DNA of 64,000 nucleotides from Eubacteriales bacterium (lineage in GTDB: Bacteria > Bacillota > Clostridia > Oscillospirales > CAG-382). A program made the position numbers and the translations under genes. Position 1 is the first letter of the stretch, and each line of letters begins with the position of its first letter. The notes beneath the pieces are model-generated. The model saw only the letters and a program-made list of their open reading frames with translations, was not told the DNA's origin and made no database searches. This document shows, piece after piece, positions 1 through 64,000 of the stretch. Location: contig JAQVPJ010000001.1 of assembly GCA_028702135.1 (NCBI GenBank), forward strand, positions 1 to 64,000. The letters run 5' to 3'.

Positions 1-144
1 TCGATGGTAAATAGTTTCGGCATAAAATTCGGCAGTGATAAAGAAACTTATGATATGAGCTATTATGACAGTATACTTGACCAAACCGAGATTGACATCC
101 GCGATATGCCGCCCGTCAAAACGATCGGTCGTAACCGCTTGTGA
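1..144 (+). CDS. 3' end of a truncated CDS of unknown function (probably integrated-element cargo)
   Basis: Open frame from the window edge, SMVNSFGIKFGSDKETYDMSYYDSILDQTEIDIRDMPPVKTIGRNRL*, stop at 142-144; lies just upstream of the integrase. Confidence 0.45.
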   Translation, partial: SMVNSFGIKFGSDKETYDMSYYDSILDQTEIDIRDMPPVKTIGRNRL

Positions 145-307
145 AAATCAAGCCAACAATGATGTGTTTTGTGATAAATGTAGAATTGTAACCAAAAATA
201 AAAAACTATAGTTTTAATTTTACAAAATCAAATGAAACTAGTTCTATTGTTCAATTAAAAGCTTTTAGTTATTAATATATAGACCTTTATTTGTAAAAGA
301 GGTAAAT

Positions 308-1393
308 ATGCCAAGACCAGCAAAAAGACCACCAAATCGCACAGACGGCCGGTGGGAAGTCAAAATAACCCTAGAAAAAAATACTATAGACAGTAAACCA
401 ATCCGTAAGTCTTTCTATAGCTCCATAAGCTACGACGATGCAAAAAGACAAGCAAATGAATATATTACTACTATGGAAGCACATCGACTTTTAGGTGATG
501 CTTTGGTGCAACGTGAGGCGACTTTTGATGAGTTAGCACAATTGTGGCTTGATCATAAAGAATCTAGTGTAAAGTATTACACATTCGTTACAACTTACAA
601 AACAAAATATGATAAGTATATAAAGCCGTTTTTCGGAACCCGCAAAGTAACTGATATATACTCATCAGACGTCCAGAAGTTTTTTGATAAGTATAAGTAT
701 CTTTCATCATCTATGCGTAAAAAATTTCTATTGATTTTAAAAGGTGTTTTTGATTTTGCTGTTGATAATGATTTTTGTTATAAAAACCCCGCAAAGAAAA
801 TTGTGATTAACGAAAAATTAATAATAAAGAAAAACGTTTATAATCAAAGCGAAAAAGATATTTTCATGAGAGCCAGCAAAGAAAAAGGATATTATGATTT
901 TGTCTTATTAATAGAAACAGGAATCCGTCGTTCGGAATTGTTAGGGCTTTTATGTATCAACGTTCACCTGGATGAAGCTTTTATAAGTATTACTCAAGCA
1001 ATTACGCCAAATATTAGATATTCAAAAGAATTAAGCATAAAAAGTAATACCAGTTATCGTAACATTCCAATTTCAACAGATACTGCAGATTATTTAAAAC
1101 ATTTCATATCAAGCGGTTATGTTATAACAAATACAAACACGCCTATGTCTCCAGAAGGTTATGCTCATAATTTTAAAAAAAGAATGAGAGAGTTAAGCAG
1201 CAAATACGCAATACCAGAATTAACCCCACACGAGCTTCGTTATACCTTTGGAACATTGCCCCGTGAAAACGGTGCCGATATATATACTATTTCAAAAGCA
1301 ATGGGTCACTCTACAATTGAAATCACTGCAAAAACATATGTTAAAAACGATCTTGAAGTACTTCGTAAAGACATGAAAATTGATAATGTATAG
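308..1393 (+). CDS. Tyrosine recombinase / phage-type integrase
   Basis: 361 aa; SAM-like N-terminal region, catalytic R in TGIRRSE, HxxR in HELRYTFG, GHSTIEITAKTYV with terminal Tyr; RBS aagaggtaaat. Confidence 0.95.
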   Translation: MPRPAKRPPNRTDGRWEVKITLEKNTIDSKPIRKSFYSSISYDDAKRQANEYITTMEAHRLLGDALVQREATFDELAQLWLDHKESSVKYYTFVTTYKTKYDKYIKPFFGTRKVTDIYSSDVQKFFDKYKYLSSSMRKKFLLILKGVFDFAVDNDFCYKNPAKKIVINEKLIIKKNVYNQSEKDIFMRASKEKGYYDFVLLIETGIRRSELLGLLCINVHLDEAFISITQAITPNIRYSKELSIKSNTSYRNIPISTDTADYLKHFISSGYVITNTNTPMSPEGYAHNFKKRMRELSSKYAIPELTPHELRYTFGTLPRENGADIYTISKAMGHSTIEITAKTYVKNDLEVLRKDMKIDNV

Positions 1394-1533
1394 CAAATTT
1401 ATATTTTATAATTATATATGCGAGCATGATGCTACATAGAGCACCTCGAATGGGAGGAAGGGCATATACCTTATGCGATAAAACGCTAATATGCATCAAT
1501 AAATATAAGATTATTTTATTTAGAACAAACAAT

Positions 1534-1555
1534 AAATTGACGACAAATTGACGAC
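1534..1555. repeat. Tandem 11-bp direct repeat aaattgacgac x2, candidate integrase arm-binding sites
   Basis: Exact copies 1534-1544 and 1545-1555, between the integrase stop and the tRNA. Confidence 0.6.
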
Positions 1556-1624
1556 ATAAAGATAGAATTAAGTAGAATTTAATAGCATTTTTCTAAAAAG
1601 TGAAATCGAAAAACGACAAAGTAA

Positions 1625-1667
1625 AACCCCCGTAATTCCTTGTAAATTAAGGTGTTTCGGGGGTTTT
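1625..1667. terminator. Intrinsic terminator, near-symmetric (tRNA-Gln side and integrase side)
   Basis: aaaaccccc...gggggttttt stem with inner cctt/aagg pairing. Confidence 0.75.
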
Positions 1668-1670
1668 TGC

Positions 1671-1747
1671 TGGCAGGGATAGCTGGACTCGAACCAGCGG
1701 AATGCAGGAGTCAAAGTCCTGTGCCTTACCGACTTGGCTATATCCCT
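1671..1747 (-). tRNA. tRNA-Gln (anticodon TTG), CCA encoded
   Basis: Reverse complement AGGGATA...CAGGA-CTTTGAC-TCCTG...GCTGG-TTCGAGT-CCAGC-TATCCCT-GCCA forms a full cloverleaf with a 7-bp acceptor stem. Confidence 0.95.
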
Positions 1748-1854
1748 GTGTTTATTACCTTATTCTTCGAATAATGCGCTTGGTTATTATATATTAAAAG
1801 CGTGGTATTGTCAAGACAAAACGACGATATTCATTATAAAGAAGATGCTTTTAT

Positions 1855-2484
1855 TCATGTAAAAATATCTTTGCAGGAATCTATTGCAGCGGCGAGCAGC
1901 AAAGCATGGTCTCCAGCAAGCGGCGAATCCCCTCTCATGACATAATTCGCATCAACTGGATAAGGTGCAGGGCATGACCTTCTCAAAACAGGACAGATAA
2001 GTTTTTCCCTGCCGTTAGTTAACTTTATTTCATATTCATCCTCGTAACTTCCGTCCCGATAGACGCCCGTGCTGACAGGCAAAACGGAAATGTCGAACCA
2101 CGCCGCATTTTCAGCATCATCCCCGGCTATTATATGGTTTTCTCTCGTAATAAGCCGTCCTGTAAAAGCAATTGTTATTATCCTCGTTCTCGGATCACGG
2201 TGTGGCTCGGAAAAACAGCGGAGTTGTTTTATTTCTACTTCACTTAATCCTGTTTCTTCAAAAAGCTCACGGTACGCAGCTTGCTCGACCGTTTCGTACG
2301 GCTCAACAAAGCCTCCGGGAAATGCCCATTTCCCGATAAAAGGGTGCCCTCCCCTTCGAATAAGCAATGTTCTCTTATTATCGAATAGTATTATGTCAAC
2401 CGTAACCGAGGGACGCTCATAAACTGAAGGATCATATGCTCTTAGGAATTCTTCCTCTGTTAAACCATCTTTATCAACCGGCAT
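1855..2484 (-). CDS. NUDIX hydrolase (ADP-ribose pyrophosphatase-like)
   Basis: Nudix box GGFVEPYETVEQAAYRELFEETGL. Confidence 0.92.
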   Translation of the reverse strand: MPVDKDGLTEEEFLRAYDPSVYERPSVTVDIILFDNKRTLLIRRGGHPFIGKWAFPGGFVEPYETVEQAAYRELFEETGLSEVEIKQLRCFSEPHRDPRTRIITIAFTGRLITRENHIIAGDDAENAAWFDISVLPVSTGVYRDGSYEDEYEIKLTNGREKLICPVLRRSCPAPYPVDANYVMRGDSPLAGDHALLLAAAIDSCKDIFT

Positions 2485-2520
2485 ATATTTTTCTCCGTTT
2501 CTGTTAATATTTGTAAAAAG

Positions 2521-3231
2521 TTATAGTGGTTGCTTTATTATCTTTGAATACATTCTCGGATATTCACCAGCGGTATTTCTCTGCTTTTCAATTATTATCA
2601 GAGTGTGCATCCTGTCAAATAAAGGAATCTCAACTTCGACTATGTCGATGGTTTTTCCGCCAAGAACCTTTATTGCATTTTCTGCCTGATTAAGCTCCTC
2701 TTTCCCCTTGCTTCCCTTCATGGCTATAAAAAAGCCACCTTTTTTTACCATTGGAATACACAATTCGCACAGCACATCAAGTCTTGCGACCCCCCGTGCT
2801 ACCGCTATATCAAATGTCTCCCTCCTCTCAGTACGCGCTATTTCCTCAGCTCTGCCTAAAAGTGTTTTGAGGTTCGTAATTCCGGCATCTCTTGCCGTTT
2901 CCTCAACGAAACGCAGCTTTTTTGCCGTAGAATCATTAGCGGTAATGCTGCATTCATTCGAGCAAACTGCGAGCGGCAGGGACGGAAAACCTCCTCCGCA
3001 GCCTATGTCGATAACACTTTTTCCGTTAAAGAGACCGGTTTGCAACAGCGTAAGCGAATCAAAGATATGCAGTAAAGCAATTTCCTCATCAGTCTTTAGT
3101 GCGGTAAGATTCAACTGTCCGTTCATTTCCACAAGTCTTTCACAAATAAACGATAGCTTTTCCGATTGAATATCGGTCAATGATAAGTATTTTTTTGTTA
3201 TTTCCACTATACTATTCATTTTCGTTACCAT
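2521..3231 (-). CDS. rsmG: 16S rRNA (guanine527-N7)-methyltransferase
   Basis: DIGCGGGFPSLPLAV and VARGVARLDVLCELC motifs; adjacent to mnmG. Confidence 0.95.
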   Translation of the reverse strand: MVTKMNSIVEITKKYLSLTDIQSEKLSFICERLVEMNGQLNLTALKTDEEIALLHIFDSLTLLQTGLFNGKSVIDIGCGGGFPSLPLAVCSNECSITANDSTAKKLRFVEETARDAGITNLKTLLGRAEEIARTERRETFDIAVARGVARLDVLCELCIPMVKKGGFFIAMKGSKGKEELNQAENAIKVLGGKTIDIVEVEIPLFDRMHTLIIIEKQRNTAGEYPRMYSKIIKQPL

Positions 3232-5095
3232 ATTGTGAAAGGTAAATCAGCAGAACAGAAATATCCGCCGGGGAAATACCCGAAATGCGGGATGCCTGAC
3301 CGATATTATGGGGGCGTATTTTCTCGAGCTTTTGAACCGACTCCATTCGTATTCCTTTGATTTTCGAATAATCGATATCAGCGGGAAGACGTTTTGCCTC
3401 GAGCTTTTTAAACCGTTCGACTTCTGCGAGCTGCTTTTTTATATAGCCTTCGTATTTAATCTCTGTTTCCGCACGTTTTGCTATATGTTTAGGTATACAG
3501 GGCGGGTTTTCCTCCAGCCCGTAAATATCCCCGATTGTGATAAAAGGGCGTTTGAGTAGCTCTGCCTTGCGTATTCCGTCATCTGTTTCATCATATCCGC
3601 GACTTTTTAGCAGGTTGTTTAGTTCGGGCGTGCAGCGAAAGGATTCACTTTTTAATCTATAAATCTCGGAATCGAGCAGATCCTGTTCTTTTTTATATTC
3701 ATCGTATGTCTCTCTGCTTACAAGTCCGACATTTAAGCCTTTTTCGATAAGCCGGCTTTTTGTGTTGTCCTGCCTCAAGAGGAGCCTGTATTCGCTTCGC
3801 GAGGTCATAATTCTGTAAGGTTCGTCCGCTCCCTTTGTCACGATGTCATCGATGAGTGTACCGATATAGCTCTCACTGCGCAGAAGGATTAGCGGTTCCC
3901 TGCCCTGGATTTTTAAGGATGCATTTATACCGGCAATCAGACCTTGCGCCGCCGCCTCTTCATAACCTGATGTACCGTTGAACTGTCCCGCACCGAAAAG
4001 TCCCGATATGTTCTTAAACTCCAGCGAGGGATAAAGCTGTGTCGGATCGCAACAATCATATTCAATCGCATAAGCATAACGCATAATAACGGCGTTTTCC
4101 AGCCCTTTTATGCTGTGAACCATCTTTTTTTGTATTTCCTCGGGGAGCGATGTGGAAAGGCCCTGAACATAGACCTCCTTGGTGTCCTCGCCCATAGGTT
4201 CGATAAAGATCTGATGACGGTCTTTATCCTTAAAACGCATGACCTTTATTTCAATACTCGGGCAATAACGTGGACCTGTGCCCTTTATGTCGCCGTTATA
4301 CAGCGGAGAGAGATGAAGGTTTTCTTTTATTATCTTATGAGTTTCCTCGTTTGTATAGCAAATATAGCACACTTTTTTATTCACAGACGGAGCATCGGAG
4401 GAGAACATTACAGGCTCATCATCGCCTTTCTGAACCTCAAGACGGCTGTAATCAATGCTGTCGGAATGCAGACGCGGCGGTGTTCCGGTCTTGAACCTTA
4501 CAAGCGTAACTCCGATACTTTTTAGGTTATCGGAAAGTCTGTTCGCGGCAACTGTGTTGTCCGGTCCTGCCGAATAGGATTCACTTCCGACAATAATCCT
4601 GCCTTTTAATGATGTTCCGGTTGCGATGATTACGGCTTTTGCGGGATAAAAGGATCCGAATGCGGTATATACGCCTTTTACAGTTTTCTCCTCAACCGAA
4701 ACACCGATAACCTCCGATTGAATAAGCGTCAGGTTTTCGGTTCGTTCGAGGACGTTTTTCATATAATCCTGATATTTCCGCCTGTCCGCCTGCATTCGGA
4801 GCGAATGAACTGCAGGACCTTTGCTGCTGTTAAGCATTCTGCTCTGAAGCATGACGGCATCGGCGGCTCTGCCCATCTCACCGCCGAGAGCGTTTATTTC
4901 AAACACAATTTGTCCCTTGCCGGTTCCGCCGATTGAAGGATTGCAGGGCATATTGCCCACAAGATCGAGTGTAAGCGTAAAGAGCGCAGTTCTTTGTCCC
5001 GTTCTTGCAGCTGCAAGTGCCGCTTCTATCCCCGCATGCCCCGCTCCGACTACAATAACATCATATTCTTCTGCTTTGTATAATGTATGATTCAT
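3212..5095 (-). CDS. mnmG: tRNA uridine-5-carboxymethylaminomethyl modification enzyme, FAD subunit
   Basis: VIVVGAGHAGIEAALAAARTG, NPSIGGTGKG; 627 aa. Confidence 0.97.
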   Translation of the reverse strand: MNHTLYKAEEYDVIVVGAGHAGIEAALAAARTGQRTALFTLTLDLVGNMPCNPSIGGTGKGQIVFEINALGGEMGRAADAVMLQSRMLNSSKGPAVHSLRMQADRRKYQDYMKNVLERTENLTLIQSEVIGVSVEEKTVKGVYTAFGSFYPAKAVIIATGTSLKGRIIVGSESYSAGPDNTVAANRLSDNLKSIGVTLVRFKTGTPPRLHSDSIDYSRLEVQKGDDEPVMFSSDAPSVNKKVCYICYTNEETHKIIKENLHLSPLYNGDIKGTGPRYCPSIEIKVMRFKDKDRHQIFIEPMGEDTKEVYVQGLSTSLPEEIQKKMVHSIKGLENAVIMRYAYAIEYDCCDPTQLYPSLEFKNISGLFGAGQFNGTSGYEEAAAQGLIAGINASLKIQGREPLILLRSESYIGTLIDDIVTKGADEPYRIMTSRSEYRLLLRQDNTKSRLIEKGLNVGLVSRETYDEYKKEQDLLDSEIYRLKSESFRCTPELNNLLKSRGYDETDDGIRKAELLKRPFITIGDIYGLEENPPCIPKHIAKRAETEIKYEGYIKKQLAEVERFKKLEAKRLPADIDYSKIKGIRMESVQKLEKIRPHNIGQASRISGISPADISVLLIYLSQYGNENE

Positions 5096-5121
5096 ATAAA
5101 TCCCTTTTGTTTGTTCCGCGG

Positions 5122-6480
5122 TTATTTACCTACGCAAAAATGTGAAAAAATCTCATTTACAACCTGCTCCGAAACCGACCTGCCATCGAGTTCCCCAAGG
5201 CAGGCGATAGCTTCTTCAACATCGATACCGGAAATATCCTGAGTGAAAGTATCCAGTGAAGACAACGCATTGTCGACCGCTGTTCTTGCGCGGTTCAGCG
5301 CACCGAACTGCCTTGCGCTTAATATAACCTCTCCGAGCGAGGATATTTCCCCCTCTCCGAACATTTCCGCTACAAGACGTTCAAGTTTATCCTTGCCGAT
5401 TCCGCAAACGGCTGAGAACTCGATTTGTCTTTTTATCGGGAAATCGGGAAAAGACGTTCCCAAATCGCTTTTATTGAGAAGGTATATTGTGCAGTCCTCT
5501 TTTCCTGCTGCTTTTATTTCACTTACAATTGCACTGTCCTCCTCGTCAAAAGGCTGTGAGCCATCAAAGACAGCTAAAACAAGCTCTGCGTCGTAAAGTG
5601 CACGCTTGCTTTTTTCTATCCCAATATTCTCTATAAAGTCGGCACTTTCCCGGATTCCGGCAGTATCGGAAAGATTAAGCATCAGATCTCCGAGCCTTAT
5701 CTGCTCTGTTATAATGTCCCTTGTAGTGCCCGCGATGTCGGTAACAATCGCACGGTCATAACCCGTAAGAGCATTCAAAACCGAACTTTTACCGGTGTTA
5801 GGCTTGCCGATTATAACCGTTTTTATCCCCTCGCTGATAGCCTGACCGTATCTGTGAGTACCTGCAAGCTGCTCAAGCTCGTCCCTTATTAGAATAAGAC
5901 TGCTTTTCATCTCTTCGGCGGTTACCTCCCGCAAATCCTCGTCCGGGTAATCTATATATGCATAGACGGATGCCGCAAGATAAGCAAGTTTTTCCGAAAG
6001 AGAGGCGATTTTTTTTGAGAGCGTTCCTTCCGACTGTAATACGGATGCGGCAAGATGCTTTTCGTTTTTTGCGTCTATGATGCCCCCTATCGCTTCCGCT
6101 TGAGACAGCGTAATCCTGCCGTTAATAAAAGCCCGCTTTGTAAATTCACCCGCATCGGCATATGAAGCCCCTGCTGTTATAGCGGCTTCGAGCAGTTTTT
6201 TTGTTACAAGAAGACCGCCGTGGCAGCACAATTCAACTGTATTTTCTCCTGTATAGCTCTTAGGAGCGCGGTATAAAATCAGAATCCCGTCGTCAAACAC
6301 TCCGTCCTTATCGAAAAAACTGCCATAAACAGCAGAATTCGAGCGAATTTTATCGATCTCCAAACCGCTTTTCGGCACGAAAAGTCCTGAGGCTACCTCA
6401 AACGCCATGTCTCCGGTAATCCTGATCATTGAAACTCCACCTCTGCCCAAAGGCGTCGATATTGCGGCAATGGTTCTCAT
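5122..6480 (-). CDS. mnmE: tRNA modification GTPase
   Basis: GKPNTGKSSVLNAL, TDIAGTTRDI, DTAGIR, NKSDLG; C-terminal FCVGK*. Confidence 0.97.
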   Translation of the reverse strand: MRTIAAISTPLGRGGVSMIRITGDMAFEVASGLFVPKSGLEIDKIRSNSAVYGSFFDKDGVFDDGILILYRAPKSYTGENTVELCCHGGLLVTKKLLEAAITAGASYADAGEFTKRAFINGRITLSQAEAIGGIIDAKNEKHLAASVLQSEGTLSKKIASLSEKLAYLAASVYAYIDYPDEDLREVTAEEMKSSLILIRDELEQLAGTHRYGQAISEGIKTVIIGKPNTGKSSVLNALTGYDRAIVTDIAGTTRDIITEQIRLGDLMLNLSDTAGIRESADFIENIGIEKSKRALYDAELVLAVFDGSQPFDEEDSAIVSEIKAAGKEDCTIYLLNKSDLGTSFPDFPIKRQIEFSAVCGIGKDKLERLVAEMFGEGEISSLGEVILSARQFGALNRARTAVDNALSSLDTFTQDISGIDVEEAIACLGELDGRSVSEQVVNEIFSHFCVGK

Positions 6481-6496
6481 TCGTAAATATCCTCCG

Positions 6497-6988
6497 TCAT
6501 TTAAATAACGCGCCCGTTAAATTCAGATTTTGAAAGCTGCGTTGCCTTAGAACCTCATATACGGCGATGGCGGCAGAATTTGAAAGATTAAGACTGCGTA
6601 AATCCCCGACCATGGGAATACGCACGCAGCTTTCCCGGTTCTTACGCAGCAAATCCTCGGGGAGCCCCTTTGTTTCCTTTCCGAAAAGCAAATAAACCCT
6701 TCCGTCATAGTTCACGTCAGTATAGCATTTTTCTGCCTTTGTAGTAAAATAAAAAAAGCTGCCAGGCGTGTTCGCCGAATAAAATTCCTCTAAGTTTTTA
6801 TAGTAATATATGTCAAGATATTGCCAGTAATCGAGTCCTGCCCGCTTAAGCTGCCTGTCGCTTGTATCAAATCCGAGCGGCTCAATCAAATGCAGTGAGG
6901 CTCCCGTTGCGGCGCAGGTACGCGAGATGTTCCCCGTGTTCTGTGGTATCTCCGGCTCGACAAGCACGATATTGATTTCGCTCAACAT
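6497..6988 (-). CDS. trmL: tRNA (cytidine(34)-2'-O)-methyltransferase, SPOUT family
   Basis: VLVEPEIPQNTGNISRTCAATGASLHLIEPLGF; LFGKETKGLPEDLL; IPMVGDLRSLNLSNSAAIAVYE. Confidence 0.92.
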   Translation of the reverse strand: MLSEINIVLVEPEIPQNTGNISRTCAATGASLHLIEPLGFDTSDRQLKRAGLDYWQYLDIYYYKNLEEFYSANTPGSFFYFTTKAEKCYTDVNYDGRVYLLFGKETKGLPEDLLRKNRESCVRIPMVGDLRSLNLSNSAAIAVYEVLRQRSFQNLNLTGALFK

Positions 6989-7159
6989 AATAACTCCTCA
7001 GCTTTTTCGATTGCGGTTTCATAAACGCCGCAATGTATATTATATTACGTTTTGCCCGGTTTTGCAATTATTTTTACAAAAAGGACTGTATTTATTTGTT
7101 AATATATGTTATTATAAATTGGTTAAAATCCCCGACTTCGGTTTTAAGGAGCTGTATTA

Positions 7160-9910
7160 ATGTCAATATTTGAAAAAGTTTTCGGAACATATAGCGAACG
7201 TCAGTTAAAAAAGATAGATATCATCGCGCAGAAGGTCGAATCGTTGAGCGAACGGTATAAATCAATGAGCGAAGAAGAACTCAAATCGACGACCGATATA
7301 TTAAAGAACCGTTTGAAAAACGGAGAAACTCTCGACGATATTCTGCCGGATGCGTTCGCTGCAGTGCGTGAGGTTTCGACGCGTGTTTCCGGAAAAACGC
7401 CTTTCTATACACAGATATTGGGCGGCATAGTGATTCATCAGGGCAGGATTGCGGAGATGAAGACGGGCGAAGGAAAAACGCTCATGGCAGCAATGCCGGC
7501 ATACCTTAACGCACTTACGGGCGAGGGTGTCCATATTGTTACCGTAAACGACTACCTTGCAAAATACCACAGTGAATTAATGGGAAACATATACCGTTTT
7601 TTGGGGCTTACGGTAGGACTGATCATACACGATCTCACCCCGGATCAGCGTAGAGCAGCATATGCTGCTGATATCACATATGGAACAAATAACGAACTGG
7701 GCTTTGACTATCTTCGTGACAATATGGTCATTTACAAAGAGCATCTCGTTCAGCGCGGGCACGCTTTCGCAATAGTTGACGAGGTAGACAGCATACTTAT
7801 AGACGAAGCGAGAACTCCCCTTATCATTTCCGGACAGGGCGAGGAGAGCAGCGATATGTACCGCAGAGCGGATAGTTTTGTTCGCAAGCTTAAATGTTAT
7901 CGCATAAAGGAATTCGATGCGAAAAAATCGGATGAGGATATTGTCGAGGATTATATTGTTGACGAAAAGGCAAAAAGCGCGGTTCTGACTGCAAACGGCA
8001 TCAAAAAAGCGGAGGCTCATTTCAGTGTTACAAATATAGGCGACACGGAGAACATTGAGCTTATGCACTATATTAACAATGCTCTTAGAGCAAGAGGCAT
8101 AATGCAGCTTGATGTCGATTATGTCGTAAAAGACGGAAAGGTTATTATTGTAGACGCTTTTACCGGCAGAATTATGCCGGGCAGACGCTATTCCAACGGT
8201 CTGCATCAGTCGATTGAGGCAAAAGAGGGTGTCGAGGTCGAAAAGGAAAACAAAACCCAAGCGACAATAACCTTCCAGAACTATTTTCGCATGTACAGGA
8301 AGCTCTCTGGTATGACAGGTACCGCCCTTACCGAGGAACCTGAGTTCCGCGAGATTTATTCGCTTGATGTCGTAGAGATTCCTACCAACAAGCCGATGAT
8401 ACGCCGGGATAACAATGATCTTGTATACCGCAACCTTGAGGGCAAATACCGTGCGATTGTAAACCAGATAAAAGATTGCCATGCAAAAGGGCAGCCGGTT
8501 CTAGTGGGAACCATATCAATAGAAAAGAGTGAATTCTTATCACGTTTGCTTGATAAAGAAGGTATAAAGCATAATGTCCTGAATGCCAAGTTCCATGAAA
8601 AAGAAGCGGAGATCGTCGCCCAGGCGGGCAGACTCGGTGCAATAACGATTTCGACAAACATGGCGGGACGCGGTACTGACATTATGCTCGGCGGTAACAG
8701 TGAGTTCCTTGCAAAATCCCAGATGCGCAAGGAAGGCTTTGACGACTATTTGATTTATGAATCCACCAATTTCGGCATTTCTGATGACGAGCAGATAATG
8801 AACGCACGAAAACGTTTTAAAGAGCTTGAAGCGAGTTATACCGAGGAGATAAAAAAGGAAGCTGATCTTGTAAAAAAGGCAGGAGGCTTGTTTATACTCG
8901 GTACGGAGCGTCATGAGAGCAGACGCATAGACAACCAGCTCCGCGGACGTGCCGGCAGACAGGGCGACCCCGGAGAGAGCAGATTCTTTATTTCCATGCA
9001 GGACGATCTTATGAGGCTGTTCGGCTCGGACCGTATACTCGGAATCGTCGACGCTCTGAAGATGCCTGAGGATCAACCCATTGATGCAAAAATGCTCTCC
9101 AACTCTATTGAGGGAGCGCAAAAACGCATTGAGGGTCAGAATTTTGAACGCAGGAAAAACGTTTTACAGTATGACGATGTAATGAACAAGCAGCGTGAGC
9201 TTATCTACAAGCAGCGCAGAGAGGTGCTTGACGGAGTAAACCTCAAGGAAACCATATGGAAGATGGTCTCCGATTATATAAACAGCGTTGTTTTTGCATA
9301 TACTGAGGGCGACGTGCCCGACGAGTGGAATTTCGGGAGTATAAGAAACGAGCTTAACGGCATTGTTTGCAGCAAGGAAGATTTTCACTATACCCAGGAG
9401 GAGCTGGGCTCTCTTAACCGGGAAGATATAATAGATGAGCTGATCGAAAGAGCGGAGAAAAAATATGCCGCTCAGGAGGAGCTGTTCACACCGGAGATTT
9501 TCAGAGAGGTGGAACGAGCGGTACTGTTAAGAACCGTGGACAGAAAATGGGTAGATCATATTGATGCGATGGAAGACCTTCAGGGCAGTGTCGGATTGAA
9601 CGCCTACGCTCAGCGCAACCCCTTCGTCGAATATAAAATTCTGGGCGGTTCTATGTTTGATGATATGATAGCCTCGATCAGGGAGGATACCGTAAGAATG
9701 CTTCTTACCGTAATTCCGAGAAAAAAGATACAGCGTGAGCAGGTCCTTACAGGCAACGCCTCGCTTAAGTCGGAAGGCGGAAAAAGCGTAAAACCCACGC
9801 CTCAGCGCAAAACTGTAAAAACAGGTCCGAACGAACCCTGCCCCTGCGGGAGCGGCAGAAAATACAAAAAGTGCTGCGGTTCTGTAGGTACTGCTGATAA
9901 TAAAAACTAA
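7160..9910 (+). CDS. secA: Preprotein translocase ATPase subunit
   Basis: MKTGEGKTLMAAMPAYLNAL, DEVDSILIDEARTPLIISG, C-terminal zinc motif PNEPCPCGSGRKYKKCCG. Confidence 0.98.
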   Translation: MSIFEKVFGTYSERQLKKIDIIAQKVESLSERYKSMSEEELKSTTDILKNRLKNGETLDDILPDAFAAVREVSTRVSGKTPFYTQILGGIVIHQGRIAEMKTGEGKTLMAAMPAYLNALTGEGVHIVTVNDYLAKYHSELMGNIYRFLGLTVGLIIHDLTPDQRRAAYAADITYGTNNELGFDYLRDNMVIYKEHLVQRGHAFAIVDEVDSILIDEARTPLIISGQGEESSDMYRRADSFVRKLKCYRIKEFDAKKSDEDIVEDYIVDEKAKSAVLTANGIKKAEAHFSVTNIGDTENIELMHYINNALRARGIMQLDVDYVVKDGKVIIVDAFTGRIMPGRRYSNGLHQSIEAKEGVEVEKENKTQATITFQNYFRMYRKLSGMTGTALTEEPEFREIYSLDVVEIPTNKPMIRRDNNDLVYRNLEGKYRAIVNQIKDCHAKGQPVLVGTISIEKSEFLSRLLDKEGIKHNVLNAKFHEKEAEIVAQAGRLGAITISTNMAGRGTDIMLGGNSEFLAKSQMRKEGFDDYLIYESTNFGISDDEQIMNARKRFKELEASYTEEIKKEADLVKKAGGLFILGTERHESRRIDNQLRGRAGRQGDPGESRFFISMQDDLMRLFGSDRILGIVDALKMPEDQPIDAKMLSNSIEGAQKRIEGQNFERRKNVLQYDDVMNKQRELIYKQRREVLDGVNLKETIWKMVSDYINSVVFAYTEGDVPDEWNFGSIRNELNGIVCSKEDFHYTQEELGSLNREDIIDELIERAEKKYAAQEELFTPEIFREVERAVLLRTVDRKWVDHIDAMEDLQGSVGLNAYAQRNPFVEYKILGGSMFDDMIASIREDTVRMLLTVIPRKKIQREQVLTGNASLKSEGGKSVKPTPQRKTVKTGPNEPCPCGSGRKYKKCCGSVGTADNKN

Positions 9911-9936
9911 AAAATTAACTAATACTATAAGAGAGG

Positions 9937-10542
9937 GTGCAGGTATTGGGCTTCGGATTGGCGACGCTGGGCTATGGTTTTATGCTCACTTATAATGCTG
10001 GAGGCGGTATTTTTGCGGGGATTCTTCTCGCATACGGATTTTTTCTCGCCTCAAGGCTCAACAAGCATTTTATGAAAGCCTCAGTTTCTGCGCTCTTTCT
10101 AATTCCGCACTCGGTTTTGCTGCTGCTCTTTACATTTCGTGTGTTGAACGAGAAAGATATTCTGTTGTTAAGCTCTATAAGCAGAACGGTGTTTTATTGC
10201 GCTTGGTTAATCACCTCTTATTATTATCTTATGGCGGTAAGGGATATTGCTATCGAAAACAGCGCTATAAAACTAAAAAACAAGGCTATAAACAGGCTGA
10301 GTTTTACTACTATATTTCTTTTCGTCGCTGTTCTGATGTCTATATTCAACGATTTCGTCCCCTCGGCAATGCTTAGCATATGGATAATAATGCAGTATAT
10401 TGTCGTAATTGTAAATACGCTGTTTTTACACAGCTGCTTTATTTTAATAACGACTGAAGCGCTGGACAAAAAGGAGAGGCAGTATTTTGCCGACGAGGAA
10501 AAAAAGCAGCGGGAGAAAAGGAAAAAAAGAGACGGGGATTAA
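9937..10542 (+). CDS. Multi-pass membrane protein of unknown function
   Basis: Hydrophobic segments and a charged KKQREKRKKRDGD tail. GTG at 9937 sits on the SD gagagg, so TTG at 9946 may be the true start. Confidence 0.7.
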   Translation: MQVLGFGLATLGYGFMLTYNAGGGIFAGILLAYGFFLASRLNKHFMKASVSALFLIPHSVLLLLFTFRVLNEKDILLLSSISRTVFYCAWLITSYYYLMAVRDIAIENSAIKLKNKAINRLSFTTIFLFVAVLMSIFNDFVPSAMLSIWIIMQYIVVIVNTLFLHSCFILITTEALDKKERQYFADEEKKQREKRKKRDGD

Positions 10543-10563
10543 GACGGAGGAAGGGAGAGCTAA

Positions 10564-11838
10564 ATGACCGAAAAGCTGTTTTTTAAACGCAGTTTTTATT
10601 TTATTGTAACGGGTATGTTCTTTTTAATAAACCCTCTTATCAATATATTAGATGCACTTCCGGACGGCTTCGGTTATCTGCTTTTGTTTTTCGGTTTGAC
10701 GGAGTTGGGACTGATAGACGGAAAGATGGAATCGGCACGCAGGAAGCTGACATATCTGATGATGATAAGCGCACTGAAGCATATCCTTATGTTCCCCGTT
10801 ATGTCAAGCAGTATAAGCAGTGACAAGCTCCTCGCAACCTTCAGCTTTGCTTTGATGGAACTCCCCCTGCTGATATTTTTCTGCATTGATTTCTTCGATG
10901 GCTTTTCCTACCTTGCGGAGTGTAACGACGGAGACTCTGTAACACAGCTAATATCTAATGCAAAGTTCATGTCTATGCTGTTTTTTTCGGTAAAAATAGT
11001 ATTGTCAATCGTTCCTGAGCTGTTTTCGTTTGCAGAAACAAGGATGACAATAGATATCAGTGATTATGAATTTTACCGGCGGCTTTTATCTACAAAACCA
11101 TATGCTGTTGCGTTTACAATGCTTGTTGTCATGATTTTGGGTATATTCTGGTATGTCGGTATAGTGAAACTCATGAATTCGATAAAAAAAGACCTTCCTT
11201 TTGTGCAAAAGATGCAGGATGTCTACAGTTCCGTTTTTTTGGCTTTTCCGGAAAAGCAATCGTTCAGGACAATTAAAAACGGTCTTTTCACTGCATTATT
11301 TGGTTGTATCTTCTTTTTCGATACTGCAGTCGACGGCGTGCGTATTCTGCCTAACGCATTTGCGGTGTTGATTATCTGGATTTCGGCGACTATACTAAAA
11401 AAGAACAGTCCGTTTGATAAAACGCAAAAAGTTGCGCCTTTTGCATTTGCCGCTCAGATATTTACAGAGTTTTACAGGTATTTCTATGTAGATACGCAAG
11501 CTGTTTTTTTGTCACAGCTCGACACCATGAACGTAACAATAAATGCGCTTGTGGTTGTAATAAACGCTTGCTTGACAATACTATTCCTGAGCGTTTTTTT
11601 AATCGAACTCCGGAACATGTATGAGGTTACGACAACGCTTGAGGCCCCCTCTTTTGACTTTACAAGGATTGTGTTCTTAGCGGCAATGGTCGTACACTCG
11701 CTTCAGATTATTCTTCCCTCCATTCACGAGGAGACGAGTGCTTTATATATGATTCTCACCGCTGTATGGATCGCTTTATGCGGGAAGTGCTTTACTAATA
11801 TGATAGACGACTACAAAAAAACGGTCAGGCTCCTATAA
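10564..11838 (+). CDS. Multi-pass membrane protein of unknown function
   Basis: 424 aa ORF with RBS ggagggagagc; many hydrophobic segments. Confidence 0.8.
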   Translation: MTEKLFFKRSFYFIVTGMFFLINPLINILDALPDGFGYLLLFFGLTELGLIDGKMESARRKLTYLMMISALKHILMFPVMSSSISSDKLLATFSFALMELPLLIFFCIDFFDGFSYLAECNDGDSVTQLISNAKFMSMLFFSVKIVLSIVPELFSFAETRMTIDISDYEFYRRLLSTKPYAVAFTMLVVMILGIFWYVGIVKLMNSIKKDLPFVQKMQDVYSSVFLAFPEKQSFRTIKNGLFTALFGCIFFFDTAVDGVRILPNAFAVLIIWISATILKKNSPFDKTQKVAPFAFAAQIFTEFYRYFYVDTQAVFLSQLDTMNVTINALVVVINACLTILFLSVFLIELRNMYEVTTTLEAPSFDFTRIVFLAAMVVHSLQIILPSIHEETSALYMILTAVWIALCGKCFTNMIDDYKKTVRLL

Positions 11839-11873
11839 AAATAAACCGAAAGGCAAAGGGTTGTAAAAAACAC

Positions 11874-13769
11874 ATGTGCGGTTTTGCAGGATATTACAAA
11901 AAAGCCGGTATTACAGACGAGAATAAGCTAAGCGCGAGAGAAATGTCGTATTCGATACGCCACAGGGGGCCGGATTTAGACAGAGTTTATGAATGCGAAA
12001 AGCTTATTTTCGCTTTCCGAAGACTCTCTATTATAGATCTGGAGGGAGGCGGTCAGCCGTTTATAAGCGATGACGGACGCTTTATCTGCGTATATAACGG
12101 AGAGATCTATAACTATCTTGAACTCAAATCGGAGCTTGAGAAAAAAGGGCACTGCTTTAAAACGAACTCCGAAGTAGAGGTTATGGTAACCCTCTACTCC
12201 CTTTACGGTGCAGGCTTTATCAGCAGGCTGCGCGGTATGTTCGCCTTTGTAATTTACGATAAGGAAAACGATTTCCTTATGGCAGGTCGCGATCCCTTTG
12301 GAATAAAACCGTTATATTATCGCAAAGACTCAGACGGAATCGTCTTTTGCAGCGAGATGAAGGGTTATTTTTTTGATAAGAATTATAAGGGTTTCGATGT
12401 TGACAAAGCTCTTTTACAACACTATCTGACCTTTCAATATGTCAGCGAGCCTGACACAATAAGCGGCGACATTTTCATCCTGCCAAAGGGAAGCTATATG
12501 CTCTATGACGGGAAGAAAGACGGAAAAACTGATATACTTACTTATTACAAGCCCGTTTTTTCTCAGAATAAAACCTCAACCTATTTACAGAAAAAAGCGA
12601 ATCTCCGCAAGGCAGTCGAAAGCTCGGTTGAATACCATATGCTCGCAGATGTACCTGTAGGCTCGTTTTTATCAAGTGGTGTAGACAGTGCGATTATAAC
12701 GGCAATCGCCTCAAAAATCTCACCAGGTATAAAGGCGTTTACAATCGGATTCGATGTAAAGGGTTACTCCGAATTAGAGGATGCAGCGGCAATTTCATCG
12801 CATCTTGATATAGACCACATAAAGCTCCAATGTACATTAAAGGATTTTACGGATAATTACGAGAGAGTTATTTATCATCTCGATTCACCGATGGCGGATC
12901 CCTCCGTAGTAGCGATTTACCTTATAAGCCGCGAGGCGGCAAAGCATGTAAAGGTAATACTATCCGGCGAGGGCAGCGACGAGCTTTTCGGCGGTTACAG
13001 ACAATACGCCTCTGCAATACCCGCCGCAAAAATTTATTCGCTTCCGTCGTTTATAAAGTCTTTTTTAATGATACTCGCAAGACTTCTCCCTGAGCATGTC
13101 AAGGGAAAGGGCCTGATAACACGCGGTTGTGTTCCCATAGAACAGCGCTTTGTAGGTAACGCCTTTGTTTTCTCAGAGAATGAGAAAAGAGGGATTCTAC
13201 GTACCTATGACAGCAACGTTCACTTTACGCAGCGCACAAAGGATATTTATACGCAGGTCGGGGATTACACGATGATACAGAAAATGCAGCACTGCGACCT
13301 TAATACATGGCTTCCAAGCGATATTCTGGTAAAGGGTGACCGGCTTTCAATGGCACATTCGCTGGAAGCAAGAGTGCCGTATCTGGATAAAGAGGTTTTT
13401 AAAGCGGCAAGAGAGCTTTGTGACAGCGATAAGATTTCAAAAGACACCACCAAATATATTCTGAGAGACGCTTTCGCTGATATTCTGAACAAAGAAACCG
13501 TTATGCGCCCGAAGCTCGGTTACCCGGTCCCGGTACGTACTTGGCTAAAGGACGAGCTGTATGATTGGGCGGCAGAAATAATAAAAGAGAGTACTGCGGA
13601 TGAATACATCGACAGCGGTGAGGCTCTGAAGCTTTTAGAACGGCACCGAAACGGTAAATATGATTACTATAAGCATATCTGGGTAATCCTTACCTTCATT
13701 ACATGGTACAAGCTATATGTGACAGATGCGAAAACGACAAAAAACCGTATACTCAACGGCGAATTATAA
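11874..13769 (+). CDS. asnB: Asparagine synthase (glutamine-hydrolysing)
   Basis: MCGFAGYY N-terminal Cys, RHRGPD, FLSSGVDSA pyrophosphate loop, LSGEGSDELFGGY. Confidence 0.97.
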   Translation: MCGFAGYYKKAGITDENKLSAREMSYSIRHRGPDLDRVYECEKLIFAFRRLSIIDLEGGGQPFISDDGRFICVYNGEIYNYLELKSELEKKGHCFKTNSEVEVMVTLYSLYGAGFISRLRGMFAFVIYDKENDFLMAGRDPFGIKPLYYRKDSDGIVFCSEMKGYFFDKNYKGFDVDKALLQHYLTFQYVSEPDTISGDIFILPKGSYMLYDGKKDGKTDILTYYKPVFSQNKTSTYLQKKANLRKAVESSVEYHMLADVPVGSFLSSGVDSAIITAIASKISPGIKAFTIGFDVKGYSELEDAAAISSHLDIDHIKLQCTLKDFTDNYERVIYHLDSPMADPSVVAIYLISREAAKHVKVILSGEGSDELFGGYRQYASAIPAAKIYSLPSFIKSFLMILARLLPEHVKGKGLITRGCVPIEQRFVGNAFVFSENEKRGILRTYDSNVHFTQRTKDIYTQVGDYTMIQKMQHCDLNTWLPSDILVKGDRLSMAHSLEARVPYLDKEVFKAARELCDSDKISKDTTKYILRDAFADILNKETVMRPKLGYPVPVRTWLKDELYDWAAEIIKESTADEYIDSGEALKLLERHRNGKYDYYKHIWVILTFITWYKLYVTDAKTTKNRILNGEL

Positions 13770-13798
13770 AGAATAGAAGAACAGAATAAAACTTATAG

Positions 13799-13836
13799 AA
13801 CAGCTTCGGCATAAAAACCCGAAGCTGTTGTTTTTT
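13799..13836 (+). terminator. Intrinsic terminator after asnB
   Basis: aacagcttcgg/ccgaagctgtt 11-bp stem followed by gtttttt. Confidence 0.9.
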
Positions 13837-13950
13837 CGCCTTTTTTAGTTTTTATTCACCTACACACTTTGACAAAGAATTCGTACCACATAACGCATAA
13901 TAATGATATATCCTATAATAAAGATAATTAAAAAGTGAGGAAAATCAAGC

Positions 13951-14262
13951 ATGAATTACACATACAAGATAAATGATGACATCCTTGTAGTAAAGCTATT
14001 AGGAGAAATAGATCATCATAACGCAAAGACAGCGCGAGAGGGCATTGACGGTCTGATAGAGAGCAAAGCTCCCAAGCGACTGTATCTCGATCTGTCTGCC
14101 ATAACATTTTGTGATTCCTCCGGTCTCGGACTGGTTATGGGAAGGATGAAAAAGGCATCCCAGTACGGAGCTACGCTGATAATACAAAACCCCTCTTGCG
14201 CAGTCAGCAGGATTCTGAATATCGCCGGAATGGACAAGCTTGTAAAAATAGAAAGGAACTGA
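13951..14262 (+). CDS. spoIIAA: Anti-sigma F factor antagonist
   Basis: STAS domain; LYLDLSAITFCDSSGLGLVMGR phosphoserine motif; operon with spoIIAB and sigF. Confidence 0.93.
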   Translation: MNYTYKINDDILVVKLLGEIDHHNAKTAREGIDGLIESKAPKRLYLDLSAITFCDSSGLGLVMGRMKKASQYGATLIIQNPSCAVSRILNIAGMDKLVKIERN

Positions 14263-14726
14263 TGAAGATGAAAGACAACAATAAAGCAAAACCGATAAAC
14301 AGCATAAAATGCGTGTTCCCCATTAAAAGCGTAAACGAAGGTCTGTCAAGAATGATCGTCGCCGCTTTTATTTCACAGCTTGATCCCACCGTAAGTGAGC
14401 TTGCGGATATGAAAACCGTAATCTCCGAAGCCGTAACAAACTGTATTGTTCACGCTTACAGGGATGTTACGGATAAAACGAGTGCCTTTATTTACATAAG
14501 CGGGGAATATTACACAGACGGCAGGGTGATTATTAGGATAAAAGACAAGGGTGTTGGTATCGAAAACATTAAACAAGCCAGAGAGCCGCTGTTCACCACC
14601 GACTGCGAAAATGAACGCAGCGGTATGGGCTTTACAATAATGGAGAATTTTACAGATAAGCTGAGGGTTTATTCAAAAAAGGGCAGAGGGACCACAGTCG
14701 TACTCGAAAAAAGGATCGGATTATAA
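14262..14726 (+). CDS. spoIIAB: Anti-sigma F factor, GHKL kinase
   Basis: MKMKDNNKAKPINSIKCVFPIKSVNEGLSR...; VISEAVTNCIVHAY (N box), IKDKGVGIENI (G1), ERSGMGFTIM (G2); start overlaps the spoIIAA stop (TGATG). Confidence 0.93.
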   Translation: MKMKDNNKAKPINSIKCVFPIKSVNEGLSRMIVAAFISQLDPTVSELADMKTVISEAVTNCIVHAYRDVTDKTSAFIYISGEYYTDGRVIIRIKDKGVGIENIKQAREPLFTTDCENERSGMGFTIMENFTDKLRVYSKKGRGTTVVLEKRIGL

Positions 14727-14777
14727 ACTGATCAAAAGAACTGATAAGACGTCAAAATCCGAAAGGAATGAGAACCG

Positions 14778-15479
14778 ATGACGCCCGAAGAGACTCTGCT
14801 CCTGATAGAAAAAGCAAAAAACGGTGACGCTGCTGCTCTTGAGGTGCTTGTCAACAGCAATATGGGGCTTGTAAAATCTATTGCTATGCGATTTCACGAC
14901 AGGGGTGTTGAATTCGAGGATCTCTGTCAGATAGGTACAATAGGTATGATAAAAGCGATCAGAAACTTCGACGCCTCACACGGGACTATGTTTTCTACCT
15001 ATGCGGTGCCTTTAATCATGGGTGAGATAAGAAAATACCTTCGGGACGACGGCATAATAAAAGTGAGCCGCGATTTAAAGCGTCGAAGTGTTTTTGTGCT
15101 GAGAGCAAAGGAGAATTTTATCTCAGAAAACGGAAGAGAACCCACAGTCAGCGAGCTTGCTGATACCTGTGGAATTACAACCTGCGATGTCGTAGAGTGT
15201 CTTGACGCTTCGATGACTGTAATGTCGTTTTCCGAGCCGGTCGGTGAAGTGATGCTTGAGGATATGCTCGGTTTTGATAACATTCCCGAACTATGCGACA
15301 ATATTGCCCTGCGGCAAGCGATTGCACGATTGCCCAAGCAGGAAAAACAGCTCGTCTACTACCGTTTTTATAAGGGTTATTCGCAAAACAAGGTCGGGGA
15401 TTTGTTCGGTATGACGCAGGTTAAGATTTCGAGAATGGAAAAAAAAATCATGGAAAAGCTAAGAGTTGCTTTAGCATAA
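14778..15479 (+). CDS. sigF: RNA polymerase sporulation sigma factor F
   Basis: FEDLCQIGTIGMIKAIRNFDASHGTMFSTYAVPLIMGEIRKYLRDDGIIKVSR; third gene of spoIIA operon. Confidence 0.94.
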   Translation: MTPEETLLLIEKAKNGDAAALEVLVNSNMGLVKSIAMRFHDRGVEFEDLCQIGTIGMIKAIRNFDASHGTMFSTYAVPLIMGEIRKYLRDDGIIKVSRDLKRRSVFVLRAKENFISENGREPTVSELADTCGITTCDVVECLDASMTVMSFSEPVGEVMLEDMLGFDNIPELCDNIALRQAIARLPKQEKQLVYYRFYKGYSQNKVGDLFGMTQVKISRMEKKIMEKLRVALA

Positions 15480-15485
15480 ATAAAA

Positions 15486-15514
15486 TGCCCCTCCGTTATT
15501 CATCCGGACGGGCA
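15486..15514. terminator. Hairpin between convergent sigF and the DUF2500-like gene
   Basis: tgcccctccg/cggacgggca, one mismatch. Confidence 0.7.
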
Positions 15515-15529
15515 GTTTGTATTTTATTG

Positions 15530-15916
15530 TCATAATATGGGCTTTACTTTTATCTCCCGTTCAAATCCCTTATATCTTGTACCTTGGAATGTAAGCCGTC
15601 CTGTATCTCCTTCGACAAGCATACCGAATTCGTCGTCAGGGACGATCAACTCAATGCGGTCACCGCTCTCGACCTGAAACGTAACATAATATGTTGTCGA
15701 CGACGTAGTGTGCCCCATATTATTGCCGCCGGAATTATGTCTATGGTAGCTTATGTCACCTCGTTTTGCGACTATTATTACAGGTACAGTCAAAACCGGT
15801 GATTTATTATTCTTATTCCATCGTGAAACGCCTCTTATCACAGTGTAGATTATTATGCCGAATATGAATATAAACACTATAACAAAAAAGAAAGGGAAAA
15901 AAGAAAAAACGTTCAT
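15530..15916 (-). CDS. DUF2500-like membrane protein
   Basis: N-terminal TM then VPVIIVAKRGDI...TYYVTFQVESGDRIELIVPDDEFGMLVEGDTGRLTFQGTRYKGFER. Confidence 0.8.
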   Translation of the reverse strand: MNVFSFFPFFFVIVFIFIFGIIIYTVIRGVSRWNKNNKSPVLTVPVIIVAKRGDISYHRHNSGGNNMGHTTSSTTYYVTFQVESGDRIELIVPDDEFGMLVEGDTGRLTFQGTRYKGFEREIKVKPIL

Positions 15917-15989
15917 TTCTATGTGCTCCTTATGACGATTTATTTAATATGTTTTAAGTGTAAATTGTTGTATATGTAAACCGATGCGT

Positions 15990-17213
15990 TTATCCCTTGA
16001 TTTTTTTCTGATATTCCTCAGCAGCTTTTTCGGTTTTGTTGTCACCATACCTGTAAAATTTCTTATTCTTCAGTTCGTTGGGCAGATATTGTTGCTTTAC
16101 ATATGAATTGGAGAAATTATGAGGATAAAGATACCCTTCTTTTGCACCCGGAGAGTGATTGTCTTTAAGATGGTCAGGCACCTCACCCCCGCTATTCGCC
16201 ATTATCTCCTCCGCAGCGAAATAAGCGCTGAACGCAGAGTTGGATTTCGGAGAGGTTGCAAGCAGTATTGTCGCCTGTGCAAGCGGAATCTTTGCCTCCG
16301 GAAGGCCGACCTGAATCGCCGCATCCACACAGGATTTTACAATCGTGATTGCCATCGGATAAGCAAGCCCTATGTCCTCGCACGCTATTATTAGCAGACG
16401 CCGGCAAGCGGATATTAAGTCGCCCCCTTCAAGTATCCTTGCAAGGTAATAAATAGAGGCATTTTCATCCGATCCGCGAATAGATTTCTGAAAAGCGGAT
16501 AATAAATCATAATGCTCGTTACCGTCGCGGTCAAAACGCATCCCGGAACGCTGTGTAAGCTCACGCGCAAGGGGTACGGACAAATCCTTTTCACTTGCAT
16601 AATAGACATTCTCAAGCGCGCTCACCGCTTTTCGTGCATCCCCTCCGCAGGCATATGCTATCGCAAGCAGAACCTCGTCGGAACAATGTTTTGCTCCGCC
16701 CATATCGCCGTTTAGAATATCGAACGCACGTCTTAAAACGGGCATAATCTCCATGGGCTCAACAGGATTGAACTCAAATACGGTCGAGCGTGAAAGCAGA
16801 GCACCGTATATAGTAAAATATGGGTTCTCTGTGGTGGAGCATATCAGCGTAACACGCCCGTCCTCGACATATTCAAGCAGCGATTGCTGCTGTTTTTTAT
16901 TAAAGTATTGTATTTCATCAATATAAAGCAGTATTCCATCGCTGCCTATCAGGGTTTCGGACTGCCCGAGAATATCCCTCACATCACTCAATGACGCAAC
17001 TGTAGCATTGATACGATAAAAGAGCTTGTTACACCTTTTTGCCACTATATCGGCGACGGTAGTTTTGCCCGTTCCGGGAGGTCCGTGAAAAACAAGCGAG
17101 GGCAGATGACCGCTCTCGATTATTCTACGGAAAGGCGCACCTGCAGAAAGCAGGTGTTTTTGACCTGCCATATCGTCAAAGCTCTTTGGTCTTACTCTGT
17201 CGGCAAGTGGCAT
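15990..17213 (-). CDS. rarA: Replication-associated recombination protein A (MgsA/RarA AAA+ ATPase)
   Basis: PLADRVRPKSFDDMAGQKHLL, GPPGTGKTTVADIVAKR, FIDEIQYFNKKQQ-like Walker B. Confidence 0.93.
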   Translation of the reverse strand: MPLADRVRPKSFDDMAGQKHLLSAGAPFRRIIESGHLPSLVFHGPPGTGKTTVADIVAKRCNKLFYRINATVASLSDVRDILGQSETLIGSDGILLYIDEIQYFNKKQQQSLLEYVEDGRVTLICSTTENPYFTIYGALLSRSTVFEFNPVEPMEIMPVLRRAFDILNGDMGGAKHCSDEVLLAIAYACGGDARKAVSALENVYYASEKDLSVPLARELTQRSGMRFDRDGNEHYDLLSAFQKSIRGSDENASIYYLARILEGGDLISACRRLLIIACEDIGLAYPMAITIVKSCVDAAIQVGLPEAKIPLAQATILLATSPKSNSAFSAYFAAEEIMANSGGEVPDHLKDNHSPGAKEGYLYPHNFSNSYVKQQYLPNELKNKKFYRYGDNKTEKAAEEYQKKIKG

Positions 17214-17938
17214 TATTTTTTCCTCTGTCTTTTATTGTTTTCTTTTTTGCTCTGGCTTTCTTTGTGCTCTGTTTTGTCCTTTTCCTCTGAATTATCCTCT
17301 GTCTGAGGCTTTTTTTTAAAGGAAAAACGGCTCTCCTGGTTGTTTAATATACGCTCTATATTCTTTCGATGCATGACAAATAACAACAAACATATAAACA
17401 CAGCAAAAATCAGGGAAGGAGGCGACGGCGGCTTTCCGTAATTTACAATAGACTTGTAATATACAAGCGCCGGATAAACAAACCCCGCCATAATTGAGCC
17501 GAGTGAAATGTATCGGAATATCAGTACTACCAATGCGAAAACTGCAAACAGCAAAAGGAACATCAACGGGTCTAATATAAGTACCATTGTTGCGGTGGTC
17601 AGAACACCCTTTCCGCCCCGAAAACGATAATATACAGGCAGAATATGCCCGATTATACAGAAGGTTCCTGCGATATATGCACCGTTTTCTCCAAGTAAAA
17701 GCAAACCTATAACTACCGAAATTACCTGTTTTAACACATCCCCCGCAAGAGTATATGCCGCTCCTTTTTTTCCGTAAATGCGGTACATATTTGTCAATCC
17801 TGCGTTTCCGCTGCCGTAATTCCGTATATCATCATGATACATATATTTACTCACAATAATGGAAAAATTCAAGCTGCCCAAAAGATAGGGAAACACTATA
17901 CAGGCAATAACACAAAGCGAATATAAGAAAGAGTTCAA
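17213..17938 (-). CDS. plsY: Glycerol-3-phosphate acyltransferase (acyl-phosphate dependent)
   Basis: YLLGSLNFSIIVSKY, GSGNAGLTNMYRIYGKKGA, GHILPVYYRFRGGKGV. Confidence 0.93.
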   Translation of the reverse strand: MNSFLYSLCVIACIVFPYLLGSLNFSIIVSKYMYHDDIRNYGSGNAGLTNMYRIYGKKGAAYTLAGDVLKQVISVVIGLLLLGENGAYIAGTFCIIGHILPVYYRFRGGKGVLTTATMVLILDPLMFLLLFAVFALVVLIFRYISLGSIMAGFVYPALVYYKSIVNYGKPPSPPSLIFAVFICLLLFVMHRKNIERILNNQESRFSFKKKPQTEDNSEEKDKTEHKESQSKKENNKRQRKK

Positions 17939-17973
17939 TTAGGAGCCCTCCTTTATTGAATTTTATTTTAGGT

Positions 17974-19305
17974 TTATATTTCAGAGGTTTCTCCTCTTTG
18001 CTTGATAACCATTTTAATAGGAGTACCCTCATATCCGAACGCTTTTCTTATGCAATTCTCAATATACCGCTGATATGAGAAATGGAAAAGCTCAACACTG
18101 TTGCAGAAAAGCACAAAGTTGGGAGGTCTTATTCCGGTTTGAGTCATATAATATATTTTTAGCCTTCTTCCCTTGTTGGAAGGCGGCTGAACTCTTGCGG
18201 TAATATCCGACAGCAAATCGTTTAATAATCCGGTTGTAACGCGCAACGACGCTTTAGAATAACAATTATTTATCAGTTCAAAAAGCTTATCCACACGCTG
18301 TCCCGTTTTTGCAGAAATGAATATGATGGGAGCGTATGTCATATAGGAGAGAGCAGTCTGAATCTTCTTGGTAAACTCATTAACCGTATCGTTATCCTTG
18401 CTGATAAGATCCCATTTGTTCACCACGATAATGCTTGCTTTGCCTGCATTATGTGCGAGCCCCGCGATATGTTCGTCCTGCGACGTTATACCCTCGTTGG
18501 CATCTATCATTATAAGGCATACATCAGCGCGTTCTATCGCCATATTTGCACGAATGACGCTGTACTTCTCTATATTGTCCTCCATTTTTGCATTTCTTCT
18601 GATTCCTGCGGTATCTATAAAAACATATCTTCCGTATTCGTTTTCTATCCTAGAATCTACCGCATCTCTCGTCGTGCCGGGAATGTCGCTGACTATAACT
18701 CTTTCTTCTCCCATTATCCTGTTAATTAAAGAGCTTTTGCCTGCGTTAGGCTTGCCGATAACGGCAACCCCGATAGATTCATCCTCCACCGCTTCTCCGT
18801 CGTCTTCCGGCAACATGGATACTGCTATATCAAGAATATCTCCGCTACCCGTGCCATGCAGAGAGGAAACGGCTACAGGATCGTCAAATCCCAGCTCATA
18901 GAACTCATAAAACTCAGACGGAAGCTCGCCGATGGTATCGACCTTGTTTACCGCAAGTATAATATTCTTGCCGGATTTTTTAAGCATAGCGGCTATATCC
19001 CTGTCCGCTGCCGTTACCCCGGTATGAAGCTCGCACATAAATACGATTACGTCCGCTATATCAATAGCTATCTGTGCCTGTGCCCGCATCTGCTTTAAGA
19101 GAATATTGTCGGTCACCGGCTCAATGCCGCCCGTGTCGATAACTAAAAGCTCCCTGCCGTTCCACTCGGTTTCGTAATAAACCCTATCTCTCGTAACGCC
19201 CGGGGTATCGTCAACTATGGAAATCCTCGAGCCGGTAATTTTGTTGAAGAATGTGCTTTTTCCTACATTCGGTCTCCCGACTATGGCTATAATTCCCTTG
19301 CTCAT
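17974..19305 (-). CDS. der: Ribosome biogenesis GTPase, double G domain
   Basis: GRPNVGKSTFFNKI and GKPNAGKSSLINRI; KH-like C-terminus. Confidence 0.97.
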   Translation of the reverse strand: MSKGIIAIVGRPNVGKSTFFNKITGSRISIVDDTPGVTRDRVYYETEWNGRELLVIDTGGIEPVTDNILLKQMRAQAQIAIDIADVIVFMCELHTGVTAADRDIAAMLKKSGKNIILAVNKVDTIGELPSEFYEFYELGFDDPVAVSSLHGTGSGDILDIAVSMLPEDDGEAVEDESIGVAVIGKPNAGKSSLINRIMGEERVIVSDIPGTTRDAVDSRIENEYGRYVFIDTAGIRRNAKMEDNIEKYSVIRANMAIERADVCLIMIDANEGITSQDEHIAGLAHNAGKASIIVVNKWDLISKDNDTVNEFTKKIQTALSYMTYAPIIFISAKTGQRVDKLFELINNCYSKASLRVTTGLLNDLLSDITARVQPPSNKGRRLKIYYMTQTGIRPPNFVLFCNSVELFHFSYQRYIENCIRKAFGYEGTPIKMVIKQRGETSEI

Positions 19306-20615
19306 TCGGTATCTCCTTCACTTTGTCCGGTAATTTTTTTTGCAAAATCCGCTCCGTCCTTTTCGGTTACAATCACCTTTGTATTCAACGCTTTTTCTAT
19401 ATCCGTAACACTCGTGTCATCCAAGAACAGCTCCCTGTCATAACGGAGCATATTGCAGGGCAGTAAGATTATATCGCTTTTTTCTTCCCCTTTTAGCTGA
19501 GCAATAATATCCCCGCCGACAACAAGACCGCTTACAGAGATATGTCCCCCGAAAAAATTGTTTTTTATGCTCCTGACTTTGACTTTAAGCTCGGGAAATT
19601 TACTTTTAGCTGCGTCTACCAGAGAGCATATATGCGAATATGCAGCTTCTCCTGTTACCGCTGTTATTCTTTTATTATATCCGCAATTGTCAATTTTTTC
19701 AAGTGCATACATAAATTCTTCAAAATGGGAACGAAGCATTCCTACGCCGTTTTCAATCTGAGGATAATCCTCATAATCTTTTTCGGGAGGTATCGCTCTT
19801 TCCGCTACAAGATAAAATTCATCCGCAGCGTATACAAGCCGAATACCCCTTTCGAGCAACGTTTTTTCCCCGAACCTATCTATAATATCTATAACTTGAC
19901 CCGCGGTCTCCTTATCATACGGTTTGATTTCGAACAACCCTTTTCGGTGACCGGTTAACCCGCAGGGGACGACGGCAATGCTCATTATATGCTCAAAGGA
20001 TGTAAGGTATTCAAGAGAACGCTCAAGTTCGGTGCCGTCGTTTATATCACGGCATAAAACAATCTGAGTGTTTATGGCTATACCACCCTCGTCAAACCGC
20101 TTTAAATATTTAAGGCATTCCCCTGCAAAGCGGTTGCGCATCATCTTAACCCGCAATTCGGGATTCGTGGTGTGAACCGAGATATTCACGGGCATTATTC
20201 GCATTTTGATGATGCGTTCGACATCACTTTCACTGAGATTGGTAAGTGTTACATAGTTTCCCTGCAGAAAAGAAAGCCGTTCATCGTCGTCTTTAAAGTA
20301 AACAGCCTCCCGCATACCGGGCGGGTTCTGGTCTATAAAGCAAAAAACGCAGTTGTTTCTGCAACGCTTCTTTTCGTCCATAAGATAACTTGAAAATTCC
20401 AGCCCGATGTCGTCATATTCGGACTTTTTTATATATTTGACTGATTTTTTCTCCCCACGAAGCAACAGTATTTCGAGCTCCCTTTCGGCAGTGTAAAAGC
20501 GGTAATCCAATACATCGTTTACATCACTGCCGTTAACTCTGATAATGAAGTCCCCTGCTTTTATTCCGGCTTTTTTGGCAATTGAACCGCTAACAACAGA
20601 TATTATTTTTACCAA
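19302..20615 (-). CDS. PDZ + radical SAM-like + DUF512 domain protein
   Basis: N-terminal PDZ (GSIAKKAGIKAGDFIIRVNGSDV), KRCRNNCVFCFIDQNPPGMR Cys cluster, DUF512-type C-terminus; overlaps der start. Confidence 0.9.
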   Translation of the reverse strand: MVKIISVVSGSIAKKAGIKAGDFIIRVNGSDVNDVLDYRFYTAERELEILLLRGEKKSVKYIKKSEYDDIGLEFSSYLMDEKKRCRNNCVFCFIDQNPPGMREAVYFKDDDERLSFLQGNYVTLTNLSESDVERIIKMRIMPVNISVHTTNPELRVKMMRNRFAGECLKYLKRFDEGGIAINTQIVLCRDINDGTELERSLEYLTSFEHIMSIAVVPCGLTGHRKGLFEIKPYDKETAGQVIDIIDRFGEKTLLERGIRLVYAADEFYLVAERAIPPEKDYEDYPQIENGVGMLRSHFEEFMYALEKIDNCGYNKRITAVTGEAAYSHICSLVDAAKSKFPELKVKVRSIKNNFFGGHISVSGLVVGGDIIAQLKGEEKSDIILLPCNMLRYDRELFLDDTSVTDIEKALNTKVIVTEKDGADFAKKITGQSEGDTE

Positions 20616-20705
20616 TTTTACACCTCCGCTAAACCTGATATGGAAATAACTGAAAAAAAAGCGTGTCGCTCATAATATCAAGCAACCCGCTGTTTTTCAA
20701 CCGTT

Positions 20706-20897
20706 TTACGCTTCTTTTTCTTTTATTTTGAGCACTTCTTTTCCAGCATAGGAACCGCATTTACTGCAAACTCTGTGGTTAAGATTATACTCGCCGCACT
20801 TAGGGCACTTGGTCATTCCGGGAAGCTCAAGTTTCCATACTGAAGAGCGTCTTGAGTTCTTTCTGGCGTGTGATGTTTTTCTTTTTGGCACTGCCAT
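20706..20897 (-). CDS. rpmF: 50S ribosomal protein L32, zinc-ribbon form
   Basis: [23 protein letters not shown]...[26 protein letters not shown]. Confidence 0.96.
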
Positions 20898-20930
20898 TTC
20901 CAAACACCTCCTTATTTTTATAAAAAATTA

Positions 20931-21419
20931 TTACTTGTCAAAATATTTGGACAAAACCGCAAGTCTCGGATCGATTTCCTTGTCGTCGCAGGAGCATCGC
21001 GACTCATTGAGGTTGCATCCGCACTTGGAGCAAAGTCCCAGGCATTCCTGGCTGCAAAGAAACCTTGACGGCATCTCAAGCAGCATACTGCTTTCTACGA
21101 ATTCTGATATGTCGAACATTCCGTCTTCAATTAGAATAAACTCGTCGTTATCACTATTCTCAAGATTATCCGTAATTTTCTGCTCTATGTCAAAGGATAA
21201 TTCCGTATTGAAAACACAGTTACATCTCCCGCAAACTACCTGTGACGTTAGAACAATTTTTGCCGTCAGGAGAATATAACCCGAAAAGTTTATTATCTCA
21301 CCGGTCGCATCGACCGTTCCGCTCTTTATGTCCGTCGATAATCCGACGGCGTCCTGTCGAAGCGAAAATGGCATACTTTTAATAGAACCGGCTAATAAAT
21401 CGTGCAAATCAAGTGTCAC
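20931..21419 (-). CDS. YceD/DUF177 family protein
   Basis: Upstream of rpmF; VVCGRCNCVFNTEL and CSQECLGLCSKCGCNLNESRCSC. Confidence 0.9.
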   Translation of the reverse strand: MTLDLHDLLAGSIKSMPFSLRQDAVGLSTDIKSGTVDATGEIINFSGYILLTAKIVLTSQVVCGRCNCVFNTELSFDIEQKITDNLENSDNDEFILIEDGMFDISEFVESSMLLEMPSRFLCSQECLGLCSKCGCNLNESRCSCDDKEIDPRLAVLSKYFDK

Positions 21420-21653
21420 AGAGATTCACCTATCCTCTATGCAGTATTTTTCATTATATATATTTTTGTGTATATTGTCAATATCTTTTTTTAAATATCA
21501 CTTGAGTCTAAAAATAAATACTATCTTATATTATACTTTTTCCAGAAAAAAATCAATTATTATTTATTTTTCATTGAAATGGTTCAAATTTTATGTTAGT
21601 ATAAAAGTGTTTTGAGGTGTTATAATAAGCATGAAGAAACAATCTCGAAAGGA

Positions 21654-21851
21654 ATGCTGTATAACATGATGAAAATGATGAAATCCAGAAGATCCGCCAT
21701 GATGATGTCTAATATTGCGGGTATGATAACCGGATTGATGCTCGGTTTTGTAGGAGCTTGTTTTTTGCACAAAGTCAGGAAAAACCAGAAAAGCTTGAAG
21801 AACAGGGCTAAAAAGGCTTTTAAAACAATAGAAAACACTATTTCTCTGTAA
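21654..21851 (+). CDS. Small YtxH-like membrane protein
   Basis: MLYNMMKMMKSRRSAMMMSNIAGMITGLMLGFVGACFLHKVRKNQ...; start could also be 21666. Confidence 0.6.
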   Translation: MLYNMMKMMKSRRSAMMMSNIAGMITGLMLGFVGACFLHKVRKNQKSLKNRAKKAFKTIENTISL

Positions 21852-21887
21852 GACATTCGTCTTACAGTCGTCATTCGGAAGGTACAT

Positions 21888-23408
21888 ATGGAGAAAAATT
21901 ACAGAATATCACATTTCAACGGACCGCGGGAGACAGATGAACTTGTTATTTATATTAACAAGCCTTCGACGGGAACCGGGGTGTGGGGTGTCGAGGCGGT
22001 TGTCGAAAACGGGATAGTCAGCTCTGTCGGCGGGAACGATAAAAAAATTCCCGAAGGTGATTTCGTCATATCCGGACATGGTAAAGCTGCCCTTTTTATA
22101 AAAAACAATATTACGGAAGGCACAAAGGTGCGTGTTGACAGAGAGAACCTTGTTTTATACGTTAACGAGGATGACGACACAAGAAAGTTCAACTTCGGCA
22201 GAAAAATCGAGGAGATTAAAAAGCGTTCAGAAAAATCGGGTATAAACTCGGATAAACTGATAGAGGAAATAGAGTGCGCTTATTCTACCGGCGAGTATGA
22301 CAAATGCAAGCGGCTTCTTGAAGAAGCGTATTATATTACAAGCACTACGAAAAAGGGAGAGATTCGCGGTATCTGGCACAGACCGCTTGAACGCAGTGCG
22401 GAAGAAATAGACGCCTGTGTCAGAAGGCTCGGCAATGCCGGGTTTAACCTGCTGCTTATTGAAACTATTTATGACGGGTTTTCGATCGGAAAACGCTGCA
22501 GCTATATGCCTTTGAGAAAAGACCTTGCCGACAATGACTTTGATATGATAGACGAATATATCAAAGCGTGCAGGAAATATAGAATAAAGATACACGCCTG
22601 GGTCGAGGACTTTTTTGTGGGCTCTGAACACCTTAAAACATCCGATAGCTGCGGATCCCCTGTAATAGACGAGCATCCGGAATGGGCTGCAAGAAAAAAG
22701 GACGGCACAATATATATGCATTCCGAGCCGGGTTTCATTTATCTTAATGCTGCTCTGCCTGAGGTAAGGGGATTTTTGAATGATATGTACCGCGAAATGC
22801 TTGACGAATACGGCTTTGATGGAATTCAACTCGATTATATACGTTATCCCGTCACAACCTCAGTTGACGAAAGCGTCGGATTTGATGAATATTCGGTAAA
22901 AGCATTTTTTGATTCGAGCGGAATTGACATCAGAACAGTTGGTTCCACCGATTGTATGGAATGGGATAAATTTGTTCACTGGTGTGCCGAAAATGTTACC
23001 ATATTTGTGAAAATGATGTACGACCTCATACGGGAATATAAAAACAATGGCAGGGAGTTGGTTTTATCTACCGCCGTTTTTGGTGATCCGGAGGCGGCAA
23101 TAAAACTTAAAAGTCAGGATTGGCGGCTCTGGTGTAAAAAAGGCTGGCTGGACTGGATATTCCCTATGGCGTACCTGAGTGATGCCGGTGATGTTTATAA
23201 AGAAGTAAAATATATGGTGGACAATTATAGGAATGTGCCAAACATTTCGGGTATTGCTCCGATGTACAACAAGCTCAATGTTATAGAATCCACAAAGCAG
23301 GTGGAGGCATGCCGCGACGCGGGCGCAAGCGGAGTCGCCTTTTTTGCAGCTCATAACCTGACCGACGAACAGATTGATAAGTTGAAAACAGGTGTTTTCA
23401 GGGAATGA
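21888..23408 (+). CDS. Glycosyl hydrolase-like (GHL10/YngK-type family 10-like) protein, no obvious signal peptide
   Basis: EIRGIWHRPLERSAEEIDACVRRLGNAGFNLLLIETIYDG...GFDGIQLDYIRYP; N-terminal ~130 aa beta-rich domain. Confidence 0.82.
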   Translation: MEKNYRISHFNGPRETDELVIYINKPSTGTGVWGVEAVVENGIVSSVGGNDKKIPEGDFVISGHGKAALFIKNNITEGTKVRVDRENLVLYVNEDDDTRKFNFGRKIEEIKKRSEKSGINSDKLIEEIECAYSTGEYDKCKRLLEEAYYITSTTKKGEIRGIWHRPLERSAEEIDACVRRLGNAGFNLLLIETIYDGFSIGKRCSYMPLRKDLADNDFDMIDEYIKACRKYRIKIHAWVEDFFVGSEHLKTSDSCGSPVIDEHPEWAARKKDGTIYMHSEPGFIYLNAALPEVRGFLNDMYREMLDEYGFDGIQLDYIRYPVTTSVDESVGFDEYSVKAFFDSSGIDIRTVGSTDCMEWDKFVHWCAENVTIFVKMMYDLIREYKNNGRELVLSTAVFGDPEAAIKLKSQDWRLWCKKGWLDWIFPMAYLSDAGDVYKEVKYMVDNYRNVPNISGIAPMYNKLNVIESTKQVEACRDAGASGVAFFAAHNLTDEQIDKLKTGVFRE

Positions 23409-24073
23409 TTTCGCTTGATGCAAGACTTAAATGCATCTATGATGCGGTCGGATATTGCGATTGCATTGCAGATATCGGAAGCGACCACGCACGGCTTCTG
23501 ATAGCTCTTATGCAATCAAAACGCATAAAACGTGCTATTGCCTGCGATATAAACGAAGGGCCACTGGAGCGCAGCAGAAAAAACGCAGCGGCACATAACA
23601 TAACGGAGATAGAATTTTACCTTTCTGACGGTTTTGATTCAATATTGCATTGCAGTTTCGACAAGGCCTCTATATGCGGGATGGGTGGAATACTGATCTC
23701 CGAAATAATAAGGAGAGGTGGAGAAAAAGCACACTGCGGGTTGATTTTGCAACCCATGACTGCTCACAGCGAGTTGCGTGCTTTTTTATGGAACAACGGA
23801 TATAGTATCAGCTGCGAATCCTTTGCCGTTGAATCAGGCAAGCCTTATGTGGTTATTTCGGCACATTATTCTGGGATAAAAGAGAGCTACCGTTATTCCG
23901 ATTTGTATCTTGGAAAAATAAGACCGGAAACACCGGAATTCAAAGCATACTGCAAAAAGGTATCAGCACAGGCAAGGATGAGGTTAAAAGGTGCGATGCT
24001 GACCGGAGGTATGACAAAAAACCTTTCGGAGTTGATTGAGCAGTGCAGGTATTATACTGATATAATAATTTAA
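23405..24073 (+). CDS. trmK: tRNA (adenine(22)-N(1))-methyltransferase TrmK-like
   Basis: DARLKCIYDAVGYCDCIADIGSDHARLLIAL...SICGMGGILISEII; overlaps the preceding stop. Confidence 0.82.
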   Translation: MISLDARLKCIYDAVGYCDCIADIGSDHARLLIALMQSKRIKRAIACDINEGPLERSRKNAAAHNITEIEFYLSDGFDSILHCSFDKASICGMGGILISEIIRRGGEKAHCGLILQPMTAHSELRAFLWNNGYSISCESFAVESGKPYVVISAHYSGIKESYRYSDLYLGKIRPETPEFKAYCKKVSAQARMRLKGAMLTGGMTKNLSELIEQCRYYTDIII

Positions 24074-24097
24074 ATACATAAAAAAGGGTTTGATAAT

Positions 24098-25144
24098 ACG
24101 AAGAATATAGTTTTGATTCCCGCATATAATCCCGATGATAAGCTAATTGAACTTATCCGTTCCTTGCAAAATGCAACCGGTATTGATGAGATTATTGTAA
24201 TCAACGACGGGAGCGCGGAAAAGTGCACGCCTGTGTTTTCTGAGATAAGCGAAAAGGTTACCCTGCTTACTCATACCGAGAACAGAGGCAAGGGTGCTGC
24301 TATTAAGACTGCTCTTGAATTTATATTTAAGTCAAATGATGAGCTTTGCGGAATTGTCACTGTTGACGCAGACGGGCAGCACAGCCCGGAGGACGCGCTG
24401 AAGCTGTTACATATTTTACCCGAAAAACCCGATTCTTTGTTTCTCGGTGTAAGAACTTTTTCTGCGGATATCCCCTGGAGATCACGCTGGGGTAACAAAA
24501 TAACCCGGTTTATATTCCGCATACTCAGTGGCGCAAAGGTTTCGGACACTCAAACGGGCTTAAGAGCGTTCACCTCTCTACTCATACCCTTTCTGCTCGA
24601 TGTCAGCGGCGACAGGTATGAATACGAGATGAATATGCTCGCCGCAGCCGCAAAGAAAAAAATCCCCTTATTGGAGATTCCAATCGCAACAATATATATG
24701 GACAAGCAGAACTCCGCTTCGCATTACCGTGTTGTAAAGGATTCAATGCGCATATACGGAAGCCTTTTTCTATATGCCGGAGCGTCTTTTTTGAGCTTTT
24801 TAGTCGATTTCGCATTCTTCAACCTTTTCGCATGGATTCTCGGTTTTTGGGATATCGATAATATATCCGTAATTTCGAACATCGCAGCAAGAATAATAAG
24901 CGCATCCTTCAATTATTACCTTAACAGTACCTATGTATTTAACAGCAGCCGAAAGCTGAATAACGCGATACAGTATTTCCTGCTCGCCGGAGTTATACTC
25001 TTTTTCAACACCGCAATCGTTCATTTATTTGATATTTACACGGATATACCGCGTAGCATATATAAAATATTCACCGAAATTATCCTGTTTACTGCAAGCT
25101 ATTTTGTTCAGAAGGTTTTAATTTTCAAGGTGGAAAAGCATTGA
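24098..25144 (+). CDS. Fusion of family 2 glycosyltransferase and GtrA-like membrane domain; start codon unclear (ACG 24098 or TTG 24113)
   Basis: (T)KNIVLIPAYNPDDKLIELIRSL...GIVTVDADGQHSPED; C-terminal GtrA helices. Confidence 0.85.
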   Translation, partial: TKNIVLIPAYNPDDKLIELIRSLQNATGIDEIIVINDGSAEKCTPVFSEISEKVTLLTHTENRGKGAAIKTALEFIFKSNDELCGIVTVDADGQHSPEDALKLLHILPEKPDSLFLGVRTFSADIPWRSRWGNKITRFIFRILSGAKVSDTQTGLRAFTSLLIPFLLDVSGDRYEYEMNMLAAAAKKKIPLLEIPIATIYMDKQNSASHYRVVKDSMRIYGSLFLYAGASFLSFLVDFAFFNLFAWILGFWDIDNISVISNIAARIISASFNYYLNSTYVFNSSRKLNNAIQYFLLAGVILFFNTAIVHLFDIYTDIPRSIYKIFTEIILFTASYFVQKVLIFKVEKH

Positions 25145-25163
25145 ATTTCAGGGAGCTTGTCAA

Positions 25164-26159
25164 ATGTTATCATGTAAAAACCATTTTCCTTTATGGGCGC
25201 ATTTCGTAATCGACGCATTATGTATCGCTATTTTTTCGGTTGCTTTTTACGAATTCTACTACAACCTTCCCACAGAGCTTGAGAGTGAGAATATTATTAT
25301 CGAAAGAAGCAAGGACGACAGGAGCACGGATGTATCTTATCAAGAAGAAATATCGGGGGATACTAATAAGGATGAATCCTATTTATATGGATGGGCACTT
25401 AAATTTCCCGATAAATTTACCGAAAACGTTGTTTCCACCGACATTTCTTATACGAGTCCGAACATCTCAGTTACTCTGACAAAGAATACAATGGAATCGG
25501 GCAACTCTGTTGTTACTTATTTTGTGGCAGATATTTACATTGCTGACATTGAATACTTACAGAGTGGATTTGCCCGTGATACCTATGGCAGAGGATATGC
25601 AGAGAATATTGAGGATATGAGCGAGCGTCTTGGAGCTGTTATCGCAATCAACGGCGATTATTACGGGCGCAGCAACAGCGGCGTCGTTATCAGAAACGGC
25701 ACTGTTTACCGAGCCACACCAGATTCAACCGATGTATGCGTTTTATATTATGACGGAAGAATGGAAACCTTTTCACCCGATGAATTTGATGTTGACAATG
25801 CGATTGAAGACAGTGCTTATCAAGCTTGGAGCTTCGGACCTGCCCTCCTTGATAAAAACGGCTTTCCGCTTACAGAATTCAATTCCAGCGTAACTCCCCT
25901 AAACCCGCGTACTGTTTTCGGATACTACGAACCCGGACATTATTGCTTTGTTGTAGTGGACGGTCGTCAAACGGGATATTCCCGCGGCATGACGATGTCC
26001 GAGCTGTCGATTCTAATGAACAAACTGGGATGCAGAGCCGCATATAACCTTGACGGCGGTCAGTCCTCCCTGATGACCATGTACGGTAAAATTGTGAACC
26101 AACCATATAAAAACGGCAGAGCCGTAAGCGACAGTATCTTAATAAAGGAACTCGAATGA
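25164..26159 (+). CDS. Phosphodiester glycosidase (NAGPA-like) family, membrane anchored
   Basis: N-terminal TM; AVIAINGDYYG, YNLDGGQSSLMTMYGKIVNQPYKNGRAVSDSILIK. Confidence 0.88.
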   Translation: MLSCKNHFPLWAHFVIDALCIAIFSVAFYEFYYNLPTELESENIIIERSKDDRSTDVSYQEEISGDTNKDESYLYGWALKFPDKFTENVVSTDISYTSPNISVTLTKNTMESGNSVVTYFVADIYIADIEYLQSGFARDTYGRGYAENIEDMSERLGAVIAINGDYYGRSNSGVVIRNGTVYRATPDSTDVCVLYYDGRMETFSPDEFDVDNAIEDSAYQAWSFGPALLDKNGFPLTEFNSSVTPLNPRTVFGYYEPGHYCFVVVDGRQTGYSRGMTMSELSILMNKLGCRAAYNLDGGQSSLMTMYGKIVNQPYKNGRAVSDSILIKELE

Positions 26160-26365
26160 TGCGTATCTTAAAATTTGTACTTTACAATCTGAACATTATA
26201 CTTGCCGGATTGTTCATGGTGTTTCAGATACTTGATATCTACAATCCGAAAATGAATTTTATCGGAAACGACATCACAATTTATCTATTGTTTGCCTTCT
26301 GTTTGCTCTCGATAGTAAATGCGGTTACCCTTCTTTTACATGAATATAGGAACAAGAAAAAATAA
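26156..26365 (+). CDS. Small two-TM membrane protein
   Basis: 69 aa, overlaps preceding stop (ATGA). Confidence 0.7.
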   Translation: MMRILKFVLYNLNIILAGLFMVFQILDIYNPKMNFIGNDITIYLLFAFCLLSIVNAVTLLLHEYRNKKK

Positions 26366-26368
26366 GAA

Positions 26369-26402
26369 AAGAAGCTGTACATTACATTTGTATAGCTTCT
26401 TT
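26369..26402. terminator. Bidirectional terminator between convergent genes
   Basis: aagaagct/agcttctt stem with flanking A/T runs. Confidence 0.8.
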
Positions 26403-26420
26403 GCTTTTATTGTGGACAAA

Positions 26421-27878
26421 TCAGCTCGGGTCGCTCAGTATTTTGTCCAAATTACTTTCGGAAACGATGACAATGATATAATCGACTATATCTCTTCCCT
26501 CCGCTTTGTATCTGTTAGCGTCGGTGAAGTTGATTCCGAACTGTTCGCTCTTGGCAATCATTACCTTGTTGAAGCGTTCTGCAAGTATATCTAACATCGG
26601 GAAAGCAGCGTTATCTCTATAGATAAGCGCGGAGGGAAGGTTCTCACGATCGGTCGCAACTACGAATCTGTCGTTTATACCTACGATCTTTTCACTGCTA
26701 CTGACCTCGGAGCTTGCCGGGGTTACATACATACTGTAATCGGTGTCTGATACATACTTCCTGATATCGCTTATATTTACGGAGATATTTTCACTATCGC
26801 TGAATCCAATGTCGAGATTTATATCGGCGTTTGGAATAAGGTCCAGCACGTTCTCCTTATAATGCTCCTTATTTATTCCGATATAAGACATTAAATCCCC
26901 GCCCTCGGACAGTACCATCTTCTCGGTAAACTCCTCAAGTGTCCTCGCCTTTGCATCGGGGAAGTTAAGAGCCAGCGTGTTTGCAATCTGCTCATAAACA
27001 AGATATGCGCCGTATTCGGTCAGGTGACTGTCGTTTTTACGAAATATCTCATATTCGCCGGCATCTCTTGCTGCGGCTAAAATATCATACATATCAATAG
27101 TTATGGCGCTTGTATTGGCAAGCTCCTTAGCTACCTGTTGATATTTTGTGGTGTAAGTTTTCCTCTCCGTGCCCTCGGGGAAAATATCAGGGTACAGCGA
27201 GGTAACGTCGGGAATAAGAACATAAACAAGTTCTGCAGGCTTACCCTTTGCTTTACTCTCTATTGTACTTACTTTTCCGTTTACATAGCTCCTGAAATTT
27301 TTAAGCTGTGTTTCGGTAAGAAGACTCATTCCGATATAATTATCCAGATAGGTATCAAAGTAAAGCTGTGAGTGTGTACCGACAGAAACCCCATATCCGT
27401 CGATACGTTTTTCTGCTGTAGCAAGATATTCTGCATAGAATACTCTTGGTTCGCTCTTCTCCTTGCCCTCGACGAGTGCCGTTGCCTTAAGCATGGTCTT
27501 CGAAGTCTTTTCGAGTTTGATTTGAGCGATAAAATATCCGTTTCTTGATTCTACCGTCACATCCTCCTCGCCACCCGTTATTTCAACGATTGCGCCCTCC
27601 TCGCAGGTTCCGGCGATAACGACTATATCGGCGGTCATATTCTTATTATCCTTGATAACAGGCATCTCGGTATGACCCTCCGGAGTTGAAACCGTTGTTT
27701 CCTCGGAAGTATCTACGCTTTCTTCACCCGACTGTTCAAATATTACCTCTTCTTCTTCTTGGCGTTCTCCACGTCTGACGCAGGAAGCCATCGTTACCGA
27801 AAGTACGGCTGTTATCACCAGCAGTATAATCAACACAATACCTTTGTTCTTAGTGTTTCTTTGCATATTATGACCCAT
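26421..27878 (-). CDS. Lipoprotein/secreted SGNH-like (AlgX/AlgJ-type acyltransferase-like) protein
   Basis: N-terminal TM plus C; TIDMYDILAAARDAGEYEIFRKNDSHLTEYGAYLVYEQIA. Confidence 0.75.
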   Translation of the reverse strand: MGHNMQRNTKNKGIVLIILLVITAVLSVTMASCVRRGERQEEEEVIFEQSGEESVDTSEETTVSTPEGHTEMPVIKDNKNMTADIVVIAGTCEEGAIVEITGGEEDVTVESRNGYFIAQIKLEKTSKTMLKATALVEGKEKSEPRVFYAEYLATAEKRIDGYGVSVGTHSQLYFDTYLDNYIGMSLLTETQLKNFRSYVNGKVSTIESKAKGKPAELVYVLIPDVTSLYPDIFPEGTERKTYTTKYQQVAKELANTSAITIDMYDILAAARDAGEYEIFRKNDSHLTEYGAYLVYEQIANTLALNFPDAKARTLEEFTEKMVLSEGGDLMSYIGINKEHYKENVLDLIPNADINLDIGFSDSENISVNISDIRKYVSDTDYSMYVTPASSEVSSSEKIVGINDRFVVATDRENLPSALIYRDNAAFPMLDILAERFNKVMIAKSEQFGINFTDANRYKAEGRDIVDYIIVIVSESNLDKILSDPS

Positions 27879-27988
27879 TTCTCCAACGATTTAAGGATGA
27901 TGAAAAAGCTTGGAAAACCGCCCTTCGTTGGCAGGATGGTTCCCCTGCAAGAAAGCCTTTTGCCTTCATTTATGTGCAAAAGATAGAT

Positions 27989-30070
27989 TTAGCCTTCCTC
28001 TTGTGATTTCTTTGTTTCAGCAATAACCTTTTGTGCCACTTCAGCGGGAGATTCGTCATATCTTTCAAAATCAAAGGAATATGATCCCCTGCCCTGTGTC
28101 ATCGCTCTTAACTGTATCGCATAAGTGCCCATCTCGGCAAGAGGAACCTCTGCGGCAACGACTGTATAGCCCTTTCGGTCTGTCTGATCAGTACCCATAA
28201 TTCTGCCCCTGCGCTTATTGAGGTCGCCTATAATATCTCCCATCATATTGTCGGGAATAACGACTTTGAGTGATCCTATAGGCTCAAGAAGCACTGCATT
28301 GCCCTGTCTCATACCTTCCTTGAATGCAAGGTTGGCGGCAAGCTTGAAAGACATCTCCGAGGAGTCAACATCGTGGTAAGAACCGTCATATAGGTTTGCT
28401 TTTAATCTGATTACGGGATATCCGGCAAGTATTCCCTTTGCCATAGACTCCTGCAGACCCTTTTCAACCGCAGGATAGAAGTTTTTAGGAACAGCTCCGC
28501 CGAAAACGCTTTCGGAGAAAACAAGTCCCTCTTCCTCTCCGGGCGAAAATTCAATTTTTACATGACCGTATTGTCCGTGACCGCCGGATTGCTTTTTGTG
28601 TTTACCCTCAACCTGTACTTTTTTCTTAATAGTCTCCCTGTAGGGAACCTTAGCCGGTTCAAGCTCTATTGATGTTCCGAAACGGTTCTTTAACCTTGAG
28701 CATAAAACATCGATCTGCGTGTCGCCCAGACCGTATATGCACATCTGCTTGGTCTCGGGATTATTATGATACTTAAGGGTATAATCCTCCTCGAGCAGCC
28801 TTGAAATGCCGGATGAAATCTTATCCTCGTCTCCCTTTTCTTTCGGAACGATGGCCATGCAGAAATAAGGTTTCGGAAGCTCGATCGGAGCGTATTTTAT
28901 TTTCGAAGATGAATCGCTTGAAAGAGTATCGTTGATATTTGTGTTTACAAGCTTGACGGTGACACCTATATCGCCGTAAGCAAGTTCATCGACTGCAGTC
29001 TCCTTAGTGCCGACACAGGTAGCAAGACGTGCAAATTTCTCCTGCTGTCCGTTGGTAAGATTGGTCATTACCGTGTCCTTTTTAAGGGTACCGTTCATAA
29101 CCTTGAAAAAGGTCTTTTTACCGAACTGGTCAGCAAGAGTTTTAAAAACAAAGATGCTTGCAGGTCCGTCTTCGGAGGCTGTTATCTCCGATACTTTACC
29201 CTCTGCGTCTATAACACTCTGCTCCTTTTTATCAAGCGGTGAGCAGAAGGATTCCGAAATTACATAAAGCAGATTACGAACACCCGATAGATTTATTGCC
29301 GAGCCCGAGAAAACGGGGGATATTGTTCCCTGCAGAAATCCCGAATTCAAAGCGGAATTCTTTTCCTCACCGGTAAGAGGCTCTTCCATAAAGTATTTTT
29401 CCATGAGTTCTTCGCTTGTTTCGGCAAGCGATTCATCGAGCTGCTTTTGGTAGTTCTCCATCCTGATCTTTTGACTCTCCGGCAAAACGACCTCGCTGCG
29501 CTTTCCCATTTTATCAAATTTATATGCAACATTCGTTAGCAAATCGTAATAGCTGAGATCCTCGGTCCCCTCATTAAAGGGAATATACATCGGGCATACC
29601 GAGGTGCCGAACTTCTCTCGCAGACTTTCAAAGGTTTCGTCGAAATTAGAATTTTCGTCATCGGTCTTATTAACAAAAAAAGCTTTAGGTAAATCTTTGG
29701 CGTTATCCCATGCAAGCTCTGTTCCGACCTTCACACCGCTTTTTGCCTCAACGACAATAACTGCGGTCTCCGCCACCCTAAGAGCCTCTTTTACCTCGCC
29801 GATAAAATCAAAATATCCCGGAGTATCAAGAATATTAATTTTAACGTCATTCCACTCTATGTTTGCCAAAGCGGTCGAAACTGAAATTCCTCTTTTTTTC
29901 TCCTCAGGGTCAAAATCACAAATTGTGTTTCCTTCAGTCGTCCTTCCAAGCCTTTCCGTTGCCTTTCCAAGGAACAACATAGCTTCCGCTAATGAGGTTT
30001 TGCCGTCACCGCCGTGGCCGATAAGGCAGATGTTTCTGATTTTACTCGAGTTAAATTTTGCCATGTACAA
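27989..30070 (-). CDS. Elongation factor G-like GTPase (EF-G paralogue)
   Basis: GHGGDGKTSLAEAMLFLGKATERLGRTTEGNTICDFDPEEKKRGISV; DTPGYFDF; NKTD; C-terminal EF-G domains. First residues could start at the MAKF Met (30064). Confidence 0.92.
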   Translation of the reverse strand: MYMAKFNSSKIRNICLIGHGGDGKTSLAEAMLFLGKATERLGRTTEGNTICDFDPEEKKRGISVSTALANIEWNDVKINILDTPGYFDFIGEVKEALRVAETAVIVVEAKSGVKVGTELAWDNAKDLPKAFFVNKTDDENSNFDETFESLREKFGTSVCPMYIPFNEGTEDLSYYDLLTNVAYKFDKMGKRSEVVLPESQKIRMENYQKQLDESLAETSEELMEKYFMEEPLTGEEKNSALNSGFLQGTISPVFSGSAINLSGVRNLLYVISESFCSPLDKKEQSVIDAEGKVSEITASEDGPASIFVFKTLADQFGKKTFFKVMNGTLKKDTVMTNLTNGQQEKFARLATCVGTKETAVDELAYGDIGVTVKLVNTNINDTLSSDSSSKIKYAPIELPKPYFCMAIVPKEKGDEDKISSGISRLLEEDYTLKYHNNPETKQMCIYGLGDTQIDVLCSRLKNRFGTSIELEPAKVPYRETIKKKVQVEGKHKKQSGGHGQYGHVKIEFSPGEEEGLVFSESVFGGAVPKNFYPAVEKGLQESMAKGILAGYPVIRLKANLYDGSYHDVDSSEMSFKLAANLAFKEGMRQGNAVLLEPIGSLKVVIPDNMMGDIIGDLNKRRGRIMGTDQTDRKGYTVVAAEVPLAEMGTYAIQLRAMTQGRGSYSFDFERYDESPAEVAQKVIAETKKSQEEG

Positions 30071-30099
30071 ATCCTCCGTTATATTTTGACATATAGAAT

Positions 30100-30128
30100 A
30101 TTATATGATATAAAGCTGCATTATTCAA
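30100..30128 (-). promoter_or_regulatory. Sigma-A-type promoter for the EF-G-like gene
   Basis: On the minus strand TTGAAT (30128-30123), 17-nt spacer, TATAAT (30105-30100). Confidence 0.6.
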
Positions 30129-30199
30129 TATTAATTTCTGATTTAATTGTTTGTTGACATAAAATAATGTAATACTTTTTTGTACATATTAAACAAAAA

Positions 30200-32740
30200 T
30201 CAGAGAGAAAACGACGTAATCCAGACAGGAACCAGCCAAATCATCTGCAGCATTATCATGTAATACGAACTTATAGCCGACATATCCCCCGTTACCGAAA
30301 GAAACGTAGCGGCAAAGAAGGAAAGAAAAACGCTTACGATTGTAATTATTGCGTTGCTCTTCGTAACATGCCTTGCTTTATCGCAGATGACGAACATCCT
30401 TAAGAAAGTGTGCAGCGAAGCGTTCGATACTATACCGCTGTCGATCTCATCACACTCGTCGTTAATATCCTCGTGAGTTCCCGCTTTAAGTATAGCAATC
30501 GGACATTTTTTAAACCTTATTCCGTTAGCAAGAAGCTCGTTGTTTATGTTTGGGTCAAGAGTTTTAATCCCCAAGCACATTCCGGCTTTATACATATCTT
30601 TGAGCAAAGCGTCGAACAAAGGGTTAAGAGTATATTTTATATAGACCTTTGCGGCAAGAGATTCGTTCATAACGACATACATAATCGAGCCTACACTTTT
30701 TTCGTACAGATCGTCATCGGGATCAACCGGCGTCTCAAAGCGGTAACGGCGCATATAGCTCCTTTTACCGAGGAAAATATGAGTTCCGTCGATGGCGATA
30801 CAAATACCATCGGCTGCCGACTCTATGAGTCTTATGGATTTTGGCTCTTCCAATTCGCCACCTAAGGTACTTGCGAAGACCTTCTCAAGCGGTCCGCCGA
30901 TAAATGCAAATACCTTTGCGAGATCAGGTATTATTTTGTCGATTCTGTAATCTCCGTAAGTTCTGAGGCTGGTTATTTTTACAAGGTGCGCCGGATAGAC
31001 CTCGGTATCAGCAAATGACAAAACCGAGGCATCGGCGTATTCCTCGGAAACTGCGTTGCCTATAAACGCGGAATTGCAGTATGCACCCCTTTTGTTAGCC
31101 ACTATTACCGGTAACGGTATCATGAAAAACGATGCCAGCGGAACCGAAGAGGTAATAAGCAGCAGAGATGCAAGGAACGAGGAATGCAGGTCTTTTTCGA
31201 TCAGATACATCACACCGAACAAAACTACGCCTGCGATAATGATAACAGGAATAAGGAAGTTAAAAAGGTCCTCTCCTTTGGCACGCTTTTTTGTACGAGC
31301 AAAGAAGCCTTTTATGAATCCTGCCTTTTTTACGGTGTATAAATCCGAACTCTCCATCAGGTATTTATAGAACTCATCCGCCTCGCGTGCCGAAGCGTCA
31401 AGCTCGACCGCTGCGTATTTTGCTTTTTTGGAAGCGAGAACGCGGAAGCAGTGATAATCCTTTTTGTTGCTTAGATAATTAATTACAGCAGAGCATACCG
31501 CTGCTGCCGCGCAGGGAAGGCTATATAGTTTAAGATCGGGGGAGGTCGGGTTGGCTAAGAGCACGAAAACGGAATATACCGTTGTAAAAAACAGGGATAA
31601 AACGAGCATACTGTCAGTGTTGAGCTTTCGGTTAAAAATACCTGCTATTCCGTTTCTTATGCTTGAAAGCATTGTTATTGCTATAAAAAACAGTATTTGT
31701 AAATCAACGAGTATGTAAAGTCTGCCGTTTATGCCCTGAGTCAGATAAACCGGATGCCAGCTGCTGCCCTTTACAGCAAGTTCCAAATAAAGAATAACGA
31801 GAGCGAAAACTGCAACTAATATCAGCTTTATTCTGCTGTACATTATTGCCTTTTTTAACATTGTGTTAATCTCGGTGTTCTGCTCGCGGGAGGTATATTC
31901 ATATTCGCTATCAACGTTGATTTTGTTTGTTTTCCTGCTTTTCTTGACCTTATCCTTATCTTTATTTAAAAACTCGTCTATGTCGTAGCGGCTCTCGTCC
32001 ATCATATTGAAAGCCAGCCGCAGTTTTATATCTGTTTCGTCCAGTGGCTCGCCCTCCTCGTCGGTATATGCAAGCCTGTCTGCCTCATCCTGTTCAAAGA
32101 CGAGCTGATTCTCGTCCTCATCTTCATTTTCTATTACTATCTCGCCGCTTGTAATTTTCTCGGTTAGCTTCTCGTAATCACTGTCAAAGCTCGCGGTATT
32201 TTTTGCCGGAGCAATATCCTCTATCTCCTTGGTATCGCCGAAATAGAACATCTTTTCCTGAGAATATTCATCCTTATGCGGAATTGCATCGGGCTCTGAG
32301 AATCTTTTACTGTCTATAGCTACCGGTATCGAAACTTCAGCGTCGCTCTGTGTAGCGTTTTTCGCATCGTTGATAAGTGAATACAGCTCCTCGACCTTCG
32401 CACTCCTCGTCACGGACCTTTTTTCCTCGAAAAATTCAAGCAAATCCTTGCTTTCCTGCATCTGCGAGGACAGCGATTCTCTCAAACGTTGCGTATCCGA
32501 AAACGGCTTTTCCTTCTCCTTTTTTGCATACACGCTTATAATCTGTGCGGCTTCATCACTTATCCTGCCGGTATTTGCCATTGTCTCTGACGGCTTGTCG
32601 ACGATAATGGTCTTTGCGTTGTTGTCCGATTTTTCAGGCTCGTCCAGCTTGGTACGTTCATATAAACGCGCCTGTTCATTGTCTATTTCCGCCCTTTTCA
32701 GAAGCTCCTTCAAATACATGCTGTTAGCATCTTTCGACAT
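30200..32740 (-). CDS. Degenerate P1-like P-type ATPase homologue (predicted catalytically inactive) with long acidic N-terminal extension
   Basis: N-domain-like SAADGICIAIDGTHIFLGKRSYM and P-domain-like SIMYVVMNESLAAKVYIKYTLNPLFDALLKDMYKAGMCLGIKTLDPNINNELLA; DKTGT position reads ADTEV; start at MSKDANSMYL with SD gaaagga. Confidence 0.7.
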   Translation of the reverse strand: MSKDANSMYLKELLKRAEIDNEQARLYERTKLDEPEKSDNNAKTIIVDKPSETMANTGRISDEAAQIISVYAKKEKEKPFSDTQRLRESLSSQMQESKDLLEFFEEKRSVTRSAKVEELYSLINDAKNATQSDAEVSIPVAIDSKRFSEPDAIPHKDEYSQEKMFYFGDTKEIEDIAPAKNTASFDSDYEKLTEKITSGEIVIENEDEDENQLVFEQDEADRLAYTDEEGEPLDETDIKLRLAFNMMDESRYDIDEFLNKDKDKVKKSRKTNKINVDSEYEYTSREQNTEINTMLKKAIMYSRIKLILVAVFALVILYLELAVKGSSWHPVYLTQGINGRLYILVDLQILFFIAITMLSSIRNGIAGIFNRKLNTDSMLVLSLFFTTVYSVFVLLANPTSPDLKLYSLPCAAAAVCSAVINYLSNKKDYHCFRVLASKKAKYAAVELDASAREADEFYKYLMESSDLYTVKKAGFIKGFFARTKKRAKGEDLFNFLIPVIIIAGVVLFGVMYLIEKDLHSSFLASLLLITSSVPLASFFMIPLPVIVANKRGAYCNSAFIGNAVSEEYADASVLSFADTEVYPAHLVKITSLRTYGDYRIDKIIPDLAKVFAFIGGPLEKVFASTLGGELEEPKSIRLIESAADGICIAIDGTHIFLGKRSYMRRYRFETPVDPDDDLYEKSVGSIMYVVMNESLAAKVYIKYTLNPLFDALLKDMYKAGMCLGIKTLDPNINNELLANGIRFKKCPIAILKAGTHEDINDECDEIDSGIVSNASLHTFLRMFVICDKARHVTKSNAIITIVSVFLSFFAATFLSVTGDMSAISSYYMIMLQMIWLVPVWITSFSL

Positions 32741-32830
32741 GAATAAGATCCTTTCTCCGACGAAAAATACATAGATGAGCCGTTTGCGTCGACACACAGC
32801 TCATGCTTGTGGAATGTATAAAACCGAGAC

Positions 32831-33664
32831 TTATTTCTGCGTGCGTTGTCGTGCCGCCTCGAACAAAACAACCGCACCCGCATTGGAAACATTCAGCGAG
32901 TTGATTTTGCCGTACATTGGAACAGATATTACAAAATCGGAATTATCCCTTACAAGCCTTGTAACTCCGCTGTTTTCCCCTCCGAGGACAAAGGCACAAG
33001 CGCAATCAAAATCGCTCTTGTAATAAGGAGTTCCATCCGATTCAAGTGCATAGATCCATACATTATTATCCCTGAGAGTTCTCATCGCAGAACTGAGATT
33101 GGATACTCTTGCTACCGCCATATGGAAAACTGCGCCGGCAGAAGCTTTTGCAGCTGCTCCGTTTACACTGACCGCGCGTCGTTTTGGTATGATTACTCCG
33201 TGAACGCCGGCACATTCCGCCGTTCTTATTATCGCTCCGAGGTTGTGGGGATCGTTTATGGAATCACAAATAACAATAAACGGTTTTTCTCCGCGTTCTG
33301 CAGCTATCGCGAGAATATCCTCCACGCTCACATATGCGGTTTCGGACGCTATCGCAGCCACTCCCTGATGAACTCCCCCTGCCGACATTTTATCAAGCCT
33401 ATGCTTGTCCACCTCGACTACGGGAATTCTGCTCTCTGCAGCTCTTGCGACAATCAGGGTGATAGATCCCTCCCGTTCACCCTTTTGCACATATAACTTA
33501 TCGATCTCTCTGCCGCTCTTTAACAGCTCGAGAACGGCGTTTCTGCCAATAAAAACATTGTCATTTCCGCCGTTGTCTTCCGTGCTGCCGCTTATGTCGC
33601 CGTTTTTATTGCCGTAATAACCGCTTTTATTTTTATAATTTGACATTAAGAATAATTTCTCCAA
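32831..33664 (-). CDS. rlmB: 23S rRNA 2'-O-ribose methyltransferase (TrmH/SpoU family, RlmB-like)
   Basis: FIGRNAVLELLKSGREIDKLYV; DPHNLGAIIRTAECAGVHGVIIPKRR; GGENSGVTRLVRDNSDFVISVPMYGKINSLNVSNAGAV. Confidence 0.93.
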   Translation of the reverse strand: MEKLFLMSNYKNKSGYYGNKNGDISGSTEDNGGNDNVFIGRNAVLELLKSGREIDKLYVQKGEREGSITLIVARAAESRIPVVEVDKHRLDKMSAGGVHQGVAAIASETAYVSVEDILAIAAERGEKPFIVICDSINDPHNLGAIIRTAECAGVHGVIIPKRRAVSVNGAAAKASAGAVFHMAVARVSNLSSAMRTLRDNNVWIYALESDGTPYYKSDFDCACAFVLGGENSGVTRLVRDNSDFVISVPMYGKINSLNVSNAGAVVLFEAARQRTQK

Positions 33665-33792
33665 TGATTATTTAACATAAATGTCTAAAAAACACACTGC
33701 CACTATTCTTATAAATTATATCACAATCATATCTGTTTGTCATCATTTTTTTCAAAATTTTACAAATACCTTTTTCTGCCTTTTCCGCAAAT

Positions 33793-33844
33793 AAGTCCCG
33801 CAATGGACTCCAAAGAAGCCGGAACCGTATGCGGGACTTTTTTT
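33793..33844. terminator. Terminator-like hairpin downstream of the nagA-ROK operon
   Basis: aagtcccgca/tgcgggactt perfect 10-bp stem; T7 on + strand, weaker cttattt on - strand. Confidence 0.6.
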
Positions 33845-33853
33845 AGTTGCTTA

Positions 33854-35230
33854 TCAGTCTATTTTCGGCAGACTCGCAGCAGCTACCGACTGTCCGACTC
33901 TGCGGGATGCCTCGTCCGGAATGTTGAGCTTAATATGCTTTGAAAGCTCCGGAAACTCGACGTCAAGAACTTCCTGTGCTTTCTTAATCAGGATAACCCC
34001 GCCCTCTCCGGAGGTTACTCTGCCCATAATCAGTACGTGCTTTATTTTATAAAATTCAGCGTAAAATGCGATCGCATATCCAAAATATACGCCGATAGTC
34101 TCATATATTTTTGCGGCTCTCTCGTCGCCCTCCGACATAAGACGTTGAACAACCTTGAGCTTTTCGGCGGGGGAAGCGTCCTCATCAAGCTTAATCCCGG
34201 CGGCGGGGGCGAGCTTGATAACCCCGTCCTGCGAGAAATATTTTACACCGCAGCCGTAATCACCCGACCACTCGTCCACCATAGCATCTTTATTATAATC
34301 GACGGGAACGAACGCAAGCTCGTTGAGCCATCCGGTGATATTTCCCTGATTGTCAACGTATCCGCCCGCCTCGGAGGTTCCCATTGCTACACCGAGGACA
34401 TCCACATCGTTAAGCTCCATAGCCCCTGCAAGCGCGGTAACATCACCATCGTTCGCAACCTCGATGGGAACATTCTCACCTATTTCCTTTGCGATATCGA
34501 TATACATATTTTTTACATGTTTATCAAAATCCTCGTCCGACACCTTAAGGAACAGAGAAGCCACCATAATACGGTTATCTATATAAACTCCGGCGCTTGA
34601 AACACCTATTCCGTCAACCCTCGGCATATAGGACGCAGCGGTCTTCATCGCCTCAAGGATTCCCTGATAATGATAGTTCGGGTCGCTGTTTGTTTTTGGG
34701 AACCATACGACTTCCTCGGAGAACACGGCCTCTCCGTCTATTACCGCACTTACCTTTCTGTCGCTTCCACCCGCATCGAAGCCGATACGGCACCCGTCAA
34801 GATGACGTCCGACGGGTGAGGGAGACTCGTAATTCTCAGGTGCATCTTTAATGTCCCTTAGTTCGACCTCAAATTTATTTTCGTACACCCTCTCCATAAA
34901 ATGCAGGTCAAAATCCCTGAGCGCTTTATCCGAATACGCCTCTTTAATTTTATTGCCGATAAGCGAACTGCCGGCGATTATAATCTTATATCCACCGACC
35001 ACCCACAGCAGGGCTTTAACCATTCTCTCTACAAAGCCGAAATTCTCATCGTCGTGACCTGTTCCGTCGGGATATATTCTTGTTTTATATGTCGTAATGT
35101 ATCCCTTGTTGCGCTGACAACCGATAATAATATCCTGTCCGTTTTCCTTTGTGTTCTCCCGCATCTCGCGGCAAACGAGAGAAAGTGGGGTGAATAAAGG
35201 GTCTAAAACTGCATTTACTTTAAGCTTCAT
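33854..35230 (-). CDS. ROK-like sugar kinase family protein
   Basis: GFDAGGSDRKVSAVIDG, VANDGDVTALAGA, VAMGTSEAGGYVD; overlaps nagA end. Confidence 0.85.
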   Translation of the reverse strand: MKLKVNAVLDPLFTPLSLVCREMRENTKENGQDIIIGCQRNKGYITTYKTRIYPDGTGHDDENFGFVERMVKALLWVVGGYKIIIAGSSLIGNKIKEAYSDKALRDFDLHFMERVYENKFEVELRDIKDAPENYESPSPVGRHLDGCRIGFDAGGSDRKVSAVIDGEAVFSEEVVWFPKTNSDPNYHYQGILEAMKTAASYMPRVDGIGVSSAGVYIDNRIMVASLFLKVSDEDFDKHVKNMYIDIAKEIGENVPIEVANDGDVTALAGAMELNDVDVLGVAMGTSEAGGYVDNQGNITGWLNELAFVPVDYNKDAMVDEWSGDYGCGVKYFSQDGVIKLAPAAGIKLDEDASPAEKLKVVQRLMSEGDERAAKIYETIGVYFGYAIAFYAEFYKIKHVLIMGRVTSGEGGVILIKKAQEVLDVEFPELSKHIKLNIPDEASRRVGQSVAAASLPKID

Positions 35231-36359
35231 AGCGTACGCTACCTCCAATTATTGTTTTGATTATATCGAACTTTTCATCTGCGATAATAATGTCAGCATC
35301 CTTGCCGATTTCGATAGAGCCCTTCCTGTCCGCAACGCCGATAGCCGTTGCGGGATTAAGAGAGGCGCATGCCACCGCTTGGGGAACCGTCAAGTCGGAA
35401 TTCACGATTACGTTATATACTCCTTTGTTTAAGGTAAGCACGCTTCCTGCTATAGTGCCATCCTCAAGCCTGCATTCTATTCCTTTAAGTATAATTTTCT
35501 GTCCGCCGAGAGTATATTCGCCGTCCGAAAGTCCTCCGGATCTCAGGCAGTCGGTAATTATTATCAGTTTATCCTTTTTTATCTTGTAGACAAGTGAATA
35601 AAGAGCCGGATGGATATGAAAGGTATCACAGATAAGCTCTGTATAAACATCGTTGCAAAGAGCCGCTCCGACAACGCCGGGTGCACGGTGTCCCAAAGCC
35701 GTCATAGCGTTAAAAAGGTGCGTTGCCTGCTTTACCCCCGCCGTGATTGCCTCGCATGCCTGCTCGAAGGTCGCCTCGGTATGACCCATTGAAACCACGG
35801 TATCGCAGCTTCTGACAATCTTTTTTATTTCGGTAAAATCACTGTCCATTTCGGGAGCAAGAGTAACTATTTTTATAACATCGGAGTTTTCAATAATAGC
35901 GGCAGCATCGGGCTTTTGAATGTATGCCTCGTTTTGTGCACCCTTTTTTTTAGGGTTCACATATGGCCCCTCTGCGTTCATGCCGAGCACGGTTGAGCCT
36001 TTCCAGGTTTTGCTCTCTTCCCTGAGCGAACGGATAATATCGGCGGCTTTATATAAATCCTCACGTGGAATAGTAACCGTAGTAGGCAGCCAACCCGTAA
36101 CGCCTTTTTTTACAAGTCCCTCAGACATGATTTTTATGCCTTCAGGCCTGCAGTCAGAAGTGTCCTCACCGAGATAACCATGAATATGTATATCGATAAG
36201 CCCGGGGGCAACATACGCACCCTTTGCATCAATAACATCAATTCCGGCGGGAACTCTGTCGTTGTCGATTATATCGATAATTTGGTTCTCAAATAACAAC
36301 GCTTTGCCCGCAAGCACCTTGTCTTTAAGGATAATTCTACCGTTTGTAATCGCTTTCAT
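35220..36359 (-). CDS. nagA: N-acetylglucosamine-6-phosphate deacetylase
   Basis: APGLIDIHIHGYLGEDTSD, GMNAEGPYVNPKKKGAQ, SMGHTEATFEQACEAITAGVKQATHLFNAMTALGHRAPG. Confidence 0.95.
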   Translation of the reverse strand: MKAITNGRIILKDKVLAGKALLFENQIIDIIDNDRVPAGIDVIDAKGAYVAPGLIDIHIHGYLGEDTSDCRPEGIKIMSEGLVKKGVTGWLPTTVTIPREDLYKAADIIRSLREESKTWKGSTVLGMNAEGPYVNPKKKGAQNEAYIQKPDAAAIIENSDVIKIVTLAPEMDSDFTEIKKIVRSCDTVVSMGHTEATFEQACEAITAGVKQATHLFNAMTALGHRAPGVVGAALCNDVYTELICDTFHIHPALYSLVYKIKKDKLIIITDCLRSGGLSDGEYTLGGQKIILKGIECRLEDGTIAGSVLTLNKGVYNVIVNSDLTVPQAVACASLNPATAIGVADRKGSIEIGKDADIIIADEKFDIIKTIIGGSVRYEA

Positions 36360-36399
36360 ATGAATGACCTCTCAAGTTTTATTTAATTAAAATGACTAA

Positions 36400-37053
36400 C
36401 TATTTATCAGCTATTTTTTCGATGCTTTCATTATTGCCGACGATAACAACCTTTTCGTCCGCTCTGAACAGCCTTTCGGGAGTGTTGAAAATCTCAAAAT
36501 TTTCATTATCGGCATCGCAGGTCGCAATAATGTTTATTCCGTATTTTTTACGTACATCCAGCTCGCGGATGCTCATTCCAACCCAGCGTTTTGGCACCAT
36601 AATCTCTGCGATAGAGTATTTGTCAGAAAGGTTGAAGTACTCAAGAACATCATTTTTCGAGAGCGTAAGCGCTAACCGCATCCCCATATCTTTTTCGGGG
36701 AAAACGACAATATCCGCGCCTAATTTAGTCAATACCTTCTTGTGCCGCTCGCTTGTCGCACGGGCAACTATTTTATTTGCACCCATTTCCTTTAGAATCA
36801 GCGTCGTAAGAATACTGTCCTGCATATTGTCTTTCAGGCATACGATACAGCAATCATAGTTATTGATTCCCGCCGAGCGTAAAACACCCTCGTTCGTGGC
36901 ATCTCCGCAAATAGCAGAGGTCATCAGGTCACCTATTTCGTCTATTTCTTCCTCGTTCTGATCAATAACCATTACCTGATGCCCGTTCCTGATAAGTGTA
37001 AGGGCAAGGGTTTTTCCGAAATTCCCGAGTCCTATAATACAAAAGCTTTTCAT
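36400..37053 (-). CDS. Potassium uptake regulatory subunit (TrkA/KtrA)
   Basis: RCK_N: FCIIGLGNFGKTLALTLIRNGHQVMVIDQNEEEID; TrkA_C domain. Confidence 0.93.
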   Translation of the reverse strand: MKSFCIIGLGNFGKTLALTLIRNGHQVMVIDQNEEEIDEIGDLMTSAICGDATNEGVLRSAGINNYDCCIVCLKDNMQDSILTTLILKEMGANKIVARATSERHKKVLTKLGADIVVFPEKDMGMRLALTLSKNDVLEYFNLSDKYSIAEIMVPKRWVGMSIRELDVRKKYGINIIATCDADNENFEIFNTPERLFRADEKVVIVGNNESIEKIADK

Positions 37054-37079
37054 TTATCCAACCTCTTTAATTATGTTTA

Positions 37080-38504
37080 TTAACCTATCAAAATATTCGC
37101 TTTGGGATATTTTACCTCGATTTTTTCCTTATTTATACCTAATAAAATGACATAGGTAATGGTTATTATGCCTACCCTTCCGAAAAACATAAGAGCCATA
37201 ATAATTACCTGTCCTAAAACAGAAAGAGTGGGTGTTATTCCGGTTGTCAGCCCAACCGTTCCGAAAGCGGAGAACGCCTCAAAGGAAAGGTCAATGAATT
37301 CGGCATTTTCGGTAAGACTTAATAAAAAGCACGACGAGAGTATTGCTATTCCGGCTGTAAGGAGTAGCACGAACGCACGTGTAACAACGCCGCTTTCTAT
37401 TCTGTGTTTGCGTATATTTATATCCTTATTGCCTTTTATTATCTGAAAAAGAGAAACTAATATTATCCCCGCTGTGACTGTCTTTATGCCTCCCGCGCAG
37501 GAGCCTGACGAGCCGCCTATAAACATAAGTAGCATTGCAAAGACCTTTGATGCCCCACTCAGGCCTCCCAATGGCATTGTAGCATACCCCGCTGTTCTGC
37601 AGGTCACCGACATAAAAGATGCTCTGAGTAGCTTGCCGCCCGGTGAAGCGTCGCCCATTGTTTCGGGGTTATTCCACTCATAGACAAGGAATACAGCGGT
37701 TCCGACAGCGATAAGCAATCCGCTTATGACAAGCACCATTTTTGAGTAGAGCATAAGCCTTTTTCGCTCCTTGATCGATTTTATTATATCGCTCCAGACA
37801 AGGAACCCAAGACCGCCGCATACAATCAATGCTCCGATTACAGCATTAACATAAAAATCGTCTGCAAAATGCTCTATGCTGGTAAAAGATCCGTATGATT
37901 TACCCAATATATCAAATCCCGCGTTGCAGAATGCGCTTACTGAATGAAAAATACCTTTTGAAATTCCGCTCCAAAAACCGAACTCGGGAACAAATTTAAC
38001 AGAGAGCAAAACTGCACCCGTGCCCTCAAAAGCAAAGGTGAAGACGAGCATTTTTTTTATGAACGAAAACATCCTCTCGCCCGAGAAAAGATTCATCGAC
38101 TGGACGAAAACAACTCGTTCCATAGGCGAAACCCTACGTTTTAACAGCATACTGAACATCATCGCCATAGACATGAAGCCGAGTCCGCCTATTTGTATTA
38201 GAAGCAGTATAACAGCACGTCCGAATCCGGACCAGTATATGCCGGTGTCAACAGTGATCAGTCCTGTTACACAGGTCGCACTTGTAGCGGTAAAGAATGC
38301 GGTGTTCGGAGGAGTAAACTCACCCTCTGCAGATGAAACCGGTAGCATGAGCAAAAGGGCACCGGCAGTAATAACCAGAAAAAAGCCCAATATCAGTATC
38401 TGAGCGGGAGTGAGCTTATGTATTTTTTTTTGTTCAGTTTTCTCCGAGCCTCGCTTCATCTTTTTCACTATCCCTTTTGGTATAAACAAAAAAACGATTA
38501 CCAC
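37080..38504 (-). CDS. Potassium uptake membrane subunit (TrkH/KtrB)
   Basis: FTATSATCVTGLITVDTGIYWSGFGRAVILLLIQIGGLGFM; GSSGSCAGGIKT; next to trkA. Confidence 0.94.
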   Translation of the reverse strand: MVIVFLFIPKGIVKKMKRGSEKTEQKKIHKLTPAQILILGFFLVITAGALLLMLPVSSAEGEFTPPNTAFFTATSATCVTGLITVDTGIYWSGFGRAVILLLIQIGGLGFMSMAMMFSMLLKRRVSPMERVVFVQSMNLFSGERMFSFIKKMLVFTFAFEGTGAVLLSVKFVPEFGFWSGISKGIFHSVSAFCNAGFDILGKSYGSFTSIEHFADDFYVNAVIGALIVCGGLGFLVWSDIIKSIKERKRLMLYSKMVLVISGLLIAVGTAVFLVYEWNNPETMGDASPGGKLLRASFMSVTCRTAGYATMPLGGLSGASKVFAMLLMFIGGSSGSCAGGIKTVTAGIILVSLFQIIKGNKDINIRKHRIESGVVTRAFVLLLTAGIAILSSCFLLSLTENAEFIDLSFEAFSAFGTVGLTTGITPTLSVLGQVIIMALMFFGRVGIITITYVILLGINKEKIEVKYPKANILIG

Positions 38505-38525
38505 TATATATTATATTATTTTTCC

Positions 38526-39176
38526 TTACGTTGTCAATAGCTCAAGAAGCGATGAAGTGTCTGAAACAACCGCTTTTGCACCCCATGACTTTAAGAATCC
38601 GGTGTCCCTGTATCCCCAGCCGACGCAGATTATATCAATTCCGGCATTTTTTGCAGTCATTATATCAACATCGCTGTCTCCGACGAAAACAGCGCTGTTT
38701 TTATCTGAATCAAGCAAACTTAACGCTTCAAAAACCAGATTCGGAGAGGGTTTTCGGGTATGCTCCCCGTCCGCACCGAGTGCGATATCAATCTTGTTAA
38801 AAAAATAGGCGCAGAGTTCTCTGACTGCGTCACTTTTTTTATTTGAAACTACGCCTATTTTATATCCGTAAGCGCTGAGTGAATCCAAAAGTTCCGGTAT
38901 GCCTGGATACGGGCGCGTCATGTTCATTAAGTTTTTTCCGTAATATTCCCCGAACGCTTTTACCGCCTCGGAATGCAGCGTATCGTTTATACCGGCGGGG
39001 AGCGAGCGGCGGAGAAGTGTTGGGATTCCGTTCCCTATAAAGGAGCGAACCTCTTCTTTTGTCCTTTTTTCAAAGGAAAACCTTGATAGTACATAATTGA
39101 CCCCGTCGGTTAAGTCGCCGAGAGTGTCAAGCAATGTTCCGTCAAGGTCAAACAGCACGGTATGATATTTGCTCAT
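38526..39176 (-). CDS. HAD-superfamily phosphatase, phosphoglycolate phosphatase-like
   Basis: VLFDLDGTLLDTLGDL; GVVSNKKSDAVREL; VFVGDSDVDIMTAKNAGI. Confidence 0.92.
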   Translation of the reverse strand: MSKYHTVLFDLDGTLLDTLGDLTDGVNYVLSRFSFEKRTKEEVRSFIGNGIPTLLRRSLPAGINDTLHSEAVKAFGEYYGKNLMNMTRPYPGIPELLDSLSAYGYKIGVVSNKKSDAVRELCAYFFNKIDIALGADGEHTRKPSPNLVFEALSLLDSDKNSAVFVGDSDVDIMTAKNAGIDIICVGWGYRDTGFLKSWGAKAVVSDTSSLLELLTT

Positions 39177-39400
39177 CCTGCGACTTTTTCTAAAAATCTC
39201 GCAACATCGCCAACTGTTTTAAGATCGGCAGCATCGTCGTCAGAAACCACTATGCCCAAATTATCCTCTATGGACATAAGCATTTCCACCAGGTCAAGCG
39301 AATCTGCACCGAGATCCTCGATTATATTGGAATCCTTTGAAATAGTGCTGACCTCTATCCTCAGCTGCTTTGAAATAATTTCTTTGATTTTCTCAAGCAT
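39173..39400 (-). CDS. acpP: Acyl carrier protein
   Basis: IIEDLGADSLDLVEMLMSIED phosphopantetheine site. Confidence 0.95.
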   Translation of the reverse strand: MLEKIKEIISKQLRIEVSTISKDSNIIEDLGADSLDLVEMLMSIEDNLGIVVSDDDAADLKTVGDVARFLEKVAG

Positions 39401-39528
39401 TGAATTGTTCCTCCAGAATACAAATTTCCATTTTTAAATTATAATAAAGCATTTTTTCTATTTTTACAATACCTTTTACCGAATTTCTTTATTTTTTTGT
39501 TTTAAGAAAAGCACAGCTCCAATTCTTA

Positions 39529-39557
39529 TTGACTATACCCGTAATATATGATAAAAT
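39529..39557 (+). promoter_or_regulatory. Sigma-A-type promoter upstream of ruvC
   Basis: TTGACT - 17 nt - TAAAAT. Confidence 0.6.
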
Positions 39558-39611
39558 ACAGTGTTATATAATACTTTGAATGAATTACATGAAAAAAGGA
39601 ACTTGTCGTTA

Positions 39612-40100
39612 ATGATAATTTTGGGTGTTGATCCGGGAATCGCCACGATCGGATACGGAGTTATTTCATCCGAAAGCGGAAGATTCAACGCAATCGAATA
39701 CGGTGCGATAATAACAAAACCACATCAGCTTCTCGAAAACCGTCTGATGCAAATATATGACGGTATCTTTGAAATTATCGTACGGCACAGACCTGACTGT
39801 ATGGCAATAGAGGAAATTTTTTTCAATAAAAATGTCAAAACTGCTGTAGATGTCAGCCAGGCACGCGGCGTTATACTTCTTGCCGCAAGAAAGCAGGACG
39901 TGGATATTTACGAATACACCCCGCTTCAGATAAAAAGCTCCGTTGTCGGCTACGGAAGAGCTGAGAAGCAGCAGATTATGTATATGACGAAGCTACTCTT
40001 AAAGTTAGAGAGTGAACCCAAGCCAGATGATACCGCCGATGCGCTTGCCGTCGCTATCTGTCATGCAAATTATGCGATGAATAGCTGTTATAAAATATAG
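39612..40100 (+). CDS. ruvC: Holliday junction endonuclease
   Basis: MIILGVDPGIATIGYGVI; AIEEIFFNKNVKTAVDVSQARGV; start inside the listed ORF. Confidence 0.96.
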   Translation: MIILGVDPGIATIGYGVISSESGRFNAIEYGAIITKPHQLLENRLMQIYDGIFEIIVRHRPDCMAIEEIFFNKNVKTAVDVSQARGVILLAARKQDVDIYEYTPLQIKSSVVGYGRAEKQQIMYMTKLLLKLESEPKPDDTADALAVAICHANYAMNSCYKI

Positions 40101-40127
40101 ATATGTCAACATAATAAAGGAGTTTTT

Positions 40128-40718
40128 ATGTATAGTTATATAAAGGGCACCCTTACAGTCCTCACTAACGAATATGCGGTTTTGGATGCAGGTGGAATCG
40201 GTTATAAGCTATTCGTTTCTCTAAACACCTACTCGAAGCTGACAAACCTTTTGCAAAAGGAAGCAACTTTATACACTCACCTGAACGTCAAGGAAGATGC
40301 TCTTAACCTTTATGGTTTTTTTGAAAGCGAGGAATTATCGGTTTTTAAGCATCTGATTTCTGTCTCGGGGATTGGCCCCAAGGCAGCGATGTCAATTTTG
40401 AGCACGCTTACCACTGATAGCTTTGCGCTTGCGCTCGCAAACGGTGACGCGCGTATGATAGCGCAGGCACAGGGAGTAGGGCTTAAAACGGCACAGAAAG
40501 TAATTATAGAGCTAAAGGATAAGCTCGCGAAGGAGTTTCCCTCGTCAGAGTTTCAATCATCCTCCGCCGCTTCGTCCCCTATGTCCGCTGTTGTGGATAC
40601 GCTCTCCGTATACGGTTTTTCGAAATCCCAGATTTCGCAGGCAATGGCAAAGGTTGATTCCAATCAGCCGCTTGAGGAGATTATTCGGCAGACACTGAAG
40701 GTTTTAGGCAGTAAATAA
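40128..40718 (+). CDS. ruvA: Holliday junction helicase subunit RuvA
   Basis: MYSYIKGTLTVL; VSGIGPKAAMSILS; GVGLKTAQKVIIELKDKL. Confidence 0.96.
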   Translation: MYSYIKGTLTVLTNEYAVLDAGGIGYKLFVSLNTYSKLTNLLQKEATLYTHLNVKEDALNLYGFFESEELSVFKHLISVSGIGPKAAMSILSTLTTDSFALALANGDARMIAQAQGVGLKTAQKVIIELKDKLAKEFPSSEFQSSSAASSPMSAVVDTLSVYGFSKSQISQAMAKVDSNQPLEEIIRQTLKVLGSK

Positions 40719-40757
40719 AAACAAACGCTGACGGCGGAAAGGGAGGAAGGTTTCATA

Positions 40758-41834
40758 ATGCCAATTAACACAAAAACCGGGGACAGCGGATTTGAATTTG
40801 ATTTTGAGAGCAGAATCACGGCAAGCGAGTTTATGGAAGCTGATATTGAGACAGAGATATCTCTGCGCCCAAAAACCCTTTCCGAATATATTGGTCAGGA
40901 AAAAATCAAAGAGAATCTAAGTATTTTTATCGAGGCGGCAAAAACCCGCGGAGACTGTTTAGACCATGTTCTTTTGCACGGTCCGCCGGGACTGGGCAAA
41001 ACCACCCTGTCACATATTATAGCCGCTGAGCTCGGTGTAAACCTTAAAATAACCAGCGGTCCCGCGATTGAAAAGGCAGGCGATCTCGCAGCTCTTTTGA
41101 CGACACTCGAACGTAACGATATCCTTTTTATTGACGAGATACATCGGCTGCCAAGACAGGTCGAGGAGGTTCTATATCCTGCAATGGAGGACTTTGCTCT
41201 GGACTTGATGATGGGCAAGGGCCCCTCTGCTCGCTCGATAAGAATTCCGCTCAAACCGTTCACTTTAATCGGAGCGACGACAAGAGCCGGACAGCTCTCC
41301 TCTCCGCTCAGGGACAGGTTCGGTATGATGTTCCGTCTTGAGTTGTATACTCCCGAGCAGCTCGCTACAATTGTCACCCGCAGTGCGGGAATACTTGAAA
41401 CCCCTATAAAAGAAGAGGGAGCTTTTGAGATAGCCCGCCGTTCAAGAGGGACACCGAGAATAGCGAACCGTTTTCTTAAAAGAGTGCGTGATTTCGCAAC
41501 CGTTAAAGGCAACGGCTGCATAGATAAATATATTTCGGATTTTGCCCTTAAAAGCCTTGACATAGACGAGCTCGGACTTGATTCCATAGACCGCAGAATG
41601 CTTGCCGCGATTATAAAATCCTTTGGCGGAGGTCCCGTCGGCTTAGATACGCTCGCTGCAATAATCGGAGAGGAATCGATTACGCTTGAGGATGTGTATG
41701 AGCCTTATCTTTTACAGCTCGGATTTATTAACCGCACATCGAGAGGACGCTGTGCAACCCCCGGAGCGTACCGTCATCTGGGTATAAATATACCGGAAGC
41801 ACCTGAAACGAGTCAGATGAAGCTGGATTTTTAA
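40758..41834 (+). CDS. ruvB: Holliday junction helicase subunit RuvB
   Basis: [61 protein letters not shown]. Confidence 0.97.
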
Positions 41835-41846
41835 ACAGGAGTAAAA

Positions 41847-42716
41847 ATGTATATCGCAGACAAATGGCAGGATTACAAGCTAATAGATGCGGATGACGGA
41901 GAGCGGCTTGAGAGCTGGGGAGGAAAAATACTAATCCGGCCCGACCCGCAGATAATTTGGAAAAGCGGAAGAAAAAACCCGCTTTGGAACCGAGCCGATG
42001 CCATATACAAGCGCTCAAAAGAGGGCGGTGGAAGCTGGGTTAAAAAGGATATTCCCGAATCTTGGAAAATTTCATATGGCGAGATGACCTTTGAGATTAC
42101 GCCTATGGGATTTAAGCACACCGGGCTTTTCCCCGAACAGGCGGCAAATTGGGATTGGTTCATGCCGTTGATAAAAAATTGCGGCAGGCGTGTAAAGCTT
42201 TTAAACCTTTTCGCCTATACAGGCGGTGCTTCCGTCGCTGCGGCAAAGGCAGGAGCGGAAGTATGCCATGTAGATGCCTCAAAGGGAATGGTCGGCAAAG
42301 CAAAGCAGAATGCTGCTTTATCGGGTATTCCGTCCGACCGCATTCGCTATATCGTTGATGACTGCATCAAATTCGTGGAGCGGGAAATCCGTCGCGGCAA
42401 CCGTTACGATGCTGTGATATTAGACCCTCCCTCCTTCGGGAGAGGTCCGAACGGTGAACGGTGGGTTATTGAAGAAAGTCTTGACAACCTTATTACAACA
42501 ATAACCGGAGTATTATCGGTTCAACCGCTGTTCGTGCTGCTTAACTCCTACACTACGGGACTTTCCGCTTCGACAAACGGATATATCCTGCATAACAATA
42601 TTGTGCGCAGATTCGGAGGATATGTTGAGAGTGATGAGCTCGGTATACCGGTTGAAAGCAGCGGCACAGCACTCCCCTGCGGAGCATCTTCACGCTGGAC
42701 TTCATCTAAAATTTAA
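41847..42716 (+). CDS. Class I SAM-dependent RNA methyltransferase (COG1092-like)
   Basis: VKLLNLFAYTGGASVAAAKAGAEVCHVDASKGMV; DAVILDPPSFGRGPNGERW. Confidence 0.85.
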   Translation: MYIADKWQDYKLIDADDGERLESWGGKILIRPDPQIIWKSGRKNPLWNRADAIYKRSKEGGGSWVKKDIPESWKISYGEMTFEITPMGFKHTGLFPEQAANWDWFMPLIKNCGRRVKLLNLFAYTGGASVAAAKAGAEVCHVDASKGMVGKAKQNAALSGIPSDRIRYIVDDCIKFVEREIRRGNRYDAVILDPPSFGRGPNGERWVIEESLDNLITTITGVLSVQPLFVLLNSYTTGLSASTNGYILHNNIVRRFGGYVESDELGIPVESSGTALPCGASSRWTSSKI

Positions 42717-42736
42717 TTAGAAAAACGGTAATTTTA

Positions 42737-43594
42737 ATGACATTTATAAAAACAGAGAATTTATCATTTAAATATAAAGAGGGCGAACCTGAGGTTATTA
42801 AAAACATATCGCTTGAGATAGAAAAGGGCAGCTACACCTCCGTCCTCGGTCACAACGGAAGCGGCAAGAGTACCCTTGCCAAGCTGATATGCGGCATTTT
42901 GCAGCCCACTTCGGGCAGTGTAAGCGTTGGCGGATATATGACGAACAGCGAGCGGGATATTTATAAGATCAGGGAATCCTGCGGTATGGTTTTTCAAAAT
43001 CCCGACAATCAGATAGTTGCAAGTGTTGTCGAGGAGGACGTCGCCTTTGCTCCTGAGAATCTCGGTGTTGAGCCTTCAAAAATAAGAAAAATAGTGGATG
43101 ATTGCTTAAAAACCGTGGGTATGGAGGAATACGCGCTTCATTCAACATATAAACTATCCGGAGGTCAGAAGCAACGTGTTGCAATAGCGGGTGTACTGGC
43201 GATGAGTCCGAGCTGCATAATATTCGATGAAGCCACTGCGATGCTCGACCCTACGGGACGCAAAGATATTACGACTGCCATGAAAAAGCTGAACAAGGAA
43301 AAAGGCATTACGGTAATCACAATAACCCACTATATGAACGAAGCGATTGAAGCCGACAGAGTCATCGTTTTAAATAAGGGAGAGGTCTTTCTTGACGGAA
43401 CCCCGGAGGAGATTTTTTCTCAGGTGGAAAAGCTGAAAAGCGTATCACTTTCGGTGCCGCAGGTTACCGAACTGCTGTATCTTCTTGATTCGGACGGATA
43501 TGATTTTCCGAAAGGTGTTCTGCACACTATGCAGGCAGCTGATGTTATTGAAAAAAAGGCCGCCGGGCTAAAAAAAGGAGTGAGCGGCACATGA
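42737..43594 (+). CDS. ecfA1: ECF transporter ATPase, EcfA1-like
   Basis: LGHNGSGKSTLAKLICG; LSGGQKQRVAIAGVLAM; IIFDEATAMLDP. Confidence 0.92.
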   Translation: MTFIKTENLSFKYKEGEPEVIKNISLEIEKGSYTSVLGHNGSGKSTLAKLICGILQPTSGSVSVGGYMTNSERDIYKIRESCGMVFQNPDNQIVASVVEEDVAFAPENLGVEPSKIRKIVDDCLKTVGMEEYALHSTYKLSGGQKQRVAIAGVLAMSPSCIIFDEATAMLDPTGRKDITTAMKKLNKEKGITVITITHYMNEAIEADRVIVLNKGEVFLDGTPEEIFSQVEKLKSVSLSVPQVTELLYLLDSDGYDFPKGVLHTMQAADVIEKKAAGLKKGVSGT

Positions 43595-44454
43595 TGGCTT
43601 TGCGTTTTATTGATGTTTCGGTCATTTACGGCGAGGGCACTCCGTTTCGTAAGGTGGCACTTGACAGCATTTCCGTCGATTTTCCCGCCGGTCAGGTAAT
43701 AGGTATAATTGGGCATACAGGCAGCGGAAAAAGCACTATGGTTATGCTCTCAAACGGTATTTTAAAACCGACGAGCGGGAAAATTCTGCTTGAAGAAACT
43801 GATATTTGGGAAAAGCCCAGAGAAATCGGCAGGGTTCGCGCTAAGGTCGGTATAGCCTTTCAATATCCTGAATACCAGCTGTTTGATGAAACAGTTTACA
43901 AGGATATCGCCTTCGGACCTAAAAATATGGGACTTGAAGAGAGTGAAATCGATGCCCGTGTGAGAACTGCCGCCGGATTCTGCGGGTTAGACGAACTTTC
44001 GCTTAAAAAGTCTCCCTTCGAGCTTTCGGGAGGTCAAAAACGTCGTGCCGCTATTGCCGGGGTTATCGCCATGGATCCCAAAGTGTTGGTGCTTGATGAA
44101 CCTACTGCCGGTCTCGACCCTCTCGGGCGAGAGGAAATACTCGGCGGACTGATCAAATACCAGAAAGAAAAAAGCAATACCCTTCTTCTGATATCGCACA
44201 GCATGGAGGATATTGCAAAATACTGCGACCGAATTCTTGTACTAAAGGACGGTAAAGTATATATGTACGGCACGGTAGGTGAGATATTTATGCAGGCGGA
44301 AAAGTTATTCGACGCATCGCTTGACCTTCCGCAGATTACAAAGCTTTTTATAGAGCTTAAAAAGCGTGATCTTACTGAAAACACGGATGTTTATACTGTT
44401 AAATATGCAAAAAAAGAAATAGAAAAGCTCCTTTTTCTAACCAAAAGTCAGTAA
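43591..44454 (+). CDS. ecfA2: ECF transporter ATPase, EcfA2-like
   Basis: IGHTGSGKSTMVMLSNGILKPTSG; LSGGQKRRAAIAGVIAM; VLDEPTAGLDPLGR. Confidence 0.92.
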   Translation: MMALRFIDVSVIYGEGTPFRKVALDSISVDFPAGQVIGIIGHTGSGKSTMVMLSNGILKPTSGKILLEETDIWEKPREIGRVRAKVGIAFQYPEYQLFDETVYKDIAFGPKNMGLEESEIDARVRTAAGFCGLDELSLKKSPFELSGGQKRRAAIAGVIAMDPKVLVLDEPTAGLDPLGREEILGGLIKYQKEKSNTLLLISHSMEDIAKYCDRILVLKDGKVYMYGTVGEIFMQAEKLFDASLDLPQITKLFIELKKRDLTENTDVYTVKYAKKEIEKLLFLTKSQ

Positions 44455-44487
44455 CGCGAATATTTACCAAAGATCGGATTTTATAAG

Positions 44488-45300
44488 ATGCTCAAAGATA
44501 TCACCCTAGGTCAGTTCTTTCCGGGCAAGTCGCTTCTCCATAGAACAGACCCAAGAATCAAGCTTATAATTTTAGTCGTTTACCTGATTATGGTACTGGC
44601 GGCAAAATCGATAACCGGCGTTATATTCATCGCCCTGGTTACGTTCGCCCTAGTAATGGCTTCACAAATAAACTTGAGAATTATTGCAAAATCGTTAAAA
44701 CCACTTGCATTTATACTGATATTTACCGCTGTAATAAACATATTTTTCGTTTCCGGAGAAACTCCTGTTTTCGAGTGGCGATTTATCCATATCTATAAAG
44801 AGGGACTTATTAATGCCGCTCTGATGATGATCCGGCTTATTTCGTTGATCGCCGGAACAAGCGTGCTGCTTACTTATACCACCTCTCCTTTGGAGCTTAC
44901 GGATGCGATCGAAAGACTGCTCTCGCCGCTGAAAAAAATAAAAGTTCCTGTACATGAATTCGCTATGATGATGACGATTGCTCTTCGTTTTATTCCAACG
45001 CTCATAGAGGAGACAGATAAAATCATCTCCGCTCAAAAAGCAAGAGGTGCCGATTTTGAGACGGGAAGCCTGTTAAAACGCGCAAAAGCTCTTATCCCGA
45101 TTTTAATACCTCTGTTCGTTTCGGCTTTCAGGCGCGCAGACGAGCTTGCTGAGGCTATGGAGTGCAGATGCTACAAAGGCGGAGAGGGAAGGACAAAAAT
45201 GAAGCAGATGAAATCACATCCATCCGATTATGTTTTCTTAATTATTATGATAAGCCTGTGCGTTTCAGTCTATTATATAGATACGCTGCGATTAATATGA
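44488..45300 (+). CDS. ecfT: ECF transporter transmembrane subunit
   Basis: LGQFFPGKSLLHRTDPRIKLI; AQKARGADFETGSLLKRAKALIPILIPLFVSAFRRADELAEAMECRCYKG. Confidence 0.93.
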   Translation: MLKDITLGQFFPGKSLLHRTDPRIKLIILVVYLIMVLAAKSITGVIFIALVTFALVMASQINLRIIAKSLKPLAFILIFTAVINIFFVSGETPVFEWRFIHIYKEGLINAALMMIRLISLIAGTSVLLTYTTSPLELTDAIERLLSPLKKIKVPVHEFAMMMTIALRFIPTLIEETDKIISAQKARGADFETGSLLKRAKALIPILIPLFVSAFRRADELAEAMECRCYKGGEGRTKMKQMKSHPSDYVFLIIMISLCVSVYYIDTLRLI

Positions 45301-46034
45301 CCATGATAAATTATGCATTAACCCTTTCTTTTAAGGGCACAAAATATTGCGGCTGGCAGGTACAGAAAAACGCTTTGAGTGTACAGGAAGTCGTACAGGA
45401 TGCGATTGAGGGTGTTTTCGGCACGAGATTGAATCTTACCGGCTGTAGCCGAACAGACTCGGGTGTCCACGCAAACGAATATGTATGCAATATTAAATCA
45501 ACAATGGAAATAGACACCTGTAAGCTCCCGTTGGCAATAAACTCCCATCTTCCGAAAGATATTGCAGTAACCGCTGCAAGGGTGGCAGAGGACAGCTTCC
45601 ATGCAAGATATTCCGCAAAGGGTAAGGAATATATTTATCGAATATGGAACAGCCGGATACACAACCCGTTTTATGCCGAAACCGCCTACCATTATCCAAA
45701 AAAAATCGATGTTGAGAAAGCGGATTTAATTGCAAGCTGCTTTGTAGGACATCATGATTTTTCCTCATTTATGGCGGCTCACAGCAAAATCAAGGATACT
45801 GTACGCGAGGTTTTTTATTTTAAAGCGGAGCGTGACGGCGATTTTGTAAACCTTATTGTGGCTGCAGATGGGTTTTTATACAACATGGTAAGAATTATGT
45901 GCGGAACCGTTCTGCAGATTATTTCCGGAAGAATAGTTTTGCCTGTATGCGACATTATTGCCGCAAAAAACCGCTCTGAAGCAGGCGTTACGCTGCCCGC
46001 CTCGGGATTGTACCTTAACAGGATTTTTTATTGA
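45297..46034 (+). CDS. truA: tRNA pseudouridine(38-40) synthase
   Basis: FKGTKYCGWQVQKNALSVQEVV; GCSRTDSGVHANEYVCN; start overlaps ecfT stop (ATGA). Confidence 0.94.
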   Translation: MTMINYALTLSFKGTKYCGWQVQKNALSVQEVVQDAIEGVFGTRLNLTGCSRTDSGVHANEYVCNIKSTMEIDTCKLPLAINSHLPKDIAVTAARVAEDSFHARYSAKGKEYIYRIWNSRIHNPFYAETAYHYPKKIDVEKADLIASCFVGHHDFSSFMAAHSKIKDTVREVFYFKAERDGDFVNLIVAADGFLYNMVRIMCGTVLQIISGRIVLPVCDIIAAKNRSEAGVTLPASGLYLNRIFY

Positions 46035-46054
46035 TATAAAGGAGAAAAACGGCG

Positions 46055-47284
46055 ATGGGTGCTTTTTCGATATTCACCGACAAGAAAAAGAAAAAAGCTC
46101 AAAACAGTGTTCCCACGGTCGAGGAATACTATATTAAGCTTGCACGCCGCACAACCCTTGCAAAATTTATCTGCATTATGCTTATCGGCAGCTTTGTTCT
46201 CTTTTCCTTTTCGGCAAACAAAGAAGAGCTGACGATAGAAAACTTCCGCTATATGCTAAAGTTTGCCGACTTCGGCGCGGAAACGGTCGAGGAAACCGCT
46301 TCGGTCGTTTATTTTGACAGCGATTCGGAAAACGCAGGCGCGTTAATGAGAGGAGACCTCGCCGTACTAAATAACAGCGGCTTGAAGGTTTACAGCTTTA
46401 ACGGAAAAAAGCTTTTAAGCTCTTCTTTTAAATATGACTATCCAAGGATGCTTTCTAACAACAAAAACATATACACTTATGATATCGGCGGCAGTGAGCT
46501 GCGTATTTTCAGCTCTTATTCCCTGCTCTATTCCGAAACCTTCGGTTATCCGATCTACGGGGTTTCGGTAAGTGAAAATGGCGGTTTTGCCGTAGTTACA
46601 TCGGCAAAAGGCTACAGAAACTCGTTTTATGTGTATGACGAATATTACAGAGTGATTTATAAATATTTTTCCGCAGAAAAGTATATAGATTGTATATCGC
46701 TCTCTGCAGACGGAAAAGAAGCCGTCACTCTGCTGCATTATTCTAAATCGGGGGAAATAGTCACGCTGCTTATGAAGTTTTCGGTGGATAAAGAGGAACC
46801 GGTTTTTCAAGCGGAATTCAACGATGAGCTGCCGCTACAGGTGAGCTATATGTCGGATGGATCATATGCTGTATTAACAAGTAAATCACTTAGGTTTTAT
46901 TCCTCCGAAAATATAGCCTCCGACGAAATAATTTTTGGAGAAAAATCGCTTTTGGGCTATGAATTTTGTAATAATTATGCTATAATAACCTACAATACCA
47001 TTGGACTCTCTGCCGGGACTGAGCTTGATGTATATGCGAAGGACGGAACCCTGGTCGCTGTCAGAAGATACGAGGGTGCGTTGCTGGATAAAAAAATATA
47101 CGCGGACAATTTGTATGTGCTTACACACGGTGCGCTTTCGATGGTGGATCTCTCCGGAAAAGATGAGGATAAAATGACCGTCGTGGATAACGAATTCCGG
47201 GATATTATCCTTGACAATGAAAGCATAGTTCTTTTTTCCGATAATAAAGCAGAGTATTTTAAAAATGCCGGGGTCGGCGGATAA
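46055..47284 (+). CDS. Membrane-anchored beta-propeller-like protein (DUF5711-like)
   Basis: N-terminal TM after a basic stretch, repeated beta-strand pattern. Confidence 0.75.
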   Translation: MGAFSIFTDKKKKKAQNSVPTVEEYYIKLARRTTLAKFICIMLIGSFVLFSFSANKEELTIENFRYMLKFADFGAETVEETASVVYFDSDSENAGALMRGDLAVLNNSGLKVYSFNGKKLLSSSFKYDYPRMLSNNKNIYTYDIGGSELRIFSSYSLLYSETFGYPIYGVSVSENGGFAVVTSAKGYRNSFYVYDEYYRVIYKYFSAEKYIDCISLSADGKEAVTLLHYSKSGEIVTLLMKFSVDKEEPVFQAEFNDELPLQVSYMSDGSYAVLTSKSLRFYSSENIASDEIIFGEKSLLGYEFCNNYAIITYNTIGLSAGTELDVYAKDGTLVAVRRYEGALLDKKIYADNLYVLTHGALSMVDLSGKDEDKMTVVDNEFRDIILDNESIVLFSDNKAEYFKNAGVGG

Positions 47285-47345
47285 AAAGCATTCCTCCTGA
47301 TTCATAAATTCGGTATTAACACCGGAGAAAGGTACGGTATCCTAT

Positions 47346-48074
47346 ATGAACGCTATACTTGATATTATCATTGTGGTCATTGCATCGTTAACGATTTATT
47401 TTGCTGCAAGGAACGGATTTGTCAAAACATTGCTGTCCGCTTCTTCTTTTCTTATCGCACTGGTTATAACCGTAACCCTTTTTTCTCCCGTAAAAAACGC
47501 ATTTATGGAAACCTCGGCGGTAAACAGTATAAGAGAACATGTCGAAACGGCTCTCGATTCGATAATGTCTGAAAACAATGCGGACAACAGCGCAGACATA
47601 GATGCGTTGTTGGAAAAGGAAAGCGGTGCTGACGGCTTTTTTGAAATCCTTGACAATGCCGGAATAAAACGCGAGGACCTGCAGAAAAGGATTGACGAAT
47701 GGAAGACCGAAGAGGGCGCAGACCTGAAAGAGAAGCTGATAGACTATATTGCCGCACCGATAGTAAATGCACTAATCACCGCCCTCGTTGTATGCCTGCT
47801 CTTTTTCGGTTCTCTCATATTATTGAAGATTGTGACTTGTATTCTCGACAAGATACTCAAGCTACCGGTGCTCAAAACAGCAAATACACTTCTCGGAGTT
47901 ATTCTGGGAATTATACTCGCTTTGGTGCGTATCTATCTGTTTGTGGCCTTGGTCAAGATATTGTTGCCCTATGGTCAAACGCTCGACATCGGCGCGTTTG
48001 ATGCGATTAACACCGAAAAAACCCTGCTGTTTAAATTATTTTACGATTTCAACATATTTAATTTCTTGGTTTAG
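47346..48074 (+). CDS. CvpA-family membrane protein
   Basis: NAILDIIIVVIASLTIYFAARNGFVKTLLSASSFLIA and C-terminal CvpA-like helices. Confidence 0.8.
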   Translation: MNAILDIIIVVIASLTIYFAARNGFVKTLLSASSFLIALVITVTLFSPVKNAFMETSAVNSIREHVETALDSIMSENNADNSADIDALLEKESGADGFFEILDNAGIKREDLQKRIDEWKTEEGADLKEKLIDYIAAPIVNALITALVVCLLFFGSLILLKIVTCILDKILKLPVLKTANTLLGVILGIILALVRIYLFVALVKILLPYGQTLDIGAFDAINTEKTLLFKLFYDFNIFNFLV

Positions 48075-48109
48075 AAAGACCTATGATGTATAAAATACTG
48101 AGAGGAAGG

Positions 48110-48154
48110 AACAACGTTCATTTAGAAATAGCGGAATGAACAATGTGCATTTAG
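48110..48154. repeat. Imperfect 16-bp direct repeat with nested inverted repeat upstream of pgsA
   Basis: aacaacgttcatttag (48110-48125) and aacaatgtgcatttag (48139-48154), 14/16 identical; gttcatt/aatgaac inverted. Confidence 0.5.
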
Positions 48155-48155
48155 G

Positions 48156-48722
48156 ATGAAAAAGAATATTCCGAACATATTATCTGTCATCAGACTTCTG
48201 TTGGTACCTGTGTTCATATATTTGTTTTTTAACGACTTCAAAATTACTGCTGCTTTTGTTTTTGCTATAGCGAGCGCAACTGACATACTTGACGGATATC
48301 TTGCAAGGAAATATAACTGGATAACTGCTGCCGGAAAAATACTCGATCCTCTCGCAGATAAGCTTATGCAGGGCGCTGTAATATGCAGCCTTGCGATTGA
48401 TAATATTAACAACAATAAAAGTATGTTTTTTATCGGAATCGCTGTTTTATTCCTTCTTAAGGAAAGTGCGATGATAATCGGTGCATGCATAGTGATACGA
48501 AAGAAACATACGATAGTGGTTTCCAACTGGTACGGAAAAGCCGCAACTGTAGCTTTTTTCTGTATCACGACTATTCTGATTTTCTACAGTGAAAATATGA
48601 CTTTGAACATAATACTGGGCATACTTTTGGTTGCAGTTTTAATATCAGCTCTTCTCCTGTATTATTTCAAAGTATTCCGTGGAGTTTACGGGATAAAATT
48701 TCCCTCTAAAAAGAAAAAATAA
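48156..48722 (+). CDS. pgsA: CDP-diacylglycerol-glycerol-3-phosphate 3-phosphatidyltransferase
   Basis: MKKNIPNILSVIRLLLVPVF; ATDILDGYLARKYNWITAAGKILDPLADKL (CDP-alcohol phosphotransferase motif). Confidence 0.94.
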   Translation: MKKNIPNILSVIRLLLVPVFIYLFFNDFKITAAFVFAIASATDILDGYLARKYNWITAAGKILDPLADKLMQGAVICSLAIDNINNNKSMFFIGIAVLFLLKESAMIIGACIVIRKKHTIVVSNWYGKAATVAFFCITTILIFYSENMTLNIILGILLVAVLISALLLYYFKVFRGVYGIKFPSKKKK

Positions 48723-48754
48723 ATTTCGGTTCACCCCAGTGAAGGAGTCCCTAT

Positions 48755-51037
48755 ATGCTAATAAAAAAGTGCAGCCGCTGCAAAACACGCGTTGCGGTCA
48801 TATATGTAACTAAAAACGAGTTCGGCAGAGCGATCAGCGAGGGCTATTGCCTTAAATGCGCTAAAGAGCTCGGAATCAAGCCGGTCGACGATATTATCAA
48901 AAGAATGGGTATGAGCGAGGAGGAGTTTGACGCCATGAGCGAGGAGATGTCCGAGCTTATGCCGCAACTTGACGAAAACGAGGAAGAAAACGACGAGGGC
49001 AGAGCTCCGGCAATTGATCTTAATGTCATGCTGTCGGGAAATCCTAATCAGCAGCCCGTTCCGTATAAAGAACAGACCGGACGTCAGGATGGAAACGTTA
49101 AAGACGAGAAGAAGCAAAAACGGAAATTTCTTGACCAATTCTGCATAGACCTGACCGCAAAGGCACGGCAAGGCAAAATGGATAGAATCGTCGGCAGAGA
49201 AAACGAGATTGAGAGAGTAATTCATATTTTGACGCGCCGCCAGAAGAATAATCCCTGCTTAATCGGCGAGCCTGGAGTAGGTAAAACCGCTATCGCTGAG
49301 GCGCTCGCTCAAAAAATCGTAAATAGAGCTGTACCTTATAAGCTTCTTGAAAAAGAGGTTATGCTTGTAGATATGACCTCTGTCGTTGCGGGTACACAGT
49401 TCAGAGGCCAATTTGAGAACCGTATGAAGGGTCTTATTGAGGATGCGAAAAAAAGCGGGAATATTATTCTGGTAATAGATGAGATTCATTCCATAGTCGG
49501 AGCAGGAAATGCTGAAGGCGGAATGAACGCTGCAAATATCCTTAAACCCGCGTTGAGCAGGGGTGAGATACAGCTTATCGGCGCGACCACGTTAGTTGAA
49601 TACCGCAAGTATATCGAGCATGACGCCGCACTCGAAAGGCGTTTCCAACCTGTTTTGATTAACGAGCCGTCCATTGAGGACAGTATTGAGATTCTTACGG
49701 GCATTAAATCCTATTATGAGAGTTTTCACGGTGTAAAAATACCCGATTCAATGATAAGCAGGATGGTTACTCTTTCCGAGCGTTATATAACAGACCGCTT
49801 CCTGCCGGATAAAGCGATAGACCTTATGGATGAGGCATGCGCTTATATGGCTATGCACTCTCCCGTTGTCGATAACATCAACCGTACAGCTGATGAGATA
49901 AAAACTCTTAATACCGAAAAAGAGGCGATTGAGAGCAAAGAGACTATGGAAGAGAACGATTATTCCCGTTTAGCTGACATTAAAACAAAGCTGCTTCAGA
50001 AAAATCAACTTTTCGATTCTCTTTCCGCAGAACGTGACAATCTTTATCTGGATGAGTTCAGCCTTGCAAAAGTAGTGGAGGTATGGACCGGAATCCCGGC
50101 AACTAACATTAATGAAAACGAATTCCAGAAAATCGAGCGCCTCGAAAACGAGATCAAGAAACGCATAGTCGGACAGGATGAAGCAGTCTCTAAGGTGGCA
50201 AAAGCAATAAAGCGCAACAGAGCGGGTATTTCATACAAGAAAAAGCCTGTGTCGTTTATCTTTGCAGGTTCAACCGGTGTAGGTAAAACCGAGCTTGTAA
50301 AAGTGCTCGCAAAATACCTTTTCGATACTCCTGACGCATTGATTCGTCTTGATATGAGCGAGTTCATGGAGAAGCATTCGGTATCAAGAATCATAGGCTC
50401 ACCTCCCGGCTATATCGGCTATGACGATGCCGGTCAGCTAACCGAGAAAATCCGCCGCAAGCCTTATTCTATAGTATTGTTCGACGAGATAGAAAAAGCT
50501 CATCCCGATGTTCTGAATATCCTTTTACAAATTCTCGACGACGGCCGCATTACCGATTCACACGGTAAAGAGGTCAACTTTGAGAACGCTGTTATTATTA
50601 TGACAACTAATGCCGGAAGCAAGGACTTTTCTGCCACTGCGGGTTTTACAGCATCTTCAAAGAACAGCGACGAGGAGAAGGTAAAAAAAGCGCTTGAGGA
50701 TTTCCTGCGTCCCGAGTTTATCAACCGCGTTGATGAAATAGTGGTGTTCAACCGCCTGACAAAGGAGAATTTCTCGTTTATATGCCGCATTATGCTCGGT
50801 GATTTGCAAAGCGTGCTCGCAGATAAACAAATCAAACTCGATTACGACGACAAGACCGTCGAATATCTTGTTAATAAAGGTTTTTCCGAAAAATACGGTG
50901 CCCGCAATCTGCGCCGTCTAATCCAGACCGACGTTGAAGATCAGCTTGCAGCAAGGATTATAGAACGGTTTTTTGCCCCATTCGACAACGTATTTATTAC
51001 CGTAAAAGGAGATAAAATCGAAATTACCAGCAAATAA
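48755..51037 (+). CDS. Clp-family AAA+ unfoldase with N-terminal Cys4 zinc finger (ClpE-like)
   Basis: [35 protein letters not shown]; two Walker A motifs [14 protein letters not shown] and [15 protein letters not shown]; no Clp_N repeats. Confidence 0.92.
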
Positions 51038-51058
51038 CCGCAATCATGAGGTGATAGA

Positions 51059-53827
51059 GTGCCGCTTAAAAAACCGGTAGATAACCCTCGCCGAAAGACA
51101 TTACACAACGAGTCACCCCTATATGACGACAAATCAGATATCGGCGACATCAATAAAATACGCACTGTTACCTCCGATTCCGGCAGACAATATGACAGCG
51201 GCTCATTCTTTCCCGCAGGGATGCAACCGTTTGAGGTAGCTGAATTTCTGGATTCCGATTTAATCGGCGGATTAAACCTCAAGCAGATAAAAAAGCGCAT
51301 CTCAAGGCACGGTGCGAACATAATTACAAACGAGTTCAGACTCACATTCAAACAGAGCTTAAAAAATCAGATCAAGGGTTTGATAGGCCCGCTATTGATC
51401 GCCTGCTCTCTTCTTATGTATGTGTTTGAAAGTCAATACACATACCTCGCATTGGCGGGTGTTACATTCTTGCTTGTAATTATCAATGCCCTTCTCGAAT
51501 CCCGTGCATCCAATGCTTTGAATGTGCCGAGGAAATATTCAGCCATAAAAGCAAGCGTAACACGGGAGGGTATAACGGATATTACCGACAGCAGGCGGCT
51601 TGTTCCGGGAGATATAATAGTCTTGTCGGAAGGTATGGTGGTTCCCTGCGATGCCCGTCTGATTGAGGATAATGCTTTAGCAGTGCTTGAAACTCCTGTA
51701 AGCGGCAAGAAGGGCAGCGTCTTAAAGGATTCCATCTATATAGCTGCGAACGACGGTGAGCTTGTCTATCCGAACATGGTTTATGCCGGTTCAATAGTCA
51801 CCGGAGGGTATGGAAGTGCGATAGTATGTTATACGGGTAAGGATACTCTGTTAAGACGCATTAACGAGAAAAAAACTGATTTCCTTCCCCTGATGCTTAA
51901 ATATATACAAAGGACAAGCAAGTATCTTTCAATCACCGCAGTATTCGCATGTTTCACTCTGCTTTTACTCGGTGCTCTTACAGGACGCAGCATCCCGGAG
52001 CTTTTTATTATATCAATTTCAATCGGCGCGGTTTCATTATGTGACAGTATGCTGTCGCTTTCATCAGCTTCTTTCGGATACGGTGTAAAAATGATGTCTT
52101 CCAAAGGGACGGTGGTTAAAAACCTTAACTGTATCCCTGCGATTTGTGAGATTAACACGATTATGTGCAGCAAGAATACCGCTTTCCCTCCTAAGAAAAT
52201 GACTTTAAGCGGTATTTACACGGACAATGACTTCCTCGCAGCGGATAAAAAGATGACTGACAGGGCAAAAGAACTTTTATATATTGCTCTCGCGTGCTCG
52301 GATATAAAATTCAGCAATCATTCTAAAAAGCGTAAAAATGTTCCTGATTTCAAAGGTAGAATCTATGACTGTGCCATCGCTCTTTTTCTTGCGGAAAAGG
52401 GCTACGATGTTCCCAAAGAGCTTGCTGAATTCTTTAAAATCGATACGGAATACTCCCTTTCGGGAGAGGTTTCAAGGATTCTTATACTGTACAAGGGAAG
52501 AAATATTGTTGTTCTCAAGGGAGCGCCCGAATTTATACTCTCGCGCTGTACCGGTTACGAGCTTAACGGAACCGGTTATAAAATGAGCCAGATAACCCGC
52601 AGGCGAATACTCACTGCCCTTGAGCAAAATTCACATGAATCGGGATATATCATAGCAATAGCTGCCGGAGAAACCTCCGCAGACAACCTGAGGGATATTA
52701 CTGCTGAGCGGAGACTGATGTTCAAGGGATTTATTACACTTTACAGTGCGATAGACGTTGATAACGCCTCAGCTGTTTATAAATGCGATCAGGCAGGAAT
52801 CGAGACGGTCGTGTCCTCCTCGGACAGCTACTATACCGCATACAACATGGCTAAAAATGCAGGTATCGTAACCACGGAGCAGCAGGTTGTTAGCGCCGAA
52901 CAGATGTATGCCACCGAAAAAGGGCTTTTTATTGCTAACTGTCCCGATTATAAGCTTTTCCTTAACTTTTCGGACAGCGAATGGCTTCAGATTTTAAAAT
53001 ACCGCAAAGACGACAAACGAGTCGTAGGTGCCACCGCAGAGAGGCTTGAGGAGCTTGTTCTGATGAACGAGGCGGATGTATCATTTGTTCCCGAAAGCGC
53101 ACCCGACACGCTCAAGCAATCAGCTGACGTTCTTATGTTGTCAAGCGGTTTTGACACATTAATAGACTGTCTGCAGAATGCGCGGCTGATATTCGTCCGT
53201 ATTCATTCGGTTGCCGAATATCTTACGGTCGGCTTTTCGGTGCTGTTTCTAACTGCTTTGTTTTCACTGATAGTCGGAACACCCCTTCCGTTCCGGGTAC
53301 AAGAGATATTGTTCGGTGGTATTATTTTCAACTTGTTTTTTGCGGCAAGCCTTGCTTTTTCTCCGACAAACCGAAAACTGCTTATGGAAAAGCTGCCGAA
53401 ATACAAGCCAAAACCGAGAGTTGCGGATTTTCTAAACCCGCTTATATATTCGTCAGGCGCTTCAGTTTCGCTTCTGGTTATATACGGTATTACAAAGAGC
53501 TTCTCTGCAACTTTATTAGGATTTACAGTATTACTGTTGCTGTATGCCCAAACAAATATATTCCGTACAAGCATTTTTAAGAAAAAGGTGTTCGGTAATC
53601 CGCTTTTTATTTTAACGGCGTTGTTTTCCGCTTCGATAATGGCTTTGCTTTTCCTTTTTGAACCGTTGAGGGTGACTTTCGCTTATACGAATATTACGCT
53701 TCTCCAGATATGTATAAGCCTTGCGGTTTCGGGGGGATACTTTATAGTACTGCAGCTAATCAAGCTCTGGATTGATATATATACAGCGAAAAAAAGAGAG
53801 AAATCCCTTTTACCTGCGCAAAAATAA
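51059..53827 (+). CDS. Degenerate P2-like (SERCA-type) P-type ATPase homologue, predicted catalytically inactive
   Basis: Cation_ATPase_N-like QPFEVAEFLDSDLIGGLNLKQIKKRISRHGANII; N-domain KGAPEFILSRC retained; DKTGT position reads KNTAF; GTG start with SD gaggtga. Confidence 0.8.
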   Translation: MPLKKPVDNPRRKTLHNESPLYDDKSDIGDINKIRTVTSDSGRQYDSGSFFPAGMQPFEVAEFLDSDLIGGLNLKQIKKRISRHGANIITNEFRLTFKQSLKNQIKGLIGPLLIACSLLMYVFESQYTYLALAGVTFLLVIINALLESRASNALNVPRKYSAIKASVTREGITDITDSRRLVPGDIIVLSEGMVVPCDARLIEDNALAVLETPVSGKKGSVLKDSIYIAANDGELVYPNMVYAGSIVTGGYGSAIVCYTGKDTLLRRINEKKTDFLPLMLKYIQRTSKYLSITAVFACFTLLLLGALTGRSIPELFIISISIGAVSLCDSMLSLSSASFGYGVKMMSSKGTVVKNLNCIPAICEINTIMCSKNTAFPPKKMTLSGIYTDNDFLAADKKMTDRAKELLYIALACSDIKFSNHSKKRKNVPDFKGRIYDCAIALFLAEKGYDVPKELAEFFKIDTEYSLSGEVSRILILYKGRNIVVLKGAPEFILSRCTGYELNGTGYKMSQITRRRILTALEQNSHESGYIIAIAAGETSADNLRDITAERRLMFKGFITLYSAIDVDNASAVYKCDQAGIETVVSSSDSYYTAYNMAKNAGIVTTEQQVVSAEQMYATEKGLFIANCPDYKLFLNFSDSEWLQILKYRKDDKRVVGATAERLEELVLMNEADVSFVPESAPDTLKQSADVLMLSSGFDTLIDCLQNARLIFVRIHSVAEYLTVGFSVLFLTALFSLIVGTPLPFRVQEILFGGIIFNLFFAASLAFSPTNRKLLMEKLPKYKPKPRVADFLNPLIYSSGASVSLLVIYGITKSFSATLLGFTVLLLLYAQTNIFRTSIFKKKVFGNPLFILTALFSASIMALLFLFEPLRVTFAYTNITLLQICISLAVSGGYFIVLQLIKLWIDIYTAKKREKSLLPAQK

Positions 53828-53905
53828 CACCTATCGATTGCAGTTCCCGCCGACGGGAGAATGCAATTAAATAAAAAACTATACCGCCGGAGAAAAGAGA
53901 GGGTT

Positions 53906-54106
53906 ATGGAAAAAATAAAAAAGGATTCCTTGATTGGTGATGTGCTCGAAATGGATATTGATCTTGCCAAATACTTTTTCGAGATAGGCATGCACTGCCT
54001 TGGCTGCCCTGCTTCAAGAGGTGAAACCATTGAGGAAGCTTGCCAGGTGCATGGTGTCGATTGCGATGAACTTCTAAAAAAACTCAACAACGCCTTAAAG
54101 GGGTAA
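53906..54106 (+). CDS. DUF1858 domain small protein
   Basis: MEKIKKDSLIGDVLEMDIDLAKYFFEIGMHCLGCPASRGETIEEACQVHGVD. Confidence 0.88.
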   Translation: MEKIKKDSLIGDVLEMDIDLAKYFFEIGMHCLGCPASRGETIEEACQVHGVDCDELLKKLNNALKG

Positions 54107-54156
54107 AAAATCAAACTCATCGCTTATAATCACATCTGGATATGGAGGAGTAAAAT

Positions 54157-54612
54157 ATGAAAGTGAAAAAACAGGCAAAAAGTTTCATAAGCGAATTCAA
54201 AGAATTTATCTCACAAGGTAATATACTTGATCTTGCCGTCGGTGTTGTTATCGGTACCGCATTCAGAGCGATAATTTCTTCTCTTGTGGCGGATATTATC
54301 ATGCCCTTGCTCGGAGCACTTTTCGGCAACATAGATCTTTCGGATCTAAAGTATGTGATTACCGAGGCGGACGCCGTCGCCGGCACCGCTGAGGTTGCGA
54401 TCAGATACGGTATGTTTATTAAGTATATTATTGATTTCCTTATAATAGCATTTTGTATGTTTATCGTTGTAAAGGCGGCAATAGGCTTCCGGAAAAAACT
54501 ATCTTCGCTTTCAAAGAAGGATGAAGAACCTGCAACAACAGAACCCGTACCGACAAACGATGAAAAACTACTTGCAACACTGACCGAAATTCGCGATATT
54601 ATAAAAAAATAA
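54157..54612 (+). CDS. mscL: Large-conductance mechanosensitive channel
   Basis: FKEFISQGNILDLAVGVVIGTAFRAIISSLVADIIMPLLG. Confidence 0.96.
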   Translation: MKVKKQAKSFISEFKEFISQGNILDLAVGVVIGTAFRAIISSLVADIIMPLLGALFGNIDLSDLKYVITEADAVAGTAEVAIRYGMFIKYIIDFLIIAFCMFIVVKAAIGFRKKLSSLSKKDEEPATTEPVPTNDEKLLATLTEIRDIIKK

Positions 54613-54636
54613 TTAATCGGATCAGGAAAATAAGCG

Positions 54637-55539
54637 ATGAAAAAATTTTTAATAGGCGCGGACGGTGGAGGTTCAAAAACCGCATTTATGCTAACGGATA
54701 TAAAGGGTAATACTGTTTGCGAAACCACGCTGCCGCGCTCTAACCCTAACGACATTGGAATTGAAAGCACAATATGTTTGATTTTAAGCGGGTATAAAAC
54801 GCTGCTTGAAAAAGCAGGTGTTTGCAGAAACGATATAGCTGCGATATATACCGGCATAGCCGGTGTGACTGCGCACGATTATAAACAGAGGATTAACTAC
54901 GCCATCGTTGCGGAGTATCCCAAATCTGTTTCAGAGGTTAATCACGATGGTGTAAATATCCTGTACGCTGCCTTCCCTGATTGCGACGGTGTCGGAGTGA
55001 TTTGCGGTACAGGAACCTCTTGTTTTGTAAAAAAGGGCGATTTATTACATCGGATCGGAGGATACGGGCTTTTTGACCTATTAGGAGGCGGTTATGAGAT
55101 TGGCAGAGCCGCAATATCCCATGCTCTTAGAAGTATGGACGGTAGGGATGAAGAGAGCCTTCTTTCCGAATCCGTAAAAAAGAAAGCAGGTTTCGACCTT
55201 ATCGAAGGTCTCGGAACCCTTATATCAAGCGGAAAAAACAATATAGCGACATACGCCCCTCTTGTCTATGATGCATATGCGCATTCTGACAGCTATGCAA
55301 GAGAAATTCTCCTGTCGCACACCGGTTACCTTGCCGAGCTGATAAACACCGCAGGGCAGTTCTTTGACGGAATATATGAGGTTTCTCTCGCAGGAGGGAT
55401 CGCGAAAGATCCCATCACTATGGAAATTCTTAAACCAATGCTGACTGAAAATGCACGTGTCACCACTCTTACCGTTGAGCCTATATACGGCGCACTTGCG
55501 CGCGCGGGGATTATTTATTCGCAAAAGAAAACAATGTAA
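54637..55539 (+). CDS. BadF/BadG/BcrA/BcrD-type ATPase / N-acetylglucosamine kinase-like
   Basis: IGADGGGSKTAFMLTD; GVICGTGTSCFVKKGD; GGYGLFDLLGGGYEIGRAAI. Confidence 0.88.
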   Translation: MKKFLIGADGGGSKTAFMLTDIKGNTVCETTLPRSNPNDIGIESTICLILSGYKTLLEKAGVCRNDIAAIYTGIAGVTAHDYKQRINYAIVAEYPKSVSEVNHDGVNILYAAFPDCDGVGVICGTGTSCFVKKGDLLHRIGGYGLFDLLGGGYEIGRAAISHALRSMDGRDEESLLSESVKKKAGFDLIEGLGTLISSGKNNIATYAPLVYDAYAHSDSYAREILLSHTGYLAELINTAGQFFDGIYEVSLAGGIAKDPITMEILKPMLTENARVTTLTVEPIYGALARAGIIYSQKKTM

Positions 55540-55607
55540 AATTAAAAATATATAATTACTTATCATAAAAAAGTGCAATAACGATAGTAACTTTATTGTC
55601 ATTTTTG

Positions 55608-55636
55608 TTGACATACCATATATTAGGGAGTATTAT
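55608..55636 (+). promoter_or_regulatory. Sigma-A-type promoter for thrS
   Basis: TTGACA - 17 nt - TATTAT, about 37 nt before the thrS ATG. Confidence 0.7.
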
Positions 55637-55673
55637 CAGTTATTAATATTAAAATATCGACTGGAGTTATCGG

Positions 55674-57440
55674 ATGGAAAACGCTCAAATTAACGAGCTG
55701 CATATTCTGCGGCATACGGCATCTCATATTCTCGCTCAGGCAGTCAAGCGTCTTTACCCAGAAGCAAAGCTTGCCATTGGACCTGCTATAGAAAACGGCT
55801 TTTATTATGACATCGACTGCGAGGTGAGCTTCACTCCCGAGGTTCTTGGCAGAATCGAAAAGGAAATGAAGAATATTACGGGCGAAAATTTAAAAATCGA
55901 GAGGTTCGTGCTTACAAGACCAGACGCTCTTGAACTGATGAAGAATGAGCCTTATAAGATCGAGCTTATAAATGAGTTGCCGGAGGACGCTGAAATTTCC
56001 TTCTATAAGCAGGGGGAGTTCACGGATCTTTGTTCGGGTCCTCACCTAAACTACACAAAAAAGCTGAAAGCGTTTAAGCTCACTCAGTCGACCGGCGCTT
56101 ACTGGCGCGGCGACTCGAAGAACAAAATGCTTCAGCGAATATATGGAACTGCCTTTAAAACACAGGATGAGCTTGAAAAATATCTCGCTGAGGTTGAAGA
56201 GGCAAAGAAGCGAGACCACAACAAATTAGGCCGCCAGCTTGAGTATTTTACCACTTCGGATATGATCGGTCAGGGATTGCCGATAATTCTCCCGAAAGGA
56301 ACGGTAATAATGCGTACTCTACAACGTTTTGTTGAGGACGAGGAGGAACGCAGGGGTTATTTACAGACAAAAACACCGTTTATGGCAAAAAGAGATCTGT
56401 ATAAGGTCAGCGGGCATTGGGATCATTATCGTGACGGTATGTTTATTATGGGAGATCCGGATGAGTTTGAAAACCCGGAAGCGGAGATTTTTGCACTGCG
56501 GCCGATGACCTGCCCTTTCCAGTTTCAGGCATACCTCACAAAGACCCGTTCATATAAGGATCTGCCTTTAAGATACAACGAGACCTCGACTTTGTTCCGC
56601 AACGAGGCAAGCGGTGAAATGCACGGTCTTATCAGAGTGCGTCAGTTTACCATTTCCGAGGGACATATAGCCTGCACTCCCGAACAGCTTGAAGGTGAAT
56701 TTTCCGACGCTCTCGATCTTGCACAGTATATGTTGAAAACTCTCGGACTTGATGAGGATGTATCATATCGCTTTTCAAAATGGGACGAGAACGACAAGGA
56801 AAAGTATATAGGCGACCACAATAAGTGGGAGGCCGTCCAGTCAACCATGCGCAGCATCCTTGACAACATTGGGATTGACTATTACGAAGCGGATGGAGAA
56901 GCGGCGTTCTACGGTCCGAAACTTGACATACAGATCAGGAACGTACACGGCAAGGAGGACACTCTTATCACAATCCAAATCGATTTCCAGCTCGCGGAGC
57001 GTTTCGGTATGGAGTATGTTGATAAAGACAACATTAAAAAGTATCCTTATGTCATACACCGTACTTCCATCGGCTGTTATGAGCGCACTCTCGCGCTTCT
57101 TATAGAGAAGTTCGCTGGTGCGATGCCTACATGGCTCGCTCCCGAGCAGGCAAGGGTAATTCCGATAACGGATTTTCAAAACGATTATGCCGAAGGTGTT
57201 CTTGCCCGACTGAAAAACGCAGGACTGCGTGTCAGCAACGATACCCGCAGCGAAAAATTGGGCTACAAAATACGCGAGGCTCAACTCGAAAAGCTGCCTT
57301 ATATGCTCGTTATCGGCGAAAAGGAAAAATCTAACGGAACAGTCGGCGTAAGAAGCCGAAAAAGCGGCGACTTGGGTGAGATGTCCGTTGACGCTTTTGT
57401 GGAGCTTATTCAAAAGGAAATATCCGCAAGGGAAAAATAA
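55674..57440 (+). CDS. thrS: Threonine-tRNA ligase
   Basis: HTASHILAQAVKRLYP; MTCPFQFQAYLTKTRSYKDLPLRYNETSTLFRNEASGEMHGLIRVRQFTISEGHIAC. Confidence 0.96.
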   Translation: MENAQINELHILRHTASHILAQAVKRLYPEAKLAIGPAIENGFYYDIDCEVSFTPEVLGRIEKEMKNITGENLKIERFVLTRPDALELMKNEPYKIELINELPEDAEISFYKQGEFTDLCSGPHLNYTKKLKAFKLTQSTGAYWRGDSKNKMLQRIYGTAFKTQDELEKYLAEVEEAKKRDHNKLGRQLEYFTTSDMIGQGLPIILPKGTVIMRTLQRFVEDEEERRGYLQTKTPFMAKRDLYKVSGHWDHYRDGMFIMGDPDEFENPEAEIFALRPMTCPFQFQAYLTKTRSYKDLPLRYNETSTLFRNEASGEMHGLIRVRQFTISEGHIACTPEQLEGEFSDALDLAQYMLKTLGLDEDVSYRFSKWDENDKEKYIGDHNKWEAVQSTMRSILDNIGIDYYEADGEAAFYGPKLDIQIRNVHGKEDTLITIQIDFQLAERFGMEYVDKDNIKKYPYVIHRTSIGCYERTLALLIEKFAGAMPTWLAPEQARVIPITDFQNDYAEGVLARLKNAGLRVSNDTRSEKLGYKIREAQLEKLPYMLVIGEKEKSNGTVGVRSRKSGDLGEMSVDAFVELIQKEISAREK

Positions 57441-57442
57441 AA

Positions 57443-57826
57443 AATTATAAAGCAAAAAAAGAGCGGATGCCGTTTAGTTGAGGCGCAGTAACGAAGTTTT
57501 TTATAATTGAAACAAAGCAGGCACTTGTGAAGCACAAAAATGTGTGTCAAAAGTGCCTTTGCGTTCTTTTTGACAAAATGCTTGTCCTGATTGTATTTTA
57601 GTAATGCGTTTGCCTTCGGCAAATGTGATGTCGCACACACTGTGTGCAGTGATGAATTTCGGCGATGCCGAAAAGTGATGCGATGCTTGCCTATCACGCA
57701 CCGCAGTGCGCATCACACCGAAGGTGCATTACACGCGTCAGCGTACATCACTTGCCCGAAGAGCAAGCATCACTATGGGCACGCCCGATAATTTAGGATA
57801 AAACCTTCGTTATCGAGCGTGCCCAT
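57443..57826. repeat. Noncoding hairpin-rich element (candidate interspersed repeat / structured RNA), core 57609-57826
   Basis: Consecutive short hairpins separated by GTGATG then CATCAC, bounded on the right by a 10-bp stem atgggcacgc/gcgtgcccat; left boundary uncertain. Confidence 0.7.
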
Positions 57827-57871
57827 TGGCAACCGCCTTTTTTGTTATAAATCAGTTTTTAATATCTTTGA

Positions 57872-58654
57872 CTATTTCTTCTTTTTTGTTGCAATATATG
57901 CGATTACAGCTATCAGAACAATAGCGGCAACACCCAAACCAATATATAGTATAGTATTGTTTTTCTCAGATTCAGCATCGGAATTATCCACCGAGTTTAC
58001 CCTTGATTCCTCTTTAGAGGTGTCATCTTTTACCTCGGAAGAATTACCATCTTTATCCGACTCCGTTGAAATGATATCGGACTCTTGTTTGGATTCCTCT
58101 TTGGAGGTGTCCTCTGAAGTTATATCATCTAAGGAAACATCGCTTGCACCTGCTGTGATATTGGCATCTGCGGCTACTGTGCCTGTTGTAAAATCAACAC
58201 CGGTAACCGTTACGAGATCGCCTTCTGACAGATTACTGATTGCTTTTAGGTTCGCGGATGATTTTACATAGATTTCAGATTCCATGTCGCGATCATCACA
58301 GTGACCGGTGTAAATAAACCCGCCCTCAGGTATTGTTATCTCGTTATAAGGTAGTCCGTCGGCGTTGACATCTACAGCAACAACCTCGAATACATTCTCT
58401 GCCGATGTAGGCTTGGCAGTAAAGAACGTAACCCATTTTAAGTTTGCTTCATTGGTGGTAATGGTGTTTGTGTCGTTAAAATCACTTGTAAAAATAGTGC
58501 CGGAACCTGCGGTAACTGATGCGTTGACTACAGTAACATAGATGGAATCCGCCGGTTCGATTTCTTCCGCCAATACGGGTACAACGAATGCAACCGAGAT
58601 TAACATCAGACATACTGTTGTCAAAGTGAAGAGTTTAAAGCCGATTTTTTTCAT
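57872..58654 (-). CDS. Secreted, C-terminally TM-anchored surface protein of unknown function
   Basis: Signal peptide MKKIGFKLFTLTTVCLMLISVAFVVPVLA; acidic Ser/Glu linker; C-terminal TM plus KKKK. Confidence 0.8.
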   Translation of the reverse strand: MKKIGFKLFTLTTVCLMLISVAFVVPVLAEEIEPADSIYVTVVNASVTAGSGTIFTSDFNDTNTITTNEANLKWVTFFTAKPTSAENVFEVVAVDVNADGLPYNEITIPEGGFIYTGHCDDRDMESEIYVKSSANLKAISNLSEGDLVTVTGVDFTTGTVAADANITAGASDVSLDDITSEDTSKEESKQESDIISTESDKDGNSSEVKDDTSKEESRVNSVDNSDAESEKNNTILYIGLGVAAIVLIAVIAYIATKKKK

Positions 58655-58703
58655 TCAAAATTTTCCTTTCATAAATTACTCACATAACAGTTTGTGTGAA
58701 TAC

Positions 58704-58731
58704 ATTATAACCATTTTTGAAAAAAAGTCAA
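58704..58731 (-). promoter_or_regulatory. Sigma-A-type promoter for the 57872-58654 gene
   Basis: On the minus strand TTGACT - 16 nt - TATAAT. Confidence 0.6.
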
Positions 58732-58762
58732 TGCAAATTTTCAGCTTTACGTATACAGATGT

Positions 58763-58894
58763 TTATTTCCACCATCCGTCAGGCGGCTTGAACTCGTTAT
58801 CGCCCGGCTCGACAGCGAGACTCGATTCGGTTATTATATCCTCAATATCAAATTCAATAAACTCGATTTCCGGCGGAAAATACTTTTTTTTCAT
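58763..58894 (-). CDS. 43-aa peptide of unknown function (not in the supplied ORF list)
   Basis: MKKKYFPPEIEFIEFDIEDIITESSLAVEPGDNEFKPPDGWWK*; upstream SD agagggag 5-6 nt before ATG on the minus strand. Confidence 0.65.
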   Translation of the reverse strand: MKKKYFPPEIEFIEFDIEDIITESSLAVEPGDNEFKPPDGWWK

Positions 58895-58925
58895 ATCGGC
58901 TCCCTCTTTTTTTTGTTTATACCTA

Positions 58926-60704
58926 TTACTCCTCAATAGCATCAGTCAGCGCCAAAACCTCATTGTAATTCCTGACAAGAGGCGTCCCGTAATAAACGCT
59001 GCCATCCACATATTCTATTACAGGCACAGCCGTAATATTTGTCGAGAGCTGATCGTCCGGTATGTCGAGCAGAGATATAAAATATGTGAACGCTTCGTAA
59101 TCCTCAAAGCTGTAGCCCTTGACAAAATCGCTTTTTGAAATAGCAACCGCTTTTACATATACTACTCCTGCCTCGTTTGTTTCGCTATAAGCGTTTGCAT
59201 GATAATAATTCATGTCGAGCGTGTTATCTCCGAGCTTTGCTGTGGGATAAACAAGCATTCCTATTCTTTCTACCTGTTTCAGTTTATCCCTTGTAAACCT
59301 CGCACCAAAACGTAAACCCTTCATCTCCTTGTTCACCTTTGCACCAAGAGATAAAACAGGATTGGTCTCCTGGTCACCGTTTTCCGTAACGTTGTGTATT
59401 GCGGTCAACTCTGAAACGGCAATCAAACTGTAGCTTTCCTCCGGCGGAATGATTTTATATTTTATATATCTCGCTTCTACTCCCTCTGTGAGAGTCAGCA
59501 CCTCTCTTCTTGTTTCCTTTATTACGCTCTCCCCGGAACTCTCATGTCCCAACGCTTCAGTACTGCCCAAATATTGATAGTGAAAACCGTTTACAGAGGC
59601 GTAAACCTTAACTTCCCCGGGGAAAACAATACCCTCCGTTGCGATTTGTGCCGTTCCGACTCCGAACTTATACAGTCCGCTTACGTTTTCTCCGAGATCG
59701 ACTATTTTGGAAATGCAGCCTTCATCTTCTATATCTGTTTGCGTAAAGCCCTCCATATTATAACCGTTAATGCTCCCCGTGCTCCCGAAGCTGCCCTCCG
59801 TCAGTATCGTTCCGTTGCTCTCCTGCCAATCGGGATCAGTACCTGCCGTACCGCTATATACTTTTCCAAGCGCACTGTTGACCTCTATGAATGACTCTGA
59901 GGGTATCTCAGATAAAGTAAGTGGGGTAGGTGTTGCCGGCTGGCAAACCGGCACTCCTTTACAAAGGTGCAGATTCAGGTAATGAGTAGACTTTAACCAT
60001 GGTTGATTGTTCTGGGTCCATACTGAAGTGTCCTGCGGAAAGAGCAGCAATGCGCTACCCTTTTTGCTTATATACATATTATATGTGATATGCTCTAAAG
60101 TTTCTATCGATATTGCTTCTCCCATTTTTGACCATGGAATAGCTGCTTCTATATGGGTGCATCCGTCAATCTCTGCAGATCGGTACTTTATTGAGTTAGT
60201 ATAATCATTATTTTTAATTGTACCGTATGTCGCTCTTGTAATTATCATTTTGCTTGACAAGCTATCGTAATTAAATTCCACAAACCCGGTAAATTTATTA
60301 AGACCGCCCGGAGAGACATCCAGATAGAGCCTCGGACAGTTATTATTTAAGCAAACCATTTCCATGTCGATTTTTATGTAGTAAAAAAGATAAGTTTCGT
60401 TCCATGCGAACGAATAGCTGTATACAACCCCCTTCAAATCGCTGGTAAGCTGCCAGTTTTCGGGATTCTCTCCTGAATCTATCCTAACCAAATCCTTTGT
60501 CTTCCAATCCTCAAAGGTCGAATCCTCCACCGAAATTGCCTTTGTACTGTCGCCGGCATAATAGTCGGTCTGTGTTTTAAAATATTCGCGCTCCCACTCT
60601 ACCTCCGCCGAAGAAGTCAGTAAACCACCTCCTGTGCAAAGAATCAGCGAAAAAAGACAAAACACACAAAAAAATGAGATTACCTTCTTACTCGTAATTC
60701 TCAT
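58926..60704 (-). CDS. Large secreted protein with carbohydrate-binding-like (CBM9/DOMON-like and discoidin-like) regions
   Basis: Signal peptide MRITSKKVISFFCVFCLFSLILCTGGGLLTSSAE; FEDWKTKDLVRID...; beta-rich 592 aa. Confidence 0.7.
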   Translation of the reverse strand: MRITSKKVISFFCVFCLFSLILCTGGGLLTSSAEVEWEREYFKTQTDYYAGDSTKAISVEDSTFEDWKTKDLVRIDSGENPENWQLTSDLKGVVYSYSFAWNETYLFYYIKIDMEMVCLNNNCPRLYLDVSPGGLNKFTGFVEFNYDSLSSKMIITRATYGTIKNNDYTNSIKYRSAEIDGCTHIEAAIPWSKMGEAISIETLEHITYNMYISKKGSALLLFPQDTSVWTQNNQPWLKSTHYLNLHLCKGVPVCQPATPTPLTLSEIPSESFIEVNSALGKVYSGTAGTDPDWQESNGTILTEGSFGSTGSINGYNMEGFTQTDIEDEGCISKIVDLGENVSGLYKFGVGTAQIATEGIVFPGEVKVYASVNGFHYQYLGSTEALGHESSGESVIKETRREVLTLTEGVEARYIKYKIIPPEESYSLIAVSELTAIHNVTENGDQETNPVLSLGAKVNKEMKGLRFGARFTRDKLKQVERIGMLVYPTAKLGDNTLDMNYYHANAYSETNEAGVVYVKAVAISKSDFVKGYSFEDYEAFTYFISLLDIPDDQLSTNITAVPVIEYVDGSVYYGTPLVRNYNEVLALTDAIEE

Positions 60705-60990
60705 AAAACCCTTCCCTTCGTTTTCTGATAATATGAAAATTCAAAATGTTGAATGTTTCAATCGTTCGGAGTTTTAATTACACTCCGGCTCTTTCTGTCA
60801 GAAACCCCCGTTGCAGATATGTTTTTTAATTGAAATAATTGATGAATAATAAGTGCATATTTGGATATTATTGATATTATACGTATTTATATATCATATG
60901 TCAATACATAAATCGACATTTTTATCAATATTATTCAATTTTAATTAAAACTTAATATTAATACTGCTTAATACTGAATCGACGATATAA

Positions 60991-61015
60991 AAAAGAGCGT
61001 TTTACACGCTCTTTT
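60991..61015 (-). terminator. Intrinsic terminator after the DHHW/AlgJ-like gene
   Basis: aaaagagcgt/acgctctttt perfect 10-bp stem, loop tttac, T-run on the minus strand. Confidence 0.85.
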
Positions 61016-61037
61016 AAACAATTTTTATGCTTTTTTT

Positions 61038-62201
61038 CTACCTTACTAATGATAAATCCCTGGTGCTAACAAAATTATCGGTATTATATACGATCAAAAC
61101 ATAATCACATTCCTTTTCTTCTGCCATTTCACTTATGTTCGTTGTACCCTCTGTGTTGACGATTTCGAGATCAAAGTGCAGGGCTAAAAACGGGGCAAGG
61201 CTTAATCCGAATGAATCCTTCACAAGCAGCAGCCTGGGTCGATTTCCGGCATTCTCCCCGCTTGTTTTCGTTATAGTCGTAAGGCTGCTGTTTCCACCTA
61301 TGAAAGCTGAGTATTTATCCTTTTTTTTCAAAAACGAGCGGTCGTAAAACCCACCGAAGGATTTGGCGTAGTTTTTGGTAGTATAATCGTTTTCGTCACC
61401 ATATTTGTAGTGCCAGAATTGCATACTGTCCGGCGAAACGAATTTAAACCCGCCCTTAGACCATGTCGTTCCGTAAAAGCTGTCGCTCGCAAGCTCAATA
61501 TCAAAATCCTCGGGAGGAATTGTACTGTCCTCAAGCCCGAACTCCCTCATCACCTCACGATAGACATAATATGCTCCGAGACTGGTATAGTGATGATCGG
61601 TCTTGTAATAAACATACTCGCCGTTGTCGAGCTTTTCCTTTAGCAGGGGTTGAATATCTATATAATCTACATCCTTGAAGCCCTCTTTTATAAAGCTCAG
61701 GAGTTGTTCTGCGCTATTTTCGGGATAATCGAATTTAGATGATGCGACCTCAATAGTACGAGGCGGGATAATAATCGCAAAATCTTTTCCTTTATCCTCA
61801 AGCGTTTCCTGAAGCTTTTTTACCGCCGGAAAATGAGCCGAAACAAGGTCCTTATTATAATAATCAATTCCTCCGTATGCGGTAAAACCTCTTACTGCAA
61901 GGAAACCGTCTTGACCCAAAAGTACATTGTTGTTCTCACCCTTTTGCAGGGTAAGCTCGCTTATTCCCTTAACACCGACGAAAAAATCCCTTAGCGGAAA
62001 CTGGTCTGCAAAATATTTATTTATTTCCTCGGAGTATTTGCCGCTAATCAAGGAATCCCATTTAAGTTCGGGAATAGTCTGGAGCCTGCGGTTTTCCTGC
62101 TCCGAAAAGGTCTCGTCCTCTTTGAGTAGAAACATAAACGAAAGACAGAATATAATTCCGACAAAAACGACTGTAGTGATGATATTTGCTTTTCTGTTCA
62201 T
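61038..62201 (-). CDS. DHHW/AlgJ-like O-acetyltransferase partner protein
   Basis: N-terminal TM; YVYYKTDHHYTSLGAYYVYREVMREFG; partnered with MBOAT gene. Confidence 0.88.
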   Translation of the reverse strand: MNRKANIITTVVFVGIIFCLSFMFLLKEDETFSEQENRRLQTIPELKWDSLISGKYSEEINKYFADQFPLRDFFVGVKGISELTLQKGENNNVLLGQDGFLAVRGFTAYGGIDYYNKDLVSAHFPAVKKLQETLEDKGKDFAIIIPPRTIEVASSKFDYPENSAEQLLSFIKEGFKDVDYIDIQPLLKEKLDNGEYVYYKTDHHYTSLGAYYVYREVMREFGLEDSTIPPEDFDIELASDSFYGTTWSKGGFKFVSPDSMQFWHYKYGDENDYTTKNYAKSFGGFYDRSFLKKKDKYSAFIGGNSSLTTITKTSGENAGNRPRLLLVKDSFGLSLAPFLALHFDLEIVNTEGTTNISEMAEEKECDYVLIVYNTDNFVSTRDLSLVR

Positions 62202-62214
62202 CTCTGCTCCTCCT

Positions 62215-63624
62215 TTAAAAAATATAGTACAGAAACGGACTGAAGGTCGAATCCACCAAGTATGCTGTGCATAAGAGCAGGGATCCGCAAGACAACACCG
62301 GGTTCAGATATGCGGCGAAATGATATTTTCCCATTATATAATCGTATAGCTTTTTTAACAGAGGAGTTGAACCGACGATGCAGATTGCAAACATTGGAAT
62401 CAGCCTTACTGAATCATAGATGACCATATCGGTAGCCAGCGAAGCACCCGAACCGAACATCATTTTTAGATAGAGCCATATCTCGGGCAGACTCTCTGAT
62501 GAGAAGATAAGCCATCCGAACATAATGAGCAGTATGGTGTATATATGTCCGAAAACGCGGGGTATCCTGTCAAGCAGCTTAAGCAGGAATGTTTTTTCAA
62601 TCATCAGGATAATGCCGAAATATGCACCCCAGATAATAAAACTCCATGCCGCTCCGTGCCATAAGCCGGTGAGCAGCCATACTATGGCTATGTTGCGGTA
62701 TTGTTTTAAAATCCCCTTACGGTTCCCGCCGAGAGGTATGTAAACATACTCCTTGAACCATGTGGAAAGCGATATATGCCAGCGCCGCCAGAATTCGGTT
62801 ATACTGCGGGATATATATGGGTAATCAAAGTTCTCGAGGAATTCAAAGTCAAACAACCTACCCAAACCTATTGCCATATCCGAATATCCCGAAAAATCAA
62901 AATATATTTGAAACGTAAACGCCAGCACGACGATCCATGCCCCAAGCACACTTGGTTCGTACTCGTTCGCGGCACGGAAAGTTTTTACGACCGCCGCAGC
63001 GGAATCCGCTAAAATAACCTTTTTCGCAAGGCCGGCGCAGAAACGTATAACACCCGAAGCAAATTTATCGAAACTCTCTTTTCTGTCTGTAAGCATATCG
63101 GCAATATCCCTGTATCTTACTATGGGACCAGCGATAAGCTGCGGGAACAGAACAACATACGCACCAAAAGAGATAAGATTTTTCTGAACTCCGGTATCTT
63201 TCCTGTAAAGGTCAATCGAATAAGACATTATCTGAAAGGTATAGAACGAAATGCCAACCGGTAGTCTGAGCCCCTCGATGGGAGAGAGACCTGAAAGAAA
63301 CGGTATGGCGGCAAGATTCTCCAAAAAGAAGTTTGCGTATTTAAAAAACAACAAGGATGATAAATTAAGTATTAGCGATACAGCGAGATATTTTTTAGCT
63401 TTTTTTTGGTCAGTATCCCTGTATTTTGCTATGAAAAAGCCGAACACATATGCTGTTAATATCGAAAACAGCATCAGCAGTATATAGCTCGGTTCACCCC
63501 ATCCATAAAAAACAAGACTGACCGCGAACAGAACCAGATTCCTGAATTTAAAGGGAACTATAAAATAAATCGCTATCGTTATTACTAAAAATGCAAATAA
63601 AAATATAAGAGTTGAAAAAACCAT
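62215..63624 (-). CDS. MBOAT-family membrane O-acyltransferase (AlgI/DltB-like)
   Basis: PQLIAGPIVRYRDIADM; YFDFSGYSDMAIGLGRLFDFEFLENFDYPYISRSITEFWRRWHISLSTWFKEYVYIPLGGNRKG; LTGLWHGAAWSFIIWG. Confidence 0.95.
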   Translation of the reverse strand: MVFSTLIFLFAFLVITIAIYFIVPFKFRNLVLFAVSLVFYGWGEPSYILLMLFSILTAYVFGFFIAKYRDTDQKKAKKYLAVSLILNLSSLLFFKYANFFLENLAAIPFLSGLSPIEGLRLPVGISFYTFQIMSYSIDLYRKDTGVQKNLISFGAYVVLFPQLIAGPIVRYRDIADMLTDRKESFDKFASGVIRFCAGLAKKVILADSAAAVVKTFRAANEYEPSVLGAWIVVLAFTFQIYFDFSGYSDMAIGLGRLFDFEFLENFDYPYISRSITEFWRRWHISLSTWFKEYVYIPLGGNRKGILKQYRNIAIVWLLTGLWHGAAWSFIIWGAYFGIILMIEKTFLLKLLDRIPRVFGHIYTILLIMFGWLIFSSESLPEIWLYLKMMFGSGASLATDMVIYDSVRLIPMFAICIVGSTPLLKKLYDYIMGKYHFAAYLNPVLSCGSLLLCTAYLVDSTFSPFLYYIF

Positions 63625-63648
63625 ATCGTTTTACGCAATCTTCCCGCG

Positions 63649-64000
63649 CTATTCCTCCAAATTTTTAAGTTCCTCGTAATCCTCGTCCTTAACTCTTATA
63701 AAGCCGACAACCTTAAGTTCGTTCTTTGTAAACGACTTTATAAGACCCTGCTCACCGTTCATTTTTACTTTGATATTGCCTGTCAGGAAATTACTCTCGA
63801 CAACAACGCCTCTGCCGGCAGGCGTCTCAACGATACTGTCAACCCTCGGATAGTCCGCATATTCTTTTTCGTAAACCTCATGCTCATATCTGAGACAGCA
63901 CATCAGTCTGCCGCAAGTACCGGAGATTTTTGTGGAGGATAAAGACAGGTTCTGCTCCTTTGCCATTTTTATCGAAACCTGTACAAAATCCGAAAGGAAA
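63649..64000 (-). CDS. ricT: PSP1/RicT family protein, 5' end beyond the window
   Basis: FLSDFVQVSIKMAKEQNLSLSSTKISGTCGRLMCCLRYEHEVYEKEY; frame stays open to the window edge. Confidence 0.92.
   Translation of the reverse strand, partial: FLSDFVQVSIKMAKEQNLSLSSTKISGTCGRLMCCLRYEHEVYEKEYADYPRVDSIVETPAGRGVVVESNFLTGNIKVKMNGEQGLIKSFTKNELKVVGFIRVKDEDYEELKNLEE

Follow-up and report, generated by a model that had tools for sequence, protein, structure and literature searches.

The window analysed here is a stretch of 64,000 nucleotides from a Clostridia genome of ~2 Mb. The genes relevant to this analysis, including the ORF hereafter called T, are as follows.

27989..30070, minus strand: EF-G-like translational GTPase of the NF009381 subfamily (NF009381, E 7e-254), downstream of T
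30203..32740, minus strand: T, an ORF of 846 aa, almost certainly encoding a pseudo-P1B ATPase; start set by alignment and Shine-Dalgarno sequence
32831..33664, minus strand: rlmB, 23S rRNA (G2251-2'-O)-methyltransferase (TIGR00186, E 3.8e-65, above the cut-off), directly upstream of T
51059..53827, plus strand: T2, a P2A/PMR1-like pseudo-ATPase without TGES, DKTGT, and GDGxND

T2 adjoins a ClpB/ClpA-like AAA+ gene at 48755-51037. The ATG of T at 32740 is closely preceded by a Shine-Dalgarno-like GGAG/AAAGGA sequence, and same-genus relatives begin at the matching place. A GTG at 32797, which would give 865 aa, is disfavoured, as it is the ATG that has a ribosome-binding site and coincides with the start conserved among relatives. 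The protein begins with an N-terminal region of ~278 aa that is acidic and largely disordered, followed by a 568-aa core; its parts are as follows.

31907..32740, minus strand: acidic N-terminal region, 278 aa (68 D/E, 43 K/R), mostly of low confidence or disordered in the model
32651..32713, minus strand: conserved N-terminal helix (model helix, residues 10-30, pLDDT 72-84)
31433..31888, minus strand: four membrane helices corresponding to P1B MA, MB (kinked), M1, and M2 (model helices and hhalign)
31280..31432, minus strand: shrunken remnant of the actuator (A) domain without TGES (two strands in the model)
31079..31279, minus strand: M3 and broken M4, with the CPC proline kept (P534) and both cysteines replaced (hhalign and column counts)
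31136-31144, minus strand: VPL at the CPC position (hhalign alignment)
30992..31015, minus strand: FADTEVYP in place of FDKTGTLT (ungapped hhalign; catalytic Asp to Ala, Lys to Asp)
30887..30898, minus strand: GGPL in place of (S)EHPL of the N-domain (hhalign and columns; ATP-binding Glu and His lost)
30551..30562, minus strand: TLDP in place of TGDN (hhalign and columns; Thr and Asp kept)
30206..30415, minus strand: M5 and M6 (model and hhalign); ~35 aa with GDGxNDxPAL are deleted just before, relative to P1B

Homology, predicted fold, and motifs of T

Searched alone, T matched no Pfam or NCBIfam model above the curated cut-off (Pfam E1-E2_ATPase, E 0.048) and gave nothing usable against Pfam, NCBIfam, or PDB sequences, the homology being visible only through the family alignment. 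hhalign of the T family against 14 intact CopA/P1B proteins gave an E-value of 5.9e-27 over 541 columns, and 46 of 59 members individually matched the NCBIfam heavy-metal P-type ATPase model TIGR01525, as judged by E-value (best, 4.4e-14). The P1-like resemblance proposed in the first-pass annotation is thus far beyond chance, and the stretches quoted there (SFADTEVYPAHL, TLDPN, and SAADGICIAIDGTHIFLGKRSYM) are all present in T.

The alignment of 59 sequences over the 568-residue core was used as input for an AlphaFold model, which has a mean pLDDT of 88.5 and a pTM of 0.83. Its best PDB matches by Foldseek are copper P1B-ATPases (4bbj, E 7.3e-17; ATP7B 7si6, E 4.7e-16), and the matches to P1B structures span residues 17-568 of the 568. 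VIA-align of the model to 3rfu gave a Z of 23.7 over 480 residues with an rmsd of 8.3 Å; domains shifted between conformational states are the probable cause of this value. The helix order of P1B (4 TM, A, 2 TM, P/N, 2 TM) is reproduced, with the A-domain present only as a remnant. The predicted fold, named beforehand as one of two points on which the assignment should stand or fall, is P-type and specifically P1B.

Neither DKTGT nor GDGxND occurs in the aligned members across the order (0/123 for each), and orthologues with intact motifs were sought but none was found among these 123. At the phosphorylation site, FDKTGTIT aligns with FADTEVYP without gaps, with matching residues anchoring both sides, which bears out the Asp-to-Ala replacement previously noticed in the window. 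Among the 123 members, the catalytic position is occupied by D in 31, A in 29, S in 13, E in 10, and other residues (also T, K, N, or R) in the rest, and the neighbouring Lys position by D in 103. The reading of TGDN as TLDPN was likewise upheld by alignment, and its Asp is found in 120/123 members. In M4, the proline is kept in 106/123 members, and the CPx metal site is absent, the window having VPL with both Cys gone. IPLPVIV had been placed at the CPx position, but this was wrong: the position is occupied by SVPLAS (P534), and IPLPVIV pairs with ATPTAI, the stretch that comes next. The HP motif is also missing, EHPL being read as GGPL.

TGE(S) was not found in the A-domain, most of which is absent in the hhalign alignment; the remnant of ~50-65 aa agrees with the shortened actuator domain described earlier. 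A few TGES/TGEA strings occur elsewhere in 7 members. Deletion of the GDGxNDxPAL hinge, where hhalign shows ~35 residues missing relative to P1B, adds to the motif losses already listed in the first-pass annotation. As comparators, 12 proteins were taken from the weaker hits of the profile (10 outside the order and 2 within it), all of which are intact pumps with CPC, DKTGT, GDGIND, and TGE.

These data indicate that T almost certainly represents a pseudo-P1B ATPase family. It is filed as a derivative of the P1B-ATPases and not among their members, since tests for the defining motifs found them absent. Since the main catalytic and metal-binding motifs have been lost, T is predicted to be unable to form the aspartyl-phosphate or to run the pump cycle. 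What has been lost is the known chemistry, which is not the absence of all chemistry. The genome itself encodes six P-type ATPases with DKTGT, two of them with CPC; T therefore need not replace an intact CPC P1B pump.

The long acidic N-terminal extension noted from the sequence proved real, comprising 278 aa with a net charge of -25; tails across the family have a median length of 275 aa and are 24% acidic. In distant members the tail carries motifs like FSLDDILAEF, which a strict regex detected in 27/131 tails, compared with a mean of 0.4 in shuffled tails. Near-identical motifs of this type lie in the T N-termini of loci L165, L162, L172, L170, L176, and L184, whose tails are otherwise unalignable. 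No similar motif was found at other N-termini in 2.27 Mb of DNA, and a search of other proteins in 16 genomes, using a partial DNA pattern that misses some Ser codons, yielded only chance-like matches. The motif looks like a docking element. It is, however, poorly developed in the family to which the window belongs, which counts against the scaffold reading discussed below.

Distribution, selection, and gene neighbourhood

The order sampled appears to be Oscillospirales, on the evidence of named records, Acetanaerobacterium elongatum among them. A profile search identified T in about 137 of the 147 sampled genomes of this order. Two of these are weak cases: G025, which was confirmed, and G104, whose gene is read as split over two contigs. 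In 231 genomes from the rest of the class, the same profile detected no T. Matches outside the order are only partial and reach at most 83 bits, and the 10 that were fetched are intact pumps. A clade-specific class, as had been suggested, is thus supported.

T is not clearly present in 10 genomes of the order; in eight of these a clear RlmB is missing too, and the locus has therefore been lost or left unassembled as a unit. In the other two (G050 and G028), the contig ends just past rlmB, followed by the start of a T-like gene that is clear in G050 and less so in G028. The eight without T and without a clear RlmB orthologue are G007, G084, G149, G122, G145, G056, G048, and G089, of which four are at least 95% complete.

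rlmB is located immediately upstream of T on the same strand at 107 of 115 loci, with a median gap of 28 nt. The eight non-adjacent loci comprise three contig ends, four overlaps resulting from the choice of the earliest start codon, and that of G025, where no rlmB was found within the 1 kb examined. The EF-G-like gene 3' of T is a frequent, not universal, neighbour. The adjacency to rlmB suggests that T is co-expressed constantly, in housekeeping fashion, with a gene of ribosome maturation, rather than responding to metal stress.

The dN/dS ratio of T is 0.03-0.14 for pairs with at least 73% identity, the core giving lower values than the tail; one more distant pair gave 0.33, at a divergence too high for the value to be trusted. 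T is functional and not a decaying pseudogene. A role in sporulation was considered and set aside, as genomes in which no Spo0A was found still carry T.

The second degenerate gene, T2, has a different distribution. T2-type proteins were seen in families f1, f19, f20, and probably f17, family f23 has a partly degenerate one, and intact P2A relatives are numerous in the same genomes. In phyletic profile, T is thus present order-wide, and the gene at 51059-53827 was seen in a few families. The claim of two degenerate P-type lineages in one window therefore holds in that both are real, but they are unequal, T being near-universal and P1B-like and T2 patchy and P2A-like. A single origin of T2 is uncertain; the tree is compatible with it, but the branches are long. 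A P2A ATPase at L233 (G065:C4:136143-138689) carries half-degenerate motifs (DKTGVFT, TGEI, and GNGLDD) and possibly represents an intermediate stage.

Possible roles of T

The explanation of T as a pseudoenzyme with a receptor or scaffold role in the membrane is, as a whole, somewhat favoured. Sequence, profile, and model show an orthologous family derived from a heavy-metal (P1B, CopA-like) ATPase: its membrane bundle is preserved, as are the frame of the P-domain and the fold of the N-domain, and the main catalytic and metal-binding motifs are lost. At the cytoplasmic face, the membrane core and the P/N module may display a conformation that is either fixed or set by a ligand, and a soluble or membrane partner may dock on the disordered acidic tail and its conserved N-terminal helix. 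Catalytically dead T would then recruit or regulate this partner through the tethered helix. This scaffold or receptor mechanism has roughly an even chance of being correct and is the most likely of the readings considered. Against it, the conserved link to rlmB concerns an RNA enzyme and points to no membrane partner, and Asp is retained at the catalytic position in 31/123 members.

T might instead be a passive transporter or channel through which an ion or small ligand moves downhill, with the cytoplasmic module as its gate and no use of ATP. The conserved membrane part and M4 proline (core P256 and P266, each in 106/123) and the conserved E42, Q70, Q554, and W557 (core numbering) in or near helices would suit such a function. 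However, the CPC cysteines are gone, and the best-conserved residues are mostly Gly, Pro, aromatic, and P/N-domain positions and not a polar pore line, making a channel rather unlikely.

To the same limited degree, T could regulate another P-type ATPase, either an active one or a second dead one, as a subunit of a hetero-complex with T2 or an intact pump. T and T2 are both encoded in this genome, and in f19 genomes T2, rlmB, and T lie in a row on one strand, with T2 directly upstream of rlmB-T; in one f19 genome (G146; L177, 2-2314), an intact Ca-type P2A ATPase stands upstream of rlmB where relatives have the dead one. The remaining f19 cluster coordinates are L154, 7092-9548 and 3995-6244; L203, 6862-9072; and L151, 2-1978. 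On the other hand, T2 is patchy whereas T is near-universal, and in the window the two genes are 18 kb apart on opposite strands.

It is improbable that T is a new HAD-type enzyme catalysing another phosphate reaction by means of D300-x-E/D302, T449, and D451 (core numbering). These positions resemble HAD motifs I and II and are conserved (D300 in 103/123, E or D at 302 in 110/123, T or S at 449 in 108/123, and D451 in 120/123), but the ungapped flanking match places A299, not D300, on the catalytic Asp, and T has neither the aspartates of motif IV (GDGxND) nor the LPxDK lysine. Finally, a decaying pseudogene or assembly artefact, to which the loss of the main catalytic motifs might point, is refuted by full-length open frames in nearly all genomes, the low dN/dS (about 0.03-0.14), and synteny fixed order-wide.

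Returning to the scaffold or receptor reading, a broader and quite speculative extension is that order-defining dead P1B pumps couple a membrane state (ion, metal, or lipid) to a partner, which may be the translation apparatus. In some lineages a dead P2A pump would be added, giving a signalling pair for which a bacterial precedent is undescribed.

Comparison with known systems

P-type ATPases are among the best-studied pumps, and Oscillospirales are abundant in animal guts. Dead P-type pumps kept by selection throughout an order would be a natural experiment on the fold without catalysis, and a near-universal gene of a gut order with no assigned function merits a name and a knock-out. The strict adjacency to rlmB makes its function directly testable. 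Automatic annotation could label T proteins as hypothetical or mistake them for metal pumps. Searches of the open-licence literature for pseudo- or inactive P-type ATPases, signature proteins, and pseudoenzyme transporters found no such bacterial family and no description of T, and the passages seen of one review (PMC10654040) mention no dead bacterial P-type ATPase family.

With the P1B-ATPases (CopA, ATP7B; 3rfu, 4bbj, 7si6), T shares the eight-helix layout, MA and kinked MB, the broken M4 with its proline, the P and N folds, and significant profile similarity, but it lacks DKTGT, TGES, CPC, HP, and GDGxND, its A-domain is shrunken, and a long acidic tail replaces the metal-binding domains. 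KdpB (P1A) belongs to the same superfamily by Foldseek and was weaker than P1B in both searches; it is known to be without MA and MB helices, which T has. The PMR1-type P2A Ca-ATPases and T2 are also of this superfamily, and T2 is likewise a pseudoenzyme, but they differ in subfamily and helix layout, and the loss in T2 was separate. The nearest precedent comes from malaria parasites, whose guanylate cyclase beta has a degenerate ATPase domain: in Plasmodium GC-beta (PfGC-beta), a P-type ATPase module with degenerate motifs is reported to be kept in a signalling protein (PMC6592433). The alveolate guanylate cyclases (Plasmodium GC-beta and Toxoplasma ATPaseP-GC) are, however, eukaryotic, of the P4 type, and fused to a cyclase, and their tie to T is at the level of the superfamily only.

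What the first reader, a model, noticed from the sequence alone, without database searches (positions are those of the whole stretch)
57609..57826. Symmetrical array of mini-hairpins separated by GTGATG (left) and CATCAC (right)
Seen: consecutive stem-loops tttgcc-ttc-ggcaaa (57609-57623), gcacac-act-gtgtgc (57633-57647), tttcggc-gat-gccgaaa (57657-57673), cgcac-cgca-gtgcg (57697-57710), cacc-gaa-ggtg (57716-57726), acgc-gtca-gcgt (57733-57744), cttgc-ccgaaga-gcaag (57751-57767), and a long atgggcacgc...gcgtgcccat stem (57775-57826). Separators are GTGATG at 57625, 57649 and 57675, then (t)ATCAC at 57692, CATCAC at 57711, CATtAC at 57727, CATCAC at 57746 and 57768. GTGATG and CATCAC are exact reverse complements, so the array reads as one folded-back unit with its apex near 57681-57692. 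Stem sequences differ but all keep base pairing, which points to selection on structure. Not explained by coding, CRISPR or a simple terminator.
Basis: partly seen in the sequence, partly recalled or inferred. Interest (0 to 1): 0.78.

Follow-up and report, generated by a model that had tools for sequence, protein, structure and literature searches.

The report
Orphan hairpin array of IVP elements
The row of small hairpins is real and is a stranded copy of a little-known kind of mobile DNA in Clostridia that usually sits right behind tRNA genes next to a gene for a small four-helix "IVP" protein, and whose hairpin-linking word changes in step with that protein, as a lock changes with its key.

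Summary
Seven hairpins are joined by GTGATG on the left and CATCAC on the right: six exact separators in 160 nt, against at most two in 100 simulated windows. It is the only copy found in this genome. Relatives carry the same structure, including a long-range stem 80-85 nt apart whose sequence covaries (GATGCTTGC here; GATGTGTTCCGC, GATGTTTGCCC and TAAGTGTTCCGC elsewhere).

In relatives the arrays are not RAYT/REP elements. They lie directly 3' of a tRNA/tmRNA gene and its terminator, and many are followed by a promoter and a standalone four-helix-bundle gene (PF05635, 23S rRNA intervening-sequence protein, IVP). Of 82 IVP genes, 39 have a same-strand tRNA within 450 bp upstream, 0 an opposite-strand one. 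The separator word tracks the IVP clade: 16 classes need 16 changes on the tree, shuffled mean 36. One orthologous tRNA-Val site holds four different array types in four sister species.

Reading: the window array is an IVP-less relic of a mobile element whose hairpin comb is probably the IVP's cognate nucleic-acid substrate. Mobility and co-diversification are well supported. Binding and the transposition chemistry are inferred. The open-access papers searched do not describe the pairing.

The parts
57609..57680 (.). Left arm: h1 (57609-57624), GTGATG 57625-57630, h2 (57631-57648), GTGATG 57649-57654, h3 (57655-57674), GTGATG 57675-57680
   Evidence: sequence; stems 6, 6 and 7 bp, shuffle p 0.004 or lower each
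57682..57690 (.). P1 strand a, GATGCTTGC: central half of the long-range stem
   Evidence: exact complement of 57763-57771, 81 nt away; the same spacing (80-85 nt) with other sequences occurs in IVP-linked arrays
57692..57773 (.). Right arm: tATCAC 57692-57697, h4 (57697-57710), CATCAC 57711-57716, h5 (57717-57726), CATTAC 57727-57732, h6 (57733-57745), CATCAC 57746-57751, h7 (57752-57767), CATCAC 57768-57773
   Evidence: same order of parts in L175-L178, L223-L252
57763..57771 (.). P1 strand b, GCAAGCATC: equals the conserved end GCGGAACACATC of relatives
   Evidence: compare
57775..57826 (.). Long hairpin next to the array end, in the position of the terminator hairpin of tRNA-linked relatives; T-run at about 57838-57843 on the + strand
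   Evidence: sequence; folds; position compared
55674..57440 (+). thrS (threonyl-tRNA synthetase), flanking gene; ortholog in G002 has no array downstream
57872..58654 (-). Convergent flanking gene (secreted protein with C-terminal membrane anchor); likely ortholog next to thrS in G002, 87 nt after thrS with no array
   Evidence: no Pfam/NCBIfam match

Best explanation
The window array is an orphan (IVP-less) copy of a family of small mobile elements, here called IVP-array elements. A full element consists of a terminator-like hairpin, a comb of short hairpins joined by a fixed word (GTGATG) and then by its reverse complement (CATCAC), a sigma-70-like promoter, and a gene for a standalone four-helix-bundle protein (PF05635/TIGR02436; relatives are the S23/IVP proteins of 23S rRNA intervening sequences and Avd of diversity-generating retroelements). 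Elements insert most often directly 3' of tRNA and tmRNA genes. SHOWN: the array, its structural homology to arrays in relatives, P1 covariation, tRNA adjacency in one orientation, different elements at one orthologous tRNA site, and co-diversification of separator word and IVP clade. INFERRED: the IVP recognises the folded comb through its separator word and helps to copy or protect the element; the enzyme that cuts or copies is supplied in trans; in this genome the IVP has been lost and the array is a relic that may still fold or be mobilised in trans.
For: Same order of parts as relatives. P1 stem at constant 80-85 nt spacing with at least five different sequences, the window's GATGCTTGC/GCAAGCATC among them. 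Pattern for the array end hits 28 of 396 genomes of the order, patchily, with the backwards control at 0; of 49 distinct places 25 abut a tRNA/tmRNA (gap 35-48 nt), 14 are a second multi-copy class, 7 neither, 3 at a contig edge. 39 of 82 IVP genes have a same-strand tRNA within 450 bp upstream, 0 opposite strand, 3 of 79 downstream. 44-46 IVP genes carry a significant inverted-separator array upstream. Separator similarity tracks IVP identity (Mantel r 0.60, 0 of 5000 permutations); 16 changes on the tree against 36 shuffled; IVP paralogs in one genome mostly carry different words. Inter-separator segments form stems of 5 bp or more in 36% against 1.6% shuffled. Promoter-like site between array and IVP in 19 of 34 against 1.4% shuffled. 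Orthologous tRNA-Val site: GTGATG array / GATGATATA array + IVP / ATTCCATA array / GTGAAAT array in four congeners; tRNA-Arg: two types in two species. Site without array in G002 next to thrS. IVPs match PF05635 (E about 1e-27) and TIGR02436 and PDB 2rld.
Against: G000 has no IVP, no IVP remnant near the array and no further array in the window or at 30 own tRNA loci; the window copy is not next to a tRNA, so its assignment rests on architecture alone. 38 of the 82 IVP loci showed no significant array by my test. No insertion event was observed and no catalytic enzyme is known. The tested classes partly reflect shared ancestry of protein and array as one linked unit, so co-diversification supports but does not prove binding. 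Some host relatedness is mixed into the tree test.
Confidence: 0.8

Rival explanations
1. REP/BIME-like palindromes moved by a RAYT (IS200/IS605-type tyrosine transposase).
For: Hairpins with a fixed short word at the foot, arranged in both orientations, and a partner protein that co-varies with the word, as published for RAYTs and REPs (PMC2817692).
Against: The recurrent adjacent gene is PF05635, not a Y1 transposase. Stem sequences are free to vary between units, whereas a REP is a defined sequence. Copy number per genome is low.
Confidence: 0.06
2. A host RNA element: a 3' structure that insulates or terminates transcription between convergent genes, kept for the host.
For: It lies between two convergent 3' ends next to a terminator-like hairpin, folds very stably, and relatives sit behind tRNA terminators.
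Against: Patchy presence, absence at the G002 site, different array classes at one orthologous tRNA site, linkage to a protein gene whose clade sets the separator word. tRNA-linked arrays lie beyond a complete terminator.
Confidence: 0.1
3. The array is an operator or leader: IVP binds it as duplex DNA next to its own promoter and only regulates its own gene; the unit spreads by ordinary recombination.
For: The array directly precedes a promoter-like site in many loci (19 of 34). Separator-protein co-variation fits a repressor-operator pair as well as a transposition pair.
Against: Conserved self-complementary hairpins with free sequence and the long-range P1 stem point to a folded single strand, not duplex operator words. 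Arrays without an IVP gene are widespread, and near-identical IVP-less copies are multi-copy in G011.
Confidence: 0.2
4. Chance or low-complexity artefact.
For: Single copy in this genome.
Against: statistics; homologous architecture in dozens of genomes with zero backwards-control hits.
Confidence: 0.01

Closest known systems
23S rRNA intervening sequences (IVS) with the S23/IVP gene (e.g. Coxiella burnetii, PMC4990558)
   Same: Same protein family (PF05635), selfish-looking, long inverted-repeat structures, residence at genes for stable structured RNAs.
   Different: Here the gene is outside rRNA, behind tRNA/tmRNA genes; the comb of separator-linked hairpins lies upstream of the gene; the window copy has no IVP and no RNA gene beside it. 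RNase III excision untested.
REP/BIME palindromes with RAYT transposases (PMC2817692)
   Same: Short hairpins with a fixed word at the foot, inverted arrangements, co-variation of word and partner protein clade, orphan copies.
   Different: Partner is a four-helix bundle without nuclease motifs; hairpin stems are free in sequence; location behind tRNAs; few copies per genome.
Diversity-generating retroelements (Avd + RT)
   Same: Avd is a structural relative of IVP (PMC10053308) and works with a structured RNA.
   Different: No RT, template repeat or variable repeat was seen near the loci inspected.
tRNA-targeting integrative elements (tyrosine integrases)
   Same: Integration next to tRNA 3' ends in one orientation.
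   Different: No integrase and no duplicated tRNA 3' end at the distal boundary in the cases viewed; elements are only about 0.2-0.8 kb.

Membership tests
IVP-array elements (defined here) | Hairpins joined by one word on the left and its reverse complement on the right | tested here: met
IVP-array elements (defined here) | Long-range P1 stem 80-85 nt apart between array end and centre | tested here: met
   GATGCTTGC/GCAAGCATC, 81 nt
IVP-array elements (defined here) | Terminator-like hairpin directly next to the P1 end | tested here: met
   57775-57826 hairpin, 1 nt after the last CATCAC
IVP-array elements (defined here) | Adjacent IVP (PF05635) gene | tested here: not met
   None in G000, no remnant; also absent at many homologous arrays, so the window copy is filed as an orphan
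IVP-array elements (defined here) | Position 3' of a tRNA/tmRNA | tested here: not met
   No tRNA beside the window array; 14 of 49 relatives' sites are a non-tRNA class
23S rRNA IVS | Located inside a 23S rRNA gene | tested here: not met
   Intergenic, no rRNA match in the window
23S rRNA IVS | Encodes S23/IVP | tested here: not met
REP/BIME-RAYT | RAYT gene flanked by the repeats | tested here: not met
   Neighbours in the array loci examined are IVP or ordinary genes; genome-wide Y1 search not done
CRISPR array | Long identical repeats with unique spacers | tested here: not met
   Only 6-nt words are repeated; spacers are hairpins

The most novel reading that the evidence does not exclude
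A separate class of minimal mobile elements in Clostridia made of a hairpin comb plus an Avd/S23-like four-helix protein, in which the protein recognises its own comb through the separator word and guides insertion at the 3' ends of tRNA and tmRNA genes, possibly with the tRNA 3' end as primer for copying, as DGR Avd assists RNA-primed cDNA synthesis. 23S rRNA and RNase P RNA intervening sequences would be other branches of the same system.
Probability: 0.4. Interest if true: 0.9.

Novelty: new variant of a known kind. Interest (0 to 1): 0.74.

Why it matters
IVP/S23 four-helix proteins have been known from 23S rRNA intervening sequences without a known function or ligand. The arrays offer a concrete candidate ligand with a built-in specificity code: about 16 separator classes matched to protein clades, so binding and specificity can be tested by swapping words. 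If right, it links rRNA intervening sequences, tRNA-linked repeats and DGR accessory proteins in one scheme of selfish elements that home to structured RNA genes.

Tried and rejected
DNA similarity search of the array in its own genome: single copy. Genome-wide contig scan with a loose separator pattern: mostly chance hits in unrelated phyla, used only for L111. Viral contigs: no relative of the IVP. Rfam: no family. CRISPR and coding explanations rejected. RAYT rejected as the recurrent partner. IVP remnant beside the window array: none. A snap-back origin of the tRNA-adjacent terminator (its stem sometimes runs into the tRNA CCA end) was considered and left open, because ordinary tRNA terminators in G000 also start right at CCA. 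Paper searches found no description of arrays with IVP genes; subscription papers are not held.

Full report
OBSERVATION. The sequence at 57609-57773 is as described. It lies in the 431-nt gap between the stop of thrS (57440) and the stop of a convergent gene for an anchored secreted protein (57872-58654, minus strand). Six exact GTGATG/CATCAC words fall within 160 nt; in 100 third-order Markov windows of 64 kb the maximum was two. The region folds far better than its shuffles as RNA on both strands and as DNA. Left hairpins have 6-7 bp stems; the right ones are shorter and individually marginal. No Rfam family matches.

ONE COPY HERE, MANY IN RELATIVES. The array is single in its genome by sequence and by pattern, and no other array of any separator was seen in the window or at 30 tRNA loci of the genome. 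In the family, a three-fold GTGATG pattern hits 10 of 63 genomes with no hit of the backwards control. Reading these loci shows one architecture: two to three hairpin units with GTGATG, a centre GATGTGTTCCGC-TCACGC-hairpin, two to three units with CATCAC, then GTTCCGC-loop-GCGGAACACATC, then a terminator hairpin. The window has every one of these parts, with GATGCTTGC in place of GATGTGTTCCGC and GCAAGCATC in place of GCGGAACACATC. A search for the longest exact long-range pair in 16 arrays returned the P1 stem at 80-85 nt in most, with sequences GATGCTTGC (window), GATGTGTTCCGC, GATGTTTGCCC, TAAGTGTTCCGC and TAAGTGTGCC; in L276 and L277 another pair was longer. This is covariation at constant spacing. 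A pattern for the array end hits 28 of 396 genomes of the order, in at least nine families and patchily, control zero.

WHAT ACCOMPANIES THE ARRAYS. Of 49 distinct places of that pattern, 25 abut a tRNA or tmRNA (many kinds, gap 35-48 nt), 14 belong to a second multi-copy class with a CGCCGAGTGTCCTTAAGAACACTCGGCG hairpin end, 7 fit neither (some look like broken tRNAs) and 3 are at contig edges. On the far side several arrays run into a TTTACA-N17-TATAAT promoter and a gene for a 117-119 aa protein. That protein is a four-helix-bundle IVP: PF05635 at E about 1e-27, TIGR02436 at 1e-31, PDB 2rld as the closest solved sequence. Starting from the protein instead, PF05635 occurs in 67 of 149 genomes of the order, up to nine copies each, and not in G000. 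I collected about 90 IVP loci. Of 82 with enough upstream sequence, 39 have a same-strand tRNA/tmRNA within 450 bp upstream, none on the opposite strand; 3 of 79 have one downstream. About half carry a significant inverted-separator array upstream.

THE SEPARATOR FOLLOWS THE PROTEIN. GTGATG is only one word. Others are GTGAAG, ATGATG, AATGAAG, TGAAATA, GAAATCC, TGAATTG, AACATC, GTGATA and more. Separator similarity correlates with IVP identity (Mantel r 0.60, 0 of 5000 permutations), and IVP paralogs within one genome mostly have different words. On a tree of 47 IVPs the 16 word classes need 16 changes, one above the minimum; shuffles need 36 on average, none as low. The word classes were assigned by me from the output. 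Segments between separators form 5-bp stems in 36% against 1.6% in shuffles, although their sequences differ. A promoter-like site lies between array and gene in 19 of 34 against 1.4% shuffled.

MOBILITY. At one orthologous tRNA-Val locus four congeners hold four different contents: a GTGATG array without IVP (G006), a GATGATATA array with an IVP gene (G026), an ATTCCATA array without IVP (G033) and a GTGAAAT array (G018, contig end). The tRNA and its leader are conserved, as is the distal YitT gene where the contig reaches it, while even the terminators differ, so elements appear to start right after the tRNA CCA end. At tRNA-Arg two species hold two types. G011 carries several near-identical IVP-less copies at different places; two related copies in other genomes (L235, L248) sit inside the loop of a palindrome. 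G034 and G007 differ by an apparent internal deletion that leaves only the IVP C-terminus behind the array in G007. For the window copy, G002 has thrS and the likely orthologous convergent gene 87 nt apart with no array.

MECHANISM. Shown: structure, covariation, tRNA linkage in one orientation, repeated occupation of one site, protein-word co-diversification. Inferred: the IVP binds the comb through the word and takes part in the element's propagation or protection. The promoter sits downstream of the array, so the array is probably not in the IVP mRNA; this favours a DNA-level role or a tRNA-readthrough RNA. The chemistry is unknown. One speculative route is copying primed by a tRNA 3' end, by analogy with RNA-primed cDNA synthesis in Avd-dependent DGRs (own knowledge). 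An operator-repressor reading of the same pairing remains possible.

COMPARISON AND NOVELTY. The protein family is known from rRNA intervening sequences (PMC4990558) and resembles Avd (PMC10053308). The logic resembles RAYT/REP co-evolution (PMC2817692). The window array fails the defining features of IVS (not in rRNA, no IVP) and of RAYT/REP (no RAYT neighbour found at homologous loci). Outside the order, IVP genes sit inside 23S rRNA and, in two genomes, inside the RNase P RNA gene, which supports a general taste for structured RNA genes. I found no open-access description of the array-IVP pairing. I therefore rate it a new variant of a known kind (IVP/S23 selfish elements), with a real chance that it deserves its own class.

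Noticed in passing
L448 (G463:C1, near 403844-404161) and L451 (G537:C40): An IVP gene with flanking inverted repeats lies inside the RNase P RNA gene (class A, in the loop after model position 136); Rfam matches the full 367 positions around a roughly 400-nt insert.
   Followed up: partly
L439, L446, L455 (other orders of the phylum): Classic 23S rRNA intervening sequences with IVP genes, confirmed or suggested by LSU matches.
   Followed up: partly
L394 (G018:C35) and L396 (G033:C2): tRNA-Arg(CCT) is broken after the anticodon loop and followed by tRNA-like fragments with the same CCTCCTAAG anticodon stem-loop; looks like an integration hotspot.
   Followed up: no
L175-L178, L228, L235-L237, L248, L408 (G011, G051, G102, G022, G084, G281): About 308-bp IVP-less elements with the GTGATG/ATGATG array and a TGTCCTTAAGAACA hairpin end, near-identical across genomes of different families; L235 and L248 sit in the loop of a palindrome.
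   Followed up: partly
L428, L434, L436, L438, L441 upstream of IVP genes: In other orders IVP genes are preceded by simple tandem words (AGGAGTCAGGAGACAGG, ACTAGTAACTAGTATCTAG, GTGATGAGTGATGAG) instead of hairpin combs.
   Followed up: no
window 57519-57572: A second hairpin with T-run after thrS, probably its own terminator, left of the array.
   Followed up: no
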